The notes under the pieces: generated by a model
Databases searched by the model: none
Seen by the model: the letters and a program-made list of their open reading frames with translations, nothing else
What the model was told of the DNA's origin: nothing
Made by a program: the position numbers and the translations under genes
DNA from: a bacterium
Lineage (GTDB): Bacteria > UBP18 > UBA7526
Reading direction: 5' to 3'
DNA: 49,434 nucleotides
Assembly: GCA_030615855.1 (NCBI GenBank)
Contig: JAUWYL010000001.1
Location: 203,008-252,441, forward strand
In this document: positions 1 through 49,434 of the stretch, in pieces
Numbering within the stretch: position 1 is the first letter of the stretch
Layout: each line of letters opens with the position of its first letter

Positions 1-88
1 ATTAATATAGACGGTTAGACGGATAAGACGAGGAGAGACACATTCCGTATAGCGGGTTTAACGAAAAAGAGACTATTGGGAGATTATT
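1..88. other. short upstream gap, no gene seen
   Basis: All three forward frames hit a stop within the first 18 bases, so at most the last few codons of an upstream gene could be present. The stretch holds short imperfect repeats of the GACGGTTA/GACGGATA kind. A GGGAG about six bases before the proS ATG is the ribosome binding site. No convincing promoter is visible. Confidence 0.5.
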
Positions 89-1798
89 ATGAGAATGTCT
101 AAGGGATTATTTCCTACATTGAAAGAAGCGCCGAAAGAGGCGAAGATCGTAAGCCATAAACTTATGATCCGGGCAGGGCTGATGAGAAAATTGGCCTCTG
201 GAATATATACCTATCTCCCTCTGGGCTATAGAGTGATAAGAAAGATAGAGAATATCATACGGGAAGAGATGAATAAGACGGGAGCCCAAGAGGTCCTTCT
301 TTCTGCATTGAGTCCTCAGGAATTATGGGAAGAGAGCGGGAGATGGGAAGTCTATGGTCCGGAACTGATGAGGATAAAGGATAGGCACAATAGACTCTTC
401 GGTTTGGGACCAACCCATGAAGAAGTAATTACTGATTTGGTGAGAAGGGAAGTGAAATCATATAAACAGCTTCCTTTAACCCTCTATCAGATTCAGACCA
501 AGTTTAGGGATGAGATAAGGCCTCGCTTCGGTATGATGAGGGCCCGAGAGTTCCATATGAAGGATGCCTATTCCTTTGATAAGGATGAGAAGGACCTGGG
601 GAAGAATTATAAGAGGATGTATGAGGCCTATCAGAATATCTTCGATCGGTGCGGACTGAGGTATAAGGCGGTGGAGGCAGATACCGGCCCTATCGGTGGA
701 GATATCTCCCATGAGTTCATGGTCTTAGCCAAAACGGGAGAGGACAGGATAGTCTACTGCAGGAAGTGTGGCTATGCGGCCAATGTGAATCGGGCGGAAT
801 ATGTGAAGCCCGGGGTTAAGGGCCAAGGGTCAAGGGTTAAGGAGAAGGGACTGAAGAAGGTGAAGACGCCGGGAATGAAGACAGTGGAAGAGGTGACTGG
901 ATTCTTGAAGTGCAAGCCAAAGGAACTGGTGAAGACCCTGATCTATAAAGTGGATGGCATACCAGTGGCCATTCTAATTAGAGGCGACCATGGGGTAAAC
1001 GAGAGAAGATTGGAGAAATTACTGAAAGCAAAGGAGATTTCCTTGGCAGATGAGAAGACCATTGAAAAAGTGACTGGTGCTCCTTTAGGATATAGCGGTC
1101 CAGTGAGATTAAAGATTAAGATCATCGCTGATTCTGATGTGGCAGCGATGAAGAATATGATTAGCGGGGCCAATAAGAAGGATTACCACTTGATCAACAT
1201 AAATATTGATAGGGACTTTAAGGCAGATAAGGTTCTGGATATAAGGAGTGTCATTCCTGGGGATCGCTGCCCAAAATGTAAGACAAAACTCACCTTTTCA
1301 CGGGGTATTGAGGTGGGTCATGTCTTCAAGTTAGGAACCAAATATTCCCAGGCTTTGAAGGCTACTTTCTCAGATGAGAAAGGAAAAGAGAGACCCCTGA
1401 TCATGGGCTGTTACGGCATCGGCTTGGATAGGATAATGGCTGCTTCAATAGAGCAGAATCACGATGGAAATGGAATCATCTGGCCATCTTCAATCGCTCC
1501 CTATCAGGTCCTAATCCTGGTTGTCAATAACCAAGATAAGAAACAAGTAAAGTTAGCAGAAGAAGTCTATAAGTCTTTAGAGAAAGAGGAAATAGAAGTC
1601 CTTTTAGATGACCGGGATCTGCGCGCCGGTGCCAAATTCAAGGACGCTGATTTAATGGGAATTCCTCTTAGAATCACCATCGGCAACAAGACGATAAAAG
1701 AAAATAGAATAGAGATAAAGATTCGTAAAACCAACAAGATCCACGAAATAAATAAAAAAGACCTCATTTCCAAAATCAGGTCTTTACTTGAGATGTAA
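89..1798 (+). CDS. proS: prolyl-tRNA synthetase (bacterial type with editing insertion)
   Basis: Charges tRNA-Pro with proline in the cytoplasm. The 569-aa length is the usual bacterial-type size. Class II motif 2 lies at residues 137-163 (TKFRDEIRPRFG start), the GPTHEEV loop at 107-113, and motif 3 (GCYGIGLDR) at about 440-448, followed by an anticodon-binding domain from about 465. The insertion at about 240-390 corresponds to the YbaK-like editing domain. It is bracketed by two CxxC pairs (C224/C227 and C394/C397) that could bind zinc. The start of the insertion is rich in Lys/Gly and looks like a linker. The start at 89 follows GGGAG; an in-frame ATG at 95 is also possible. The gene ends just before a promoter and a terminator-like hairpin, so it is probably not co-transcribed with rimP. 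Confidence 0.97.
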   Translation: MRMSKGLFPTLKEAPKEAKIVSHKLMIRAGLMRKLASGIYTYLPLGYRVIRKIENIIREEMNKTGAQEVLLSALSPQELWEESGRWEVYGPELMRIKDRHNRLFGLGPTHEEVITDLVRREVKSYKQLPLTLYQIQTKFRDEIRPRFGMMRAREFHMKDAYSFDKDEKDLGKNYKRMYEAYQNIFDRCGLRYKAVEADTGPIGGDISHEFMVLAKTGEDRIVYCRKCGYAANVNRAEYVKPGVKGQGSRVKEKGLKKVKTPGMKTVEEVTGFLKCKPKELVKTLIYKVDGIPVAILIRGDHGVNERRLEKLLKAKEISLADEKTIEKVTGAPLGYSGPVRLKIKIIADSDVAAMKNMISGANKKDYHLININIDRDFKADKVLDIRSVIPGDRCPKCKTKLTFSRGIEVGHVFKLGTKYSQALKATFSDEKGKERPLIMGCYGIGLDRIMAASIEQNHDGNGIIWPSSIAPYQVLILVVNNQDKKQVKLAEEVYKSLEKEEIEVLLDDRDLRAGAKFKDADLMGIPLRITIGNKTIKENRIEIKIRKTNKIHEINKKDLISKIRSLLEM

Positions 1799-1806
1799 AA
1801 TTTTTC

Positions 1807-1835
1807 TTGCATTTTGGATATACTTGTGCTATAGT
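1807..1835 (+). promoter_or_regulatory. sigma70-type promoter for the rimP-nusA-infB operon
   Basis: TTGCAT at 1807-1812 and TATAGT at 1830-1835 are separated by 17 bp, a near-consensus sigma70-like layout. The predicted start is near 1842. It lies in the gap after proS, upstream of a strong hairpin and of rimP. Assignment is from sequence only. Confidence 0.6.
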
Positions 1836-1860
1836 ACTGTAACCTTAGGATTTGCTTCTT

Positions 1861-1890
1861 AGGAGTGGGCTTAACCCACTCCTTTCTTTT
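1861..1890 (+). terminator. intrinsic terminator or attenuator before rimP
   Basis: AGGAGTGGG (1861-1869) pairs perfectly with CCCACTCCT (1875-1883) over 9 bp with a 5-nt loop, followed by a T-rich run. It can end proS transcripts. Because a good promoter lies just upstream, it would also sit in the leader of the rimP operon and could attenuate it. Confidence 0.7.
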
Positions 1891-1914
1891 AAAACGCGAA
1901 TCAGAAAACAGTGA

Positions 1915-2052
1915 TTTACGGTTGACCGACCCCGATGCTATCGGGGTGCTCGCGGTTAACGGTAAACAGTCCCGACAGTTGTCGGGACGGGCAAATTGAA
2001 TAGTAGCTATTCACCGGCGGGGCAAGTAAAACGCGCCGCCCAACGGTAAACG
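1915..2052 (+). repeat. 138-bp multi-hairpin repeat, copy 1
   Basis: This element matches 7643-7780 over 138 bp with eight differences, no gaps, and all differences transitions. It holds at least four hairpins: 1929-1947 (ACCCCGAT/ATCGGGGT), 1969-1988 (GTCCCGAC/GTCGGGAC), 1998-2012 (GAATAG/CTATTC) and 2016-2040 (GGCGG/CCGCC around a core GGCAAGTAAAACGCG). Related TTNACGGTAAAC-like words sit inside and at both edges. It fills the 5' leader of rimP. Confidence 0.85.
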
Positions 2053-2061
2053 GGGGTCAAG

Positions 2062-2520
2062 ATGGGAAAAGTGAGAGAGGAAGTGGAGAGGCTGGTTCTC
2101 CCTATTCTAGAAGAAGAGGGGATGGAGTTGGTAGATATTGAGTATAAGAAAGAAAGGGGCAGAGGTATATTACGCCTTTATATCGATAAACCGGGTGGAG
2201 TGAAGATAGATGACTGCCAAGGGGTGAGCCAGAGGATAGATCCTATATTGGAGAGGTGTAATATCATAAGGGGTCATTATCTCTTAGAGGTCTCCTCTCC
2301 TGGCCTGGATAGACCATTGAAGAAGGAAGAGGACTTTAAAAGATTTATAGGAAGACTGATTAAAATAAAGACCTTCTCACCTATTGATAATCAGAAGACG
2401 TTTGTGGGAACCCTGAAGGATTATAAGGAGGAAATAGTTATCCTAGAGACAAGGGAAGGAAAGATTATAGAGATTCCGATGAAGAATATAGCAAAGGCAA
2501 ACTTAGAGATCGAATTCTAA
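2062..2520 (+). CDS. rimP: ribosome maturation factor RimP
   Basis: Needed for 30S subunit maturation. The protein is 152 aa, the normal RimP length. The family signature LEVSSPGLDRPL is at residues 75-86, within an N-terminal alpha/beta domain (about 1-85) followed by the small SH3-like C-terminal domain. Start ATG follows a GGGGG run at 2052-2056. The order rimP-nusA-infB is the standard bacterial arrangement, and the 17-base gap to nusA points to one transcript. Its leader is unusual, made of a promoter, a terminator-like hairpin and a 138-bp repeat. Confidence 0.95.
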   Translation: MGKVREEVERLVLPILEEEGMELVDIEYKKERGRGILRLYIDKPGGVKIDDCQGVSQRIDPILERCNIIRGHYLLEVSSPGLDRPLKKEEDFKRFIGRLIKIKTFSPIDNQKTFVGTLKDYKEEIVILETREGKIIEIPMKNIAKANLEIEF

Positions 2521-2537
2521 AGGGGGAATAAGAGAAA

Positions 2538-3791
2538 ATGAGTGTTGAGTTGAAGGGATTAATGGAGGAGATAAGGAAGGAGAAGGAGATTGAGCTGGGG
2601 GTCATTGTTGAGGCCCTACGCTCCGCTCTCCTTTCTGCCTATAAGAAGCACTTCGGTTCCAGTGAGAATGTAACCATCGATATTAGTCCCGATACCGGAA
2701 GACTGAAGGTACTGGCCAAAAAAAGAGTGGTTAAGGAGATAGAGGACCCCAGGATAGAGATAGGGAAGGAAGAGGCCAAGAGAATAAAGAAGAGGGTGAG
2801 GTTAAATCAGGAGATAGAAGTTGAGATCACCCCCAAGGAGTTCGGCAGGATTGCCGTCCAGACGGCAAAGCAGGTAGTTACTCAGAGAATAAGAGAGGCA
2901 GAGAGGGAGAAGATATACCAGGAGTTTAAAGAGAGGGAGGGGGATATTATTACGGGAATCGTCCAGCGCAGTGAACATAGAACAGTAATCGTGACCCTGG
3001 GAAAGATAGAGGCCATCCTACCCGTAAGGGAGCAGACCTGGGGTGAGGATTATAGATACGGGGATAGGATAAAGACCTATATCCTGAATGTAAAGAGAAC
3101 CCCAAGGGGACCCCAGATCATACTCTCCCGTACCCATCCGGGACTGGTGAGAAGATTATTTGAGTTAGAGATTCCGGAAGTATATGAGAAGATTGTTGAG
3201 ATGAAGAATATCGCTCGGGAAGCAGGAGGAAGGACGAAGATCGCCGTCTTCTCAAAGGATGCCAATGTTGATGCCGTGGGTTCCTGTGTGGGAACCAGGG
3301 GAGCAAGGGTGAACTCCATCATCCAGGAACTAAGAGGAGAGAAGATCGATATCATTCCCTATAGTGAGGATGCGGTTACCTTTGTCTCAAGCGCTTTAAA
3401 GCCCGCCCAGGTGCAGGAAGTCATTGTCCATAAAGAAGAAGGGGAGATGGAGGTCATCGTTCTCAAGGATAAGCTCTCTCTGGCTATTGGTAAGAAAGGG
3501 CAGAACGTTAGGTTGGCAGCGAAGCTGACTGGATGGAAGATAGATCTCAAGAGTCCGGAAGAGAAGGCCTTGGAAGAGAAAGCAAAGATAAAGTTGACTG
3601 AACTACCAGGCGTGGGCAAAAAGAGCGCCCAGGCTTTAGAAAAGGCAGGACTTAGGAACGTAGTCGATATTGCCCAAAGTAAAATAGAAGATTTGACAAA
3701 GGTCAAAGGGATCGGAAAGAAGAGCGCTGAGAAAATTCTGAAAGCAGCCAAGGAGTTGATAGGAGAAGCAAAAGAGAAAGTGGGAAAGTAA
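2538..3791 (+). CDS. nusA: transcription termination/antitermination factor NusA
   Basis: RNA-polymerase-associated factor for pausing, termination and antitermination. Residues 1-130 are the polymerase-binding N-terminal domain, about 134-198 the S1 domain, then KH1 (GTRGARV at 252-258) and KH2 (IGKKGQNVRLA at 317-327). The 417-aa protein is longer than minimal NusA (about 350 aa) because residues 351-408 carry a helix-hairpin-helix unit with LPGVGKKS and VKGIGKKS hairpins, comparable to the C-terminal repeats of longer NusA proteins. A GGGGG-containing Shine-Dalgarno precedes the ATG. Lies between rimP and infB as expected. Confidence 0.96.
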   Translation: MSVELKGLMEEIRKEKEIELGVIVEALRSALLSAYKKHFGSSENVTIDISPDTGRLKVLAKKRVVKEIEDPRIEIGKEEAKRIKKRVRLNQEIEVEITPKEFGRIAVQTAKQVVTQRIREAEREKIYQEFKEREGDIITGIVQRSEHRTVIVTLGKIEAILPVREQTWGEDYRYGDRIKTYILNVKRTPRGPQIILSRTHPGLVRRLFELEIPEVYEKIVEMKNIAREAGGRTKIAVFSKDANVDAVGSCVGTRGARVNSIIQELRGEKIDIIPYSEDAVTFVSSALKPAQVQEVIVHKEEGEMEVIVLKDKLSLAIGKKGQNVRLAAKLTGWKIDLKSPEEKALEEKAKIKLTELPGVGKKSAQALEKAGLRNVVDIAQSKIEDLTKVKGIGKKSAEKILKAAKELIGEAKEKVGK

Positions 3792-3805
3792 TCAGGCAAA
3801 ATAGG

Positions 3806-3862
3806 TGAATTAGTTGGACTAGTTGGATTGATAATCCACCTAATATACTAATCCAACTAATC
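3806..3862 (+). repeat. imperfect palindrome between nusA and infB
   Basis: TTAGTTGGA near the left end and TCCAACTAA near the right end are reverse complements, with further TTGGATTGATAATCCA pairing inside. A small CCCCCGAAGGGGG hairpin follows at about 3890-3903, just before the infB ribosome binding site. There is no T-run, so this is a repeat rather than a clear terminator. Confidence 0.55.
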
Positions 3863-3919
3863 GCTACTTGTGCATTGTTACTTGTAACTTCCCCCGAAGG
3901 GGGGTGAGGGAGGAATATT

Positions 3920-5893
3920 ATGGTTGAGAGAATGAAGGTATATGAACTGGCTAGGGAGTTAGGAATGACCAGTAAGGAACTTTTGGCCCAATTGAAGGAT
4001 TTGGGGATTGAAGTAAAGAGCCATATGAGCGTTCTCATTAAAGAAGAAATAGAGAAGGTCATTGCTAAGATAGAAGAGAAGGAGAAGCCTGCCCCAGAAG
4101 TAGCGGAGAAGGTGGAGGAGATTATTGAGAAGCCACCAATAGAGGAGAAACCAAAAGAGGTGATCAAGATCGAGGAGACGATTACGGTTGGGGAATTAGC
4201 CCAAAAGATGAAAATAAAGGTAAATGAACTGATAAAGAAGTTAATGGGCATCGGAGTTATGGCGACCATCAATCAATCCTTAGATGTTGCTACTGCCAAT
4301 AAGGTGGCCTTTGAGTATGGATTCGTTGTTGAGGTCTTACCGGTAGCAAGGAAGAAAGTCATCCCCAAAGAGATAGAGAAAGGGAAGAGATTAGCTCCTC
4401 GACCACCAGTGGTCACCATTATGGGCCATGTGGACCATGGAAAGACCCTTCTTCTGGATGCTATAAGAGAGAGTGATATCATTGCTCAGGAAGCGGGAGG
4501 GATTACCCAGCACATCGGAGCCTATGAAGTAGAATTGGAAAAGGGTAAAATAACCTTTTTAGATACCCCAGGCCACGAGGCCTTCACTGCCATGCGGGCC
4601 AGGGGGGCACAGGTGACGGATATCGTTGTTCTTGTGGTGGCGGCAGATGATGGGATCATGCCCCAAACCATAGAGGCCATCGACCATGCCCGGGCAGCAA
4701 AGGTACCCATGGTAGTTGCCATAAATAAGTGCGACCTCCCCAATGCTGATCCGGAAAGAGTGAAGAGGCAACTGAGGGATTATAATCTGACGCCTGAAGA
4801 GTGGGGAGGAAAGACCATTATGGCCAAGGTCTCTGCTAAGGAGAAGAAGGGTATTAATGAATTATTGGAGATGCTCTTATTGGAGGCGGAGATGCTGGAA
4901 TTGACGGCCGATCCCACCCTTCCCGCAAAAGGGACGGTCATTGAAGCCCGGCTGGATAAAGGAAAGGGGCCGGTGGCCACGGTTTTAGTCCAGAGCGGAA
5001 CCCTGAGGGTGGGGGATGTCCTTATGGTCGGAGACTATTCGGGAAAGGTGAGAACATTAGCTGACGATCTCGGGAAGGAAGTGGAAGAGGCTGGACCTTC
5101 TATACCAGTTGAGGTCTCTGGTCTTTCTGAAGTTCCCCAGGCAGGGGATACCTTTGAGGTGGTGGAGGATGAAACTAAGGCACGCCAGATGGCAGAAAAA
5201 AGGCAGGAGAAGGCAAAGGCCCTTGAATTAACCAAACCAGCCCACATCAGCCTGGAGGGTCTTTATAGACAGATAGAGGAAGGAAGGCTGAAGGAACTTT
5301 CCCTTATTATCAAAGGGGATGTCCAGGGCTCGATTGAAGCCTTGAGCGACTCCCTGGAGTCTTTATCGAGTGAAGAGGTGCGGGTGAATGTCATCCATAA
5401 AGGGGTGGGGGCAATCAATGAATCGGATGTTATCTTAGCCTCTGCCTCGGATGCCATAATCATCGGTTTCCATGTCTCTAGTGAGCCCGGTGCCCAGGGC
5501 CTGGCTTCAGGGGAGAATGTCGACATCCGAACCTATGATGTCATCTATGAGACAATAGAGGATGTCAAGAAAGCCATGAAGGGAATGCTCGCTCCCAAGT
5601 TAAAAGAGGTAATCTTGGGAAGGGCAGAGGTACGCCAGATATTCAAAATCCCCAAAGGAATGATTGCCGGCTCCTATGTAAAGGAAGGGAACATAATAAG
5701 GAACGCCAAGGTGAGGCTATTAAGGGAAGGGAAAGTAATCTATGAAGGAAGTATTAATTCCCTTAAGCGCTTCAAGGAGGACGCCAAGGAGGTAAAGGAA
5801 GGATTTGAGTGTGGCATCGGCCTGGGAGACTTCACTGAGCTAAAGGAAGGAGACATCATAGAGGCCTACAAGATGGAAGAGGAGAAGAGATGA
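3920..5893 (+). CDS. infB: translation initiation factor IF-2
   Basis: GTPase that brings initiator tRNA to the 30S subunit. Two IF2_N modules are visible at about 6-50 and 88-135, separated by a short Glu/Lys/Pro linker. The G domain has G1 GHVDHGKT (169-176), G3 DTPGHE (215-220) and G4 NKCD (269-272), followed by domains II, III and IV (RQIFKIPKG region near 585). At 657 aa it is a short IF-2, lacking the long linker of enterobacteria. GGGAGG sits six bases before the ATG. The stop overlaps the next start as ATGA, implying translational coupling. Confidence 0.97.
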
Positions 5894-6171
5894 TTATTGG
5901 GAGTGCATGGATTGAGTTGCATATCCCGGGAGTGAATTCCCTGAAAGGTAAGAGACAGATCATCAAGAGTATAAAGGAGAGAGTAAAGAATAGATTTAAC
6001 GTCTCCATTGCTGAGGTGGAAAAACAGGATCTCTGGCAGAGAGCCACTCTGGGCTTGGCCTGTGTGACAAATAATAAGGCCCAAGCAAATCGCACCCTCT
6101 CTAAAGTAATCCATTTTATAGAGCAGAATAGAAATATCTCCCTTACAGATTATGAGATAGAAATTATCTAA
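5890..6171 (+). CDS. DUF503 (YlxP-like) protein
   Basis: A 93-aa protein of the DUF503/YlxP family: the start [13 protein letters not shown], the segment SLKGKRQIIKSI and the later TLGLACVTNN are typical. The family has a ferredoxin-like fold and no settled function; its almost fixed position between infB and rbfA points to a role around ribosome assembly or initiation. The start overlaps the infB stop by ATGA. It carries no signal peptide or membrane segment, so it should be cytoplasmic. Confidence 0.9.
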   Translation: MIIGSAWIELHIPGVNSLKGKRQIIKSIKERVKNRFNVSIAEVEKQDLWQRATLGLACVTNNKAQANRTLSKVIHFIEQNRNISLTDYEIEII

Positions 6172-6202
6172 AGTGAACCGTGATCCGTGAACAGTGAACG
6201 GT
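6172..6202 (+). repeat. GTGAAC/GTGATC-type tandem repeat
   Basis: Short degenerate units GTGAACCGTGATC and GTGAACAGTGAACGG follow each other between DUF503 and rbfA. The same words occur at 34465-34515 and 46481-46513. No hairpin of note. Confidence 0.6.
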
Positions 6203-6218
6203 AAAAATGGGGTGAGAA

Positions 6219-6566
6219 ATGACGCGGAGGAGAGCTCAGCGGGCAGGAAGACTTATTCAGGAAGAGATTTCAAAGATCATTCAGAGGGAATTAAAGGATC
6301 CACGGATTGGATTTGTTACTATTACTGGTGTAGATGTTACTGATGATCTCCGCTATGCCAAGGTATTCATCACTGTTTTAAAAAGAGAGGAAAGGGAGAG
6401 GACTCTGGAAGGCCTGGAGCATGCCAAGGGATTTATTCGTAGGGAGATCGGACAGAGAATAAAAATGAAGTTCACTCCAGAGATTGAGTTTAGATTCGAT
6501 GAAACTATAGAGCGTGGAGCACACATAGAGGAAGTAATAAGAAAGATTAAGGAGAAGGAGAAGTGA
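6219..6566 (+). CDS. rbfA: ribosome-binding factor A
   Basis: Cold-shock 30S maturation factor. The protein is 115 aa, within the family range. The KH-like core shows RLIQEEISKIIQREL near the N-terminus, DPRIGFVTITGVDVT and DDLRYAKVFI in the middle, and the characteristic R(R)EIGQRIKMKFTPEIEF toward the C-terminus. GGGG seven to ten bases upstream of the ATG is the ribosome binding site. It follows infB and DUF503 as usual. Its stop overlaps the left arm of the CCCGTTAGA palindrome. Confidence 0.96.
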   Translation: MTRRRAQRAGRLIQEEISKIIQRELKDPRIGFVTITGVDVTDDLRYAKVFITVLKREERERTLEGLEHAKGFIRREIGQRIKMKFTPEIEFRFDETIERGAHIEEVIRKIKEKEK

Positions 6567-6677
6567 ATCCCGTTAGATGCTGGTCTTTTAATGAAGTGGA
6601 AATAAATGATACATTTAGGATCGCTATTAAAGATATTAGAAAAAGCTATATAACAATATTTGGGAGTCTAACGGGAT
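6567..6677 (+). repeat. CCCGTTAGA palindrome spanning the nrnA start
   Basis: ATCCCGTTAGA (6567-6577) is the exact reverse complement of TCTAACGGGAT (6667-6677), with 89 bases between. The right arm lies between the GGGAG ribosome binding site (6662-6666) and the first two bases of the nrnA ATG. Folding would hide the start codon. The same arms occur at 43904-44018 and, as CCCCGTTAGAAGT, at 29354-29421. Confidence 0.75.
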
Positions 6678-7653
6678 GAAGGAACTAAAAAAGATTGTCG
6701 AGGTTATCAGAGAGAATAAAAGTTTCTTTATTACTTCTCACATCAGGCCAGATGGGGATTCCATCGGCTCTCAACTTGCCCTGAAGAGGATACTGGAAAG
6801 GTTAGGAAAGGAAGTAATCATCACCAATCATGATCCGGCCCCTAAAATCTACGATTTTCTTCCCGGAAAAGAGAGCATCAAGCAAGAACTACCTAAGAAT
6901 AGAGAGTTCGATGTGGCCTTTATTCTGGATAGCCCAGAGCTCTCTCGTCTGGTGAGCACCGCAGAGATAATCGAGAAAGCAAAGGTCATCGTAAATATCG
7001 ATCACCATCTGGGGAATGAAAAGTTTGGAAAGTATAACTATGTTGATACTGAGGCTTCTGCCGTGGGAGAAGAGATATATGAACTGACAAGAGTAATGGG
7101 GTTTGAGATAGATAGGGAGATTGCCTTATGCCTCTATGTGGGCATCTTTACAGATACCGGTTCCTTCCGGCAGTCAAATACTACCCCTCGTACCCATGAG
7201 ATCGTGGCCCACCTCATGAAGATAGGAGATTTAAAGCCTGCCCAGATCACCCATCAGATATACGGGACCCAGCTTCCTTCTGCCATAAAGTTATTGAGCA
7301 TGACTTTGGATACCTTGGAGAGGAGCGGAGACGGCAGGATAGCTTGGATGACCATTACCGACGAGATGTTCAAAGAGACCGGAACCACCAAGGCGGAGAC
7401 CGAGAACTTCATCAACTATGTTCGTTCTGTGAAAGGAAGCGAGGTGGCCATTCTATTCACTGAGCTTGCTAAGGATGAGGTAAAGGTCAGTTTCCGCTCC
7501 AAGTCTAGTGCCGACGTTAATAGTATAGCCAAAATATTTGGAGGTGGAGGACATCTTCGCGCTTCTGCCTGCACTATAAAGGGAGATTTGGAGGAGGCAA
7601 AGAGGAAGGTGCTGGTTGAGGTAGAGAAGAGACTAAAGAAGGTTTACGGTTGA
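6676..7653 (+). CDS. nrnA: bifunctional oligoribonuclease / pAp phosphatase NrnA
   Basis: DHH-DHHA1 phosphoesterase that degrades short RNA and 3'-phosphoadenosine 5'-phosphate. Motif I is SHIRPDGDSIGS (21-32), the DHH triad is at 109-111 within NIDHHLGN, and the C-terminal DHHA1 glycine motif FGGGGH is at 288-293. At 325 aa it is full length. The position between rbfA and truB is the common one. GGGAG lies nine bases before the ATG, with a palindrome arm between them. The last codons and the TGA stop lie inside the first bases of a 138-bp repeat, so the C-terminus may have been reshaped by that element. Confidence 0.93.
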   Translation: MKELKKIVEVIRENKSFFITSHIRPDGDSIGSQLALKRILERLGKEVIITNHDPAPKIYDFLPGKESIKQELPKNREFDVAFILDSPELSRLVSTAEIIEKAKVIVNIDHHLGNEKFGKYNYVDTEASAVGEEIYELTRVMGFEIDREIALCLYVGIFTDTGSFRQSNTTPRTHEIVAHLMKIGDLKPAQITHQIYGTQLPSAIKLLSMTLDTLERSGDGRIAWMTITDEMFKETGTTKAETENFINYVRSVKGSEVAILFTELAKDEVKVSFRSKSSADVNSIAKIFGGGGHLRASACTIKGDLEEAKRKVLVEVEKRLKKVYG

Positions 7654-7780
7654 CCGACCCCGATGCTATTGGGGTGCCCGCGGTTGACGGTAAACAGCCC
7701 CGACAGCTGTCGGGACGGGCAAATCGAATAGTAGCTATTCACCAGCGGGGCAAGTAAAACGCGCCGCTCAACGGTAAACG
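7643..7780 (+). repeat. 138-bp multi-hairpin repeat, copy 2
   Basis: Second copy of the element at 1915-2052, same strand and same length, 130 of 138 bases identical. In the last hairpin, GGCGG/CCGCC of copy 1 has become AGCGG/CCGCT here, a compensated pair change. It starts inside the end of nrnA, contributes its stop codon, and ends seven bases before the truB ATG. Confidence 0.87.
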
Positions 7781-7786
7781 ATAAGC

Positions 7787-8704
7787 ATGGATGGATTCTT
7801 AAATGTTAATAAGCCGAAGGGCATGACTTCTCACGACGTTGTGGATGAGATAAGGAAGTTGGTGGGAAGGGAGAAAGTGGGGCATGCGGGAACCCTGGAT
7901 CCCGAGGCCACTGGCGTTCTTCCCATCGCCATCGGTAAGGCAACCAAGGTAATCCAGTTTTTGGAAGAAGGAAAAGGATATCGGGCAACCATGAGATTAG
8001 GAATCACCACCGATACCCAGGATATAACAGGTAAGATAATTGCTAAAAGTGATGAGATTAATATCCCAGTAGAAAGGATAAGGGAAGTCTTCAAGAATTT
8101 TTTAGGAAAGATAGAGCAGATTCCACCTATGGTCTCGGCAGTGAAAGTAAGGGGGGAAAGGCTTTATAAGTTAGCCCGGGAAGGGAAGAGAGTGAAAAGG
8201 CCACAGAGAGAGGTTGAAATCTATAATCTCAATCTCTTAGAATACAAACTGCCAGATATCATCTTTAAAGTAAGTTGCTCAAAAGGAACCTACATTAGGA
8301 CCCTCTGTCATGATATGGGAAAAGCCCTGGGTTCTGGGGCCTGCCTGAAAGATCTAGTGCGTACTAAATCAGGTATCTTTACTTTGAAAAAAAGCTATAC
8401 CCTGGAAGAATTGAAGAAACTACCTAATTTAGAAAGATATCTAATGAGTATGGATAAAGCCTTGAGGCATCTGCCGATAGTGAAGGTTAAAGATAGGATA
8501 AGAGAATCTGTTCTCAATGGGGGACCGATAGGAACCTCGGGAATACTGGAATTTTCTTTACCTATCAAGGGAGAGGAATTGGTCAGGGTCCATAATTCAG
8601 AGAAGAGACTCTTAGCAGTCGCCAGAGCACTATTCGATATTGGAGATTTAAAAAGGATAGAGAAAGAGGTTGTGGTCTTCAAACCAGTGAGGGTTATTGG
8701 TTAA
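7787..8704 (+). CDS. truB: tRNA pseudouridine(55) synthase TruB
   Basis: Converts U55 to pseudouridine in the T-loop of tRNAs. The catalytic aspartate is D38 in HAGTLDPEATG (33-43). LNVNKPKGMTS opens the protein and SKGTYIRTLCHD is the second conserved motif near residue 165. The C-terminus (about 235-305) corresponds to a PUA-like domain, giving a usual length of 305 aa. The ribosome binding site is poor (only ACGATAAGC before the ATG), perhaps because the upstream repeat replaced the original leader. ribF starts two bases after the stop. Confidence 0.96.
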   Translation: MDGFLNVNKPKGMTSHDVVDEIRKLVGREKVGHAGTLDPEATGVLPIAIGKATKVIQFLEEGKGYRATMRLGITTDTQDITGKIIAKSDEINIPVERIREVFKNFLGKIEQIPPMVSAVKVRGERLYKLAREGKRVKRPQREVEIYNLNLLEYKLPDIIFKVSCSKGTYIRTLCHDMGKALGSGACLKDLVRTKSGIFTLKKSYTLEELKKLPNLERYLMSMDKALRHLPIVKVKDRIRESVLNGGPIGTSGILEFSLPIKGEELVRVHNSEKRLLAVARALFDIGDLKRIEKEVVVFKPVRVIG

Positions 8705-8706
8705 GA

Positions 8707-9636
8707 ATGGAACTTGTTCTGGGAATTGATAAGATAAGGAAAAGGCATAAGAGAGGGATTCTTGCCCTGGGCACATTTGATGGCCTCCATCTCGGTCATC
8801 AGGGGGTGATCGAATCTCTAAAGAGACGAGCGAAAAGACTGAAGAAGAGATCCATTGTTTTGACCTTTGATATCCATCCCCTAAAAACGATTGATCCAGC
8901 AAAGTGCCCTCCCCTGCTTACCCCAAAGGAGGAGAAGATAAATCTAATTCAAGATCTGGGAATAGATACCCTTGTCCTAACTAATTTTGATAGGAAATTT
9001 GCTTCCCTCTCACCAGAGAAATTCATCAGAGATATTCTGGTCAGTAGATTGGGCGTAAGAGAGATATTCGTGGGAAAGGACTTCACCTTTGGAAGAGGAG
9101 CAACTGGCGATATAACGTTCTTGAGAAGTAAAGCAAAAGAGTATGGCTTCAAGGTCAGGGTCATTCCTCCGGTAAAAATAGGCAAGAAGGTAATAAGTAG
9201 CACAGCAATAAGGGAACTTATTAGAAGAGGGGCGGTTAAGAAAGCGGCAAAACTTCTGGGCCGCCCCTATGCCCTCTATGGCCGAGTAATCCATGGGGAA
9301 TCCCGGGGAAAAGAATTGGGCTATCCTACAGCCAATATAAGGCCTCACTATGAGATGATTCCCTCTGATGGAGTCTATCTAGGGAGGATAAAAGTGAGGG
9401 GAAGGGATCGGGATGGGCTTCTAAATATCGGAACCCAGCCTACCTTCCATAAGCGAGGGGCAAGAATTATTGAGACCTATATCTTTAACTTTAATGGAAG
9501 GATCTATGGCCGGGATATAAAGGTCAGTTTTCTGCAGCGGATACGAGATGAAATCGCCTTTAAAAGCCCAGAAGCCCTCAGAGCCCAGATAAGGAAGGAT
9601 ATTATCAAGGCAAGAAAAATTTTGCATCTCATTTGA
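8707..9636 (+). CDS. ribF: bifunctional riboflavin kinase / FMN adenylyltransferase
   Basis: Makes FMN and FAD from riboflavin. The N-terminal nucleotidyltransferase half has GTFDGLHLGHQ (22-32) and, near 155-165, the ISSTAIRELI motif. The C-terminal flavokinase half has GRVIHGESRGKELGYPTANI near 195-214, including the PTAN motif. Length 309 aa is standard. It follows truB by two bases and is likely coupled to it. The -35 box of the rpsO promoter overlaps the last codons, an economical arrangement. Confidence 0.96.
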   Translation: MELVLGIDKIRKRHKRGILALGTFDGLHLGHQGVIESLKRRAKRLKKRSIVLTFDIHPLKTIDPAKCPPLLTPKEEKINLIQDLGIDTLVLTNFDRKFASLSPEKFIRDILVSRLGVREIFVGKDFTFGRGATGDITFLRSKAKEYGFKVRVIPPVKIGKKVISSTAIRELIRRGAVKKAAKLLGRPYALYGRVIHGESRGKELGYPTANIRPHYEMIPSDGVYLGRIKVRGRDRDGLLNIGTQPTFHKRGARIIETYIFNFNGRIYGRDIKVSFLQRIRDEIAFKSPEALRAQIRKDIIKARKILHLI

Positions 9637-9649
9637 TATGTGTTATAAT
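9622..9649 (+). promoter_or_regulatory. sigma70-type promoter for rpsO
   Basis: TTGCAT (9622-9627) and TATAAT (9644-9649), a perfect -10, are 16 bp apart; the ribF stop lies between them. The predicted start is near 9656. The -10 falls inside the first hairpin unit of the rpsO leader. The rimP promoter uses the same TTGCAT -35 and a related GATAT...TGTG spacer. Confidence 0.7.
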
Positions 9650-9840
9650 AAAGACGCCTTCGCTTCGCGAAGAACTTTGTTATTCCAGCGCGTCTTTATT
9701 AGACAGGGCAAGTAGAACGCGCTGTTATAATAAGGAAGCCTCCGCTTCCAGCGGAGAACCTTGTTATTCGGGCTTCCTTAGTAGAGGAGGCAAGCCTGCT
9801 TGTCGGCAGACAGGCGAAGCGCGTCGTCATAATAATTTAA
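9641..9840 (+). repeat. tandem hairpin units in the rpsO leader
   Basis: Unit 1 starts at 9641 and unit 2 at 9723, both with TGTTATAATAA. In unit 1 AATAAAGACGC (9647-9657) pairs with GCGTCTTTATT (9690-9700), enclosing CTTCGC/GCGAAG (9658-9672). In unit 2 TAAGGAAGCC (9731-9740) pairs with GGCTTCCTTA (9771-9780), enclosing CTCCGC/GCGGAG (9740-9756). AGAAC(T/C)TTGTTATTC is kept in both. Unit 1 is followed by AGGGCAAGTAGAACGCGCT (9705-9723), which matches the core of the 138-bp repeat. A further hairpin, CCTGCTTGTC/GGCAGACAGG, is inserted near 9795-9814. Confidence 0.8.
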
Positions 9841-9847
9841 ATATAAT

Positions 9848-9913
9848 GCCGTTGCTGGGAGAATCGCCTCCCCACCGATTCTCTCGGCAATTGGCAGCGA
9901 GTAAGAAAGGGGG
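9848..9913 (+). promoter_or_regulatory. possible S15 autoregulatory hairpin/pseudoknot before rpsO
   Basis: A long hairpin pairs 9848-9865 with 9877-9895, with GAGAATC/GATTCTC perfect at the top. Its loop contains TCCCC (within 9866-9876), which can pair with GGGGA of the Shine-Dalgarno region at 9910-9914. Known S15 proteins bind their own mRNA leader, in E. coli as a pseudoknot covering the ribosome binding site. The analogy is inference. Confidence 0.4.
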
Positions 9914-9921
9914 AAATGAAA

Positions 9922-10191
9922 ATGGTCTTGGAGAAGGAAAAGAAGAAAGAGATTATCTCTAAGTACCGGTTGAATGAGAAGGATACTGGCTCACCAGAGG
10001 TTCAGATCGCCCTGCTAACGGAGAGGATTAATTCCTTGACCGAGCACCTTGAGACCCATAAGAAGGACCATCACTCACGAAGAGGGCTTTTAAAGATGGT
10101 TGGCCAGAGGAGAAGACTGTTGGGTTACCTTAAGGATAAGGATAAGAAAAGATACGAGAAGATTATCCAGGAACTGGGTTTGAGAAAATGA
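9922..10191 (+). CDS. rpsO: small subunit ribosomal protein S15 (uS15)
   Basis: Primary 16S rRNA binding protein of the 30S platform. The sequence shows the family signature: [35 protein letters not shown] and the QRRRLLGYL helix. I set the start at the ATG at 9922, giving 89 aa, the family norm, because AAGGGGG (9907-9913) is eight bases upstream; the earlier in-frame ATG at 9916 is only two bases from it. It has its own promoter and an elaborate leader, and precedes pnp as in most bacteria. Confidence 0.97.
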
Positions 10192-10285
10192 TTGGCGCCA
10201 AGTCGCCAAAGAAATCACCAAGTCGCCAAATTTTGGCGCCTTTGCGGATCTTTTGTGTTTTAGCGTTTAGCGTTTTGGCGTTACG
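10192..10285 (+). repeat. CCAAGTCGCCAAA repeats between rpsO and pnp
   Basis: CCAAGTCGCCAAA occurs twice (about 10198-10210 and 10227-10239), flanked by two GGCGCC sites (about 10195 and 10245), and is followed by TTTAGCGTTTAGCGTTTTGGCG. Left and right parts are partly complementary (CGCCAAA with TTTGGCG). There is no clean hairpin with a T-run, so readthrough into pnp is likely. AAAGGAG just before the pnp ATG is its ribosome binding site. Confidence 0.55.
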
Positions 10286-10297
10286 AAAGGAGAAGAG

Positions 10298-12400
10298 ATG
10301 ATAAAGAGAGAAGAATTGGAGATCGCGAGAAGGAAACTAACTGTTGAAACCGGGAAGATGGCTAAGCAGGCGGATGGTGCGGTTACCGTACGCTATGGAG
10401 ACACCATAGTCTTAGTGGCGGTGGTGGCTTCTAAAGAGGCCAGAGAAGATATTGACTTCTTCCCCTTGACCGTTGACTATAGGGAGAAGACCTATTCTGC
10501 GGGAAAGATTCCCGGGGGCTTCTTTAAGAGAGAAGGGAGACCAAGGGATTGGGAGATTTTGACCTGTCGGTTGATCGATCGCCCTTTGAGGCCTCTTTTC
10601 CCAAAAGGAATCAGGAACGCGGTCCAGATTATGGTGAGCGTGCTGTCTGCAGATGGGGAGAATGACCCGGATATCTTATCCATAATCGGTGCCTCAGCCG
10701 CTTTGTCTATATCTGATATCCCATTCAATGGTCCGGTGGCTGCCGTGCGCCTTGGACGGATTGGGGAAGAGTTTATCATCAATCCTACCTATGGGGAATT
10801 GGAAAGAAGCAGGCTGGATATGGTAGTTGTCGGGACTAAGGATGCGATAGCAACCATAGAGGTTGAAGCCCATGAGGTTCCAGAGGAGACCATTTTAGAG
10901 GGGCTAGAGAAGGCCAAAGAGCACATCAGAAGGCTTGTTGAGATTCAGGAAAGGTTGGTCAAATCCTGTGGCAGACCCAAGAGAGAAATCGTCCTCTATG
11001 CTCCGGATGAGGAGATAGAGAAGAGGGTGAGAGAATTATCCACTTCCAAATTAGAGGAGGCCTATAGGATAAAGGAAAAGACCAAAAGGGATGAAGCGCT
11101 AAGCAAGGTTGAGAATGAAGCTATGGAGGCCTTAAGCACTGAATTTCCAGAAAAGGAGAAAGACATCAAATTTGTCGTAGACAAGATAGTGAAGGAAATT
11201 CTGCGCCGGGCCATTTTAGATGAGAACCGTAGAGCAGATGGGAGAAGAGCGGACGAGATCAGGCCCATAACCTGCGAGGTGGGAATCCTCCCCAGGGCCC
11301 ATGGAAGTGCCCTCTTTACCAGAGGACAGACCCAGGCCCTGGTGGCTACTACTTTGGGAACTACAGAGGATGAGCAACGTATTGATGCCCTGGAGAAGGA
11401 ATTCCGAAAGACCTTTATGTTTCACTATAATTTCCCACCCTTTAGTGTGGGAGAAACGAAGCCATTGAGGGGTCCAGGCAGGAGAGAGATCGGCCACGGC
11501 GCTCTTGCCGAGAAGGCCCTTCTTCCTGTCATTCCTCCCAATGATAAGTTTCCCTACACCATAAGGATAGTCTCCGATATCTTGGAGTCTAATGGTTCCT
11601 CTTCCATGGCCAGTGTCTGTGGGGCAAGCCTATCTTTGATGGATGCGGGAGCTCCCATTAAAGCCCCGGTTGCCGGGGCAGCCATTGGATTAGTAATAGA
11701 GGGGGAGAAGTATGCTCTCCTTACTGATATCTTGGGGGTGGAGGATGCCTTGGGAGATATGGACTTCAAGATCGCCGGAACCAGGGAAGGAATTACTGCC
11801 CTTCACTTAGATATCAAGACCTTGGGAGTCACCACTCCTTTGATAGAGGAGGCCTTGGAGCAGGCAAAGAAAACCCGCCTCTTCATTCTGGATAAGATGA
11901 ACCAGACCATCTCCCAACCAAGAGAGGGAATCTCCGCCTATGCTCCACATATTATCGTTACTTATGTGAAACAAGAAAAGATTGGAGGTATCATCGGTCC
12001 CAGAGGTAAGACAATAAAGGGGATCATTGAGGAAACTGGTGCCGAGGTGAATATCGATGACGATGGAAAGATATCCATCTCCTCCCCAGATAAGGCCAAG
12101 GCCCAGGCTGCCCTGGATATGATTAACTATCTCACAGAAGAGGTTGAGGTAGGAAAAATCTATAGGGGTAAAGTGACCAGAATCATGAACTTTGGGGCCT
12201 TTGTTGAGATCCTCCCCGGGAAGGAAGGCCTGGTCCATGTTTCCCAGTTAGCAGAGGGTTTTGTCAAGAATGTGAAGGATGTTTTAAAGGAAGGTCAGGA
12301 GATAGAGGTAAAGGTCATTGAGATTGATGACCAGGGAAGGACTAACCTCTCCCGCAAGGCAGCCCTGAGAGAGAAAGGACGACCCAAGAAGCACAAGTAA
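10298..12400 (+). CDS. pnp: polyribonucleotide nucleotidyltransferase (PNPase)
   Basis: Phosphorolytic 3'-5' exoribonuclease of the RNA degradosome. The 700-aa protein has two RNase PH-like halves: the first at about 1-225, the second (catalytic) at about 310-545 with GILPRAHGSALFTRGQTQ and the FFLP-type loop MFHYNFPPFSVGE. A KH domain follows (GGIIGPRGKTIKGI near 570) and an S1 domain from about 622 (RGKVTRIMNFGAFVEI). AAAGGAG is five to seven bases before the ATG. It closes the translation operon. Confidence 0.97.
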   Translation: MIKREELEIARRKLTVETGKMAKQADGAVTVRYGDTIVLVAVVASKEAREDIDFFPLTVDYREKTYSAGKIPGGFFKREGRPRDWEILTCRLIDRPLRPLFPKGIRNAVQIMVSVLSADGENDPDILSIIGASAALSISDIPFNGPVAAVRLGRIGEEFIINPTYGELERSRLDMVVVGTKDAIATIEVEAHEVPEETILEGLEKAKEHIRRLVEIQERLVKSCGRPKREIVLYAPDEEIEKRVRELSTSKLEEAYRIKEKTKRDEALSKVENEAMEALSTEFPEKEKDIKFVVDKIVKEILRRAILDENRRADGRRADEIRPITCEVGILPRAHGSALFTRGQTQALVATTLGTTEDEQRIDALEKEFRKTFMFHYNFPPFSVGETKPLRGPGRREIGHGALAEKALLPVIPPNDKFPYTIRIVSDILESNGSSSMASVCGASLSLMDAGAPIKAPVAGAAIGLVIEGEKYALLTDILGVEDALGDMDFKIAGTREGITALHLDIKTLGVTTPLIEEALEQAKKTRLFILDKMNQTISQPREGISAYAPHIIVTYVKQEKIGGIIGPRGKTIKGIIEETGAEVNIDDDGKISISSPDKAKAQAALDMINYLTEEVEVGKIYRGKVTRIMNFGAFVEILPGKEGLVHVSQLAEGFVKNVKDVLKEGQEIEVKVIEIDDQGRTNLSRKAALREKGRPKKHK

Positions 12401-12420
12401 TCAATAGCAGCCACAGGTTA

Positions 12421-12530
12421 CGTAGTTGGGTTAGGGTAAGGTAGTGGGTTTGGTAGTTTGGTAAGGGTTAGGTGTTTTTTTTAAAAAGACCAACTACCTA
12501 ACCCAACAGCTAAACTAACAACCTGACCTT
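12421..12530 (+). repeat. imperfect palindrome after pnp
   Basis: A G/T-rich left half with GTAGTTGGGTTAGGG and GGGTTAGGT is followed by T8/A5 and a complementary right half with CTACCTAACCCAAC. The best stem pairs GGGTTAGGT with CCTAACCC. The right half also repeats CTAAC/CAAC words. It resembles the TTAGTTGGA palindrome at 3806-3862 in composition. It may end pnp transcripts but lacks a terminal T-run. Confidence 0.55.
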
Positions 12531-12561
12531 AACCTTGGCCAAATCTTATTAAGGAGTGAGC

Positions 12562-13374
12562 ATGTCCTGGTCTGAGGCTCTTCTTCTGGGGATCCTACAG
12601 GGCCTGACAGAATTCTTGCCTGTAAGTTCAAGCGGCCACTTAGTCTTAGCAGAGAATTTCCTGAAGGTCAATCCTCCGGGAATCACCCTTGAGATTTGCC
12701 TTCACCTGGGAACATTACTTGCCATTATTGCTATCTTCAGAAGAGAGATTGGGAAAATTTTGGTCAGTCTTGCCCATATCTTCAAGACTGGTAAGCATAG
12801 GAGGAGAGAAGACCCTTATCTTCTCTTATTGGGCTTTCTATTACTGGGAACCATCCCTACTGCTCTAATAGGTGGCCTATTCAAAGAAGGGATCGGGAAA
12901 CTATTTGAATGCCCAAGAATGGTCTCTTCAATGCTCATTATAACCGGGATTATCCTCTGGGCAACGAAGCGTCTCAAGATTGGTAAAAGAGAGATTCATA
13001 GATTAAATATAAAGGATGCCTTAGGAATTGGCCTGGCACAAGCGATAGGCCTCATTCCCGGTATCTCAAGGAGCGGGGTAACCATATCCTGCGGTTTATT
13101 TCGGGGACTCTCCAGAGACCTGGCCTATCGGTTCTCGTTCCTATTGGCCATACCAGCAATTATTGGGGCCGCAAGTTTAGAATTCAGGAACCTTTCTGCA
13201 ATCCCAAAAGAGAACCTTCACCCTTTATTAATAGGAACTATAGCAGCCTTTTTGAGTGGCCTGGTAGCCTTAAGGATTTTACTCTCTATTGTCAAGAAAG
13301 GAAGATTCTCCTTTTTTGCCTATTATCTGTGGTTTGTTGGCTTAGTCAGTTTAGCAATTTCGTATGTCAAATAA
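12562..13374 (+). CDS. uppP: undecaprenyl-diphosphatase UppP (BacA)
   Basis: Integral membrane phosphatase that recycles undecaprenyl pyrophosphate, the lipid carrier for peptidoglycan and surface polysaccharides. The two catalytic motifs are present: EFLPVSSSGH (17-26) and PGISRSG (166-172). About eight hydrophobic helices span the 270 aa, normal for the family. I chose the ATG at 12562 because AAGGAG (12551-12556) is five bases upstream; an in-frame GTG at 12556 overlaps that site. Its product supports the glycosyltransferase island further on. Confidence 0.95.
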   Translation: MSWSEALLLGILQGLTEFLPVSSSGHLVLAENFLKVNPPGITLEICLHLGTLLAIIAIFRREIGKILVSLAHIFKTGKHRRREDPYLLLLGFLLLGTIPTALIGGLFKEGIGKLFECPRMVSSMLIITGIILWATKRLKIGKREIHRLNIKDALGIGLAQAIGLIPGISRSGVTISCGLFRGLSRDLAYRFSFLLAIPAIIGAASLEFRNLSAIPKENLHPLLIGTIAAFLSGLVALRILLSIVKKGRFSFFAYYLWFVGLVSLAISYVK

Positions 13375-13448
13375 AAGTTGATACGTTAATAAGTAAATAA
13401 GAAATAAAATTTTGCCCAATACGCGTTAAACAAATTTTTGGAGGCTTT

Positions 13449-13673
13449 ATGGCAGATTTAGTTTGTATTAGAACTTATAATAATAGACCTGAGGCTGAAC
13501 TTGCAAAGGGACTTCTTGGAGCAAGTGGTGTCAAAGCCATTGTCTCTGCAGATGATGCCGGTGGCATGCGCCCTCATTTAACATTAGGTATGGGAGGAGT
13601 GCGGTTGTTAGTTAAAAAGGAAGATGTCCAGAAAGTACTCGGGATTTTAGAAGTTACCAATGATAAAGGTTGA
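13449..13673 (+). CDS. DUF2007 family small protein
   Basis: A 74-aa soluble protein of the DUF2007 type: LVCIRTYNNRPEAELAKGLL at the start, SGVKAIVSADDAGG in the middle and GVRLLVKKEDVQKVLGIL at the end, an alpha-beta arrangement often described as a putative signal-transducing or GlnB-like fold. No function is established. TTTTTGGAGG is six bases before the ATG. The 74-bp AT-rich gap before it may hold its own promoter but no clear boxes were found. Confidence 0.8.
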   Translation: MADLVCIRTYNNRPEAELAKGLLGASGVKAIVSADDAGGMRPHLTLGMGGVRLLVKKEDVQKVLGILEVTNDKG

Positions 13674-13727
13674 GACATATAGAAACGAAAGAATCTACTA
13701 GGAAGATTCAAAGCCAGTGAGGTTAAT

Positions 13728-15800
13728 ATGGCCATAAAAGAGAAGAGAATCAGTGAGATAGAAGGGATTATTCTATTTGCTTTGACTATTTTTATTCTCC
13801 TTAGCCTTATCTCCTATGAGCCAACGGATATCGCTTATTATCAGCAGCCACCTAATATCCCGGCAGTGAACTGGATGGGGAAGGCCGGTGCTTATCTGGC
13901 CTTTGGACTGAACTTCGTCATGGGTTATGGCGCCTATCTCATTCTTCTGGTGACTCTTGTCTGGGGAATAAGAAGATTTCGGGGGATGAAGTTCCATAAG
14001 AAGGCCTATCGGGTCTTAGGAGTCTTACTCCTCTTAGTCTCAACCTGCACACTACTTTCCTCAAAATACTCTTTAATCTTAGAAAAAAGATTGGCATTGG
14101 GAGGACATCTGGGAATCGTTCTCTCCAATGGACTGAAGCAGATCTTTGGGGCTTCGGGTGCCTATCTCATTGCAGTAACGGTATTAGTCGTCTCTTTACC
14201 TCTGGCGGCAGAGGTCTCTTATCCCAAGTTCTTTTCTCTGTTGGGAAGAGGAATCCTCTCCTTCTTTCGGGGATTAATAAGGATATTTTCCCGGAAACCG
14301 AGACCAGCCAAGCCGATAGCAATTAAGAGGCCAGAGATTAAAGAGGAGAAGGTTGCTCCTACCCCTAAGAGAGTGAAGAAGGTAACCAAGAAGATTCCGG
14401 AGGAGGAGAAGGCCTATACTATGCCTGATCTCTCTCTTCTCTCTAAGCCAAAGGCAGAGGAGGCGAAAGAGGACCTTAAGGCAAAGGGTGCTCTCTTGGA
14501 AGAGACTCTCTCTGAGTTTGGGATATCGGCCAAGGTTATTGGCGCTCTTCAGGGTCCAGTCATTACCAGGTTTGAGGTCCAGCCGGCAAAAGGGGTAACT
14601 GTCTCTTCTATTACCTCTCGCTCTAATGACATCGCTCTGAAATTGGCTGCCCCCAGTATCCGTATCGAGGCCCCCATTCCGGGAAAGGCCGCCTTGGGGA
14701 TTGAGGTTCCCAACAAGAGGCCTTCCTTTGTCTATCTCTCAGAGATTCTGAGTACCAGGGAGTTCTATGAGTCTCCATCAAAACTTACCCTGGCATTGGG
14801 AAAGGACATAGCCGGTAGACCAGTAATCGCTAATCTGGCTACCATGCCCCATTTATTGATTGCCGGAACCACAGGAAGCGGCAAGAGTGTCTGTATAAAC
14901 TGCATCATAAATAGCATCCTGTTTCAGGCAGCACCAGATGAGGTGAAGTTCCTCTTAATCGATCCCAAGAGAGTGGAACTGAAGGCCTATAATGATAGCC
15001 CCTATCTTCTCACCCCGGTAATTACTGACCCCAAGAAGGCAACTTTTGCTCTGAAGTGGGCGGTGGGGACAGTAGAAGAGAGGTTCAAGTTATTCTCTGA
15101 GGCCGGGGCCCGGGATATCGAAAACTATAATGCCCTCACCAAGGTAGAGAAAATACCCTACATCATCGTGATCATTGACGAGTTAGCCGATCTGATGCTC
15201 GTGGCTCCTGTAGACTGTGAGCATACCATCACCCGACTGGCCCAGATGGCTCGGGCAGTGGGGATTCACATTGTCCTTGCTACCCAGAGACCATCTGTTG
15301 ACGTCATTACTGGTCTCATTAAGGCCAACTTCCCGGTGAGGATCGCCTTCCAGGTTGCGGCAAGGGTTGATTCTAGGATTGTCTTAGATATGAGTGGGGC
15401 AGAGAAGTTACTGGGAAGAGGGGATATGCTCTTCTCCGACCCTTCAAAGGCCAAACCAATACGTATCCAAGGATCGCTCATTACCGACCCTGAGATTGAG
15501 AGGATGGCAGAGTTTACCCGTTCTCAGGCAGAGCCGCTCTATGTGGAGGACATTTTTGAAAGGAGAGCCCCTTCCTTACCCAGCACCCCAGAGGAGGACG
15601 AATTATATCAGGATGCGGTGAGGGTGGTCATCCAGGCAAGAAGGGCCTCAGTCTCCATGCTACAGAGGAGATTAAAAGTAGGCTATGCCCGGGCAGCAAG
15701 ACTGGTCGATATGATGGAGGAGGAAGGGATAGTGGGACCTTATAGGGGAAGCAAGGTGAGGGAAGTACTGGCTGATGAAAGCTACCTCAAAAAAGAGTAA
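13728..15800 (+). CDS. ftsK: DNA translocase FtsK/SpoIIIE
   Basis: Septum-anchored ATP-driven pump that clears and resolves chromosomes at division. Four membrane segments lie at about 11-30, 54-82, 92-111 and 141-161; a short Lys/Pro/Glu linker (about 185-230) leads to the alpha and beta motor domains. Walker A is GTTGSGKS (380-387) and Walker B lies within IIVIIDELADLM near 480. A winged-helix gamma domain occupies about 625-690 (AVRVVIQARRASVSMLQRRL). At 690 aa it is the short-linker form. GTGAGG lies seven bases upstream of the ATG. Confidence 0.97.
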   Translation: MAIKEKRISEIEGIILFALTIFILLSLISYEPTDIAYYQQPPNIPAVNWMGKAGAYLAFGLNFVMGYGAYLILLVTLVWGIRRFRGMKFHKKAYRVLGVLLLLVSTCTLLSSKYSLILEKRLALGGHLGIVLSNGLKQIFGASGAYLIAVTVLVVSLPLAAEVSYPKFFSLLGRGILSFFRGLIRIFSRKPRPAKPIAIKRPEIKEEKVAPTPKRVKKVTKKIPEEEKAYTMPDLSLLSKPKAEEAKEDLKAKGALLEETLSEFGISAKVIGALQGPVITRFEVQPAKGVTVSSITSRSNDIALKLAAPSIRIEAPIPGKAALGIEVPNKRPSFVYLSEILSTREFYESPSKLTLALGKDIAGRPVIANLATMPHLLIAGTTGSGKSVCINCIINSILFQAAPDEVKFLLIDPKRVELKAYNDSPYLLTPVITDPKKATFALKWAVGTVEERFKLFSEAGARDIENYNALTKVEKIPYIIVIIDELADLMLVAPVDCEHTITRLAQMARAVGIHIVLATQRPSVDVITGLIKANFPVRIAFQVAARVDSRIVLDMSGAEKLLGRGDMLFSDPSKAKPIRIQGSLITDPEIERMAEFTRSQAEPLYVEDIFERRAPSLPSTPEEDELYQDAVRVVIQARRASVSMLQRRLKVGYARAARLVDMMEEEGIVGPYRGSKVREVLADESYLKKE

Positions 15801-16177
15801 CCAGTAACCAGTTAACAGTAAAAAGTAGGAAAGTAGGAAAGTAAAAGAGTATCAGATTACCAGTATATCAGATGGAGAAGGACAGATATCAGAATTCTAA
15901 AATCCTAAGCACGAAATCTCTCCGAGCCAGAGGCTCTCTGAGCCGGAGGCCGAAATACTAAACAAGCACAAATGTTCAAAATTCAAATGACCAAAACAAG
16001 AAACAAAGAATTGTCAGTTTAGAAATTTGAAATTAGGATTTAGATATTGTTTAGGATTTCGATATTAGAATTTCGAATTTACCAAATCTGATATTCTGAC
16101 CTTCTGAATACTCATTCTGATGTTCTGATAATCTATAGTTTTACTGGGACTGTAAACTATTAAAGTGAGGCAGAAAC
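15801..16177 (+). repeat. nested palindromic repeats, no gene (377-bp gap)
   Basis: The outer halves (15801-15890 and 16083-16170) are imperfect reverse complements made of CCAGTAACCAG, ATCAGAT and GGTCAG-like words, the same family as 18832-19016 and 44487-44699. Between them lies a second palindrome of AATTCTAAAATCC/GGATTTCGATATT character. Its first 30 bases (15891-15920) are identical to 23808-23837, and a GC-rich hairpin (TCCGAGCC.../...GGCTC, about 15921-15950) follows. No coding frame of note. The last bases hold the rodZ ribosome binding site. Confidence 0.75.
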
Positions 16178-16831
16178 GTGGAGCCCATTGGTCTTACTCT
16201 GCAGCAGACGAGGCAGAAGAAACGATTAAAATTAGAGACGATAAGTAAGAAGACAAAGATAAGTATAAAATATCTCAAAGCCCTGGAAGCAGAGGACTGG
16301 GATGTTTTTCCGGCACCTGCCTATACCCAGGCCTTCCTGCGCAGTTATGCCAACTTCTTAAATCTGGATAGCGATGAATTAGTTCGAGAGTATAAGAAAT
16401 ATTTAGAGACAACCACCAAAGTTCCAGTAGCAGAGAGATTAATTCCAAAAAGAATAAGACCTAAAAGACTAACCATTCTTCCCATAGCAATAAGTATAAT
16501 AGTTCTCATCGTTTGGGGAGGGTGGTTTCTTTTCTTTCGCCCCCCTTCTCTACCAGTAGTTGAGGTTACCGAGGAGAAGAAAGCCCCTCTTACCCTGAAA
16601 ACAACCGCACTCGAAGAGGTCTGGGTGAGTATTACTGTTGATGGAAGAGAAGAGATTCAAGAACTATTGAAGGCTGGAGATGAAAAGACCTGGGAAGCGG
16701 AGAATAAACTCGAGATAAGAGTGGGGAATGCCGGGGGAATAAAGTTGGAGTTGAATGGAGAACCCCTTGGGTCCCCAGGCGAGAGGGGACAGGTAGTAAC
16801 GAAAACCTTTGTGAGAGAAAAAGAAGAATGA
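16178..16831 (+). CDS. rodZ: RodZ-like cytoskeletal/HTH membrane protein
   Basis: Bitopic protein that links MreB to the wall-elongation machinery. Residues about 1-75 form an HTH_25/Cro-like domain (LTLQQTRQKKRLKLETI, then AEDWDVFPAPAYTQAFLRSYA). One membrane segment lies at about 99-119, and the C-terminal DUF4115-like domain at about 135-212 has VWVSITVDGREE and GNAGGIKLELNG. Length is 217 aa, on the short side. The start is GTG, with GTGAGG eight bases upstream. The stop overlaps the next gene as ATGA. Confidence 0.85.
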   Translation: MEPIGLTLQQTRQKKRLKLETISKKTKISIKYLKALEAEDWDVFPAPAYTQAFLRSYANFLNLDSDELVREYKKYLETTTKVPVAERLIPKRIRPKRLTILPIAISIIVLIVWGGWFLFFRPPSLPVVEVTEEKKAPLTLKTTALEEVWVSITVDGREEIQELLKAGDEKTWEAENKLEIRVGNAGGIKLELNGEPLGSPGERGQVVTKTFVREKEE

Positions 16832-17733
16832 CCATTACTGAAGCAATTAAAGAAGGATTCAAGACCACCTATCGCAACTGGCCCCTGATCCTGATTCAGT
16901 TTGTAATTCAGATAATTCTGGGACTTTTATTCATCGTTCCTGTTTTGTTCATTCTCTTTTCCTTGGGATTCTATGCTGGGCTAACCAAGGGAGAGTTTAG
17001 TCTGGAGTTATTTCAGCAGGGTCTCCGCGCCCATCCTTTGTTAATCGTAATCTGTGGCCTCTTCTTCCTTCTCATCTGGATAGGGGCCATACTATTGGGC
17101 ATCTTCTTAAAGGGTGGGATAAAGGGGATATTTAGAGATGCTTTGATAAAGAAAGAGAAGTTTACTTTGAGAAGATTCTTTCGTTATGGAGGTTATTTCT
17201 TCAAACGCCTATTTCTCCTCTGGCTTCTCTTCTTCCTGGCTTTCCATATTCTCTTTCTAACCCTGGGTGGAATATTCGGCCTTCCCGTCTATCTTCTCAT
17301 TCAGAAGTGTCAAGAGGCAGGGATGGTCTTTGGGGTTCTTCTGGGAATCTTGGGCTTTTTTTTACTCCTCCTTGCAAGCCTTACCCTGGGTCTTGTCTTT
17401 TCCTACTCTGGAATAGTAATCGTTGTTGAGGATTCCATTCTAAAGAGAGCAGTCAAGAAGGCTTTTTCTTTTATCAGGAGAAATCTCGGTCCGGTTCTAG
17501 GCCTCTTCTTCCTTTTCATCCTGATCGGCATAGGCGTCATAGGTGTCTTTATCTCGTTTGACCTTCTTTTGAAGATTCCGGCCTCCATTCCAGGAATAGG
17601 AGCAGGGATGCTCATTTTTCTCTTACCCCTTCGCTTCCTTTTAAATTTTGTTCAGAGTGGGGCTCAGATCTATCTCACTCTTTTCACTATTGCTTCTACT
17701 ATGGCCCTCTATCTGAGTTTAAGTAAAAAGTAA
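16828..17733 (+). CDS. multi-spanning membrane protein of unknown function
   Basis: I do not recognise a named family with certainty. The 301-aa protein has about six long hydrophobic segments (near 20-48, 67-92, 130-150, 167-196, 223-250, 255-295), a layout seen in DUF4013/GDPD-membrane-type proteins. A short amphipathic N-terminus (ITEAIKEGFKTTYRNWPLIL) leads in. No catalytic motif is apparent. It overlaps rodZ by ATGA and precedes pgsA by about 57 bases, so it is probably co-transcribed with envelope genes and sits in the inner membrane. Confidence 0.7.
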   Translation: MTITEAIKEGFKTTYRNWPLILIQFVIQIILGLLFIVPVLFILFSLGFYAGLTKGEFSLELFQQGLRAHPLLIVICGLFFLLIWIGAILLGIFLKGGIKGIFRDALIKKEKFTLRRFFRYGGYFFKRLFLLWLLFFLAFHILFLTLGGIFGLPVYLLIQKCQEAGMVFGVLLGILGFFLLLLASLTLGLVFSYSGIVIVVEDSILKRAVKKAFSFIRRNLGPVLGLFFLFILIGIGVIGVFISFDLLLKIPASIPGIGAGMLIFLLPLRFLLNFVQSGAQIYLTLFTIASTMALYLSLSKK

Positions 17734-17790
17734 AAAGTAAGAAATAAAAAGTTTTCATTTTGCATTTTACATTTTTAATTGGAGATAATC

Positions 17791-18372
17791 ATGAACTTGG
17801 CCAATAGGCTCACTATCATCCGAATCATCATTGCTCCCCTCTTTATCATTCTACTCTTAGCGGATGGGGCCTGGACAAAGTATTCTACCCTATTACTCTT
17901 TATTCTCGCCTCTCTAACTGACCTCTACGATGGAAGGATCGCCCGGGCGAGGGGAGTGGTAACCAGCTTTGGAAAGTTTATGGACCCCTTAGCAGATAAG
18001 ATAATCGTTTTAGGAGCCCTCATCTGCTTCGTTGCCCTGAGAGAGGTCTGGGCTCTGTTGGTAATCATTATCCTGGCCAGAGAGTTCATGATCACTGGGT
18101 TGAGGTTTCAGGCTGCCTCCCAAGGGATAGTGATACCAGCGGGAAGGTGGGGGAAGCATAAAACCGCCACCCAGATGATCGCAGTAAGTGTCACCTTAGT
18201 AGTCATCGCCACAAAGTCGACCTTTGCCTCCTTCTCTATCAATGCTCCTTCTTTCCTCTTACAGATATTGAGATATACTCCAAATACCTTAGTAGGCTTG
18301 GCAGTTATTATGACTATTGTCTCTGGCGTCCTCTATGTTGAAAAGCATAGAGAGGTTTTGAAAGGAAGATAG
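17791..18372 (+). CDS. pgsA: CDP-diacylglycerol-glycerol-3-phosphate 3-phosphatidyltransferase
   Basis: Makes phosphatidylglycerophosphate, the committed step to phosphatidylglycerol. The CDP-alcohol phosphotransferase signature is complete: D44, D47-G48, A51-R52, G61, D65 and D69 fit D-x2-DG-x2-AR-x8-G-x3-D-x3-D. The 193-aa protein has several membrane helices. I chose the ATG at 17791 with GGAG six bases upstream; the frame is open back to a TTG at 17779 that overlaps the ribosome binding site. It is followed after three bases by pgpA, the next enzyme in the pathway. Confidence 0.94.
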   Translation: MNLANRLTIIRIIIAPLFIILLLADGAWTKYSTLLLFILASLTDLYDGRIARARGVVTSFGKFMDPLADKIIVLGALICFVALREVWALLVIIILAREFMITGLRFQAASQGIVIPAGRWGKHKTATQMIAVSVTLVVIATKSTFASFSINAPSFLLQILRYTPNTLVGLAVIMTIVSGVLYVEKHREVLKGR

Positions 18373-18375
18373 TAA

Positions 18376-18831
18376 ATGAAGTGGCTGATTAAGTTTCTGG
18401 CAACGGGATTCTATACTGGTTATACCCCCATTGCTCCAGGAACCGCAGGAAGCCTCATTGGGGTTATCATCTATCTCGGGATGTATAGGCTTTCTTGGCC
18501 TCTTTATCTTTTAATTCTTATCGTTCTTTCTCTTTTTGGAATATGTATTTCAAATAAAGCGACCATCTACTTCTTCAAAGAGAAGGATAGCAAGAGGATT
18601 GTCATTGATGAGATCATTGGCTTCCTGATCGCCATGTTCTTAATTCCCTTCAAGCTTAAATTCATCCTTGTGGCTTTCATTGTCTTTCGGGTGATTGATA
18701 TCTTGAAGCCCTTCCCCTTAAGAAGGTTGGAGAAGCTACCTGGTGGTTGGGGAGTGATGTGTGATGACCTCTTAGCCGGGGTCTATGCTAATCTAATCGT
18801 GCAAGCAATTAGATTAGCGAGTTTACAGTAA
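18376..18831 (+). CDS. pgpA: phosphatidylglycerophosphatase A
   Basis: Dephosphorylates phosphatidylglycerophosphate to phosphatidylglycerol. The 151-aa membrane protein has the PgpA hallmarks: GYTPIAPGTAGSL near the N-terminus, IVIDEIIGF in the middle (acidic metal-binding residues), FRVIDILKPFPLRRLE, and GVMCDDLLAGVYANL near the C-terminus. About three to four hydrophobic segments fit the known fold. It directly follows pgsA, so both steps of phosphatidylglycerol synthesis are paired. Confidence 0.94.
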   Translation: MKWLIKFLATGFYTGYTPIAPGTAGSLIGVIIYLGMYRLSWPLYLLILIVLSLFGICISNKATIYFFKEKDSKRIVIDEIIGFLIAMFLIPFKLKFILVAFIVFRVIDILKPFPLRRLEKLPGGWGVMCDDLLAGVYANLIVQAIRLASLQ

Positions 18832-19016
18832 CCAGCGAACAGTAACCAGAAAAACCACAGAATATCAGTATATCAGAACATCAGAATGAGAATTCAGAAT
18901 ACCAGATTTAATTTTATAATCTGACTTTCTGATAACTGACCTTCTCTATCTGGTAATCTGGTTATCTGATGCTCTTTTATTTTTTGCTGTTAACTGTAAA
19001 CTGGTTACTGGTTACT
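18832..19016 (+). repeat. long palindromic repeat, inverted relative to 44487-44699
   Basis: The left part holds CAGTAACCAG, AATATCAGTATATCAG and ATCAGAATGAG words; the right part holds their complements (TGGTAATCTGG, TTATCTGATGC, GGTTACTGGTTACT). The whole block matches the reverse complement of 44487-44699, with 29 identical bases at 18859-18887 against 44629-44657. The remaining bases to 19047 hold the cinA ribosome binding site. Confidence 0.8.
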
Positions 19017-19047
19017 TCAGGATACACTGGTTACTTTGAGGTAGATA

Positions 19048-20286
19048 ATGAATGCTGAGATAATCTCTATTGGATCTGAGCATCTCCTAGGCGAGATACT
19101 AAATACCGATGCCCCTTATCTCTGCCAAAGATTGACTGCCTTAGGGATTGAGGTTGAGAGAGAGATTACCGTTGGGGATGATGAGAAAAGCATTACTTCT
19201 TCCTTAGAAGAGGCTCTGAGACGGGTCAGGATAGTGATTACCATTGGAGGCTTGGGCCCTACTCCGGATGATTTGACGAAGAAGGTAATCGCCAAAGGGG
19301 CAGAAGAACAACTAGTTCTGAATGAGGAGATCCTCTCTGAGATTGAGGGGAAGTTTAAAGAGGAGGGGAAGCCCATGCCTTCAGATAATATAAAGCAAGC
19401 CTTCCTTCCCAGGGATTCTCATCCCCTGAAAAACAGAATAGGTATTGCTCCAGGCTTCATTTTAGAGACCAGGAACAGGATAATTGTTGCTCTCCCCGGT
19501 CCATACAATGAGTTGGTTTCCATGTTTGAAGAAAAGGTTATCCCTTATCTTGAGGAAAGGCTCAAAGTAAGAGAAGTCATCAAATCTTTGATTCTGCGTA
19601 CTACAGGCCTTCCAGAATCAAAGGTGGCTGAGAAACTGAAGGACATCCTGAAGAAGAGTAAGAACCCTCAAATCTCCCTTTTGGCCCATGAGAATATTGT
19701 TGATATTAGATTGACAGCAAAGGCCGGGGATGAAAAGACAGGGGAGAAGCTGAATGAAGGGATGGGGAAGAAGATTAGCAAACGACTAGGGAACTACATC
19801 TTTGGAACAGGGAAGCAGACCCTGGAAGAGGTCATTGGATATCTCTTATATATGCGCAAGAAGACCATCGCCGTTGCTGAGTCCTGCACCGGAGGGCTCA
19901 TCTCTCATAGATTGACCAATGTTTCCGGTTCCTCCGATTATTTTCTAGGAAGCGTAGTAGCCTATAGCAATAGAATGAAAAGAGATCGGTTGGGGGTAAA
20001 GAAGACCACTCTTGAGAAGTATGGAACAGTGAGTGAGAAGGTGGCAGGAGAGATGGCGAAAGGAATAAAGAAAGTTGTCAGGTCAGACTTTGGATTGGGG
20101 ATTACCGGCATCGCTGGTCCTACCGGTGCCACAGAAGAAAAACCCATTGGTCTAGTCTATATTGCTCTGGCCTATAAGAATAAGGTAGAGATAAGAGAGT
20201 TCAAGTTCCGGGGAGAAAGAGGGGTAATCAAGGCCAAGGCGGCTAATGCTGCCTTAGATATGGTGAGAAGGCATTTACTGAAGTAA
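19048..20286 (+). CDS. cinA: CinA-like nicotinamide-nucleotide amidase
   Basis: Recycles NMN and cleans up ADP-ribose-type nucleotides; historically called competence/damage-inducible protein A. Residues 1-170 form the MoaB-like (MoCF) domain starting EIISIGSEHLLGEILNT with GGLGPTPDD near 74-82. A linker domain follows, then the CinA amidase domain at about 255-410 with AESCTGGLISHRLT and GITGIAGPTGAT. Length 412 aa is the full two-domain form. GAGGT lies upstream of the ATG. The order cinA-thpR-(TPR)-recA resembles the cinA-thpR-recA neighbourhoods of other bacteria. Confidence 0.95.
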   Translation: MNAEIISIGSEHLLGEILNTDAPYLCQRLTALGIEVEREITVGDDEKSITSSLEEALRRVRIVITIGGLGPTPDDLTKKVIAKGAEEQLVLNEEILSEIEGKFKEEGKPMPSDNIKQAFLPRDSHPLKNRIGIAPGFILETRNRIIVALPGPYNELVSMFEEKVIPYLEERLKVREVIKSLILRTTGLPESKVAEKLKDILKKSKNPQISLLAHENIVDIRLTAKAGDEKTGEKLNEGMGKKISKRLGNYIFGTGKQTLEEVIGYLLYMRKKTIAVAESCTGGLISHRLTNVSGSSDYFLGSVVAYSNRMKRDRLGVKKTTLEKYGTVSEKVAGEMAKGIKKVVRSDFGLGITGIAGPTGATEEKPIGLVYIALAYKNKVEIREFKFRGERGVIKAKAANAALDMVRRHLLK

Positions 20287-20400
20287 CCAGTTAACATCGG
20301 TTAATAGTGGTTAACAACAGTTAATAACAGTTGTTTTTTAAGGGGGTAACCGATATTAACAGTTTTTAACCGATATTAACTATATACTTATTACTTCTAA
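20287..20400 (+). repeat. TTAAC/GTTAA-rich palindromic gap
   Basis: GGTTAATAGTGGTTAACAAC-type words on the left face AACCGATATTAAC words on the right, separated by a T6 run and GGGGG. CCAGTTAACA also links it to the neighbouring CCAGTAACC family. It is unlikely to be a classical terminator. Confidence 0.5.
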
Positions 20401-20416
20401 TAAACGGAGTAAAGGA

Positions 20417-20980
20417 GTGGAGAAGATCAGGACATTCATTGCTATAAAACTAACCCCAGAGATATCGTCGAATATTAGTAAGCTCCAAGAAGAATTAAAG
20501 AAAACCAGTGCCCAGGTTAAATGGGTGAAGCCAGAGAATATCCATCTCACCCTGAAGTTCTTAGGCCATGTTACTCCAGAAGAATTAGAGAAGGTTAAAC
20601 TTATTACAAAGGAGACCCTGGAACCTTTTGCCCCCTTTGAAGTAAGCATCTCTGGCTTGGGCGCCTTCCCTAAGATAAAGTATCCCAGGGTAATCTGGGT
20701 GGGAGTAGATCAGGGAAAGGAAGAATTGAAGCGAATGGTTTCTAATCTGGAAGAGAGATTAGCGAGAATTGGTTTTGCCAAAGAGAAGAGACCCTTCAGC
20801 CCCCACCTCACACTGGGAAGGGTGAAGTCTTCCAAAGGAAGAGAGAGATTAATAGAGGCCTTGAGTTTAGTAAAAGCCTCTAATCTGGGAAATATGAGAG
20901 TAACTAAGATATCCATTATGAAGAGCGAATTGAGACCTGAAGGTCCGATCTATACTATATTAGAAGAAACAGTCTTATAA
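20417..20980 (+). CDS. thpR: RNA 2',3'-cyclic phosphodiesterase (2'-5' RNA ligase family)
   Basis: Two-histidine (2H) phosphoesterase acting on 2',3'-cyclic phosphate ends of RNA. Both HxTx motifs are intact: HLTL at 43-46 and HLTL at 130-133. The 187-aa length is normal. The start is GTG at 20417, supported by the typical MEKIRTFIAIKL opening and CGGAG seven bases upstream. No ATG start fits. It ends six bases before the TPR gene. Confidence 0.92.
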   Translation: MEKIRTFIAIKLTPEISSNISKLQEELKKTSAQVKWVKPENIHLTLKFLGHVTPEELEKVKLITKETLEPFAPFEVSISGLGAFPKIKYPRVIWVGVDQGKEELKRMVSNLEERLARIGFAKEKRPFSPHLTLGRVKSSKGRERLIEALSLVKASNLGNMRVTKISIMKSELRPEGPIYTILEETVL

Positions 20981-20985
20981 AAGCT

Positions 20986-22788
20986 ATGAAAAAATCTATA
21001 CCGTTCCTAATAATCTCAGTCTTTCTTATCATGGGTGCTACTTCCTCCTTTGCGGCCAAGAAGAGAGTGGCGGTTATGTGCTTTACCAATTTGACTAAAG
21101 AGAAGGAGATGGATTGGCTCTCCTCTGGTATTGCCGAGGCCCTAACCCATAAGCTCAAGGAGTTCGGTGAATTAGAGGTAGTGGAGCAGAGTGAGATAAG
21201 AAAGGTTTTGGAGCGCTTAAAGATACGCATGGAGATTGGATTATACGAGAGGGTTGCCCGGATATTGGATGTCGATCTTTTGGTGGTGGGGGCTTTTCAG
21301 ATATCTGAGGGAGAGATCAGGATAACAGCGCGCATGGTAGAAGTGGAGACGGGGAAGATCCTGAAATCTACCATGGTCACGGGGAGCCTGGGCGATATAT
21401 TCAAGTTGCAGGATCAACTGACTTTTGCTACTGCAGATACCCTGGAGATCAGAGTAAAGACTAAAGTGAAGAAGCGCATTATGAGAAAGCCGACAGATAA
21501 GTTGAGTGCTTATAAGTGGTTCAGTAAGGCCTGCGATTATGATAACCACGTGGCTACTTATGACCAGGCCCTCTTCTCTTATCAGAAGGCCTTGGAGATA
21601 GACCCCCGCTATGCTGATGCCTATAATAACTTAGGAGTCCTTTATTATAAGAAGGGCAGATATGGAGAGGCGATAGAAGAGCTTAAGAAGGCAATAGAAA
21701 TTACTCCTGATTATCCGGGGGCTCGGTTTATGGAAAAGAGCATAAGTGAATTAGAGAGGGAGGTAGAGAAAAGACCAGATGATATCCGTGCCCATTGGGA
21801 GCTCGCCTTCCGCTACCAGAAGAGGGGCTACCCTGGCTTAGCTACTTTAGAATTCAGGGAAGTAATAAGAATAAATCCCAGAATTGCAGAGGCCCATTAT
21901 CAACTGGGGCGCTATTATCTAAGCATTGGTCAAGAAGAAAAGACCATTATAGAATATGAAGAAGCCTTAGCCCTCAAGAGTAAAAAGGAAAAGAAGATAA
22001 GGGATACCCTCTACACGCTCTGCCGCAATAGAGGGATAATCTATTATCAACAGGAGGAGTATCAAAAAGCGCTTGAACTACTTAAAAAAGCGCTGGAGAT
22101 TAAAGAAGAGAAAGAGATCGCAGAATTAGTCGTTAAAGCCCAAAGAGAGTTGAAACGCTATAAGAGAAGACCACCCGATGCTTCCTCTTATCTTAAATAT
22201 GGAATTACCTATTACAAATATGGTCAATACCCTTTCGCTATAAAGGAACTAACGAAAGCAATAGATCTGGATCCAAAATTGGTAGATGCTCACACCTGTT
22301 TGGGGCTGGCTTATATGGAAGTGAGAGAGGACCAGAAAGCAATGTATGAATTCAAGGAGGCAATAAGATTAGATCCTAATTCCAGCCAGGCCCATCTGGG
22401 ACTTGGGAACTGGTATCGCCTTTATGGCCTCTATGATGAGGCAATGATTGAGCTCAAGAAAGCAACAAAGTTAGATCCTCTGTGTGAGGATGCCTACTAT
22501 ATCATGGCCTTAGCCTATAAAGAGAAAGGGATTCAGGAACAGATGGTGAAGACCCTGGCAAGGCAGTACCTTGAAGAAGGAGAGAGTTATCACCGCCAAG
22601 GCCTGGCAAGCACTGCTTACCTTAAAGCAGAGAGGGCGCTCAGCTTGGCGGATAAGGATAGCCAGATTGCCTCTCGGGCAAGAAGCATTATGGACAGGAC
22701 AAAAGGAGTCAGGGCAAGAGAAATAGCCGAGGAGAAGAGGAAAAGGGAGAGATACTTAGAAGCATTAGCAGAAAGAAGAATGAGATAA
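20986..22788 (+). CDS. exported CsgG/TolB-N-like domain protein with TPR repeats
   Basis: Residues 1-24 are a signal peptide (KKSIPFLIISVFLIMG, ending TSSFAAKK). About 25-165 matches the fold of CsgG/FlgO-like domains: RVAVMCFTNLTKEKEMDWLS, GIAEALTHKLKEFGELEVVE, then LLVVGAFQISEGEIRITARM. From about 175 to 560 there are many 34-residue TPR units such as YADAYNNLGVLYYKKGRYGEAI and AHTCLGLAYMEVREDQKAM. The C-terminus (about 565-600) is a charged helix. It should act in the periplasm, perhaps as an assembly scaffold; the exact role is unknown. The ribosome binding site is weak. recA follows after 12 bases. Confidence 0.8.
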   Translation: MKKSIPFLIISVFLIMGATSSFAAKKRVAVMCFTNLTKEKEMDWLSSGIAEALTHKLKEFGELEVVEQSEIRKVLERLKIRMEIGLYERVARILDVDLLVVGAFQISEGEIRITARMVEVETGKILKSTMVTGSLGDIFKLQDQLTFATADTLEIRVKTKVKKRIMRKPTDKLSAYKWFSKACDYDNHVATYDQALFSYQKALEIDPRYADAYNNLGVLYYKKGRYGEAIEELKKAIEITPDYPGARFMEKSISELEREVEKRPDDIRAHWELAFRYQKRGYPGLATLEFREVIRINPRIAEAHYQLGRYYLSIGQEEKTIIEYEEALALKSKKEKKIRDTLYTLCRNRGIIYYQQEEYQKALELLKKALEIKEEKEIAELVVKAQRELKRYKRRPPDASSYLKYGITYYKYGQYPFAIKELTKAIDLDPKLVDAHTCLGLAYMEVREDQKAMYEFKEAIRLDPNSSQAHLGLGNWYRLYGLYDEAMIELKKATKLDPLCEDAYYIMALAYKEKGIQEQMVKTLARQYLEEGESYHRQGLASTAYLKAERALSLADKDSQIASRARSIMDRTKGVRAREIAEEKRKRERYLEALAERRMR

Positions 22789-22800
22789 GGAGGAAATGAG

Positions 22801-23805
22801 ATGGTGAAGAAAGAGGAGAAGATTGAAAAGGCGAAGGAGAAGGCATTGGATTTGACCTTAGAGCAGATTGAGAAGAAGTATGGAAGGGGAGCCATTATGC
22901 GCCTTTCCAAGGAGAGGCCGCTAGAGAAGATTGCGGCCATTCCTACAGGAGCTCTACCCCTTGATCTGGCCTTAGGGATCGGTGGCGTTCCTCGGGGAAG
23001 GGTGGTCGAGCTCTTCGGGGCAGAAGGAGGGGGAAAAACTACCCTCTCTCTCCATATCATCGCCGAGGCCCAGAAGATGGGAGGAGAGGCGGCATTCATT
23101 GATGTGGAACATGCTATGGATCCTGCCTATGCCAGAGAGTTGGAAGTGGACTTAGATCATCTTTTAATCTCTCAGCCAGATTCCGGGGAGCAGGCTTTAG
23201 AGATCACTGAGGCTTTAGTTCGCAGTGGAGCAGTTGATGTCATTGTCATAGATTCTGTTGCTGCTCTAGTTCCCCGAGCAGAGATTGAGGGTGAGATGGG
23301 AGATGCCCAAGTCGGCCTACAGGCTAGGCTCATGTCCCAAGCACTGAGGAAATTAACTTCAGTGATTTCAAAATCCAACACCTGTGTGATATTCATCAAT
23401 CAGATAAGGATGAAGATCGGGGTGATGTATGGTTCTCCCGAGACCACACCGGGGGGAAGGGCACTTAAGTTCTACTCCACAGTACGCATGGATATCAGAA
23501 GGATCGGCCCTATAAAAGAAGGCCCGAATATTATCGGTAATCGCACCGTAGTCAAGATCGCTAAGAACAAGGTCGCCCCTCCCTTTAGGAGAGCGGAATT
23601 TGACATCATCTATGGCAAGGGAATTTCAAAGGAAGGCTGCCTCATCGATCTTGGTTTAGAAAAGGGAATTATCAAGAGATCCGGGGTTTGGTTTTCCTAT
23701 AAGAAAATTAAGGTCGGTCAGGGAAGAGAAGGGGTGAGGAGCTTCTTAAAGAAGAATCCCAAGATAGCCCAGGAGATCGAAAAAGAGATCAAAAAACTAA
23801 TCTAA
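22801..23805 (+). CDS. recA: recombinase RecA with atypical Walker A
   Basis: Strand-exchange ATPase and SOS co-protease. The 334-aa protein aligns along the family: [72 protein letters not shown] and [14 protein letters not shown]. The P-loop at 73-80 reads GAEGGGKT where nearly all RecA have GPESSGKT; it still fits GxxxxGKT, so it should bind ATP. The C-terminal tail is short. AAGGAGG lies seven bases before the ATG. No SOS box is evident, and the close spacing to the TPR gene suggests co-transcription. Confidence 0.96.
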
Positions 23806-23807
23806 TT

Positions 23808-24005
23808 AGAATTCTAAAATCCTAAGCACGAAATCTCCATCCTCCGCAGTAGCAGGCTACTGCTACGGAGGACGGGCGAAATCCGAAACAATTTCAAATG
23901 ACCAAAATCCAAATGTTCTAAACAAGGACAAATAGTTTTGAATTTTAATATTTGAATTTAGAATTTGTTTAGAATTTAGAGATTAGTATTTCGAATTTTA
24001 ACAAG
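23808..24005 (+). repeat. AATTCTAAAATCC-type palindrome with inserted hairpin
   Basis: Bases 23808-23837 are identical to 15891-15920. A GC-rich hairpin follows (CCTCCG at about 23841-23846 with CGGAGG at about 23867-23872, plus AGTAGC-type inner pairing). The right half (GAATTTAGAATTTGTTTAGAATTT, then TATTTCGAATTTT) is complementary in character to the left half. The equivalent block at 15891-16082 has an unrelated hairpin at the same place. No coding frame is seen. Confidence 0.7.
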
Positions 24006-24023
24006 CATAACGTAGGAAGAAAA

Positions 24024-24965
24024 ATGCGACAGTCCAATTATTTAGTTACTGGCGGGGCGGGATTCATCGGCTCCCATATCGTGGAAGAATTAATTAGGAG
24101 GGGGGAGAGGGTAAGGGTCCTGGACAACTTTTCTACCGGCAAGAGAGAAAATATTACCCCCTTTTCAAAAGATATTGAACTCATAGAAGGGGATATCAGG
24201 AATCTGACGATAGTCAAAAAAGCCATGCAGGGAACAGACTTTTGTTTGCATCAGGCTGCCCTTCCCTCTGTTCCCAGATCTATTAAAGATCCTATAACTA
24301 CCAACGAGGTAAATGTTTTAGGCACCTTGAATATCTTGATGGCAGCGAAGGAAGCGGGAGTGAAGAAGATAGTCTATGCTTCTTCTTCCTCAGTATATGG
24401 AGATACTCCCAACCTACCCAAGAGAGAAGATACCGTAACTTCTCCCCTCTCTCCCTATGCCTTGAGTAAGTTAGCAGGCGAAGAATATTCTAAGCTCTTT
24501 ACCTCTTTATATGGGCTGGAGACTGTAAGCCTTCGCTACTTCAATGTCTTCGGCCCCCGGCAGGACCCTACCTCTCAGTATGCTGCAGTCATCCCCAAGT
24601 TTATCTCTCTTATGCTGAAAGGGGAAAGGCCCACCATCTATGGGGATGGGAAGCAGTCCCGGGACTTTACCTATGTCTCCAATGTGGTAAATGCCAATCT
24701 ATTGGCTACTACTTCCCAGACCAAAGAAGGGGTCTTCAACATCGCCTGCGGGAAAAAAATTACAGTGAATGAACTAGCGAAGAATTTAAATAGGATTATG
24801 AATACAGACATCAAACCCCTATATACTGGTCCTAGGCCGGGGGATGTCAGACATTCCCAGGCAGATATCTCCAGGGCAGAAGAAGCGCTTGGCTATAAGG
24901 TAGAGGTTGGTTTCGAAAAAGGACTAGAGAAGACAGTGGAATGGTTCCGCAAGCAATTGGAGTAA
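24024..24965 (+). CDS. NAD-dependent nucleotide-sugar 4-epimerase (extended SDR)
   Basis: Probably a UDP-hexose or UDP-N-acetylhexosamine 4-epimerase (GalE/WbpP-like). The Rossmann motif TGGAGFIGSH is at 9-18, the SSSSVYGD strand at 120-127, and the catalytic Y145 and K149 lie in SPYALSKLAG. RYFNVFGPRQDP near 173 and KQSRDFTYVSNVV near 213 are typical of the WbpP group. 313 aa is the usual length. Substrate cannot be read from sequence. It is not the heptose epimerase HldD by motif. It opens the polysaccharide island. Confidence 0.88.
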   Translation: MRQSNYLVTGGAGFIGSHIVEELIRRGERVRVLDNFSTGKRENITPFSKDIELIEGDIRNLTIVKKAMQGTDFCLHQAALPSVPRSIKDPITTNEVNVLGTLNILMAAKEAGVKKIVYASSSSVYGDTPNLPKREDTVTSPLSPYALSKLAGEEYSKLFTSLYGLETVSLRYFNVFGPRQDPTSQYAAVIPKFISLMLKGERPTIYGDGKQSRDFTYVSNVVNANLLATTSQTKEGVFNIACGKKITVNELAKNLNRIMNTDIKPLYTGPRPGDVRHSQADISRAEEALGYKVEVGFEKGLEKTVEWFRKQLE

Positions 24966-24967
24966 GT

Positions 24968-26071
24968 ATGCTCACTATTCTGCATACCGAATCGGCTAAG
25001 AGATGGGGTGGCCAGGAAAGGAGGACATTTGCTGAGGCAAGAGAATTTAAGAAGAGAGGCTATCGGGTAATCCTTGCCGTTCAACCGGAAAGTGCTTTGG
25101 GGAAGCATGCTAAAGAGATAGGGATTGAGGTAAGGGAGATAGGAATGGGAAATAGAGATATCGCGAAGGCCTTCTTTCGACTCCTTTCTCTAATAAGGAG
25201 AGAAAGAGTAGATATCGTTAATACCCATTCCTCAAAGGATTCCTGGATAGCATCCTTTGCTGCGCGTCTGGCTCACCAACCAATCCTCCTTAGAACCCGT
25301 CATGTCACTATTCCTATATCAAACCACCCCTTGAATATTGTTTATAAAATGCCCCATAAGATTATCACGGTGAGTAATTATCTCCGAAACACAATGATTC
25401 AAAAGAACAGAATAAAGCCAAAGAAGATCGTTTCTATTCCTACTGCTGTAGATCTGGCGAAATTCGATTTCAATATAAGCGGGAAGAGGGTAAGAGAAGA
25501 ATTAGTAATCAATCCTGAGGTTCCTTTAGTGGGGATGATTGGAGTTATTCGCATGGAAAAAGGTCATCGATATTTTATAGAAGCAGCTCAGAGAATATTA
25601 AAAATAAAACCAGAAGCTAAATTTCTTATTATTGGTCCAGAACCAAAAGGAGAGACCGTTATTCAAAAGGTACGGGAGCTAAAGTTAGAGAAGAAAATTC
25701 TCGTGCTTGGTTTACGCTCTGATACCCCTCAAATTTTAGCTGCTCTAGATATTTTTGTTATGCCTTCTCTGAGAGAAGCTCTGGGTACTGCTCTCTTAGA
25801 GGCTTTGGCTATGAAAAAAGCAGTAGTTGCTACCTGGGTAGGTGGTATTCCGGAGGTAATTATTCATAACCAGACCGGTCTGTTAGTTCCTCCTGCAGAT
25901 GGTAAAGCATTAGCCAGGGCAATCCTCGAATTATTAGAGAATAGAGAGAAGGCAAAGAGATTAGGGGAGAATGGTCGAAGACTGGTAGAGGAGAAGTTCA
26001 GCCAAAAGAGCATGATAGAGAAAATAGAGGACCTTTACCGAGAATTATTAAAGAGAAGAAGAGAGATTTGA
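24968..26071 (+). CDS. GT4 family glycosyltransferase
   Basis: GT-B fold retaining glycosyltransferase. The start MLTILHTESAKRWGGQERRT has the glycine-rich acceptor-side loop; the C-terminal half has EALGTALLEALAMKKAVVATWVGG, the E-x7-E donor site. I place the start at ATG 24968, five bases after GGAG (24959-24962) and three after the epimerase stop. The frame stays open upstream to 24941, which would overlap the epimerase. Donor and acceptor are unknown. The next gene overlaps by TTGA. Confidence 0.85.
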   Translation: MLTILHTESAKRWGGQERRTFAEAREFKKRGYRVILAVQPESALGKHAKEIGIEVREIGMGNRDIAKAFFRLLSLIRRERVDIVNTHSSKDSWIASFAARLAHQPILLRTRHVTIPISNHPLNIVYKMPHKIITVSNYLRNTMIQKNRIKPKKIVSIPTAVDLAKFDFNISGKRVREELVINPEVPLVGMIGVIRMEKGHRYFIEAAQRILKIKPEAKFLIIGPEPKGETVIQKVRELKLEKKILVLGLRSDTPQILAALDIFVMPSLREALGTALLEALAMKKAVVATWVGGIPEVIIHNQTGLLVPPADGKALARAILELLENREKAKRLGENGRRLVEEKFSQKSMIEKIEDLYRELLKRRREI

Positions 26072-27513
26072 AGAAATATCGTATCCTTTTTCTGGTCCTG
26101 CTCTTATCGCTTACCATATTTCGTCTCTTCTATATTAAAAGCTTTAACCTTTGTCCAGATGAGGCCTATTACTGGGATTGGTCAAGGAATCCCTCCCTCT
26201 CTTACTACACTCATCCCCCTATGGTGGCCTACATTATCCATATCTCTACTCTATTAGGAGGGGATAGCGAGTTTTGGATAAGGTTGGGGGCAGTGCCCCT
26301 CAGTTTAGGAGTGAGTATTCTGGTTTATCTTTTGACTCGAGATATCTTCAAAAGCGAAAGGATTGCCTTCTTCTCCGTTCTTCTTTTGAATATTACCTTA
26401 GGATTTGCCATTGGGGCGCTTATCATTACTCCTGATGTTCCCCTGATCTTCTTCTGGATGCTTTCCCTCTACTTTCTCTATAAGGCAAGTGAAGGAGAGA
26501 ATAGGGGCTGGTGGTATCCTTTAGGAGTAGCAGTTGGTCTAGGTCTTTTAAGTAAGTATACTATGGTTCTCTTCTTTCCCTGTGCGCTACTCTTTCTGCT
26601 ATTATCTAGTGAGAACAGGAGATGGTTCAAGTGTAAGGAGCCCTATCTTGCTTTAGCCATTGCTCTTTTGATCTTTACTCCAGTAATCGTCTGGAATTAC
26701 CAGCACAGCTGGGTCTCTTTTACCAAGCAGCTTGTTCATGGTCTGGGAAGAAAAGGTAATCCCTTTCTTAACCTGGGGATTTATTTTGGTTCCCAATTAG
26801 GGGTAGTCTCCCCCTTTCTCTTCTTGGGACTTCTCTATAGCATGGTGAAGGGCCTTCGCCTCGGGATTAAAGAGAGAAGAGACGACATTTTACTCCTATT
26901 CTGCTTTTCTCTACCCATCTTCCTTTTCTTCCTTCTGACCAGTCTGCGTTCCAAGGTGGAGGCCAACTGGCCGGCCATGAGTTATCTCTCAGCAATGGTC
27001 CTCTTAAGTGGCTTTCTCTTTAAAATAGAGAAGAAGAGAAAGAGAATCTTTTTAGTCCTTTTGATCTTTGTCACTAGCCTCTCATTTACCATGTTGGCCT
27101 ACTCCTTTCCCCTCCTCCCCCCTAAAATAAAGCCCATTAATCAGCTCTATGGTTGGAAAGAGTTGGGAAGAGAAGTGAGCAGGCTCAAGGAGAAGATGCC
27201 TGAAGATAGTTTCATCTTTGCTCCTCGACATCAGTTAGCGGCTGAGATCGCTTTCTATACAGATGAGAAATACCAGACCTACGAGATAGATTCCCAGTAT
27301 GGAAAAGATTACTGGGGAAATATCGACTTTCTGAAAGGAAAAGACGCCCTCTTTGTGACCCATAGCGATTATGATAAACTACCCTTCGTTGCCTCTCATT
27401 TCACCTTGCTAAGGAAAGAAAAGGATATCTCCATCTTCCGCAAAGGAGAGAAGATAAAGGCCTTCTCCATCTATCGCTGTCATAACTACCTGGGGGGTCT
27501 ATTCGATGACTAA
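26068..27513 (+). CDS. GT-C family glycosyltransferase (GT39/ArnT-like)
   Basis: A polyprenyl-phosphate-sugar-dependent transferase with about ten membrane helices in 481 aa. The N-terminal loop carries the conserved acidic pair D31-E32 in CPDEAYYWDWSR, and THPPMVAYI follows as in ArnT/PMT families. A soluble C-terminal part (about 345-470) faces the periplasm. The start is TTG at 26068 overlapping the previous stop (TTGA). It likely takes sugars from a polyprenyl carrier, for which the GT2 at 28621 is a good supplier. Acceptor is unknown. Confidence 0.83.
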   Translation: MKKYRILFLVLLLSLTIFRLFYIKSFNLCPDEAYYWDWSRNPSLSYYTHPPMVAYIIHISTLLGGDSEFWIRLGAVPLSLGVSILVYLLTRDIFKSERIAFFSVLLLNITLGFAIGALIITPDVPLIFFWMLSLYFLYKASEGENRGWWYPLGVAVGLGLLSKYTMVLFFPCALLFLLLSSENRRWFKCKEPYLALAIALLIFTPVIVWNYQHSWVSFTKQLVHGLGRKGNPFLNLGIYFGSQLGVVSPFLFLGLLYSMVKGLRLGIKERRDDILLLFCFSLPIFLFFLLTSLRSKVEANWPAMSYLSAMVLLSGFLFKIEKKRKRIFLVLLIFVTSLSFTMLAYSFPLLPPKIKPINQLYGWKELGREVSRLKEKMPEDSFIFAPRHQLAAEIAFYTDEKYQTYEIDSQYGKDYWGNIDFLKGKDALFVTHSDYDKLPFVASHFTLLRKEKDISIFRKGEKIKAFSIYRCHNYLGGLFDD

Positions 27514-28624
27514 GGAATTTGTCAGATCGGACTGCCGCTACTTCCTTGGAGATCGTCCCTGTAGATATCATAAAAAAGAAGGAGTCAAATGCTCTGACTG
27601 TAGATATCATGATCCAATAAAGTTGAGAACCCTCATTATAAAGCTGGGGGCCATGGGTGATGTCTTAAGGACTACTCCTATCTTAGAGGCCTTAAAAGGA
27701 AAGTATAGAGGGAGTAAGATCACCTGGGTTGTGGATGAGGAGTCAAAAGAGTTACTTGAGAATAATCCCTATATCGATGGTATCCTTTCCTATGGCCCGG
27801 AGGCCCTCTCGCACTTACTAGTTGAAGAATTCGATCTGGTCATCAATCTTGATTCCTTACCGAGGAGCGCCTGCCTTGCTTCCCTGGCTAAAGGGAAGAA
27901 GAAATTGGGGTTTGGACTCGATAAAAAAGAGTCTGTCTTTCCTTTCAATAAGGAGGCAGAGGAATGGTTCCGGATGGGGATAGATGACGATTTAAAGAGA
28001 AAGAATAAGAAGACCTATCAGGAAATCGTCTTTAAAATAGCAGGACTTAGATTTAAGAAAGAGAAATTAGTTGTCAATCTGAGAGAAAGAGAGATAGATT
28101 TTGCTAATAAGTTTGCCAAGAAACATAATCTGGGTGGGAAGAAAATTATTGGATTGGCCACGGGTGCAGGAGGAAGGTGGGAACTGAAGAAATGGACCAT
28201 AGAAGGCTATTTAAGACTCATTAAGAAAATAGATAAAGAAATAAAGGATGCCAAGATACTATTATTTGGTGAAAGAGAAGAGATAGGGAGAAATAGAGAG
28301 ATTATGGAACGGTCAAAAGTTCCTCTCATTAATACCGGCCATGAGAATACCTTGAGAGGATTTTTGTCGCTTTTAAACCTTTGCGATTTGGTGGTAACTG
28401 GTGATACCCTGGCGATGCATGCTGCAGTTGCTTTGAGAAAAAAGGTAGTTGTTCTCTTTGGCCCTACATCCTCTGCCGAGGTTGAACTTTATAAAAGAGG
28501 GAAGAAAATTATACCCGATATGGACTGCCTCTCTTGCTATAAAGAAACCTGTGACAAGCATCCTAACTGCATGGAAAGCATCAGCCCCGATATTGTATTT
28601 CAAGCAGTGAAAAAACTCCTATGA
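27506..28624 (+). CDS. GT9 (heptosyltransferase-like) with Cys-rich N-terminus
   Basis: The core from about residue 40 is a GT9 ADP-heptose transferase fold: TLIIKLGAMGDVLRTTPIL, then TGAGGRWELKKW and GDTLAMHAAVALRKKVVVLFGP toward the C-terminus. The first 35 residues carry four cysteines with spacing C-x8-C-x9-C-x2-C (C10, C19, C29, C32) and look like a small metal-binding module. The C-terminal part has a second Cys group (DCLSCYKETCDKHPNC). It overlaps the previous gene by eight bases and the next by ATGA. Sugar specificity is not certain. Confidence 0.82.
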   Translation: MTKEFVRSDCRYFLGDRPCRYHKKEGVKCSDCRYHDPIKLRTLIIKLGAMGDVLRTTPILEALKGKYRGSKITWVVDEESKELLENNPYIDGILSYGPEALSHLLVEEFDLVINLDSLPRSACLASLAKGKKKLGFGLDKKESVFPFNKEAEEWFRMGIDDDLKRKNKKTYQEIVFKIAGLRFKKEKLVVNLREREIDFANKFAKKHNLGGKKIIGLATGAGGRWELKKWTIEGYLRLIKKIDKEIKDAKILLFGEREEIGRNREIMERSKVPLINTGHENTLRGFLSLLNLCDLVVTGDTLAMHAAVALRKKVVVLFGPTSSAEVELYKRGKKIIPDMDCLSCYKETCDKHPNCMESISPDIVFQAVKKLL

Positions 28625-29322
28625 AGACTATGGTCATCATCCCCACCTATAATGAGAGGGAGAACATCGGCCCCTTGCTTGATGAAATTATGAACCTTAA
28701 AGAAAATATCGAGGCTCTGGTGGTAGATGATAACTCTCCGGATGGCACTTGGAGAATAGTAGGAAATTATTCTAAGAAAAACCCTAGAGTTCATCTCTTA
28801 CGGAGAACCTCTGAGAGAGGACGGGGCCTGGCAGGAATAGCAGGATTTAAGTATGCTTTGGAGAATAAAGCAGATTATGTCATTGAGATGGATGGTGATC
28901 TTTCCCACAATCCAAAGTATATCCCAGAGTTCTTGAAAAAGATTGAGGATTGCGATGTAGTCATCGGCTCTCGTCTTCTTCCCGGTGGAGGGGAGGTGGG
29001 AAGAGGGTTTTTAAGGCGTCTAATCACCAGGCTGGCTGCCATCTACGTTAGGATTTTATTAGGATTCAAGGTTACAGATCCTACCTCCGGCTACCGTTGT
29101 TATCGGGGAGAAGTCCTAAGGGCTATAGATATTAAAAGCCTAAAGGCCAGGGATCCTTTCCTCCTCTCTGAGATGCTCCTCAGGTGCTATAAGAAAAGCT
29201 ATAGAATTAAAGAAATCCCCATCCTCTTTCAAAATCGGAAATCCGGTGCTTCTAAGATCGGCTGGAAAATCTTGATAACCTATCTCTTCAAGGTCCTAAA
29301 GTTGAGAGTTAGAGGGAAGTGA
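28621..29322 (+). CDS. GT2 polyprenyl-phosphate mannose synthase-like
   Basis: A GT-A enzyme similar to soluble dolichol/polyprenol-phosphate mannose synthases. It starts VIIPTYNERENI, has VVDDNSPDGT near 33-42 and the EMDGDLSH (DxD-like) motif near 90-97, then VIGSRLLPGG and DPTSGYRCYRG. At 233 aa it has no C-terminal membrane anchor. It probably loads a sugar on a polyprenyl phosphate for the GT-C enzyme two genes upstream. Overlaps with both neighbours (ATGA and GTGA) indicate one operon. Confidence 0.87.
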   Translation: MKTMVIIPTYNERENIGPLLDEIMNLKENIEALVVDDNSPDGTWRIVGNYSKKNPRVHLLRRTSERGRGLAGIAGFKYALENKADYVIEMDGDLSHNPKYIPEFLKKIEDCDVVIGSRLLPGGGEVGRGFLRRLITRLAAIYVRILLGFKVTDPTSGYRCYRGEVLRAIDIKSLKARDPFLLSEMLLRCYKKSYRIKEIPILFQNRKSGASKIGWKILITYLFKVLKLRVRGK

Positions 29323-30494
29323 GTATCCCGATCTTAATGTATCATCATGTAAACCCCGTTAGAAGTCCTCGTTGCAAACGAGGCATCCGTCCCCTTCGGG
29401 GTCGGATTACTTCTAACGGGGTAAATGAACTCCCAGATAGTTTTACTATTTCTCCAGATGATTTCCAGAGTCAAATGGAGTACTTAGCAAAAAAAAATTA
29501 CCAGACCCTCTTTCTGGATGAGTTAATTAATTCTTTAAAAGAGAGAAAAGAGAAGAGAAAGGTAGCCCTTACCTTTGATGATGGTTATCTTGATAACTGG
29601 GTCTATGCCTACCCCATCCTGAAGAAGTATAATCTAAGAGCAACCGTCTTTGTCATTACCTCTCGCATTAAAGAGAAGCCTATCTCCTATCGCCCTAACT
29701 TAGAAAATCTCTGGAAGAGGAAAGTTAAGAAAGAAGGGCTTCCCAGGATTTCTAATCACTATCAGAGTAATCTAAGATGTGTCAGGAATCTTGAAGGTTC
29801 AGATGATCATATTACCTGGGAAGAAGCGAAGAAGATGTCTCGAAGCGGTCTGATAGATATCCAGTCCCACAGTTATTTACACAGCTACTGTTATGTAAGT
29901 GATAAGATAGTCGATTATTATCGAGGACATAAGTGGCGCACGGGCTGGCTTACAGATGGAGATACAAGATTAGGCATCCCGATATATGAGGATAAGCCAG
30001 CCCTTGCTGGGCAAAGATATTTTGATGATCAGGACTTAAGAAATAGACTGGCAGAATACGTTTCCCAAAGAGGGGAAGGAAAATTCTTTGAAAAGGAGGA
30101 TTGGAAGAAGGAATTGGATGGGATAGTAGATGATTATCGGGTGCAAAATGAACTAAAAGATAATTATGAAACTTTAAAAGAGAGAGGGAAGCGAGTCAAA
30201 AGCGAGTTATTACTATCTAAAAATATTGTCGAAGAAAAACTAAATAAAGAATGTAACTTCATCGCCTGGCCAGGAGGGGCATACGATAGTTATTTAGTTA
30301 AGTGGGCTAGGGAGTGTGGCTATCAAGGAGCAGTAACTACCCAGCCAGGAGCGAATACTTCTAATACCAACCCTATGTATCTCAAGAGGTTTGAGATTAA
30401 GAGAAGGGATCTTGGCTGGTTTAAGAAAAGGCTTTTCATTTACTCCCATAATTTCACGGCCCGATTTTACCCCAAGATAAAGGGGTTATTTTAA
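29319..30494 (+). CDS. polysaccharide deacetylase carrying an in-frame palindromic insertion
   Basis: NodB-homology carbohydrate esterase (CE4). Core motifs: IPILMYHHVNP at the start, ALTFDDGYLDN near 88-98, IDIQSHSYLHSY with the metal-binding histidines, and WPGGAYDS late. Residues about 12-36 (VRSPRCKRGIR...SNGVN) match no part of the family and are encoded by a palindrome at 29354-29421; conserved sequence resumes at SFTISPDDFQSQMEYL. A second long insert (about 205-310) is Lys/Glu rich. The start is GTG with GTGA overlap. The deacetylase probably still folds, since the insertion is in the loop between the first strand and first helix. Confidence 0.85.
   Translation: MSIPILMYHHVNPVRSPRCKRGIRPLRGRITSNGVNELPDSFTISPDDFQSQMEYLAKKNYQTLFLDELINSLKERKEKRKVALTFDDGYLDNWVYAYPILKKYNLRATVFVITSRIKEKPISYRPNLENLWKRKVKKEGLPRISNHYQSNLRCVRNLEGSDDHITWEEAKKMSRSGLIDIQSHSYLHSYCYVSDKIVDYYRGHKWRTGWLTDGDTRLGIPIYEDKPALAGQRYFDDQDLRNRLAEYVSQRGEGKFFEKEDWKKELDGIVDDYRVQNELKDNYETLKERGKRVKSELLLSKNIVEEKLNKECNFIAWPGGAYDSYLVKWARECGYQGAVTTQPGANTSNTNPMYLKRFEIKRRDLGWFKKRLFIYSHNFTARFYPKIKGLF
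29354..29421 (+). repeat. three-arm palindromic element inside the deacetylase gene
   Basis: CCCCGTTAGAAGT (29354-29366) pairs perfectly with ACTTCTAACGGGG (29409-29421), 13 bp. Inside lie two hairpins: CCTCGTT/AACGAGG (29367-29383) and ATCCGTCCCC/GGGGTCGGAT (29385-29407, one mismatch). The element is read through in frame and its ends match the palindromes at 6567-6677 and 43904-44018. Confidence 0.9.
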
Positions 30495-30543
30495 AGCGTT
30501 ACAATGTAGGATGAGAGAATTGTTTTTGAAAAGGTGAAAATAA

Positions 30544-31386
30544 ATGAGCCAGCCTGTCTATGTCAAATGTAATCTGTGCCACAGGGATGAGACGCGTCCT
30601 TTAATAAAGGTTGATGGCTTCTCCTGGGTGAGCTGTCAGCATTGTGGTCTAATCTATCTTGATCCCCGCCCGAAGCCGGCGAAAGAATTGAACCCTGCTA
30701 TCGTGGAACCTGGTGCCGATTATTACATCAGAAAGGGATATTCTCGAGACAAGCAGAACTACTATAAAAAATATCTTAAGAAATTCGAAGGATATAGGAA
30801 GACTAATCGTTTACTGGAGATTGGTTGCGCTTCGGGAGGCTTTCTCTATGCTGCCCGGGATTGTGGTTGGCAGGTGAAAGGAATAGAATATTTTGAACCC
30901 ACAGCGCGATATGGCCGGGATCATCATAATTTAGATATTATCACTGGCTCTTTGTTAGAAATAGAGCTGCCCAAAGAACATTTTGACTTAGTCATTATGA
31001 ACATGGTTATTGAGCATCTTGAGGATCCCGTAGGAACACTCTTCAAGATTAACCGGCTTCTGCGACCGAAAGGGGTGGTTTATATTCATACCCCAAACTA
31101 TGACAGCCTCACTCTAAAGCTATTTCCAGCATATCCCAAATTTTTCCCCAAGGGCCACTTCTACTTCTTTACCGTAAGAACCCTTAAAAAAGCATTAAAA
31201 AAGACTGGATTTCAGATAGTCTGGAAGAAGACCCGGGGGTTTGAATTTCCCAAGGAAAAGGGCGGGGTTCCTTTCTTAAAGCGACAGTCCTTGAGGTTGC
31301 TAACAGACCTGGTTTCTCCTGTGGTTAATATTCTGGGCAAAGGAGATCGGGTAAGGGTGCTTGCCGAGAAGGGGATAGTTTCTTGA
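30544..31386 (+). CDS. class I SAM methyltransferase with N-terminal zinc ribbon
   Basis: The N-terminus has C9-x2-C12 and C31-x2-C34 (VKCNLCHRD, SCQHCGLIYLDPRP), a small zinc ribbon seen in sugar C-methyltransferase-like proteins. The SAM domain begins LLEIGCASGGFLYAA near 97-111, with GIEYFEPTARYGR and FDLVIMNMVIEHLEDP following. Length is 280 aa. It lies in a glycosyltransferase operon, so a sugar or nucleotide-sugar target is likely. It overlaps the next gene by TTGA. Confidence 0.85.
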   Translation: MSQPVYVKCNLCHRDETRPLIKVDGFSWVSCQHCGLIYLDPRPKPAKELNPAIVEPGADYYIRKGYSRDKQNYYKKYLKKFEGYRKTNRLLEIGCASGGFLYAARDCGWQVKGIEYFEPTARYGRDHHNLDIITGSLLEIELPKEHFDLVIMNMVIEHLEDPVGTLFKINRLLRPKGVVYIHTPNYDSLTLKLFPAYPKFFPKGHFYFFTVRTLKKALKKTGFQIVWKKTRGFEFPKEKGGVPFLKRQSLRLLTDLVSPVVNILGKGDRVRVLAEKGIVS

Positions 31387-32501
31387 ATGGTTTGAATATC
31401 CTTCATCTCTATAGCGATGAGAACTGGACCGGCCCAGCAGAATCGGTTTTAAATCTTTTGAAGGAATTAAATAAGAAAGGACATAAAGTCTTTTTTGCCG
31501 GAGTTACAAAAAGAAGAGGAAGATTCCTTCCCAAGATAAAAGAGGCAGGTATCCCAGTAATAGAGAACCTCAACCTCGATAGAAAATCCCATCCCCTAAA
31601 TTACTTTAAGAATTTAATCAATCTAGCCCGAGTTCTGAAGAAGGAAAAAATCGATATCATCCATACTCACTTTCGTTATGACCATATCTTAGCCTCTTTT
31701 ATTAAGAGAAGAGATCTTTTAATACGTACCCTCCACAGGGCAGACCTGGAAAAGGTCAACTTCCAGGAAAGATTTACGCTGCGTTACAAAACAGACTACA
31801 TTATTGCTATTTCAAAAGCGATCAGGGAAAAGATCATCCAGAATTTGGGGATTGAGTCAGAAAGAATAAGTACTATCTATGGGGCGGTGGATAGCAATAA
31901 ATTTAATCCCCAACTTTCGGGAAATAAAATAAGAGAAGAATTCGAAATAGATACGGATGTTCCTACAGTAGGCATGGTCGCCCCCCTACAGCCCTATAGA
32001 AAGCATTTTCATCTTTTAAGAACTATTCCTCAGGTGAGAAAGGAGTTTCCCAAAGTAAAATTTCTTCTCATCGGTAGCATCGGCAGTTATCAGAAAGTCT
32101 TAGAAGAAGAGATCAAAAAATTAGGAATCTCTGATTCTGTCATCTTTGCTGGCTATAGAGATGAGGATTATCCTCAGGTCTTAGCCTCTTTGGATCTAGA
32201 AGTTTTCTTAATTCCAGGTTCCGATGGTTCTTGCCGCGCAGTCTTAGAGGCTCTGGCTATGGCCAAGCCTGTAGTCTCTGCTAAAGTAGGACCTATCACA
32301 GAGATAATGGAAAATGGCAGGGAAGGAACATTAATAGATGATCCAGGTGACACTACTTCTTTAGGGGAAGCGATTATAAGAATCCTTAAGGATAAGGAAT
32401 TAGCAAGAAGAACGGGGGAAGCAGGAAGAAGGCTGATAGGGAGATTCACACCAGAAAATAGAGCTGCTCAAATAGAAAAAATATACTATTCACTAATGTG
32501 A
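31383..32501 (+). CDS. GT4 family glycosyltransferase
   Basis: A 372-aa GT-B enzyme: NILHLYSDENWTGPAESVLN at the start, HTHFRYDHILASF in the acceptor domain, and PGSDGSCRAVLEALAMAKPV as the E-x7-E-type donor site. A TTG at 31383 overlapping the previous stop is the only upstream start; an internal TTG nine bases on is an alternative. GGGG lies about eight bases upstream. Its 3' end overlaps the tail of the opposite-strand methyltransferase by nine bases. Donor and acceptor are unknown. Confidence 0.84.
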   Translation: MNGLNILHLYSDENWTGPAESVLNLLKELNKKGHKVFFAGVTKRRGRFLPKIKEAGIPVIENLNLDRKSHPLNYFKNLINLARVLKKEKIDIIHTHFRYDHILASFIKRRDLLIRTLHRADLEKVNFQERFTLRYKTDYIIAISKAIREKIIQNLGIESERISTIYGAVDSNKFNPQLSGNKIREEFEIDTDVPTVGMVAPLQPYRKHFHLLRTIPQVRKEFPKVKFLLIGSIGSYQKVLEEEIKKLGISDSVIFAGYRDEDYPQVLASLDLEVFLIPGSDGSCRAVLEALAMAKPVVSAKVGPITEIMENGREGTLIDDPGDTTSLGEAIIRILKDKELARRTGEAGRRLIGRFTPENRAAQIEKIYYSLM

Positions 32502-33233
32502 AGGTCCGAAAATCTTTTGGGCAACGATGATCAGTTTTTCGCCCAATAAAACTTCTTTCGAAATTAGGGTTTGATAAAATAACTTTTTTCTCTTGTCTTT
32601 GCTAAAGAAATTATCAATCCAGGTAAATATTCTGATAATCCAAATTAGAGGAAAGAAGAGATAGATTTTGGGCTCAATTTTAGTGGCTAGTATGGTAGTA
32701 ATAGAATATTTATATCTTTCTAGAGCGAGTTCAATTTCTCGAAAGGAGACTGGATTAATAGTAACCTTGGCCCACTCGGCATCGGTAGTGGGCAGTTGAC
32801 TGCGTGGTTTGAAAAAGCGACGATCACCGCGAATAAGAAACCTGAACCGGGACTGAATATTCAGGACGTTGGGCATAGAGATAATAAGCATTCCTTCCTT
32901 TTTGAGAATCCGGGAAAACTCGCGAATTAGGTGATAAAGATTTTCTAAATATTGAATAGATTCCAAACAGATTATATACTGGAAATAGTCGTTCAAATAA
33001 GAAAGTTTTCTATTTAGATCCACCCTCTGGCAGGTAAGATGAGGAACCTGGAAGTTTTCAGGATAGAGGTCGCAGCAGTGAACCTGGAACCCGATTTTAG
33101 ATAAACAGTTAGCAAGTACTCCATTTCCTGCAGGGGCATCTAGAAGTACTCCTGGTTCTTTTTCCTTTAAGAAATTTAGGACTACACGATGCATATACTT
33201 TAATTTCTCTAGATCTGATTTCCGCAATTCCAT
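32493..33233 (-). CDS. SAM-dependent methyltransferase (only minus-strand gene)
   Basis: A 246-aa class I methyltransferase: LLDAPAGNGVLANCLSKIGF is the SAM-binding loop, CCDLYPENF the acidic strand-2 end, and CLESIQYLENLYHLIREFSRILKKEG the post-I region. I place the start at 33233 because AAGGAG lies six bases upstream on this strand; the frame runs open to 33335. A TTGTTT-17-TATAAT promoter precedes it. The C-terminal 60 residues are hydrophobic/basic and may contact the membrane. It is the only gene in the window against the main direction, facing the preceding GT4 tail to tail. Confidence 0.83.
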   Translation of the reverse strand: MELRKSDLEKLKYMHRVVLNFLKEKEPGVLLDAPAGNGVLANCLSKIGFQVHCCDLYPENFQVPHLTCQRVDLNRKLSYLNDYFQYIICLESIQYLENLYHLIREFSRILKKEGMLIISMPNVLNIQSRFRFLIRGDRRFFKPRSQLPTTDAEWAKVTINPVSFREIELALERYKYSITTILATKIEPKIYLFFPLIWIIRIFTWIDNFFSKDKRKKLFYQTLISKEVLLGEKLIIVAQKIFGPSH

Positions 33234-33264
33234 AATTATCTCCTTAAAAAATAGATCAAAATAT

Positions 33265-33293
33265 TTGAACCTAAAATACGAACTCATTATAGC
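33265..33293 (+). promoter_or_regulatory. possible promoter for the GT4 gene at 33319
   Basis: TTGAAC (33265-33270) and TATAGC (33288-33293) are 17 bp apart. The start would be near 33300. The two opposed promoters overlap, so their activities may exclude each other. Confidence 0.4.
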
Positions 33294-33314
33294 ATAAAGA
33301 AAAAAGGAAAACAA
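33286..33314 (-). promoter_or_regulatory. promoter for the minus-strand methyltransferase
   Basis: Read on the minus strand, TTGTTT (33314-33309) and TATAAT (33291-33286) are 17 bp apart, giving a start near 33279 and a leader of about 45 bases. It overlaps the weaker plus-strand candidate at 33265-33293. Confidence 0.6.
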
Positions 33315-33318
33315 TCTT

Positions 33319-34476
33319 TTGAAAAAAGTAAGCATGAAAGTTGCTTTAGTTCGTCAGAGTTATCATAAATACGGAGGGGCGGAGAGGTATGTAAGTTACC
33401 TGGCAGAGGGGTTCTTGAAAAGAGGCCATAAGGTCCACGTCTTTGCCAGAAAGTGGGATCCCAGTGCCCCAAAAGGGATTATCTTCCATAGGGTTCCTAC
33501 CCTAAAAGGCCCCTCTTTTTTAAAAGCTTTGAGTTTTGCCTCCAATGTGAAAAGATTATTGGAAGGGAAGAAATTTGATATCATTAATAGTTTTGATCGC
33601 ACTCTCTATCAGGATGTTTACCGTGCTGGAGATGGGGTTCATAGAGAGTGGAGGAAGAGACTTTTAGAGATTACTCCTAATCTCCTAATCAGACTCTTGA
33701 TCCTTATCAACCCTTTACATCTAAGCCTCCTTTTCTTAGAAAAAAGAATCTTTCAAGAGAATAATTATAAGAAGATAATTGCCATATCAAAGAAGGGTAA
33801 AGAGGAGATTATAAAGTATTACGGAGTCTGTCCAGAGGATATTATTGTCATCTATAATGGGGTGAATCTGGAGGAGTTTCATCCCAAAAATAAGGCCTTA
33901 TTCAGAGAGGAGATAAGAAAAGAATTTGGTATTTCTGAAGAGGAATTTCTCGTTTTGTTTGTGGGAAGTGGCTATAGGAGGAAGGGGTTGAGATACTTGA
34001 TTGAGGCCGTTTCTCTCCTAAAGGACGAAAAACCATTAAAAGTATTAGTAGTGGCAAAGGGCAAGAAAAGAGCGTACTTAAGATTAGCAAAAAAGCTGGG
34101 AATAAGAAGTAAAATAATCTTTGCTGGGGGAAGAAAAGACTTAAGAAAGTTCTATGCAGCAAGTGATCTTTTCGTTCTTCCCACTATCTATGAACCATTT
34201 GGCAATGTCTGTCTGGAGACCCTGGCCAGTGGGCTTCCCATTATTGTGAGTAAAGCGAGCGGAGCAGCAGAGATTATTACAGAAGGAGAGAACGGGCTCC
34301 TCCTAAAGAATCCCAGAGATCCCCAAGAACTAGCTAAAAAGATTAAACAAACTTTTGATAATAATTTTAGAGAAGAATTAAGTAAAAACGCCCGGATTTT
34401 AGCTGAGAATTTTACCGTGGATAAGAATGTAGAAAGGACATTAAAAGTCTACCAGGAAGTGATCGGTGAACAGTAA
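33319..34476 (+). CDS. GT4 family glycosyltransferase (WaaG-like)
   Basis: A 385-aa GT-B enzyme with the features of LPS glucosyltransferase I-type proteins: VALVRQSYHKYGGAERYVSY, ISKKGKEEIIKYYGV, then YRRKGLRYLIEAVSLL and TIYEPFGNVCLETLASGLP (E-x7-E). The start is uncertain: TTG 33319 has AAGGA ten bases upstream; ATG 33334 lacks one but gives the usual MKVALVRQ opening. It begins a new transcription unit after the divergent methyltransferase. Its last codons (VIGEQ stop) are inside a 14-bp tandem repeat. Confidence 0.85.
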   Translation: MKKVSMKVALVRQSYHKYGGAERYVSYLAEGFLKRGHKVHVFARKWDPSAPKGIIFHRVPTLKGPSFLKALSFASNVKRLLEGKKFDIINSFDRTLYQDVYRAGDGVHREWRKRLLEITPNLLIRLLILINPLHLSLLFLEKRIFQENNYKKIIAISKKGKEEIIKYYGVCPEDIIVIYNGVNLEEFHPKNKALFREEIRKEFGISEEEFLVLFVGSGYRRKGLRYLIEAVSLLKDEKPLKVLVVAKGKKRAYLRLAKKLGIRSKIIFAGGRKDLRKFYAASDLFVLPTIYEPFGNVCLETLASGLPIIVSKASGAAEIITEGENGLLLKNPRDPQELAKKIKQTFDNNFREELSKNARILAENFTVDKNVERTLKVYQEVIGEQ

Positions 34477-34518
34477 TCGGTGAACGGTGATCGGTGAACG
34501 GTGATCGGTGAATAGAAT
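34465..34518 (+). repeat. 14-bp tandem repeat overlapping a stop codon
   Basis: Units begin at 34465, 34479, 34493 and 34507, consensus GGTGAACGGTGATC; the first reads GGTGAACAGTAATC and provides the TAA stop of the GT4 gene. About 3.9 units. A run of ATCTGTG words follows at about 34565-34610. Confidence 0.8.
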
Positions 34519-34625
34519 AGCTATCAAGCAATTAAGCCATTAAGAATAAGGATCAAGCATTCAGTATCTGTGATCTGTGTTAATCTGTAATAAATCTGTG
34601 CGAATCTGTGTCTAAGGAGAGAAGC

Positions 34626-35750
34626 GTGGAAGTAATCTATGCCGTGGCCGCTCCCTTAGCAAAAGGGGGGATCGGAAGTCTCGCCTATCAGGCAATTAAA
34701 GCAATCGATAAACATGGTTATTTGAAAAGCGTGATTACTATTGGTAAAAGTAGAAAAGTAGACTTGAATCCCCATAAAATAGTAAGCATCTTCTATCCCA
34801 AGAGGATAAGGCTTCCCTATCTCGATGCCAAAAGGTGGTATTATCTGAGGAATCTATACTTCGATCGCCGAGTTAGAAATCTTTTGAAAGAAGGGTGTGA
34901 CATCTTCCATGGCTGGAATAGCCAGTGCCTTTTCTCATTAAAAGAAGCGAAGAGGAGGGGAATAGTAACCGTTGTTGAGAGGTCTTCTTCTCACATTTTG
35001 ACCCAGATGGAATTAATCAAAGAGGAATACGAGACCTATAGTATTAGGTTGAAGCCAGAGTTGAATGTAGTAATTGAACGCTGCCTAGAAGAGTATGAGG
35101 TAGCAGACTATATAAGCGTCCCTTCCCGGTTTGTCTATGATAGTTTCTTAAAGAAAGGTTTTGATAGAAAGAAATTGATCCTCATTCCCTTGGGAATAGA
35201 CATCGAGAAGTATCGGCCGGGAGAAAAAAAGGACAAAATCTTTCGGGTTTTATTTATGGGACAAATCTCCCTACGCAAGGGAGCACAGTATCTCCTGAAG
35301 GCTTTTTCAGAACTTAAATTAAAGAATAGTGAACTCCTCTTAGTGGGAGGAATAGGAAAGGACTTTAAGAAGATTTTTGAGGAATACCGAAAGAAAATAG
35401 CATTAAAACATATCCCCTGGAGCAATGACTTAGGAAGTATCTGCCGTCAATCTTCTCTCTTTGTCTTCCCTTCCATTGAGGAAGGTTCTGCTTTAGTCAA
35501 CTATATTGCCATGGCCTGTGGCCTATCAGTTATCACCACCTTTAATTCGGGCTCTCCAGTAAGAGATGGTGAGGATGGCTTTCTTGTCCCCATAAGGGAT
35601 GTTGAAGCATTGAAAAAAAAGATATTATATTTCTATGAAAAGCCCCAAGAAATCAAGGCCATGGGCACAAATGCCAGAGAAGAAGTAGAGAAGTATACTT
35701 GGGAAAGGTATGGAGAGCAACTAAACAGGATCTATGAAAGGACAGTCTGA
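34626..35750 (+). CDS. GT4 family glycosyltransferase
   Basis: A 374-aa GT-B enzyme: EVIYAVAAPLAKGGIGSLAY with a Gly-rich loop, DIFHGWNSQCLFSLKEA, RVLFMGQISLRKGAQYLLKA and FPSIEEGSALVNYIAMACGL in the donor domain. The GTG at 34626 is chosen because AAGGAGA lies five bases before it; the frame also runs open to a GTG at 34608. The acceptor-side region (WNSQCLF) lacks the common HD/HxH motif. The aminotransferase follows directly. Substrate is unknown. Confidence 0.82.
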   Translation: MEVIYAVAAPLAKGGIGSLAYQAIKAIDKHGYLKSVITIGKSRKVDLNPHKIVSIFYPKRIRLPYLDAKRWYYLRNLYFDRRVRNLLKEGCDIFHGWNSQCLFSLKEAKRRGIVTVVERSSSHILTQMELIKEEYETYSIRLKPELNVVIERCLEEYEVADYISVPSRFVYDSFLKKGFDRKKLILIPLGIDIEKYRPGEKKDKIFRVLFMGQISLRKGAQYLLKAFSELKLKNSELLLVGGIGKDFKKIFEEYRKKIALKHIPWSNDLGSICRQSSLFVFPSIEEGSALVNYIAMACGLSVITTFNSGSPVRDGEDGFLVPIRDVEALKKKILYFYEKPQEIKAMGTNAREEVEKYTWERYGEQLNRIYERTV

Positions 35751-35751
35751 G

Positions 35752-36945
35752 ATGGAGAAGTTGGCTCTTTTGGGAGGAAAACCAGCAAGAGATAAGTTTT
35801 TGGTCTTTGGGGCACCAGATATAAGGGAAGCAGAGATAAAAGAGGTAGTTGCTACTTTAAAATCCGGCTGGCTCTCTACTGGCCCCAGGGTGGCAAGATT
35901 CGAAGAAGATTTCAAAAGTTATATCGGATGTAAACACGCCATCGCCCTAAACTCCTGTACTGCAGGATTACACCTTGCTTTGGAGATCGCTGGAATTGAG
36001 ACGGGAGATGAAGTAATTACTACTCCTCTAACCTTTACCTCAACAGCCAATGTCATTATTCATAAAGGCGCTACTCCTATCTTTGCTGATGTAGAAAGGG
36101 AAACGGGAAACATTGATCCTAAGGAAATAAAGAGAAAGATTACCAAGAAGACCAAGGCTATTATCCCCGTTCATTTATATGGGAGACCATGCAGGATGGA
36201 TGAAATTATGAAAATTGCAAAAGAAAATAGTCTCTTTGTCATTGAAGATGCTGCCCATGCCGTGGAGGTTTACTATAGAAATAAGAAGATTGGAAATATC
36301 GGAGATCTCACGGCTTTCAGTTTCTACGCTACAAAGAACGTGGTTACTGGCGAAGGAGGAATGATCACTACCAATAATGATGAATGGGCAAGAAGATTAA
36401 GAGTCTTAAGGCTCCATGGTCTCTCAAAGGATGCCTGGAAGAGATACTCTGCCGAAGGCTTTACTCCTTATGACATCCTTTATCCCGGCTATAAATATAA
36501 TATGATGGATATTCAGGCAGCCTTAGGTATTTATCAATTGAAAAGAGTGGAAAAGAATCTGAAGATTAGGGAGAAATATTTCAGAATGTATAATCAGGCT
36601 TTCACAGAGATTCCAGAGATAGAAACTCCGAGCGAGGAAGAGCATATCCGTCACGCCCGCCATCTCTATACTATTCTATTAAGATTGGAAAGATTAAATT
36701 GTGGTCGAAATCAATTTGCGGTCGCGCTACAAGCAGAGAACATTGGTATTGGCATTCACTTCTTGGCCTTGCATCTTTCTTCCTATTATAAGAAGAGATT
36801 CGGGTTCAAAAGGGGAGACTTCCCCAATGCAGAATATATCTCAGATAGAACGATATCCTTACCCCTTTCTACCAAGTTGACTGAAGAGGATATTAATGAT
36901 GTTATAGAAGCAGTGAGGAAAGTGATCAGGTATTACAAAAGATGA
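35752..36945 (+). CDS. DegT/DnrJ/EryC1/StrS family PLP sugar aminotransferase
   Basis: Converts a 4-keto (or 3-keto) nucleotide sugar to an amino sugar. The PLP lysine is K195 in SFYATKNVVTGEGG, and the family pattern is complete: GWLSTGPRVARFE, IALNSCTAGLHLAL, PLTFTSTANVI, PVHLYGRPC and EDAAHAVE. Length is 397 aa from the ATG at 35752 (AAGGA nine bases upstream). An in-frame ATG at 35734 overlaps the previous gene. It pairs logically with the epimerase at 24024 in making amino sugars. It overlaps the next GT4 by ATGA. Confidence 0.9.
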   Translation: MEKLALLGGKPARDKFLVFGAPDIREAEIKEVVATLKSGWLSTGPRVARFEEDFKSYIGCKHAIALNSCTAGLHLALEIAGIETGDEVITTPLTFTSTANVIIHKGATPIFADVERETGNIDPKEIKRKITKKTKAIIPVHLYGRPCRMDEIMKIAKENSLFVIEDAAHAVEVYYRNKKIGNIGDLTAFSFYATKNVVTGEGGMITTNNDEWARRLRVLRLHGLSKDAWKRYSAEGFTPYDILYPGYKYNMMDIQAALGIYQLKRVEKNLKIREKYFRMYNQAFTEIPEIETPSEEEHIRHARHLYTILLRLERLNCGRNQFAVALQAENIGIGIHFLALHLSSYYKKRFGFKRGDFPNAEYISDRTISLPLSTKLTEEDINDVIEAVRKVIRYYKR

Positions 36946-38039
36946 GGATATTGTTAGCTACAAACGACTTTCCACCGAAGGTGGGGGGAATTCAAACCTA
37001 TTGCTATGAGTTGGCGAAGAACCTTACTTCTTTAGGGGAGGAAATAGTTGTTTTAGCGCCTGGGACAGAAGGGGACTTAGAATTTGATAAAAGGCAGAAC
37101 TTTAAGATAATAAGAATCAAAAATAAAATAAGTCTATATTTTACTTTTTTCTTCATTCTTAAAAGAGAAAAGATAGAAAGGATCCTGGTTGGCCATCGGG
37201 CAAACTATGCCCGCTTGGCTTTCTGGACTAATCTTCTTTTTAATACCCCCTATGATATCGTTGTTTATGGGGGAGAGATCTTTCTTCCTGAAAGCAGAAA
37301 AAGTATTCAAAAAAATTTTAAAAGGGCTCATAAAGTAATTGCCTTTAGCCATTTTACTAAGAAAAAATTAGCTGAGATTGGTGTTTCAGAAAATAAGATT
37401 GTGGTCGTTTATCCTGGGGTGGATGCTATAAGATTTAATCCGGCGATAGACCCCTCTCCCATTAGAAGGAAATACCGATTAGAAGGCAAGAAGGTTATTC
37501 TGACCGCTGCTCGTTTGGTCAGGCACAAGGGTCACCAGAATGTTCTCAAGGCACTCCCTCAGGTTCTGAAGGAGGTGCCCAACCTTGTTTATCTCATTAT
37601 TGGCAAAGGAGAAGAGAAAGGGGTACTAAAGGAAATGGTAAAGGATTTAAAATTGGAAGAAATAGTGGTCTTTGCGGGAGAGATAGTGGAGGAACTTCCC
37701 TTATATTATGCTGCCTGTAACCTTTTCATTATGCCCAGTTACCAGATCAAAGATAGAGGTGATGTGGAAGGTTTTGGCATTGTCTATTTGGAGGCCAACG
37801 CCTGTGGAAGACCAGTTATCGGGGGAAGGAGCGGAGGAGTTACTGATGCTGTCATCGATGAAGAAACCGGCCTCTTGGTAGACCCTTTGAACATCGATCA
37901 GATTGCCGAGGCCTTAGTTAAATTGCTCACTAATCCAGAACTTGCCCGAAGACTTGGAGAAAAAGGAAGAGAACGAGTGGAGAGAGAATTTAGTTGGGGA
38001 AGAATAGCCCAGAAGATTAGAGAAATAATTAGAAGTTAA
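36942..38039 (+). CDS. GT4 glycosyltransferase, type A copy 1
   Basis: A 365-aa GT-B enzyme opening LLATNDFPPKVGGIQTYCYE, with YGGEIFLPESRK in the acceptor domain, ARLVRHKGHQNVLKALPQVL, and DVEGFGIVYLEANACGRPVIGG as donor site. It is clearly paralogous to the gene at 39169, sharing long identical stretches such as PLYYAAC and TEGD. Compared with that copy it has a short extra stretch (SYQIKDRG) before DVEGFG. Resembles PimB-type mannosyltransferases, but the substrate is not known. The start overlaps the aminotransferase stop by ATGA. Confidence 0.87.
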   Translation: MRILLATNDFPPKVGGIQTYCYELAKNLTSLGEEIVVLAPGTEGDLEFDKRQNFKIIRIKNKISLYFTFFFILKREKIERILVGHRANYARLAFWTNLLFNTPYDIVVYGGEIFLPESRKSIQKNFKRAHKVIAFSHFTKKKLAEIGVSENKIVVVYPGVDAIRFNPAIDPSPIRRKYRLEGKKVILTAARLVRHKGHQNVLKALPQVLKEVPNLVYLIIGKGEEKGVLKEMVKDLKLEEIVVFAGEIVEELPLYYAACNLFIMPSYQIKDRGDVEGFGIVYLEANACGRPVIGGRSGGVTDAVIDEETGLLVDPLNIDQIAEALVKLLTNPELARRLGEKGRERVEREFSWGRIAQKIREIIRS

Positions 38040-38048
38040 GGAAGGCAG

Positions 38049-39167
38049 ATGAGTAGATATAATTTTAGCGAAGAGTTAAAGAATTTAAAAATTGGGATTA
38101 TTCGCCGTAGTCCACCGGATTCTACTGGTGAGACCTTTTCTTCTGAACTTTTTTTTCACCTGAAAGATAGATTAGATGTTGAGCAGGTAATATGTGGCTG
38201 GGATAGGCGATGTCGGGAGATTGATCGAAAGAGGCCAGCGAGCATAGTAATAACTTACCGTAATAAACGCCTGAGAGATAGACAACTGCTTTCCCAAATG
38301 CCCCACTATGACCTTTACCATTTCCACTTTCCAGTCTTCGCTTCCCTAATTAAATATAGAAGGCCGGCCATTGTTACGGTGCACGATCTCATTCCCCTTC
38401 GCTTTCCTCATCTCTATTCTCGTACCCGACGGAAATTAACTAAAAAGAGACTTATCTATTCCAGTAGGGCCGATTGCATCATTGCTGTTTCTCAGTCTAC
38501 TAAGGAGGACTTAGTCCAATTGTTGAATATTAATCCAGAAAAGATCACTGTTATTTATCATGGGGTCAATCATAAAATATACCAGCCGAGAGCCAAAGAC
38601 CAGGCAAGAAAGGCCTTGGGTTTATCCCAAGAGAAAAGAATTCTTCTAAATATGGGTACAGAAAGTTTGAATAAGAATATAGAAAGATTAATTCGGGCAT
38701 TTTATCGTTTAACGAAGAGATTTACAGATCTAATACTTATTCGGGTAGGGTCAACTTCAGAATCGGTGACTCACTTGATAAATGAACTAAAGATAGGCGA
38801 TAAGGTATTAAGGAAAGGATTTATAGAAAGACACTTTAATCTCTATTATAACGCAGCCGATCTATACATCTGTCCTGAGATATTGGGAGGATTCGGCCTA
38901 CCCAACTTAGAGGCCATGGCCAGTGGTTGTCCGGTAATTTCCTCAGATGCCGGGTCTTTCCCGGAAGTAGCAAGAGATGCGGGACTATTCTTTAATCCCT
39001 GGGATGAAGAGGATATCTTTGAAAAGACCGCCCTCCTGTTAGAGAATAGTAAGTTGCGGGGAGAATACGCACAAAAAGGCCTGAAGCGAGCAAAACTATT
39101 CAGTTGGAAGAAAGCGGCTGAGGAAACTATAAAGGTCTATGCCCAAGTAGTCAGAGAATATTATTAA
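38049..39167 (+). CDS. GT4 glycosyltransferase, type B copy 1
   Basis: A 372-aa GT-B enzyme: LKIGIIRRSPPDSTGETFSSE, HFHFPVFASLIKYRRPAIVTVHDLIPL (with the usual His-Asp), IIAVSQSTKEDLVQLL and GGFGLPNLEAMASGCPVISSD as donor site. It is paralogous to the gene at 41190 over its full length. AAGGAAGG lies upstream of the ATG. It is similar in layout to WbaZ/MtfB-type mannosyltransferases, which is an analogy only. Confidence 0.87.
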   Translation: MSRYNFSEELKNLKIGIIRRSPPDSTGETFSSELFFHLKDRLDVEQVICGWDRRCREIDRKRPASIVITYRNKRLRDRQLLSQMPHYDLYHFHFPVFASLIKYRRPAIVTVHDLIPLRFPHLYSRTRRKLTKKRLIYSSRADCIIAVSQSTKEDLVQLLNINPEKITVIYHGVNHKIYQPRAKDQARKALGLSQEKRILLNMGTESLNKNIERLIRAFYRLTKRFTDLILIRVGSTSESVTHLINELKIGDKVLRKGFIERHFNLYYNAADLYICPEILGGFGLPNLEAMASGCPVISSDAGSFPEVARDAGLFFNPWDEEDIFEKTALLLENSKLRGEYAQKGLKRAKLFSWKKAAEETIKVYAQVVREYY

Positions 39168-39168
39168 G

Positions 39169-40254
39169 ATGAAAATTCTCTTAGCGACCAATGGCTTTTT
39201 ACCTGAGATAGGAGGAGTTCAAACCTACTGTTATCAATTAGCAAAGAACCTTTTTTCTTTGGGGGAAGAAATCATTGTCTTAGCTCCGAAAACCGAAGGG
39301 GATGCGGATTTTAATAAGAAGGAGAGGTTTAAGATAATCAGGACTAAGAAGAAGGTTTGTTCCCGGTTGGCTTTCCTTTTTCTATTAAAAAGAGAAAGAA
39401 TAGGAAAAATATTGGTGGGTCATGGCTCACATTATGTTCGTTTAGCTTCTTTAGCAAACCGTCTTTTTAAAATTCCCTATGATATTATCATTCATTTGGA
39501 AGAGATTCTTCCTTTAGAAAGAAAAAAGATTATTCAGAAAAGTTTCAAAAGAGCCGACAAAATCATCACAGTCAGCCACTTCGCAAAAAAGAAATTGGTG
39601 GAGATTGGCATTCCAGAGAGTAAGATTGTAGTCATCCATCCCGGAGTAGATCCAGAAAAATTTCGTCCTAAACCCGAACCTTCCCCAATTAGAAAGCGAT
39701 ATCGCTTAGAAAAGAAAAAGGTTATTTTAACTATCTCCCGCTTAGGCGAACATAAAGGTCATGCTAATGTTATTCGTGCCCTCCCTCAGGTATTAGAAAA
39801 AATACCTGAAAGCGTCTATTTGGTGGTGGGTTCAGGCGAGAAGGAAGATAGATTAAAAGGACTGGTGAAGGAATTAGGGCTGGAAGATAAGGTGATCTTC
39901 ACTGGTGAAGTGGAAGAAGAGGAGCTTCCTCTATATTACGCTGCCTGTGATGTTTTCATTATGCCCAGTGATGTGGAGGGATTTGGCATCGTTTTTTTAG
40001 AAGCGGGAGCCTCGGGCAAACCCGTCATTGGAGGAAAGACCGGAGGAATTTCTGATGCTATCACCGATGGAGAGACTGGTTTACTGGTAGATCCGTTAAG
40101 CGTTAACCAAATTACTGAAGCACTAATAAAATTGCTCACCAATCCTGAATCTGCCCGAAAACTGGGAGAAAAAGGGAGAGAAAAAGTGGAAAAGGAATTT
40201 AACTGGCAGGAGATAGCAGAAAAGGTTAAAGGAATAATCCATGAGAAAGGCTAG
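39169..40254 (+). CDS. GT4 glycosyltransferase, type A copy 2
   Basis: A 361-aa paralogue of the gene at 36942. Opening LLATNGFLPEIGGVQTYCYQ, SRLGEHKGHANVIRALPQVL and DVEGFGIVFLEAGASGKPVIGG match copy 1. In the acceptor domain copy 1 has VYGGEIFLP; here it reads IHLEEILPL, so the glycine-glutamate motif is changed. This suggests a shifted acceptor specificity. It starts one base after the type B copy 1 stop and overlaps the following GT2 by 14 bases. Confidence 0.87.
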   Translation: MKILLATNGFLPEIGGVQTYCYQLAKNLFSLGEEIIVLAPKTEGDADFNKKERFKIIRTKKKVCSRLAFLFLLKRERIGKILVGHGSHYVRLASLANRLFKIPYDIIIHLEEILPLERKKIIQKSFKRADKIITVSHFAKKKLVEIGIPESKIVVIHPGVDPEKFRPKPEPSPIRKRYRLEKKKVILTISRLGEHKGHANVIRALPQVLEKIPESVYLVVGSGEKEDRLKGLVKELGLEDKVIFTGEVEEEELPLYYAACDVFIMPSDVEGFGIVFLEAGASGKPVIGGKTGGISDAITDGETGLLVDPLSVNQITEALIKLLTNPESARKLGEKGREKVEKEFNWQEIAEKVKGIIHEKG

Positions 40255-41188
40255 TATTATCATCTCCAACTGGAATGGCAAGAATCTACTGAAGGAGAAT
40301 CTGCCCAGTGTGATCAAGGCTATCAAGTATAGCGGCGGGAATCATGAGTTAATTGTGGTTGACGATGCCAGTTCAGATGGGAGTCCAGAGTTTATAAAGA
40401 AGAATTATCCTCAAGTAAAGCTAATTGAGCTGGAGGAGAATAAAGGATTTGGGAAAGCGAACAATATTGCTATCTCAAAAAGCAAAAACGACGTCATCGT
40501 TCTTTTGAATACCGATATGTCTATCAAGAAGGATTACTTCTCTTTTGTCCTTTCCCATTTTGACGATGAAAATATCTTCGCTGTTACCCCTAAGATGATT
40601 ACGGAAGATATCTTCCGTAAGAAATTTAAAGTCACTATCTCCTGCTGGGCAAAGTTTAGGCATGGCTTCTGGCACTTTATAGAGATTCGTGACTTGAGAG
40701 ACGAAGAAGGTCACCGTATTGTCCTTACTGTGCCCGGAGGAGGAGTAGCCTTTGACAAGAAAAAATTTCTTTCTCTAGGCGGTTTTGACAGTCTCTATTA
40801 TCCCTTTTACTATGAGGATACTGACCTCTCTTATCGTGCCTGGAAGAGGGGCTGGAAGATTATTTATGAACCAACTACGCTAGTATACCATAGATGCAGC
40901 ATGACCATTGGTGAACACTTTGGGGAGTATGCTTCTCTCATTGAGATGAAGAACTACTATCTTTTCATGTGGAAGAATATTACAGATAGCCACCTGATCC
41001 TGAAGCATCTCTTAATTCTTCCCTTTCACCTTCTAATTAAATTATTGGGAGGTAGATGGATCTGGGTCAAGGGCTTCTTTTTGGCCTTGAAGCAGCTGAG
41101 AGAAGTATTAGCCCGGAGAAAGGTAGTAAAAAAAGAGAGCATCCTTTCAGATCGTAAGGTCTTAGACCTCTTTAAGAAGAGGAGATAA
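40241..41188 (+). CDS. GT2 family glycosyltransferase (rhamnosyl-type)
   Basis: A 315-aa GT-A enzyme: SIIISNWNGKNLLKENLPSV, VVDDASSDGS, VLLNTDMSIKKD (DxD-like), then PGGGVAFDKKKFLSLGGFD and FYYEDTDLSYRAWKRGWKI, the ED-Y motif of WbbL/rhamnosyltransferase-like GT2s. The C-terminal segment is hydrophobic and basic, possibly membrane associated. AAAGGA lies about six bases before the ATG, within the upstream gene. It is inserted between the type A and type B copies of the second module. Confidence 0.86.
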   Translation: MRKASIIISNWNGKNLLKENLPSVIKAIKYSGGNHELIVVDDASSDGSPEFIKKNYPQVKLIELEENKGFGKANNIAISKSKNDVIVLLNTDMSIKKDYFSFVLSHFDDENIFAVTPKMITEDIFRKKFKVTISCWAKFRHGFWHFIEIRDLRDEEGHRIVLTVPGGGVAFDKKKFLSLGGFDSLYYPFYYEDTDLSYRAWKRGWKIIYEPTTLVYHRCSMTIGEHFGEYASLIEMKNYYLFMWKNITDSHLILKHLLILPFHLLIKLLGGRWIWVKGFFLALKQLREVLARRKVVKKESILSDRKVLDLFKKRR

Positions 41189-41189
41189 G

Positions 41190-42320
41190 ATGAGATTAAA
41201 CAATTTGACAATTGGGATCATCAGGGATGGTCCTCCGGGCTGTTCGGGAGGAGTTATTTCTCGAGAGTTATTTCTAAACTTAAAAGATAATCTAAACATA
41301 GAAGAAGTGATGTGTATTCGGCTCAGGGAGAGCCGCAAGATCAGATGGAATACTCCTCCTACGAGAATAATAACCTATCGTACCAAACATTTGAGAGACT
41401 CTCAGCTATTATGGAAGTTGCCTCGTTATGACCTCTATCATTTTCAAAGCCATATCTTCTTCAGCCTCATTAAACATAGAAGGCCAGCCATAGCTACGGC
41501 GATTGACCTCATTCCTTTAAAGAGCGGTCTCTATTCTGACACCCATCTTGAGGCAGTAAGGAGGTCTTTTCAATTCTTTAGGGAGGCAGAGCACATCATT
41601 GCTATATCTCAGAGTACCAAAAAAGACCTGATTGAACTACTGAATATCGATTCAGAGAAAATAGAGGTTATCTACCTCGGAGTAAATTATAAGATATATA
41701 AGGCGAGGAATAAGGAAGAAGTGAGGAGAAAATTGAACCTGCCTTTAGATAAAGAAATCCTGCTCAATGTAGGCACCGAAAACGAGAATAAGAATATAGA
41801 GAGATTAATCAGAGTATTTTATCGTTTACAGAAAAGATTCAAAGACCTCATGCTTATCAGGGTAGGTTTGATCTCAGATTCCATAACTAAGTTAGTAGAC
41901 GAGTTAAAACTAAATGATAGGGTACTGAGAGTAGGATTTATAGAAGGCTACCCTAATCTCTATTATAATGCGGTAGATGTTTATGTCTGCGCTGATTTAT
42001 TGGGAGGTTTTGGATTACCTAATCTGGAGGCTATGGCCAGTGGTTGTCCAGTAGCTACCTCAGGGAGCAGTGCCTTTCCTGAGGTGGTAGGGAATGCTGG
42101 ATTACTTTTCAATCCTCAGGATGAAGATGATGTCTTTGAGAAAATAGCTACTCTGTTAGAGGATAGTAGGTTACGGGAAAAATATGCTCAAAAAGGTCTT
42201 GAGAGAGCAAAATTATTTAGTTGGAAGAAAATGGCTCAGAAGACTATAAAGGTTTATGCCAGAGTGGCCAGAGAATACTATGGGAAGAATATCATCATTC
42301 CAAAAGATGAAAAAGAATGA
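41190..42320 (+). CDS. GT4 glycosyltransferase, type B copy 2
   Basis: A 376-aa paralogue of the gene at 38049: LTIGIIRDGPPGCSGGVISRE, HIIAISQSTKKDLIELL, NVGTENENKNIERLIRVFYR and GGFGLPNLEAMASGCPVATSG all align. The acceptor-side motif VHDLIPL of copy 1 is AIDLIPL here, so the conserved histidine is missing. The C-terminus has an extra KNIIIPKDEKE. It overlaps the CgeB-like gene by ATGA. Confidence 0.87.
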   Translation: MRLNNLTIGIIRDGPPGCSGGVISRELFLNLKDNLNIEEVMCIRLRESRKIRWNTPPTRIITYRTKHLRDSQLLWKLPRYDLYHFQSHIFFSLIKHRRPAIATAIDLIPLKSGLYSDTHLEAVRRSFQFFREAEHIIAISQSTKKDLIELLNIDSEKIEVIYLGVNYKIYKARNKEEVRRKLNLPLDKEILLNVGTENENKNIERLIRVFYRLQKRFKDLMLIRVGLISDSITKLVDELKLNDRVLRVGFIEGYPNLYYNAVDVYVCADLLGGFGLPNLEAMASGCPVATSGSSAFPEVVGNAGLLFNPQDEDDVFEKIATLLEDSRLREKYAQKGLERAKLFSWKKMAQKTIKVYARVAREYYGKNIIIPKDEKE

Positions 42321-43297
42321 AGATCATCTTAGCTGGTCCATTAGATAAACCTTCTTCTACCGTCTCTTTTATGAAGAAGACTTTGGAGAAATTAGGGCAA
42401 GAAATAGTACCTTTTGATTATCGTAAGGAGCGGGAGAAATATGGCAATGAAAGAATGCAGCAGGAGATGATCGATCTAACAAAAGAAAAGAAACCAGATA
42501 TCTTCTTATTATTAAAAGGGGATGGAATTTTCCCTGAGACGTTAGAGGACATTAAGAAGACCTGTCATGTTGCCTTTCGCTATATGGATTCTCCAATCAA
42601 AGGATGGATAGTTAGATTGGCAAGAGCCTCTGATTCCTTTTTCCTTACTGCTGGAGGATTAATTGAAAAGTATAGGCGTTTAGGAGTCAAAAATGTCTTT
42701 CATCTCTGGGAGGGATGTGATCCGGAAGTTCATAGATATCTTCCTTCAGATTCTCCGGAGTATCAATGTGAGGTGGCTTTCATTGGAGTGGGTAAAGTAG
42801 GGAGAGAAAGTCTTTTAAAGAAGGTTATGAAGGCTGGTTGTGATTTAAAGATCTGGGGCCGCGATTGGCCGCACGGTTTTCCGGTCCAGAAGGAATGGGT
42901 CGAGCCCGAGGAGTTTGCTAAAGTTTGCTCTAGTGCTAAGATTGTCTTAGGACTAAACGATAATAATACCATTCCCGACTATTTTTCTGATCGGACATTC
43001 TTGACCTTAGCCTGCAGAGGATTCCACATCACCTCCTATGCTCCTCGGTTAGAGAGATGGTTCACAAATAAGAAGCATTTAGTCTGGTATAATACAAGAA
43101 AGAAATATCCATGGTCCAATAGATATGCAGAATGTATCGATCTCATTAAATATTATCTGAATAAGCCAGAAGAGAGGGAAAGAATCGCTCGGGCTGGTCA
43201 GGAATGGGTCTATTCCCATTACACCTGGCGCCACTCTATGGAAAAGATGGTTAAGATTTTAGGAGAATTAATTGGCAAAGAGAGATGTCTAGAATAG
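42317..43297 (+). CDS. CgeB-like glycosyltransferase
   Basis: A 326-aa protein of the CgeB/Glyco_trans_1_2 type: an N-terminal half with DIFLLLKGDGIFPETLEDIK and CHVAFRYMDSPIKGW, then HLWEGCDPEVHRYLP, VAFIGVGKVGRESLL, and the donor-side segment NNTIPDYFSDRTFLTLACRGF. The C-terminal tail YSHYTWRHSMEKMVKIL is typical of this group. Function of the family is mostly inferred (spore coat and surface glycosylation). It overlaps GT4 B2 and gmhB, so it belongs to the same operon. Confidence 0.83.
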   Translation: MKIILAGPLDKPSSTVSFMKKTLEKLGQEIVPFDYRKEREKYGNERMQQEMIDLTKEKKPDIFLLLKGDGIFPETLEDIKKTCHVAFRYMDSPIKGWIVRLARASDSFFLTAGGLIEKYRRLGVKNVFHLWEGCDPEVHRYLPSDSPEYQCEVAFIGVGKVGRESLLKKVMKAGCDLKIWGRDWPHGFPVQKEWVEPEEFAKVCSSAKIVLGLNDNNTIPDYFSDRTFLTLACRGFHITSYAPRLERWFTNKKHLVWYNTRKKYPWSNRYAECIDLIKYYLNKPEERERIARAGQEWVYSHYTWRHSMEKMVKILGELIGKERCLE

Positions 43298-43845
43298 CAG
43301 TCTTTATAGATCGGGATGGAACGATTATAGAGGAATTGGAATATTTAAAGGATCTAGAGAGGATTAGACTTATACCCCATTCAGCAGATGCTATTAGATC
43401 ATTAAATGAAAGAGAGATATTGGCCATCATTGTTTCCAACCAAGCAGGAGTAGCACGAGGCTATTTCTTAGAAGAGACTGTTAGGAAGATAAATGAGAGG
43501 TTAGAAGAACTCCTAAGTAAAGAAGGAGCACACTTAGATGCAATCTATTATTGTCCACATCATCCAGAGTTTGGTTCACCTGAGTATAGGAAGGACTGTA
43601 ACTGCCGAAAACCAAAACCAGGCATGTTATGGAAATCAGCTAAAAAGTTTCATTTAAACCTGAAGGATTGTTATGTAATCGGGGATAGAGCAGATGATAT
43701 TCGATTGGCGCAAAATGGGGGCGCAAAAGGGATATTGGTATTAACCGGATATGGCCAGAAGGCCAAAGAAGAGATAAAGCCAGATCATATGGCTAAAGAC
43801 TTATATCAAGCAGTTAGATGGATATTAGAAGAGTGTGGACAGTGA
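43285..43845 (+). CDS. gmhB: D-glycero-beta-D-manno-heptose 1,7-bisphosphate 7-phosphatase
   Basis: HAD-family phosphatase of the ADP-heptose pathway. Catalytic D9 and D11 lie in FIDRDGTI; the zinc site C90, H92, C105, C107 (YYCPHHP, CNCRKPKPG) is complete, and VIGDRADDIRLA supplies motif IV. The 186-aa length fits GmhB rather than histidinol phosphatase. It overlaps the CgeB-like gene by 13 bases. gmhA, hldA and hldC follow downstream, so the assignment is well supported by context. Confidence 0.92.
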   Translation: MSRIAVFIDRDGTIIEELEYLKDLERIRLIPHSADAIRSLNEREILAIIVSNQAGVARGYFLEETVRKINERLEELLSKEGAHLDAIYYCPHHPEFGSPEYRKDCNCRKPKPGMLWKSAKKFHLNLKDCYVIGDRADDIRLAQNGGAKGILVLTGYGQKAKEEIKPDHMAKDLYQAVRWILEECGQ

Positions 43846-43900
43846 GCAGATGGACAGGTGGGAGAATGAGCAAGTAAAAAAGGAGGAAAAAGGGGAAGTT

Positions 43901-44018
43901 ATGAATCCCGTTAGACCTTTCTAAAGTCTAACGGGATTAAATCGGAAAATTTTGGAATATGCCAAGTAAGTTATCTTTTTATACTCTTTACTCGTAAACT
44001 AAGGAGGTCTAACGGGAT
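43901..44018 (+). repeat. CCCGTTAGAC palindrome with a third arm at the start of the DUF4254-like gene
   Basis: AATCCCGTTAGAC (43904-43916) pairs with GTCTAACGGGATT (43926-43938), 13 bp around a CTTTCTAAA loop. A third element GTCTAACGGGAT (44007-44018) repeats the right arm, beginning in the last base of the AAGGAGG ribosome binding site (44001-44007) and ending in the ATG. The left arm can thus pair with either right arm, and the second choice hides the start codon. A seven-codon frame (MNPVRPF, 43901-43924) covers the left arm. Confidence 0.75.
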
Positions 44019-44223
44019 GAAAAAGACATTTGCTCAACTGGTGAATGAGTTAACAAAGGTAAATATTGCATTATGGCATGAGGAAGATAAGGCGAGAAGT
44101 GAAGATGATAAAGTTGTGGCTCAGGCGAAGAGAGAAATTGATAGATTGAATCAGAGAAGGAACGATCTCATTGAGGCTATTGATGAATATGCTATTACCT
44201 TGAGCAAGGGGAGAAATAAATAA
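44017..44223 (+). CDS. small DUF4254-like protein, copy 1
   Basis: A 68-aa helical protein: [24 protein letters not shown] then [19 protein letters not shown]. This L...N..LWH.ED plus [12 protein letters not shown] pattern is that of DUF4254 proteins, which usually are larger and sit beside GT9 heptosyltransferases in LPS loci. No function is known for the family. AAGGAGG is nine bases before the ATG. It overlaps the next gene by one base (TAATG). No signal or membrane segment is seen. Confidence 0.75.
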
Positions 44224-44486
44224 TGGCGGAGACTATTGGGAGTTTAGTGGATAAAATAAGCATCTTTGAACAGAAGTGCTTCCATATGAAGGAAGAGACA
44301 AAGAGAAAGGATGTTTCTAAAAAGCATGTCGGAGAATGTAAAAAGAAACTTTTGATATTAAAGAGGCAGCGCAACGACTTAGTAGAAGAACTTGATGAAC
44401 TATTCATGGATATTCTATCTGGAAAGAAAAAGCTAAAGGTCTATAAGCAATTCAAGATGTATAATCTACCAGAGTATATAAAATAA
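44223..44486 (+). CDS. small DUF4254-like protein, copy 2
   Basis: An 87-aa helical protein: ETIGSLVDKISIFEQKCFHM, KKLLILKRQRNDLVEELDEL and a C-terminal SGKKKLKVYKQFKMYN. It shares the scheme of the preceding gene (ET/AQ-LVDK-hinge-WH/FH, L..QRNDLVEELDE), so the two are probably paralogues of one DUF4254-like motif. The basic C-terminus KKLKVYKQFKMYN is extra. AAGGGGAG lies upstream. Both small genes lie between gmhB and the WaaC-like GT9, which suggests a part in heptose transfer; this is inference. Confidence 0.72.
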   Translation: MAETIGSLVDKISIFEQKCFHMKEETKRKDVSKKHVGECKKKLLILKRQRNDLVEELDELFMDILSGKKKLKVYKQFKMYNLPEYIK

Positions 44487-44699
44487 AGAAGTTTACAGTA
44501 ACCAGTTTACAGTTTACAGCAAAAAAGTAAAAGAGCATCAGATAATCAGATTATCAGATGGAAAAGGTCAGTTATCAGAAGGTCAGATTGAAAACATTGA
44601 ATCTGGTATTCTGAATTCTCATTCTGAGATTCTGATGTTCTGATATACTGATATTCTATGGTTTTGCTGGTTACTGTTCGCTGGTTACTGGTTACTAAG
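44487..44699 (+). repeat. long palindromic repeat, inverted copy of 18832-19016
   Basis: The left part (GTTTACAGTAACCAGTTTACAG, ATCAGATAATCAGATTATCAG, GGTCAGTTATCAG) and right part (CTGATGTTCTGATATACTGA, GGTTACTGTTCGCTGGTTACTGG) are complementary to each other and together match the reverse complement of 18832-19016, with 29 identical bases at 44629-44657. Outer parts also match 15801-15890 and 16083-16170. No gene is present. Confidence 0.8.
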
Positions 44700-44707
44700 G
44701 TCAGATT

Positions 44708-45712
44708 ATGGATTTCAAACGAATTCTAATTGTTAAGCTCAGCTCCATTGGGGATGTGGTTCATACCCTACCAGTTTTAAGTGCCTTAAAAAAGAAGTAT
44801 CCTAAAAGATACATCGCCTGGGTAGTGAAGAAGAAGGCAAAAGATATTCTCTTGGATCATCCCCATCTAAATGAGGTTATTCTCTATGAAGGAATATGGA
44901 AGACGACGAGGAAGCTTCGCTCTTTAAAATTTGATCTGGCCATTGATCTCCAAGGTCTCTTTAGAAGCGGCCTTCTAATTTTATTAAGTGGTGCTGGGGT
45001 GAGGCTCGGCTTCAGCAGGGCGAATAGTCGGGAACTGAGTCATCTATTCCTCAACCAGAGAGTTACTCCAAGAGAAGAGGATAGACACGTCATCGATAAG
45101 AACTTGAGTCTCCTTCGCCCTCTGGGGATAGAGGTCAGGGAGAAAGAGTTTATCATTCCTGTATCCAATGAAAACAGAGAGTACATTGCTCATTTCTTGA
45201 AAGAAAAGGGAGTTGCCTCAAATGATCTTTTAATCGCCCTCAATCCCGGAGCCAGCTGGCAATCAAAGCTCTGGCCAGCAGAGAGATGGGCGGAATTAGC
45301 GGATCGACTGATAGAGAAGTTGAAAGCCAAAATAGTTTTTCTCTGGGGTCCAGGGGAGAAAAATTTTATCAATAGAATAGTAAAGATGACAGAGAATAAA
45401 CCTATCATTTCTTGCAAGACGAATCTGAAGGAACTTGCTTGTCTTATCTCTAAATGTAGGTTATTCGTTGGGGGAGAGACAGGGCCTCTTCACATCGCCT
45501 GCGCCCTAAATATTCCCAGCGTGGCTCTCATCGGGCCAACAAATTCTGTGAGGAATGGACCCTATGAAGAAGGGCATATCGTCATTGAGAAAGATCTTCC
45601 CTGCCGGGGATGCTGGAGACATGAATGTAAGAGGCTTGATTGTATGAAGTTAATAACTGTGGATGAGGTTTTTTCTGCGGTTGAAAGGCAGCTACAGGGA
45701 AAGAAGGTATGA
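44708..45712 (+). CDS. GT9 lipopolysaccharide heptosyltransferase (WaaC-like)
   Basis: Adds heptose from ADP-heptose to the LPS inner core at the cytoplasmic face. The 334-aa protein opens ILIVKLSSIGDVVHTLPVLS, with DLAIDLQGLFRSG, NPGASWQSKLWPAERWAELA and FVGGETGPLHIACALNIPSVALIGPT, all matching WaaC/heptosyltransferase I. A C-terminal Cys group (CRGCWRHECKRLDC) is present. The spacing to the DUF3108 gene is an ATGA overlap. Which heptosyl position it fills cannot be told. Confidence 0.9.
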   Translation: MDFKRILIVKLSSIGDVVHTLPVLSALKKKYPKRYIAWVVKKKAKDILLDHPHLNEVILYEGIWKTTRKLRSLKFDLAIDLQGLFRSGLLILLSGAGVRLGFSRANSRELSHLFLNQRVTPREEDRHVIDKNLSLLRPLGIEVREKEFIIPVSNENREYIAHFLKEKGVASNDLLIALNPGASWQSKLWPAERWAELADRLIEKLKAKIVFLWGPGEKNFINRIVKMTENKPIISCKTNLKELACLISKCRLFVGGETGPLHIACALNIPSVALIGPTNSVRNGPYEEGHIVIEKDLPCRGCWRHECKRLDCMKLITVDEVFSAVERQLQGKKV

Positions 45713-46461
45713 TCAAAAGAATATTGGCCATCGCTATTCTGTTACTTATCTTTTCTCTGGGCCAGCCATTAAATCTTTCCTCAGAATTCGTCAAATCAAA
45801 TCCTCCCTTTGGGGTGGGGGAAAGGATGGTCTTTGCCATAAAGGCCTTCGGCATTACTGCTGGCCATGCTACTTTAGAGATAAAGGAGATTCTAAATCTT
45901 GATGGTCATGAGGTATATCACATAGTGGTCACCGCTCAGACCACCCCCTTCTTCAGCCTCTTCTATAGAATAAACGATAGGCTGGAGACCTATCTGGATA
46001 CCAAGGAGTTCTATCCTCACCGGTATGAAGCCCATCTTGAGGAAGGGAAGTATAGGAAGGATGAGGTTATTATCTATGATCAAGAGAGGCACATTGCCTA
46101 TCGCAAAGGGAAAGAGATAAAGATACCTCCCAGGGTTCAGGACTCGGTATCAGTCTACTATTACCTGCGCACCCTGAACCTTAAGACTGGTGATGTGATC
46201 AGAGTTCCCATAAACTGTGGGAGGCATAACTATCTCCTCACTTTCAAGGTTAAGGGAGAGGAGAGCATCCATACTAAAGATGGTCATCATCAGGCCTTCA
46301 TCCTCGTTCCCCAGAGCCTGACGCTTGAGGGCGAGGTGAAGAGGAAGGGCCAGGCTACTGCCTGGCTCTCTATGACAGAGAAGGCCCTTCTCTTAGCCAA
46401 GGTCTCCCGGGCTGGGATCTTTTCTGCCCAAGCAGTATTGATTGATTGGAAAAAATTCTAA
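45709..46461 (+). CDS. exported DUF3108 protein
   Basis: A 250-aa protein with an N-terminal signal sequence (KRILAIAILLLIFSLG) followed by a beta-rich DUF3108 domain: PFGVGERMVFAIKAFGITAGHATLEI, INDRLETYLDTKEFYPHRYE, and TLEGEVKRKGQATAWLSM. The family is periplasmic or outer-membrane associated, with no known activity. It overlaps the heptosyltransferase by ATGA, suggesting a link with LPS or outer-membrane assembly. The promoter for gmhA overlaps its last codons. Confidence 0.85.
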   Translation: MIKRILAIAILLLIFSLGQPLNLSSEFVKSNPPFGVGERMVFAIKAFGITAGHATLEIKEILNLDGHEVYHIVVTAQTTPFFSLFYRINDRLETYLDTKEFYPHRYEAHLEEGKYRKDEVIIYDQERHIAYRKGKEIKIPPRVQDSVSVYYYLRTLNLKTGDVIRVPINCGRHNYLLTFKVKGEESIHTKDGHHQAFILVPQSLTLEGEVKRKGQATAWLSMTEKALLLAKVSRAGIFSAQAVLIDWKKF

Positions 46462-46475
46462 AAGTGTGATATACT
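46446..46475 (+). promoter_or_regulatory. extended -10 promoter before gmhA
   Basis: TTGGAA (46446-46451), an 18-bp spacer, and TATACT (46470-46475) preceded by TGA (46467-46469), an extended -10. The predicted start is near 46482. Like the rpsO promoter it overlaps the end of the preceding gene. Confidence 0.55.
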
Positions 46476-46480
46476 CTCTT

Positions 46481-46513
46481 ACAGTGAACAGTGATCGGTG
46501 AACAGTGAACGGT
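46481..46513 (+). repeat. GTGAAC/GTGATC-type tandem repeat
   Basis: CAGTGAACAGTGATCGGTGAACAGTGAACGG-type units, matching 6172-6202 and the 34465 array in word content. It lies in the 5' leader of gmhA. Confidence 0.6.
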
Positions 46514-46588
46514 TTATCTGTGGTCATCAGCGTTTCCTAAGCCCACGCAGTGAGCAATACAAAGAAATCCGCGTCTAAGGAGAGGGAA

Positions 46589-47158
46589 GTGAAAGATATA
46601 GTGATAAGAGAATTGGAGGAGAGTGCCAGAATAAAGAGATTAGTTGCTAAAGAACTGGCAGAAAGAATAGCAGAGGCCAGCCAGTGGGTGATGGAGACCT
46701 TCAGATCTGGAGGAAAAGTTCTCCTCTTTGGCAACGGAGGCTCTGCTGCAGATGCCCAGCATATTGCCACAGAACTCGTCTGTAGATTTAAGAAAGAAAG
46801 AAAAGCTCTTCCTGCTTTAGCTCTCTCTACCAACTCATCCTTAGTAACCGCCCAAGCGAATGATAAGGGCTTTGAGACTATCTTTTCTCGGCAGATTGAG
46901 ACTTGGGCCAAGAAGGGAGACGTCGCCATCGCCATTTCAACCAGTGGGAATTCACCCAATATTCTGGAGGGGGTGAAGAAGGCAAAAGAACTTGGGATGA
47001 GAACCATTGGCTTTATAGGAAAGAGGGGAGGGAAATTAAAGGACTTAGTGGATCTTCCCTTGGTTGTCCCCTCAGACGATGTTCCTCGGATTCAGGAAGT
47101 ACATATTACCATAGGCCATATCATCTGCCATTTGGCGGAAAAGGGGCTATTTAAATGA
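46589..47158 (+). CDS. gmhA: phosphoheptose isomerase
   Basis: Converts sedoheptulose 7-phosphate to D-glycero-D-manno-heptose 7-phosphate, the first step to ADP-heptose. A SIS domain with LLFGNGGSAADAQHIATELV, ALALSTNSS and AIAISTSGNSPNILEG, then EVHITIGHIICHLAE with the catalytic residues near the end. I chose GTG 46589 (AAGGAG six bases upstream, 189 aa); the frame is open back to a GTG at 46550 without a ribosome binding site. It overlaps hldA by ATGA. Confidence 0.94.
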   Translation: MKDIVIRELEESARIKRLVAKELAERIAEASQWVMETFRSGGKVLLFGNGGSAADAQHIATELVCRFKKERKALPALALSTNSSLVTAQANDKGFETIFSRQIETWAKKGDVAIAISTSGNSPNILEGVKKAKELGMRTIGFIGKRGGKLKDLVDLPLVVPSDDVPRIQEVHITIGHIICHLAEKGLFK

Positions 47159-48132
47159 AGGAGAGACTCGTTGAAATAGTAAATAGATTTAACAAAGCAA
47201 AAGTGCTTGTTATCGGAGATGTCATGATGGATGAGTATATCTATGGAGACGTCTCCCGCATCTCTCCTGAGGCTCCGGTACCAGTGGTCAAGGTTATGAA
47301 AGAAACCTTCATCCCCGGAGGAGCAGCAAATGTGGTGAGGAATATAAATTCCTTAGGAGGGAAGGTCTACCTGGTAGGAACTATAGGAAATGATCCCTTG
47401 GGAAAGAGACTGAAGAAGACCTTGACTAAGACCGGGGCAAGCACTCAAGGACTGATCATCGATAGGTCGCGCCCCACTACCCAGAAGACAAGGATCATCG
47501 CCCATAGCCAGCAGGTGGTGCGTATCGATAAAGAGAGGACAGAATCCGTTGCTTCTCAGGTAAGAAAAAAACTCATAAGTGCCCTTGAGAGATTCATCAA
47601 TCGGGCGGACATCGTTATCGTGTCTGACTATGGTAAGGGAATAATTACTTCTTCGACCCTTAAGGGAATCTTCTCTCTGGCAAGTAAGCATAAAAAGAGG
47701 GTGGTCATCGATCCCAAAGTGGGTCACTTCAAGAACTATCGGGGAGCTACCATCCTTACCCCCAACAAGAATGAGGCACGTGTCGCCTTGGGAGGGGTTC
47801 TGACCGCTAAGGAGAGTATTCATTCTATAGGCAAGAGGCTTTTGGAAGGATTGAATCTTAAGGCCCTGCTCATCACTAAAGGAGCAGAAGGGATGTCTCT
47901 CTTCCAAAAAGATGAAAAAGTTATCGATATCCCTACTGTTGCTCAAGAGATATATGATGTTACTGGAGCTGGGGATACAGTGGCTGCTGTCCTCGCTTTA
48001 GGCCTTGCCGTGGGGGCAGATTTTCTATCCAGTGCCCGGATTGCCAACTTTGCTGCGGGAATAGTGGTAAGAGAGATAGGGGCAGCCACAGCTACTAAGA
48101 AAGAGCTTTTAAAAAGAATAAGAAGCGGATGA
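47155..48132 (+). CDS. hldA: D-glycero-beta-D-manno-heptose-7-phosphate kinase
   Basis: PfkB/ribokinase-family kinase giving heptose 1,7-bisphosphate. VLVIGDVMMDEYIYGDVSRISPEAP at the start is the RfaE domain I hallmark; PGGAANVVRNINSLGG and, near the end, DVTGAGDTVAAVLALG with the catalytic aspartate. At 325 aa it is a stand-alone kinase: the adenylyltransferase half is the next gene, not fused as in E. coli HldE. Overlaps on both sides (ATGA) show tight coupling with gmhA and hldC. Confidence 0.94.
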   Translation: MKERLVEIVNRFNKAKVLVIGDVMMDEYIYGDVSRISPEAPVPVVKVMKETFIPGGAANVVRNINSLGGKVYLVGTIGNDPLGKRLKKTLTKTGASTQGLIIDRSRPTTQKTRIIAHSQQVVRIDKERTESVASQVRKKLISALERFINRADIVIVSDYGKGIITSSTLKGIFSLASKHKKRVVIDPKVGHFKNYRGATILTPNKNEARVALGGVLTAKESIHSIGKRLLEGLNLKALLITKGAEGMSLFQKDEKVIDIPTVAQEIYDVTGAGDTVAAVLALGLAVGADFLSSARIANFAAGIVVREIGAATATKKELLKRIRSG

Positions 48133-48602
48133 GCAAGCTAAAGACATTAGATGAATTAATAAAAATAGTTGAGGGGCTGAAGAAAGAGGGCAAAAAGATC
48201 GTCTTCACCAACGGCTGCTTCGATCTCTTACACCTTGGCCACATAAGATATCTAAAAGAGGCGAAGAAGCTGGGCGACATCTTGATCATTGGTCTGAATA
48301 GCGATACATCGGTGAGATCCTTAAAAGGTCCTAATCGCCCTTTGGTTAAAGAGGAGGATAGGGCAGAGATTTTAAGCGCTTTAGAAGCCGTAGATTACAT
48401 TGTAATCTTTAACGAACTGACTCCCAAGAATTTAATTGACAAAATCATTCCCAATGTCTTGGCTAAGGGTGGGGACTGGAGAGAAGAAGAGGTAGTGGGA
48501 AGGGATACGGTAGAAGCCCATGGGGGAAAAGTAATTATCATCCCGGAGGTCAAGGGCTATTCAACGAGCGCCCTCATCAATAAAATAAGATTCCAGGGAT
48601 GA
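48129..48602 (+). CDS. hldC: heptose 1-phosphate adenylyltransferase
   Basis: Cytidylyltransferase-like enzyme making ADP-D-glycero-beta-D-manno-heptose (RfaE domain II). FTNGCFDLLHLGHIRYL has the HxGH nucleotide site; GLNSDTSVRSLKGPNRP and the PNVLAKGGDWREEEVVG segment are diagnostic. It is 157 aa, a stand-alone enzyme. It overlaps hldA by ATGA. The final epimerase HldD is not seen in the window. Confidence 0.94.
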   Translation: MSKLKTLDELIKIVEGLKKEGKKIVFTNGCFDLLHLGHIRYLKEAKKLGDILIIGLNSDTSVRSLKGPNRPLVKEEDRAEILSALEAVDYIVIFNELTPKNLIDKIIPNVLAKGGDWREEEVVGRDTVEAHGGKVIIIPEVKGYSTSALINKIRFQG

Positions 48603-48616
48603 GCAGGAAGAATAAC

Positions 48617-48690
48617 GGTTACTACGTCCCGATATATCGGGACTGTTACTATCGGTTACTACATCCGCCTAAAGTCGGATTGTTACTATC
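48617..48690 (+). repeat. two 37-bp tandem units with covarying stems before kdsB
   Basis: Unit 1 is 48617-48653, unit 2 is 48654-48690; both have GGTTACTAC at the left and TGTTACTATC at the right. The 18-bp centres are GTCCCGATATATCGGGAC (a perfect palindrome) and ATCCGCCTAAAGTCGGAT. At three paired positions both bases changed in a compensated way. Confidence 0.8.
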
Positions 48691-48705
48691 AGTTGCTTTT
48701 GTAAC

Positions 48706-48775
48706 CATTAGTAACCGTTAGTAACCCCTGCCTGCTGAAGCCTTGGCGTAGGCAGGCTTTAGTAACTGTTAGTAA
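48706..48775 (+). repeat. GTTAGTAAC repeats with inserted GC-rich hairpin
   Basis: GTAACCATTAGTAACCGTTAGTAAC on the left and TTTAGTAACTGTTAGTAAC on the right flank a hairpin pairing CCTGCCT (48727-48733) with AGGCAGG (48750-48756). No T-run follows; it lies about 30 bases before the kdsB ribosome binding site. Confidence 0.65.
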
Positions 48776-48799
48776 CTATCTTTTTAGAAGGAGAAATTT

Positions 48800-49434
48800 T
48801 TGAGAGTAATTGGTGTCATTCCCGCAAGGTATGGCTCAACGAGATTTCCTGGGAAGCCCTTAGCAGATATCTTAGGAAAGCCCATGATCCAGCATGTCTG
48901 GGAGAGGGCATCTCAGGCAAAGACTTTAGGAAAGGTGATTATTGCTACAGATGACGAACGTATCCTGAAAAAAGCAAAAGGGTTCGGGGCAGAAGCAGTC
49001 TTGACTTCTCCTTCCTTGTCTTCTGGAACAGAGAGGGTGGCAGAGGTGGCAAAAGGTTTAGATGTTGAGATTGTGGCTAATATCCAGGGAGATGAGCCAT
49101 TACTCAAGGCAGGAGCCATTGACGAAACCGTCAAGTCCCTAATCGACAATCCCGAAATTCCTATAGCCACCTTAGCCTATAAAACGACTAAGAAGGAGGA
49201 GATAGAAGACCCCAATGTGGTTAAGGTAGTCTTCGATAAGGATAATTTCGCCCTCTATTTCTCGCGCTCCTTGATCCCTTATTCAAAAGGATGCTTCTTA
49301 CCGTTTTACAAACACATTGGTCTCTACATCTATAGAAAAGAGTTTCTAGCGAAACTCGTTCAATTAGAGCCAAGTCCTTTAGAAAAAATAGAGGGCCTGG
49401 AACAGTTGCGCGTTCTGGAGAGTGGATATAGAAT
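48800..49434 (+). CDS. kdsB: CMP-Kdo synthetase, 3' end outside the window
   Basis: Activates Kdo as CMP-Kdo for lipid A glycosylation. The frame from TTG 48800 reads LRVIGVIPARYGSTRFPGKP, the KdsB nucleotide-binding opening, then WERASQAKTLGKVIIATDD, SGTERVAEVAKGLD and ANIQGDEPLL, HIGLYIYRKEFL. About 211 codons are present and no stop is reached, so roughly 35-40 residues are missing. The TTG start is well supported: AAGGAG at 48788-48793, six bases upstream, and no ATG fits. Its presence supports a Kdo-lipid A outer membrane. Confidence 0.93.
   Translation, partial: MRVIGVIPARYGSTRFPGKPLADILGKPMIQHVWERASQAKTLGKVIIATDDERILKKAKGFGAEAVLTSPSLSSGTERVAEVAKGLDVEIVANIQGDEPLLKAGAIDETVKSLIDNPEIPIATLAYKTTKKEEIEDPNVVKVVFDKDNFALYFSRSLIPYSKGCFLPFYKHIGLYIYRKEFLAKLVQLEPSPLEKIEGLEQLRVLESGYR

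Follow-up and report, generated by a model that had tools for sequence, protein, structure and literature searches.

Two paired-stem units lie between ribF (stop codon 9634-9636) and rpsO (start 9916) in the 1.38-Mb, 45-contig genome of an isolated bacterial lineage (G000), and raise the question of whether they belong to rpsO or to something else. We analyzed the surrounding window, a stretch of 49,434 nucleotides (G000:C30:203008-252441), together with five family-level relatives (G001-G005) and then other families of the domain. Sampled stretches totaled about 771 kb, the window included. An initial annotation had described two units 82 bp apart, and every string it quoted was recovered in place. 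TGTTATAATAA occurs at 9641 and again at 9723, and AGAAC(T/C)TTGTTATTC is common to both units. The outer arms of unit 1 (TAATAAAGACGC/GCGTCTTTATTA, 9646-9657/9690-9701) are paired at 12 of 12 positions, and those of unit 2 are TAAGGAAGCC/GGCTTCCTTA (9731-9740/9771-9780). The inner arms read CTTCGC/GCGAAG in unit 1 and CTCCGC/GCGGAG in unit 2. The features of the locus are:

9621, + strand: −35 element TTTGCA of the rpsO promoter
9644-9649, + strand: native rpsO −10 box TATAAT, extended (TG upstream); TGTGATATAAT is kept in repeat-free relatives
9647-9701, + strand: long unit 1 (AATAAA, outer arm GACGC, hairpin 1, guide-like TTTGTT, outer arm GCGTC)
9651-9834, + strand: inserted block relative to the empty sites in G001 and G002, with left flank ATA and right end AATA; both boundaries are accurate to a few bases only
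9658-9672, + strand: hairpin 1 of unit 1, CTTCGC(TTC)GCGAAG, with GAA as the − strand triloop
9676-9681, + strand: guide-like TTTGTT of unit 1, complement of AATAAA at 9647-9652
9702-9726, + strand: linker hairpin 1, GACAGGGC...GCGCTGTT, a covarying component of the long unit
9729-9783, + strand: long unit 2 (AATAAG, outer arm GGAAGCC, hairpin 1, guide-like CTTGTT, outer arm GGCTTCC)
9740-9756, + strand: hairpin 1 of unit 2, CTCCGCT(TCC)AGCGGAG
9760-9765, + strand: CTTGTT of unit 2, complement of AATAAG at 9729-9734
9784-9834, + strand: linker hairpin 2, ending CATAATA, its loop broken by the unrelated palindrome CCTGCTTGTCGGCAGACAGG (about 9795-9814)

Both units fold strongly. DNA folding z-scores for units 1 and 2 were −5.6 and −5.5 on the + strand and −4.8 and −5.2 on the − strand, equaled by none of 200 shuffles, while RNA folding gave −5.0 and −3.3. 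Three aspects were absent from the initial annotation: each unit is followed by a covarying linker hairpin, the unit exists in two further forms, and the T/C position itself covaries. The palindrome CCTGCTTGTCGGCAGACAGG is missing from the G005 copy of linker hairpin 2. It resembles CCTGYCTGTCGGCAGACAGG copies elsewhere in the genome, which likewise lie within repeats.

The units proved to be members of a dispersed family. Within G000, blastn returned 11 matches to the two units. As stem lengths vary, copies were counted using a sequence-only model (R1) of the core AATAAR...hairpin...GAACYTTGTT, and the resulting counts of 50, 49, 35, 2, 29, and 44 copies in G000-G005, respectively, rest on that model. 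Copies occurred in both orientations, mostly in intergenic DNA and often in head-to-tail arrays; 28 of 35 fell outside predicted ORFs, though the DNA is 85% coding. Three layouts share the core. The short layout is AATAAGAACC-hairpin 1-GAACCTTGTT-hairpin 2-AATA, the long layout (as at rpsO) adds outer arms and a linker hairpin, and in the third the right part is longer and closes with GACGTAATA. Read on the + strand, an element thus follows its target AATA with AR-rAnC, hairpin 1 with its variable arms, GAAC, and YTTGTT, then hairpin 2 (short) or outer arm plus linker hairpin (long), and finally AATA. Outer arms GACGC/GCGTC define the subfamily of unit 1 and GGAAGCC/GGCTTCC that of unit 2. Both arm combinations recur elsewhere, where each unit has its closer relatives. 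The two units are therefore neighbors of different descent, and not a tandem duplication that diverged in place. In G005, one array (L181, G005:C18:2682-2975) consists of four long units head-to-tail with a period of 84 bp and identical cores.

We searched more widely with the exact pattern AATAAGRAN{0,2}CCTN{3,18}AGAACCTTGTT. It was present in 8 of 290 genomes, all six family genomes among them, at up to 31 copies per genome; the reversed control pattern had no match in the same 290. In the GTDB contig collection the exact pattern occurred in at least 107 stretches. The matches listed represented 49 assemblies, named as Clostridia/Oscillospiraceae, Patescibacteria (Shapiro-, Nealson-, Blackburn-, Berkel- and others), Desantisbacteria, Sedimentibacter, and others. 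The exact pattern had no match in IMG/VR or among plasmids. No Rfam 15 covariance model matched the units at gathering or permissive thresholds, even with E up to 5. A search of the open-access literature returned no description of the core letters or of similar repeats in candidate phyla, and the element is apparently undescribed so far.

The claim that arms differ but stay paired held for both units and for the family as a whole. Covariation was evaluated in two equal-length sets of 19 and 21 sequences, giving scores of 0.295 (0.071 shuffled) and 0.333 (0.107 shuffled), respectively. None of 500 shuffles scored as high, and the signal collapsed when alignments were slid. Two-sided changes in these sets were almost all within the inner stem. 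Among units picked by a pattern that leaves the interior free, 67% of possible consecutive inner pairs were formed, compared to 8% in shuffles. The outer stem varied in the same manner; for example, the pair at column 6 was C-G in 6, A-T in 15, and T-A in 9 of 32 long units. Even the core covaries: AATAAG occurred with CTTGTT 149 times and AATAAA with TTTGTT 14 times, with 3 exceptions (p = 2e-17, overstated because the sequences are related). The T/C difference between the two units is accounted for as one half of this covarying pair, AATAAR...YTTGTT. At the left end YTTGTT is paired with AATAAR, and at the right end AATA offers it a second possible partner.

Mismatch and loop types suggested which strand folds. 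A folded + strand should tolerate G-A mismatches and G-T pairs within it. On the strand shown, however, stems contained 15 C-T or T-C mismatches and no G-A or A-G mismatches, although about half of the C-T cases belong to one hairpin type and represent fewer independent events. G-T (8) and A-C (6) did not differ. Of 63 triloops, 36 were TNC and none was GNA, and a C-G pair closed most of them; as with the mismatches, these counts come from related copies and exceed the effective sample. Read from the complementary strand, the mismatches become sheared G-A and the triloops C(GNA)G. Both the GNA class of triloops and the GNNA class of tetraloops are stable in DNA. Hairpin 2, TCGCTTCGCTC, reads GAGCGAAGCGA on the complementary strand and contains GCGAAGC, and d(GCGAAGC) has been reported to form a DNA mini-hairpin of extraordinary stability. 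The RNA GNRA rule fits few of the four-base loops. The strand was assigned from mismatches and loops because nearest-neighbor energies gave mixed signs: RNA parameters favored the − strand for hairpin 1 and the + strand for hairpin 2, and DNA parameters the reverse, so that DNA energies for hairpin 1 count against folding of the − strand. Orientation relative to GC skew showed no replication-strand bias, which also counts against a single-stranded DNA model, as lagging-strand transposition predicts such a bias. On balance we infer that the complementary strand is probably the one that folds and acts as single-stranded DNA. Of the fold first proposed as RNA or cruciform DNA, the selected fold is retained, and DNA of the strand opposite to that shown fits better than RNA.

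Comparison of filled and empty sites suggested mobility. Relative to its relatives' empty sites, G000 carries a 184-bp insert (9651-9834) directly 3' of the native rpsO −10 box; the empty site in G001 and G002 reads TATAATTA/TTTAAAT (slashes mark junctions). G005, which belongs to another genus, has an array at this very point. There, unit 1 and the adjoining linker are almost identical to those of G000, unit 2 carries another inner hairpin, and one short unit is extra. Two histories would explain this shared position: two hits on a preferred site, or one old insertion followed by several precise losses. Filled/empty pairs between congeners were found in both directions (L147, L163, L166, L175, and L180). 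For example, the filled site CAAAATGAGATA/AGAACC...TTAAAATA/GGAGG (L147) corresponds to the empty site CAAAATGAGATAGGAGG (L059), and CCATTATA/AGGAAGCC...CGAAATA/GGGAAA (L180) to CCATTGTAGGGAAA (L050); L163 and L175 behaved in the same way. These junctions place insertion 3' of (A)ATA and define the element end as ATA, and the flanking (A)ATA could be a short target duplication or could have come with the element. As insertions differ between congeners, element activity post-dates species divergence.

The same comparisons separate the array from the rpsO promoter and leader. The −10 region TGTGATATAAT is present in repeat-free G001, G002, and G003, and TGTGATATACT in repeat-free G004. The promoter is therefore older than the insertion, and the element landed beside it. 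Of the earlier suggestion that a repeat supplied or captured a promoter, the landing at the promoter is upheld and the supply of its −10 box is not. Nor do the units constitute the rpsO leader structure, as G001, G002, and G004 have both promoter and leader hairpin without any repeat, while G003 keeps the promoter and lacks both repeat and hairpin. In G000 the conserved leader hairpin (about 9849-9901) is intact downstream of the array and is a likely S15 autoregulatory leader. The array probably rides along as a transcribed part of the rpsO 5' untranslated region, a passenger that could alter rpsO expression. The leader hairpin itself, TGCCGTTGCTGGGAGAATCG...CGATTCTCTCGGCAATTGGCA, has about 21 pairs and is shared by every family genome except G003, five of six in all; it had no Rfam match and no two-sided changes on folding.

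Taken together, our sequence comparisons suggest that the units are probably copies of a small, REP-like, non-autonomous mobile element with single-stranded DNA hairpins, and not a regulator of rpsO. We weighed this against other readings. One is that the unit is a cis-acting structured RNA belonging to rpsO, serving as leader, terminator, or processing signal, and has spread to other genes. Its strong RNA folds, terminator-like matches on scanning, and position within the rpsO 5' untranslated region agree with such a role. It is nonetheless very unlikely given four close relatives without the repeat, of which all keep the promoter and three the leader hairpin, the lack of an Rfam match, and strand biases favoring the opposite strand. 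The orientation of copies was also unrelated to the direction of flanking genes (10 versus 12), which argues against a transcript-level role. A second alternative concerns only the arms, which could be continually re-made by fold-back (template-switch) copying, such that pairing is mutational rather than selected. Intermediates were indeed very few, with 1285 Watson-Crick, 20 G-T, and 60 other inner pairs overall. Neighboring, otherwise alike units of one array often bear quite different yet perfect inner hairpins, and the hairpin of unit 2 at rpsO differs wholesale between G000 and G005, a possible replacement. Insertions shared by descent, however, changed one arm at a time. In G000/G002 (C30:82.7 kb and C30:161.6 kb) and G001/G004, CTCCCCGA became CTTCCCGA with GGGGAG to GGGGGG, CTGCCC became CTGCTC, and CTCCCC became CCCCCC. 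These changes mostly left G-T pairs, and none was carried into the opposite arm. At C30:82.7 kb the element differs by ~5% between G000 and G002 and its flanks by 24-29%. Together with the one-sided changes, this argues for selection on the fold and against continuous rewriting, and supports selection as what keeps the arms paired. Fold-back copying also does not predict the strand-biased mismatch types, and we regard it as improbable. Of the two origins first offered for the paired arms, selection is thus the one retained.

The remaining alternatives concern how the element moves. A canonical REP/BIME/REPIN family, moved by a REP-associated tyrosine transposase (TnpA-REP/RAYT) whose gene was lost or missed in the assemblies, would account for short, palindromic, mostly intergenic, presumably non-autonomous repeats in many copies and arrays with strand-specific hairpins of the single-stranded DNA type. 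REPs are regarded as non-autonomous and mobilizable by TnpA-REP (PMC8266576), and Y1_Tnp was present in 21 of 38 carrier genomes tested. Within G000-G005 (completeness 53-94%) no Y1_Tnp (PF01797) was found, even though insertions differ between congeners. The six family genomes also yielded no Y2_Tnp, no TnpB above cut-off (one sub-threshold TnpB-like match in G004), and no reverse transcriptase above cut-off. Y1 genes of other carriers were not flanked by the unit, which lay within 1.5 kb at 3 of 30 loci. In the core, moreover, no hairpin foot bears a GT[AG]G or CGTC tag. Instead, one strand has GAAC/AGNGCC and YTTGTT at the feet of hairpins 1 and 2, and the opposite strand has GGTT and CTTATT. 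Many long units have GTAG just before the linker hairpin, and others have ATTA there. REP sequences have been described as species-specific (PMC6006769), whereas this core is kept across phyla. Two hairpins around one YTTGTT and variable arms are further differences, although CGTC REPs, like the present element, have no known dedicated transposase (PMC3733652). A canonical REP family therefore seems unlikely. Far less probable still is a stem-loop array of a TIGR-Tas (box C/D-like guide RNA) system. Such arrays share tandem units with stem-loops that are "variable but consistently palindromic", in gut and parasitic bacteria (PMC12045711). However, Nop/Tas (PF01798) was found in none of 20 carrier genomes and in none of the six family genomes, the copies here are dispersed and also single, and constant inter-hairpin segments with variable stems, without variable spacers, are the reverse of a spacer array.

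Under the preferred reading of a REP-like mobile element, folded single-stranded DNA of the complementary strand would be processed. With sheared G-A pairs and GNA loops, the arms would make almost perfect hairpins and be free to change while pairing is maintained. A putative guide, YTTGTT, would select the AATA cleavage or target site, as in IS200/IS605 and REP systems. Cleavage would occur after AATA with the hairpins inside, and one guide between two hairpins could serve both ends. In the window, one such array came to lie immediately 3' of the rpsO −10 box. The element appears to resemble IS200/IS605 ends in lying 3' of a short AT-rich target, having the same short sequence at its 3' end, and containing an internal sequence that base-pairs with putative cleavage sites. 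Unlike IS200/IS605 elements, it has no tnpA or tnpB, and a single guide-like sequence sits between two hairpins. Mitochondrial double-hairpin elements and similar hairpin repeats are likewise small, mobile-looking double hairpins; compared by description, the present element differs in being bacterial, with a fixed core and ATA-flanked insertion. More tentatively, and with low confidence, we propose that it may represent a widespread and so far undescribed class of bacterial mobile element, a single-stranded DNA double hairpin (~50-60 nt in its short form) in which one internal guide (YTTGTT) pairs with AATA, the cleavage or target site, at both ends. It would have neither its own transposase nor a known HUH enzyme in the host, and would be moved by an enzyme yet to be identified or an ordinary host enzyme, with arms that turn over quickly and a core kept across phyla.

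Other known classes were rejected. A MITE with terminal inverted repeats would have ends that mirror each other, which AGAACC... and ...AATA do not. A Tc1/IS630 MITE would match the TA at the junction, but again the termini are not inverted. Integron attC sites carry RYYYAAC/GTTRRRY boxes, which are lacking here.

Bacterial palindromic repeats are usually called host-specific in sequence, and here the same core occurs in Clostridia, Patescibacteria, Desantisbacteria, and an isolated lineage. This cross-phylum core, two hairpins sharing a guide-like sequence, and the lack of a recognized transposase in the host family are the distinguishing traits. With only one strand carrying G-A mismatches and GNA loops, and with many filled and empty sites, the family offers a natural data set for strand-specific hairpins, and its proposed guide/target pairing rule is open to testing. 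The locus also cautions against reading every set of paired stems in a ribosomal-protein leader as regulatory.

Other repeats were observed alongside the family. Between rpsO and pnp (10197-10290), repeated CAAGTCGCCAAA and TTTTGGCG-type motifs vary among relatives. Further along the window (48587-48808), an insert of GTTACT/CGGTTACTA-type repeats occupies a position where G001 has two short units (L148). After short units one often finds TTATTGAAGTTCCGATRCCTYAAAATA and ACGGCG-CGCTTCGCTCTC-CGCCGT (L053:11484-11605, L078, L080, and others), the latter being another hairpin module with its own end.

Follow-up and report, generated by a model that had tools for sequence, protein, structure and literature searches.

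In the accessible literature palindromic sequences lying in frame within coding regions are described mainly from Rickettsia, Wolbachia and one archaeon, and no mover is known for them. The Rickettsia palindromic elements (RPE) and their Wolbachia counterparts are palindromic repeats found in frame in unrelated housekeeping genes, where they are predicted to be translated (PMC10969869, PMC2996958). RPE of R. conorii carry the tetranucleotide CGTC at one end (PMC3733652). Two further groups of small repeats are relevant, the type II MITEs, in which similarity is confined to the terminal inverted repeats (PMC10969869), and the REP/BIME palindromes. Inverted repeats also occur inside protein genes of Nematomorpha mitochondria; these are mitochondrial, up to 284 bp long, and no sequence link to the family described here has been shown (PMC6649704).

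The family to which the present locus belongs resembles RPE in that palindromes sit in frame at different places in unrelated protein genes and are predicted to be translated and to leave the gene functional. It differs from RPE in several respects. The CGTC tag is absent: the ends are CCCC/GGGG, and CGTC does not occur among the listed duplicated flanking 4-mers. The three-arm class measures 62–80 bp compared with about 150 bp in RPE, there is a clear 4-bp target duplication (which may or may not set the family apart from RPE), a three-way junction is conserved, and the carriers belong to many phyla, whereas RPE are confined to one order. A sequence-only reading of the locus had cited RPE as precedent for an element that appeared unrelated to them in sequence. 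That it is unrelated in sequence is a presumption only; the tag being absent, we describe the element as working like an RPE without filing it as one.

With type II MITEs the family shares terminal inverted repeats, short target direct repeats, lack of coding capacity and moderate copy number. The 13-bp perfect terminal repeats, the fixed 4-bp duplication and the empty site in five of five sister genomes meet the definition of this class, except for the autonomous partner (PMC10969869). It departs from MITEs in that no autonomous relative was found for the family, the elements are far shorter than the reviewed MITEs and frame-neutral, the interior keeps one architecture despite sequence turnover, and the same ends recur across phyla. 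REP/BIME sequences are likewise short imperfect palindromes with many copies that are possibly read as folded DNA. Unlike these, the family has no GTAG/CGTC tag, is accompanied by a target duplication and often lies in genes; there is no Y1 transposase in the host family and no RAYT gene flanked by the repeat.

The window, i.e. the whole stretch of 49,434 nucleotides that was analysed, contains a polysaccharide deacetylase gene (29319..30494, + strand; CE4, PF01522, E 1e-23; 391 aa), which starts with GTG and overlaps the upstream glycosyltransferase gene. The palindromic element occupies 29354..29421 (68 bp) on the + strand and is the reverse complement of the canonical orientation. All its parts are given here on the + strand. 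The left arm CCCCGTTAGAAGT (29354..29366) and the right arm ACTTCTAACGGGG (29409..29421) of the outer stem are paired at 13 of 13 positions. Between them lie a 17-nt inner hairpin (29367..29383; hp2 in canonical orientation), a conserved single-base junction spacer at 29384 (C here, G in canonical orientation), a 23-nt inner hairpin (29385..29407; hp1 in canonical orientation) and a conserved unpaired junction base at 29408 (T here, A in canonical orientation). The element is bracketed by the 4-bp target-site duplication TAAA (29350..29353 and 29422..29425). Its minimum free energy is -44.8 kcal/mol, compared with -19.9 +/- 2.9 kcal/mol in shuffled sequences (z -8.7). The three-arm palindrome with a perfect 13-bp outer stem that the sequence-only reading had noticed is thus confirmed. 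The observation also reaches further than was then described; that reading had not noticed the duplicated target site, the conservation of the three-way junction, the insertions at start codons or the spread across phyla.

In our interpretation the segment belongs to a family of non-autonomous transposable elements of miniature size, which persist in genes through frame-neutrality, scarcity of stops and as a tolerated loop (probability roughly 0.8). The ends CCCCGTTAGA...TCTAACGGGG are common to 135 collected copies. For the 10-mer CCCCGTTAGA the 1.375-Mb genome has 29 occurrences, compared with 3 of the reversed control, and the 10-mer is strongly over-represented also in genomes G004 (103 vs 1) and G048 (140 vs 3). 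When 84,980 species genomes were scanned, at least 115 loci matched the pattern CCCCGTTAGA-N(34-64)-TCTAACGGGG; they were grouped at phylum level by record title. Among the matches listed the pattern was present in at least twelve named groups, in each case with at least the number of loci given: Patescibacteria, 48; Planctomycetota, 13; Omnitrophota, 10; Desulfobacterota/Delta, 8; Bacteroidota, 5; Cloacimonadota, WOR-3/Stahlbacteria, Nitrospirota and Nitrospinota, 4 each; Elusimicrobia, 2; KSB1 and Ratteibacteria, 1 each. Eleven loci had no group name. The carrier genomes are nearly all draft MAGs, and MAG contig titles may mislead through contamination; the breadth of the spread does not depend on any single title. 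Of 286 evenly sampled Patescibacteria genomes, 18 (seed genome included) had the exact pattern and none had the reversed control. The plasmid and phage collections contained no match to the element; viral contigs numbered only six.

An exact 4-bp duplication of the flanks was observed in 69 of 130 usable copies, compared with about 10 (maximum 19) when the right flanks were permuted. Duplications of 2 and 3 bp showed no excess in the same 130 copies; the test compares the last k bases on the left with the first k on the right, which means that a match is expected at the true length alone. All duplicated 4-mers fit the pattern YNNR, TAAA/TTTA and TGAA/TTCA being the most frequent. Some copies were nested, each with its own 4-bp duplication (locus L098, 92–257 containing 117–181; locus L142, 4721–4797).

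Two observations on the distribution of copies are recorded separately. The approximately 140 ends in the Patescibacteria genome G048 (L150–L153) belong mostly to 31–43-bp hairpins with the conserved flanks TGAGCA / TAAGGTTT, a larger local repeat built upon the same ends. Type IV pilus genes (PilB/GspE, PilC, PilM) and tuf/fusA adjoin copies in several phyla, seemingly often, but this was assessed without a proper control.

The enzyme responsible for movement is inferred. Acting in trans, it would cut the target with a 4-base stagger and join the two inverted ends; the folded junction might be its recognition feature or a by-product of element copying. PF01797, PF01609 and PF13701 were absent from all six genomes of the window's family, other transposase families being outside the search. 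We looked for an autonomous element among the long end pairs of the fetched loci and found nested or adjacent small elements only. A 2-kb end pair in genome G043 encloses pilus genes and two separate small insertions without a transposase; a 3.3-kb end pair in G004 (L228) was left out of this search. Clustering of the genes beside copies returned housekeeping and pilus genes and no common enzyme. Multi-copy IS elements and long repeats are often lost from MAGs. The shortest elements (29–44 bp) are hard to fit into a classical two-end synaptic complex.

The very short, folded and covarying structure would also suit a REP-type palindrome moved through folded single-stranded DNA by a RAYT/IS200-type (HUH tyrosine) transposase, and Y1_Tnp (PF01797) genes are in fact present in several carriers outside the family. 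We regard this explanation as improbable. None of these Y1_Tnp genes is framed by element ends, the six family genomes have none, and we know of no HUH transposition that generates target duplications. The REP tag is GTAG or CGTC (PMC3733652), whereas here a variable YNNR is duplicated on both sides.

Dense folding into a three-way junction was found in 46 of 176 copies. The junction set of 45 copies analysed further consisted of copies derived from these 46 and of additional three-arm copies. In 32 of the 45, with members in the window's family as well as in Patescibacteria, Elusimicrobia and Nitrospirota, the layout is strictly 1-1-0: a 13-bp outer stem, an unpaired A, hairpin 1, a G, and hairpin 2 adjoining the outer stem. 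The outer stem is paired at 100%, hp1 at 93% and hp2 at 97% in the junction set, compared with 61–63% (maximum 73%) when the 3′ arms were dealt randomly. The junction bases are nearly constant and the arm sequences covary, with three or four different pair types at many inner stem positions. The inner hairpins are mostly 17, 20 or 23 nt long. The junction structure is thus preserved while the sequences of the arms turn over; candidate causes are recognition of the folded DNA, a role of the RNA, or a copying process that produces palindromes. The junction copies were selected for this fold, so that the pairing figures are raised, and copies within one genome family are related rather than independent; the argument is carried by the identical layout and junction bases across phyla. 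Many of the 176 copies have the same ends and no three-way junction; some lineages can therefore do without the fold. No match was found when the window was searched against Rfam.

Recognition of the fold by an enzyme is an inference. A bolder proposal, which we put forward only tentatively and hold to be rather doubtful, is that the elements form an undescribed class of very small mobile elements present in many phyla, whose folded three-way DNA or RNA junction, and not an internal sequence, is recognised by the enzyme and whose arms of 17+3k nt are tuned by selection for insertion, translation and gene restart. Were this true, such elements would repeatedly supply proteins with new segments in nature.

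Copies through which a reading frame is open made up 19%, compared with 62% of random windows. Gene interiors are thus depleted of the element, indicating that insertion into genes is selected against but tolerated. That most copies lie outside gene interiors, that the fold is very stable and that PilB/PilC genes recur near copies could also mean that the palindrome serves mainly as a signal at the RNA or DNA level, be it a terminator, an element of mRNA stability or a DNA uptake sequence, and that its coding location is incidental. We give this little credence, since it leaves the 4-bp duplications, the empty sites, the nested copies and the 3n length unexplained; a signal role could exist as a secondary function. 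The DNA-uptake-sequence version was dropped because of the 4-bp duplications and the empty sites.

At each element end only two of the three frames are free of stops (PVR...SNG and PLE...LTG), and passage of the host frame needs a length of 2 mod 3, so that length + 4 is a multiple of 3. All 33 copies whose open frame extends across 40 codons on either side meet this condition. In a test independent of the element's own frame, removal of the element and one duplication rejoined an ORF in 37 copies, and length + 4 was divisible by 3 in 33 of these, the other two length classes having 2 members each. With shifted control joins 21 and 19 cases were open, which means that part of the 37 is due to chance. 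The 3n rule was also met by 13 of 14 three-way-junction copies outside recognisable ORFs; a few of this group, the window copy among them, lie close to the end of a gene. Since these copies obey the rule and the hairpins are mostly 17, 20 and 23 nt, the data point to a frame-neutral design of the element and not merely to the survival of inserts that happened to fit. Elements without a stop in any of the four usable frames were only mildly enriched (16/28 compared with 34% in simulations). In our model in-gene copies would persist by virtue of the length rule and the two stop-free frames per end, and the element would encode a short hydrophilic basic loop that a host protein can tolerate.

Frame-neutrality bears on the possibility that the segment is a very small self-splicing intron, removed from the mRNA, or a stretch that ribosomes skip. 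Known bypassing elements have strong hairpins inside coding sequence, and in this the palindrome is like them. Neither removal nor bypassing requires a 3n length or an open frame, yet 33 of the 37 copies keep the frame and nearly all are open; together with the lack of an Rfam match in the window this makes such a process very unlikely.

The mobile-element reading was supported by the comparison of the deacetylase with its orthologues. The element is open in frame with the gene, and with one TAAA it makes up 24 codons (NPVRSPRCKRGIRPLRGRITSNGV), which agrees with the estimate of about 24 foreign residues made from the sequence alone. The insert lies near the N-terminus, directly after MYHHV. 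Orthologues from five of five sister genomes of the same family, 79–80% identical, lack exactly these 24 columns. The sisters read MYHH-VNEL where the window reads MYHHVN-insert-NEL, and deletion of 72 bp (68 bp and one TAAA) restores CAT CAT GTA AAT GAA CTC, the HHVNEL of the sisters. The AlphaFold model of the deacetylase (pLDDT 36.5) was of no use for placing the insert, and its structural place is inferred from homologue alignment only. Translation of the insert is likewise an inference, with no expression or protein evidence; that the deacetylase carrying it still works is suggested only by the open frame and the conserved residues.

Related in-frame copies were detected in many unrelated proteins of the six family genomes. 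Judged from sequence, the carriers putatively include NAD(P)HX epimerase, RodA/FtsW, an AmmeMemoRadiSam protein, a geranylgeranyl-reductase-like protein and MurA. The case of MurA is confirmed by solved homologues: the protein of G001 has about 22 extra residues at one place where solved MurA structures have 2. G004 and G005 share two insertions, one in RodA and one in an exonuclease-like protein; in the RodA element the second hairpin has switched in place between 17 and 23 nt and the frame stayed open. A native loop of the deacetylase, for which the open frame alone speaks and which conservation of the segment in distant deacetylases would have indicated, is ruled out by the empty sites in all five sisters, by solved relatives (PgaB/BpsB-type) that align from residue 36 onward only and by the related sequences in unrelated genes. 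The in-frame mobile palindrome postulated by the sequence-only reading is supported by the empty sites, the 4-bp duplication, the in-frame copies elsewhere and the preservation of frame.

A distinct group of insertions affects start codons. The left junction cuts a start codon (ATGAA, ATGGA or the like) in 22 copies. Of these, 16 contain an in-frame internal ATG, giving proteins that begin with M-x(n)-SNGVK or similar. Start-codon copies would survive by carrying or re-creating an ATG. The other two elements of the window, both on the + strand, are of the latter type and have T-CCCGTTAGA...TCTAACGGG-A ends. The second element (6568..6676, 109 bp) is flanked by TGAA at 6564–6567 and 6677–6680; the upstream rbfA-like gene has its stop codon, TGA, within the left TGAA, and the right end regenerates an ATG at 6676 for a DHH phosphoesterase-like gene. 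The third element (43906..44017, 112 bp; TGAA at 43902–43905 and 44018–44021) sits inside the start codon ATGAA and regenerates an ATG at 44017; in the sister genomes G002 and G004 this site is empty. In both cases the ATG is re-created from the last base A and the TGAA duplication. The ends of the deacetylase element had been said to recur in non-coding copies at 6567–6677 and 43904–44018. The recurrence of the ends holds with the boundaries given above; the description as non-coding does not, as these copies stand at gene starts and re-create ATG. There are three ways to survive a hit at a start site: read-through from the old start, a new start and a re-created start. Start-codon copies of approximately 77–82 bp with their own ATG occur in unrelated proteins of different phyla (L064, L070, L083–L085, L117, L122, L133–L135 and others), and T...A-ended variants that have hit a start or stop codon, duplicated TGNN and re-created an ATG at the right junction are present also at L059, L077 and L101.

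In the accessible literature, where subscription journals are poorly represented, we found no description of this element family, and the hits to the element sequence stood in unrelated contexts. We provisionally consider the family undescribed. As defined by its ends, duplication and fold, it is now seen in Patescibacteria, Omnitrophota, Planctomycetota, Nitrospirota and others. A search for the mobilising enzyme now has a defined target in the ends CCCCGTTAGA/TCTAACGGGG, the duplication and the fold. The many independent insertions with empty sites offer material on how proteins tolerate or use inserted segments. For MAG annotation, NPVRS...SNGV segments should be taken as a warning of inserted sequence that is not native protein.

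The window also contains other repeats. Intergenic arrays of CAGTTTACAGTAACCAG / ATCAGAATATCAG, with direct and inverted copies, and arrays of GTGAACAGTGAACGGT were noted; the sites of these repeats are 15791–15920, 16016–16130, 18820–19018, 23805–23998, 44485–44696, 6169–6213, 34462–34520 and 46480–46524. A direct repeat of 138 bp, 94% identical between its two copies, is located at 1915–2052 and 7643–7780.
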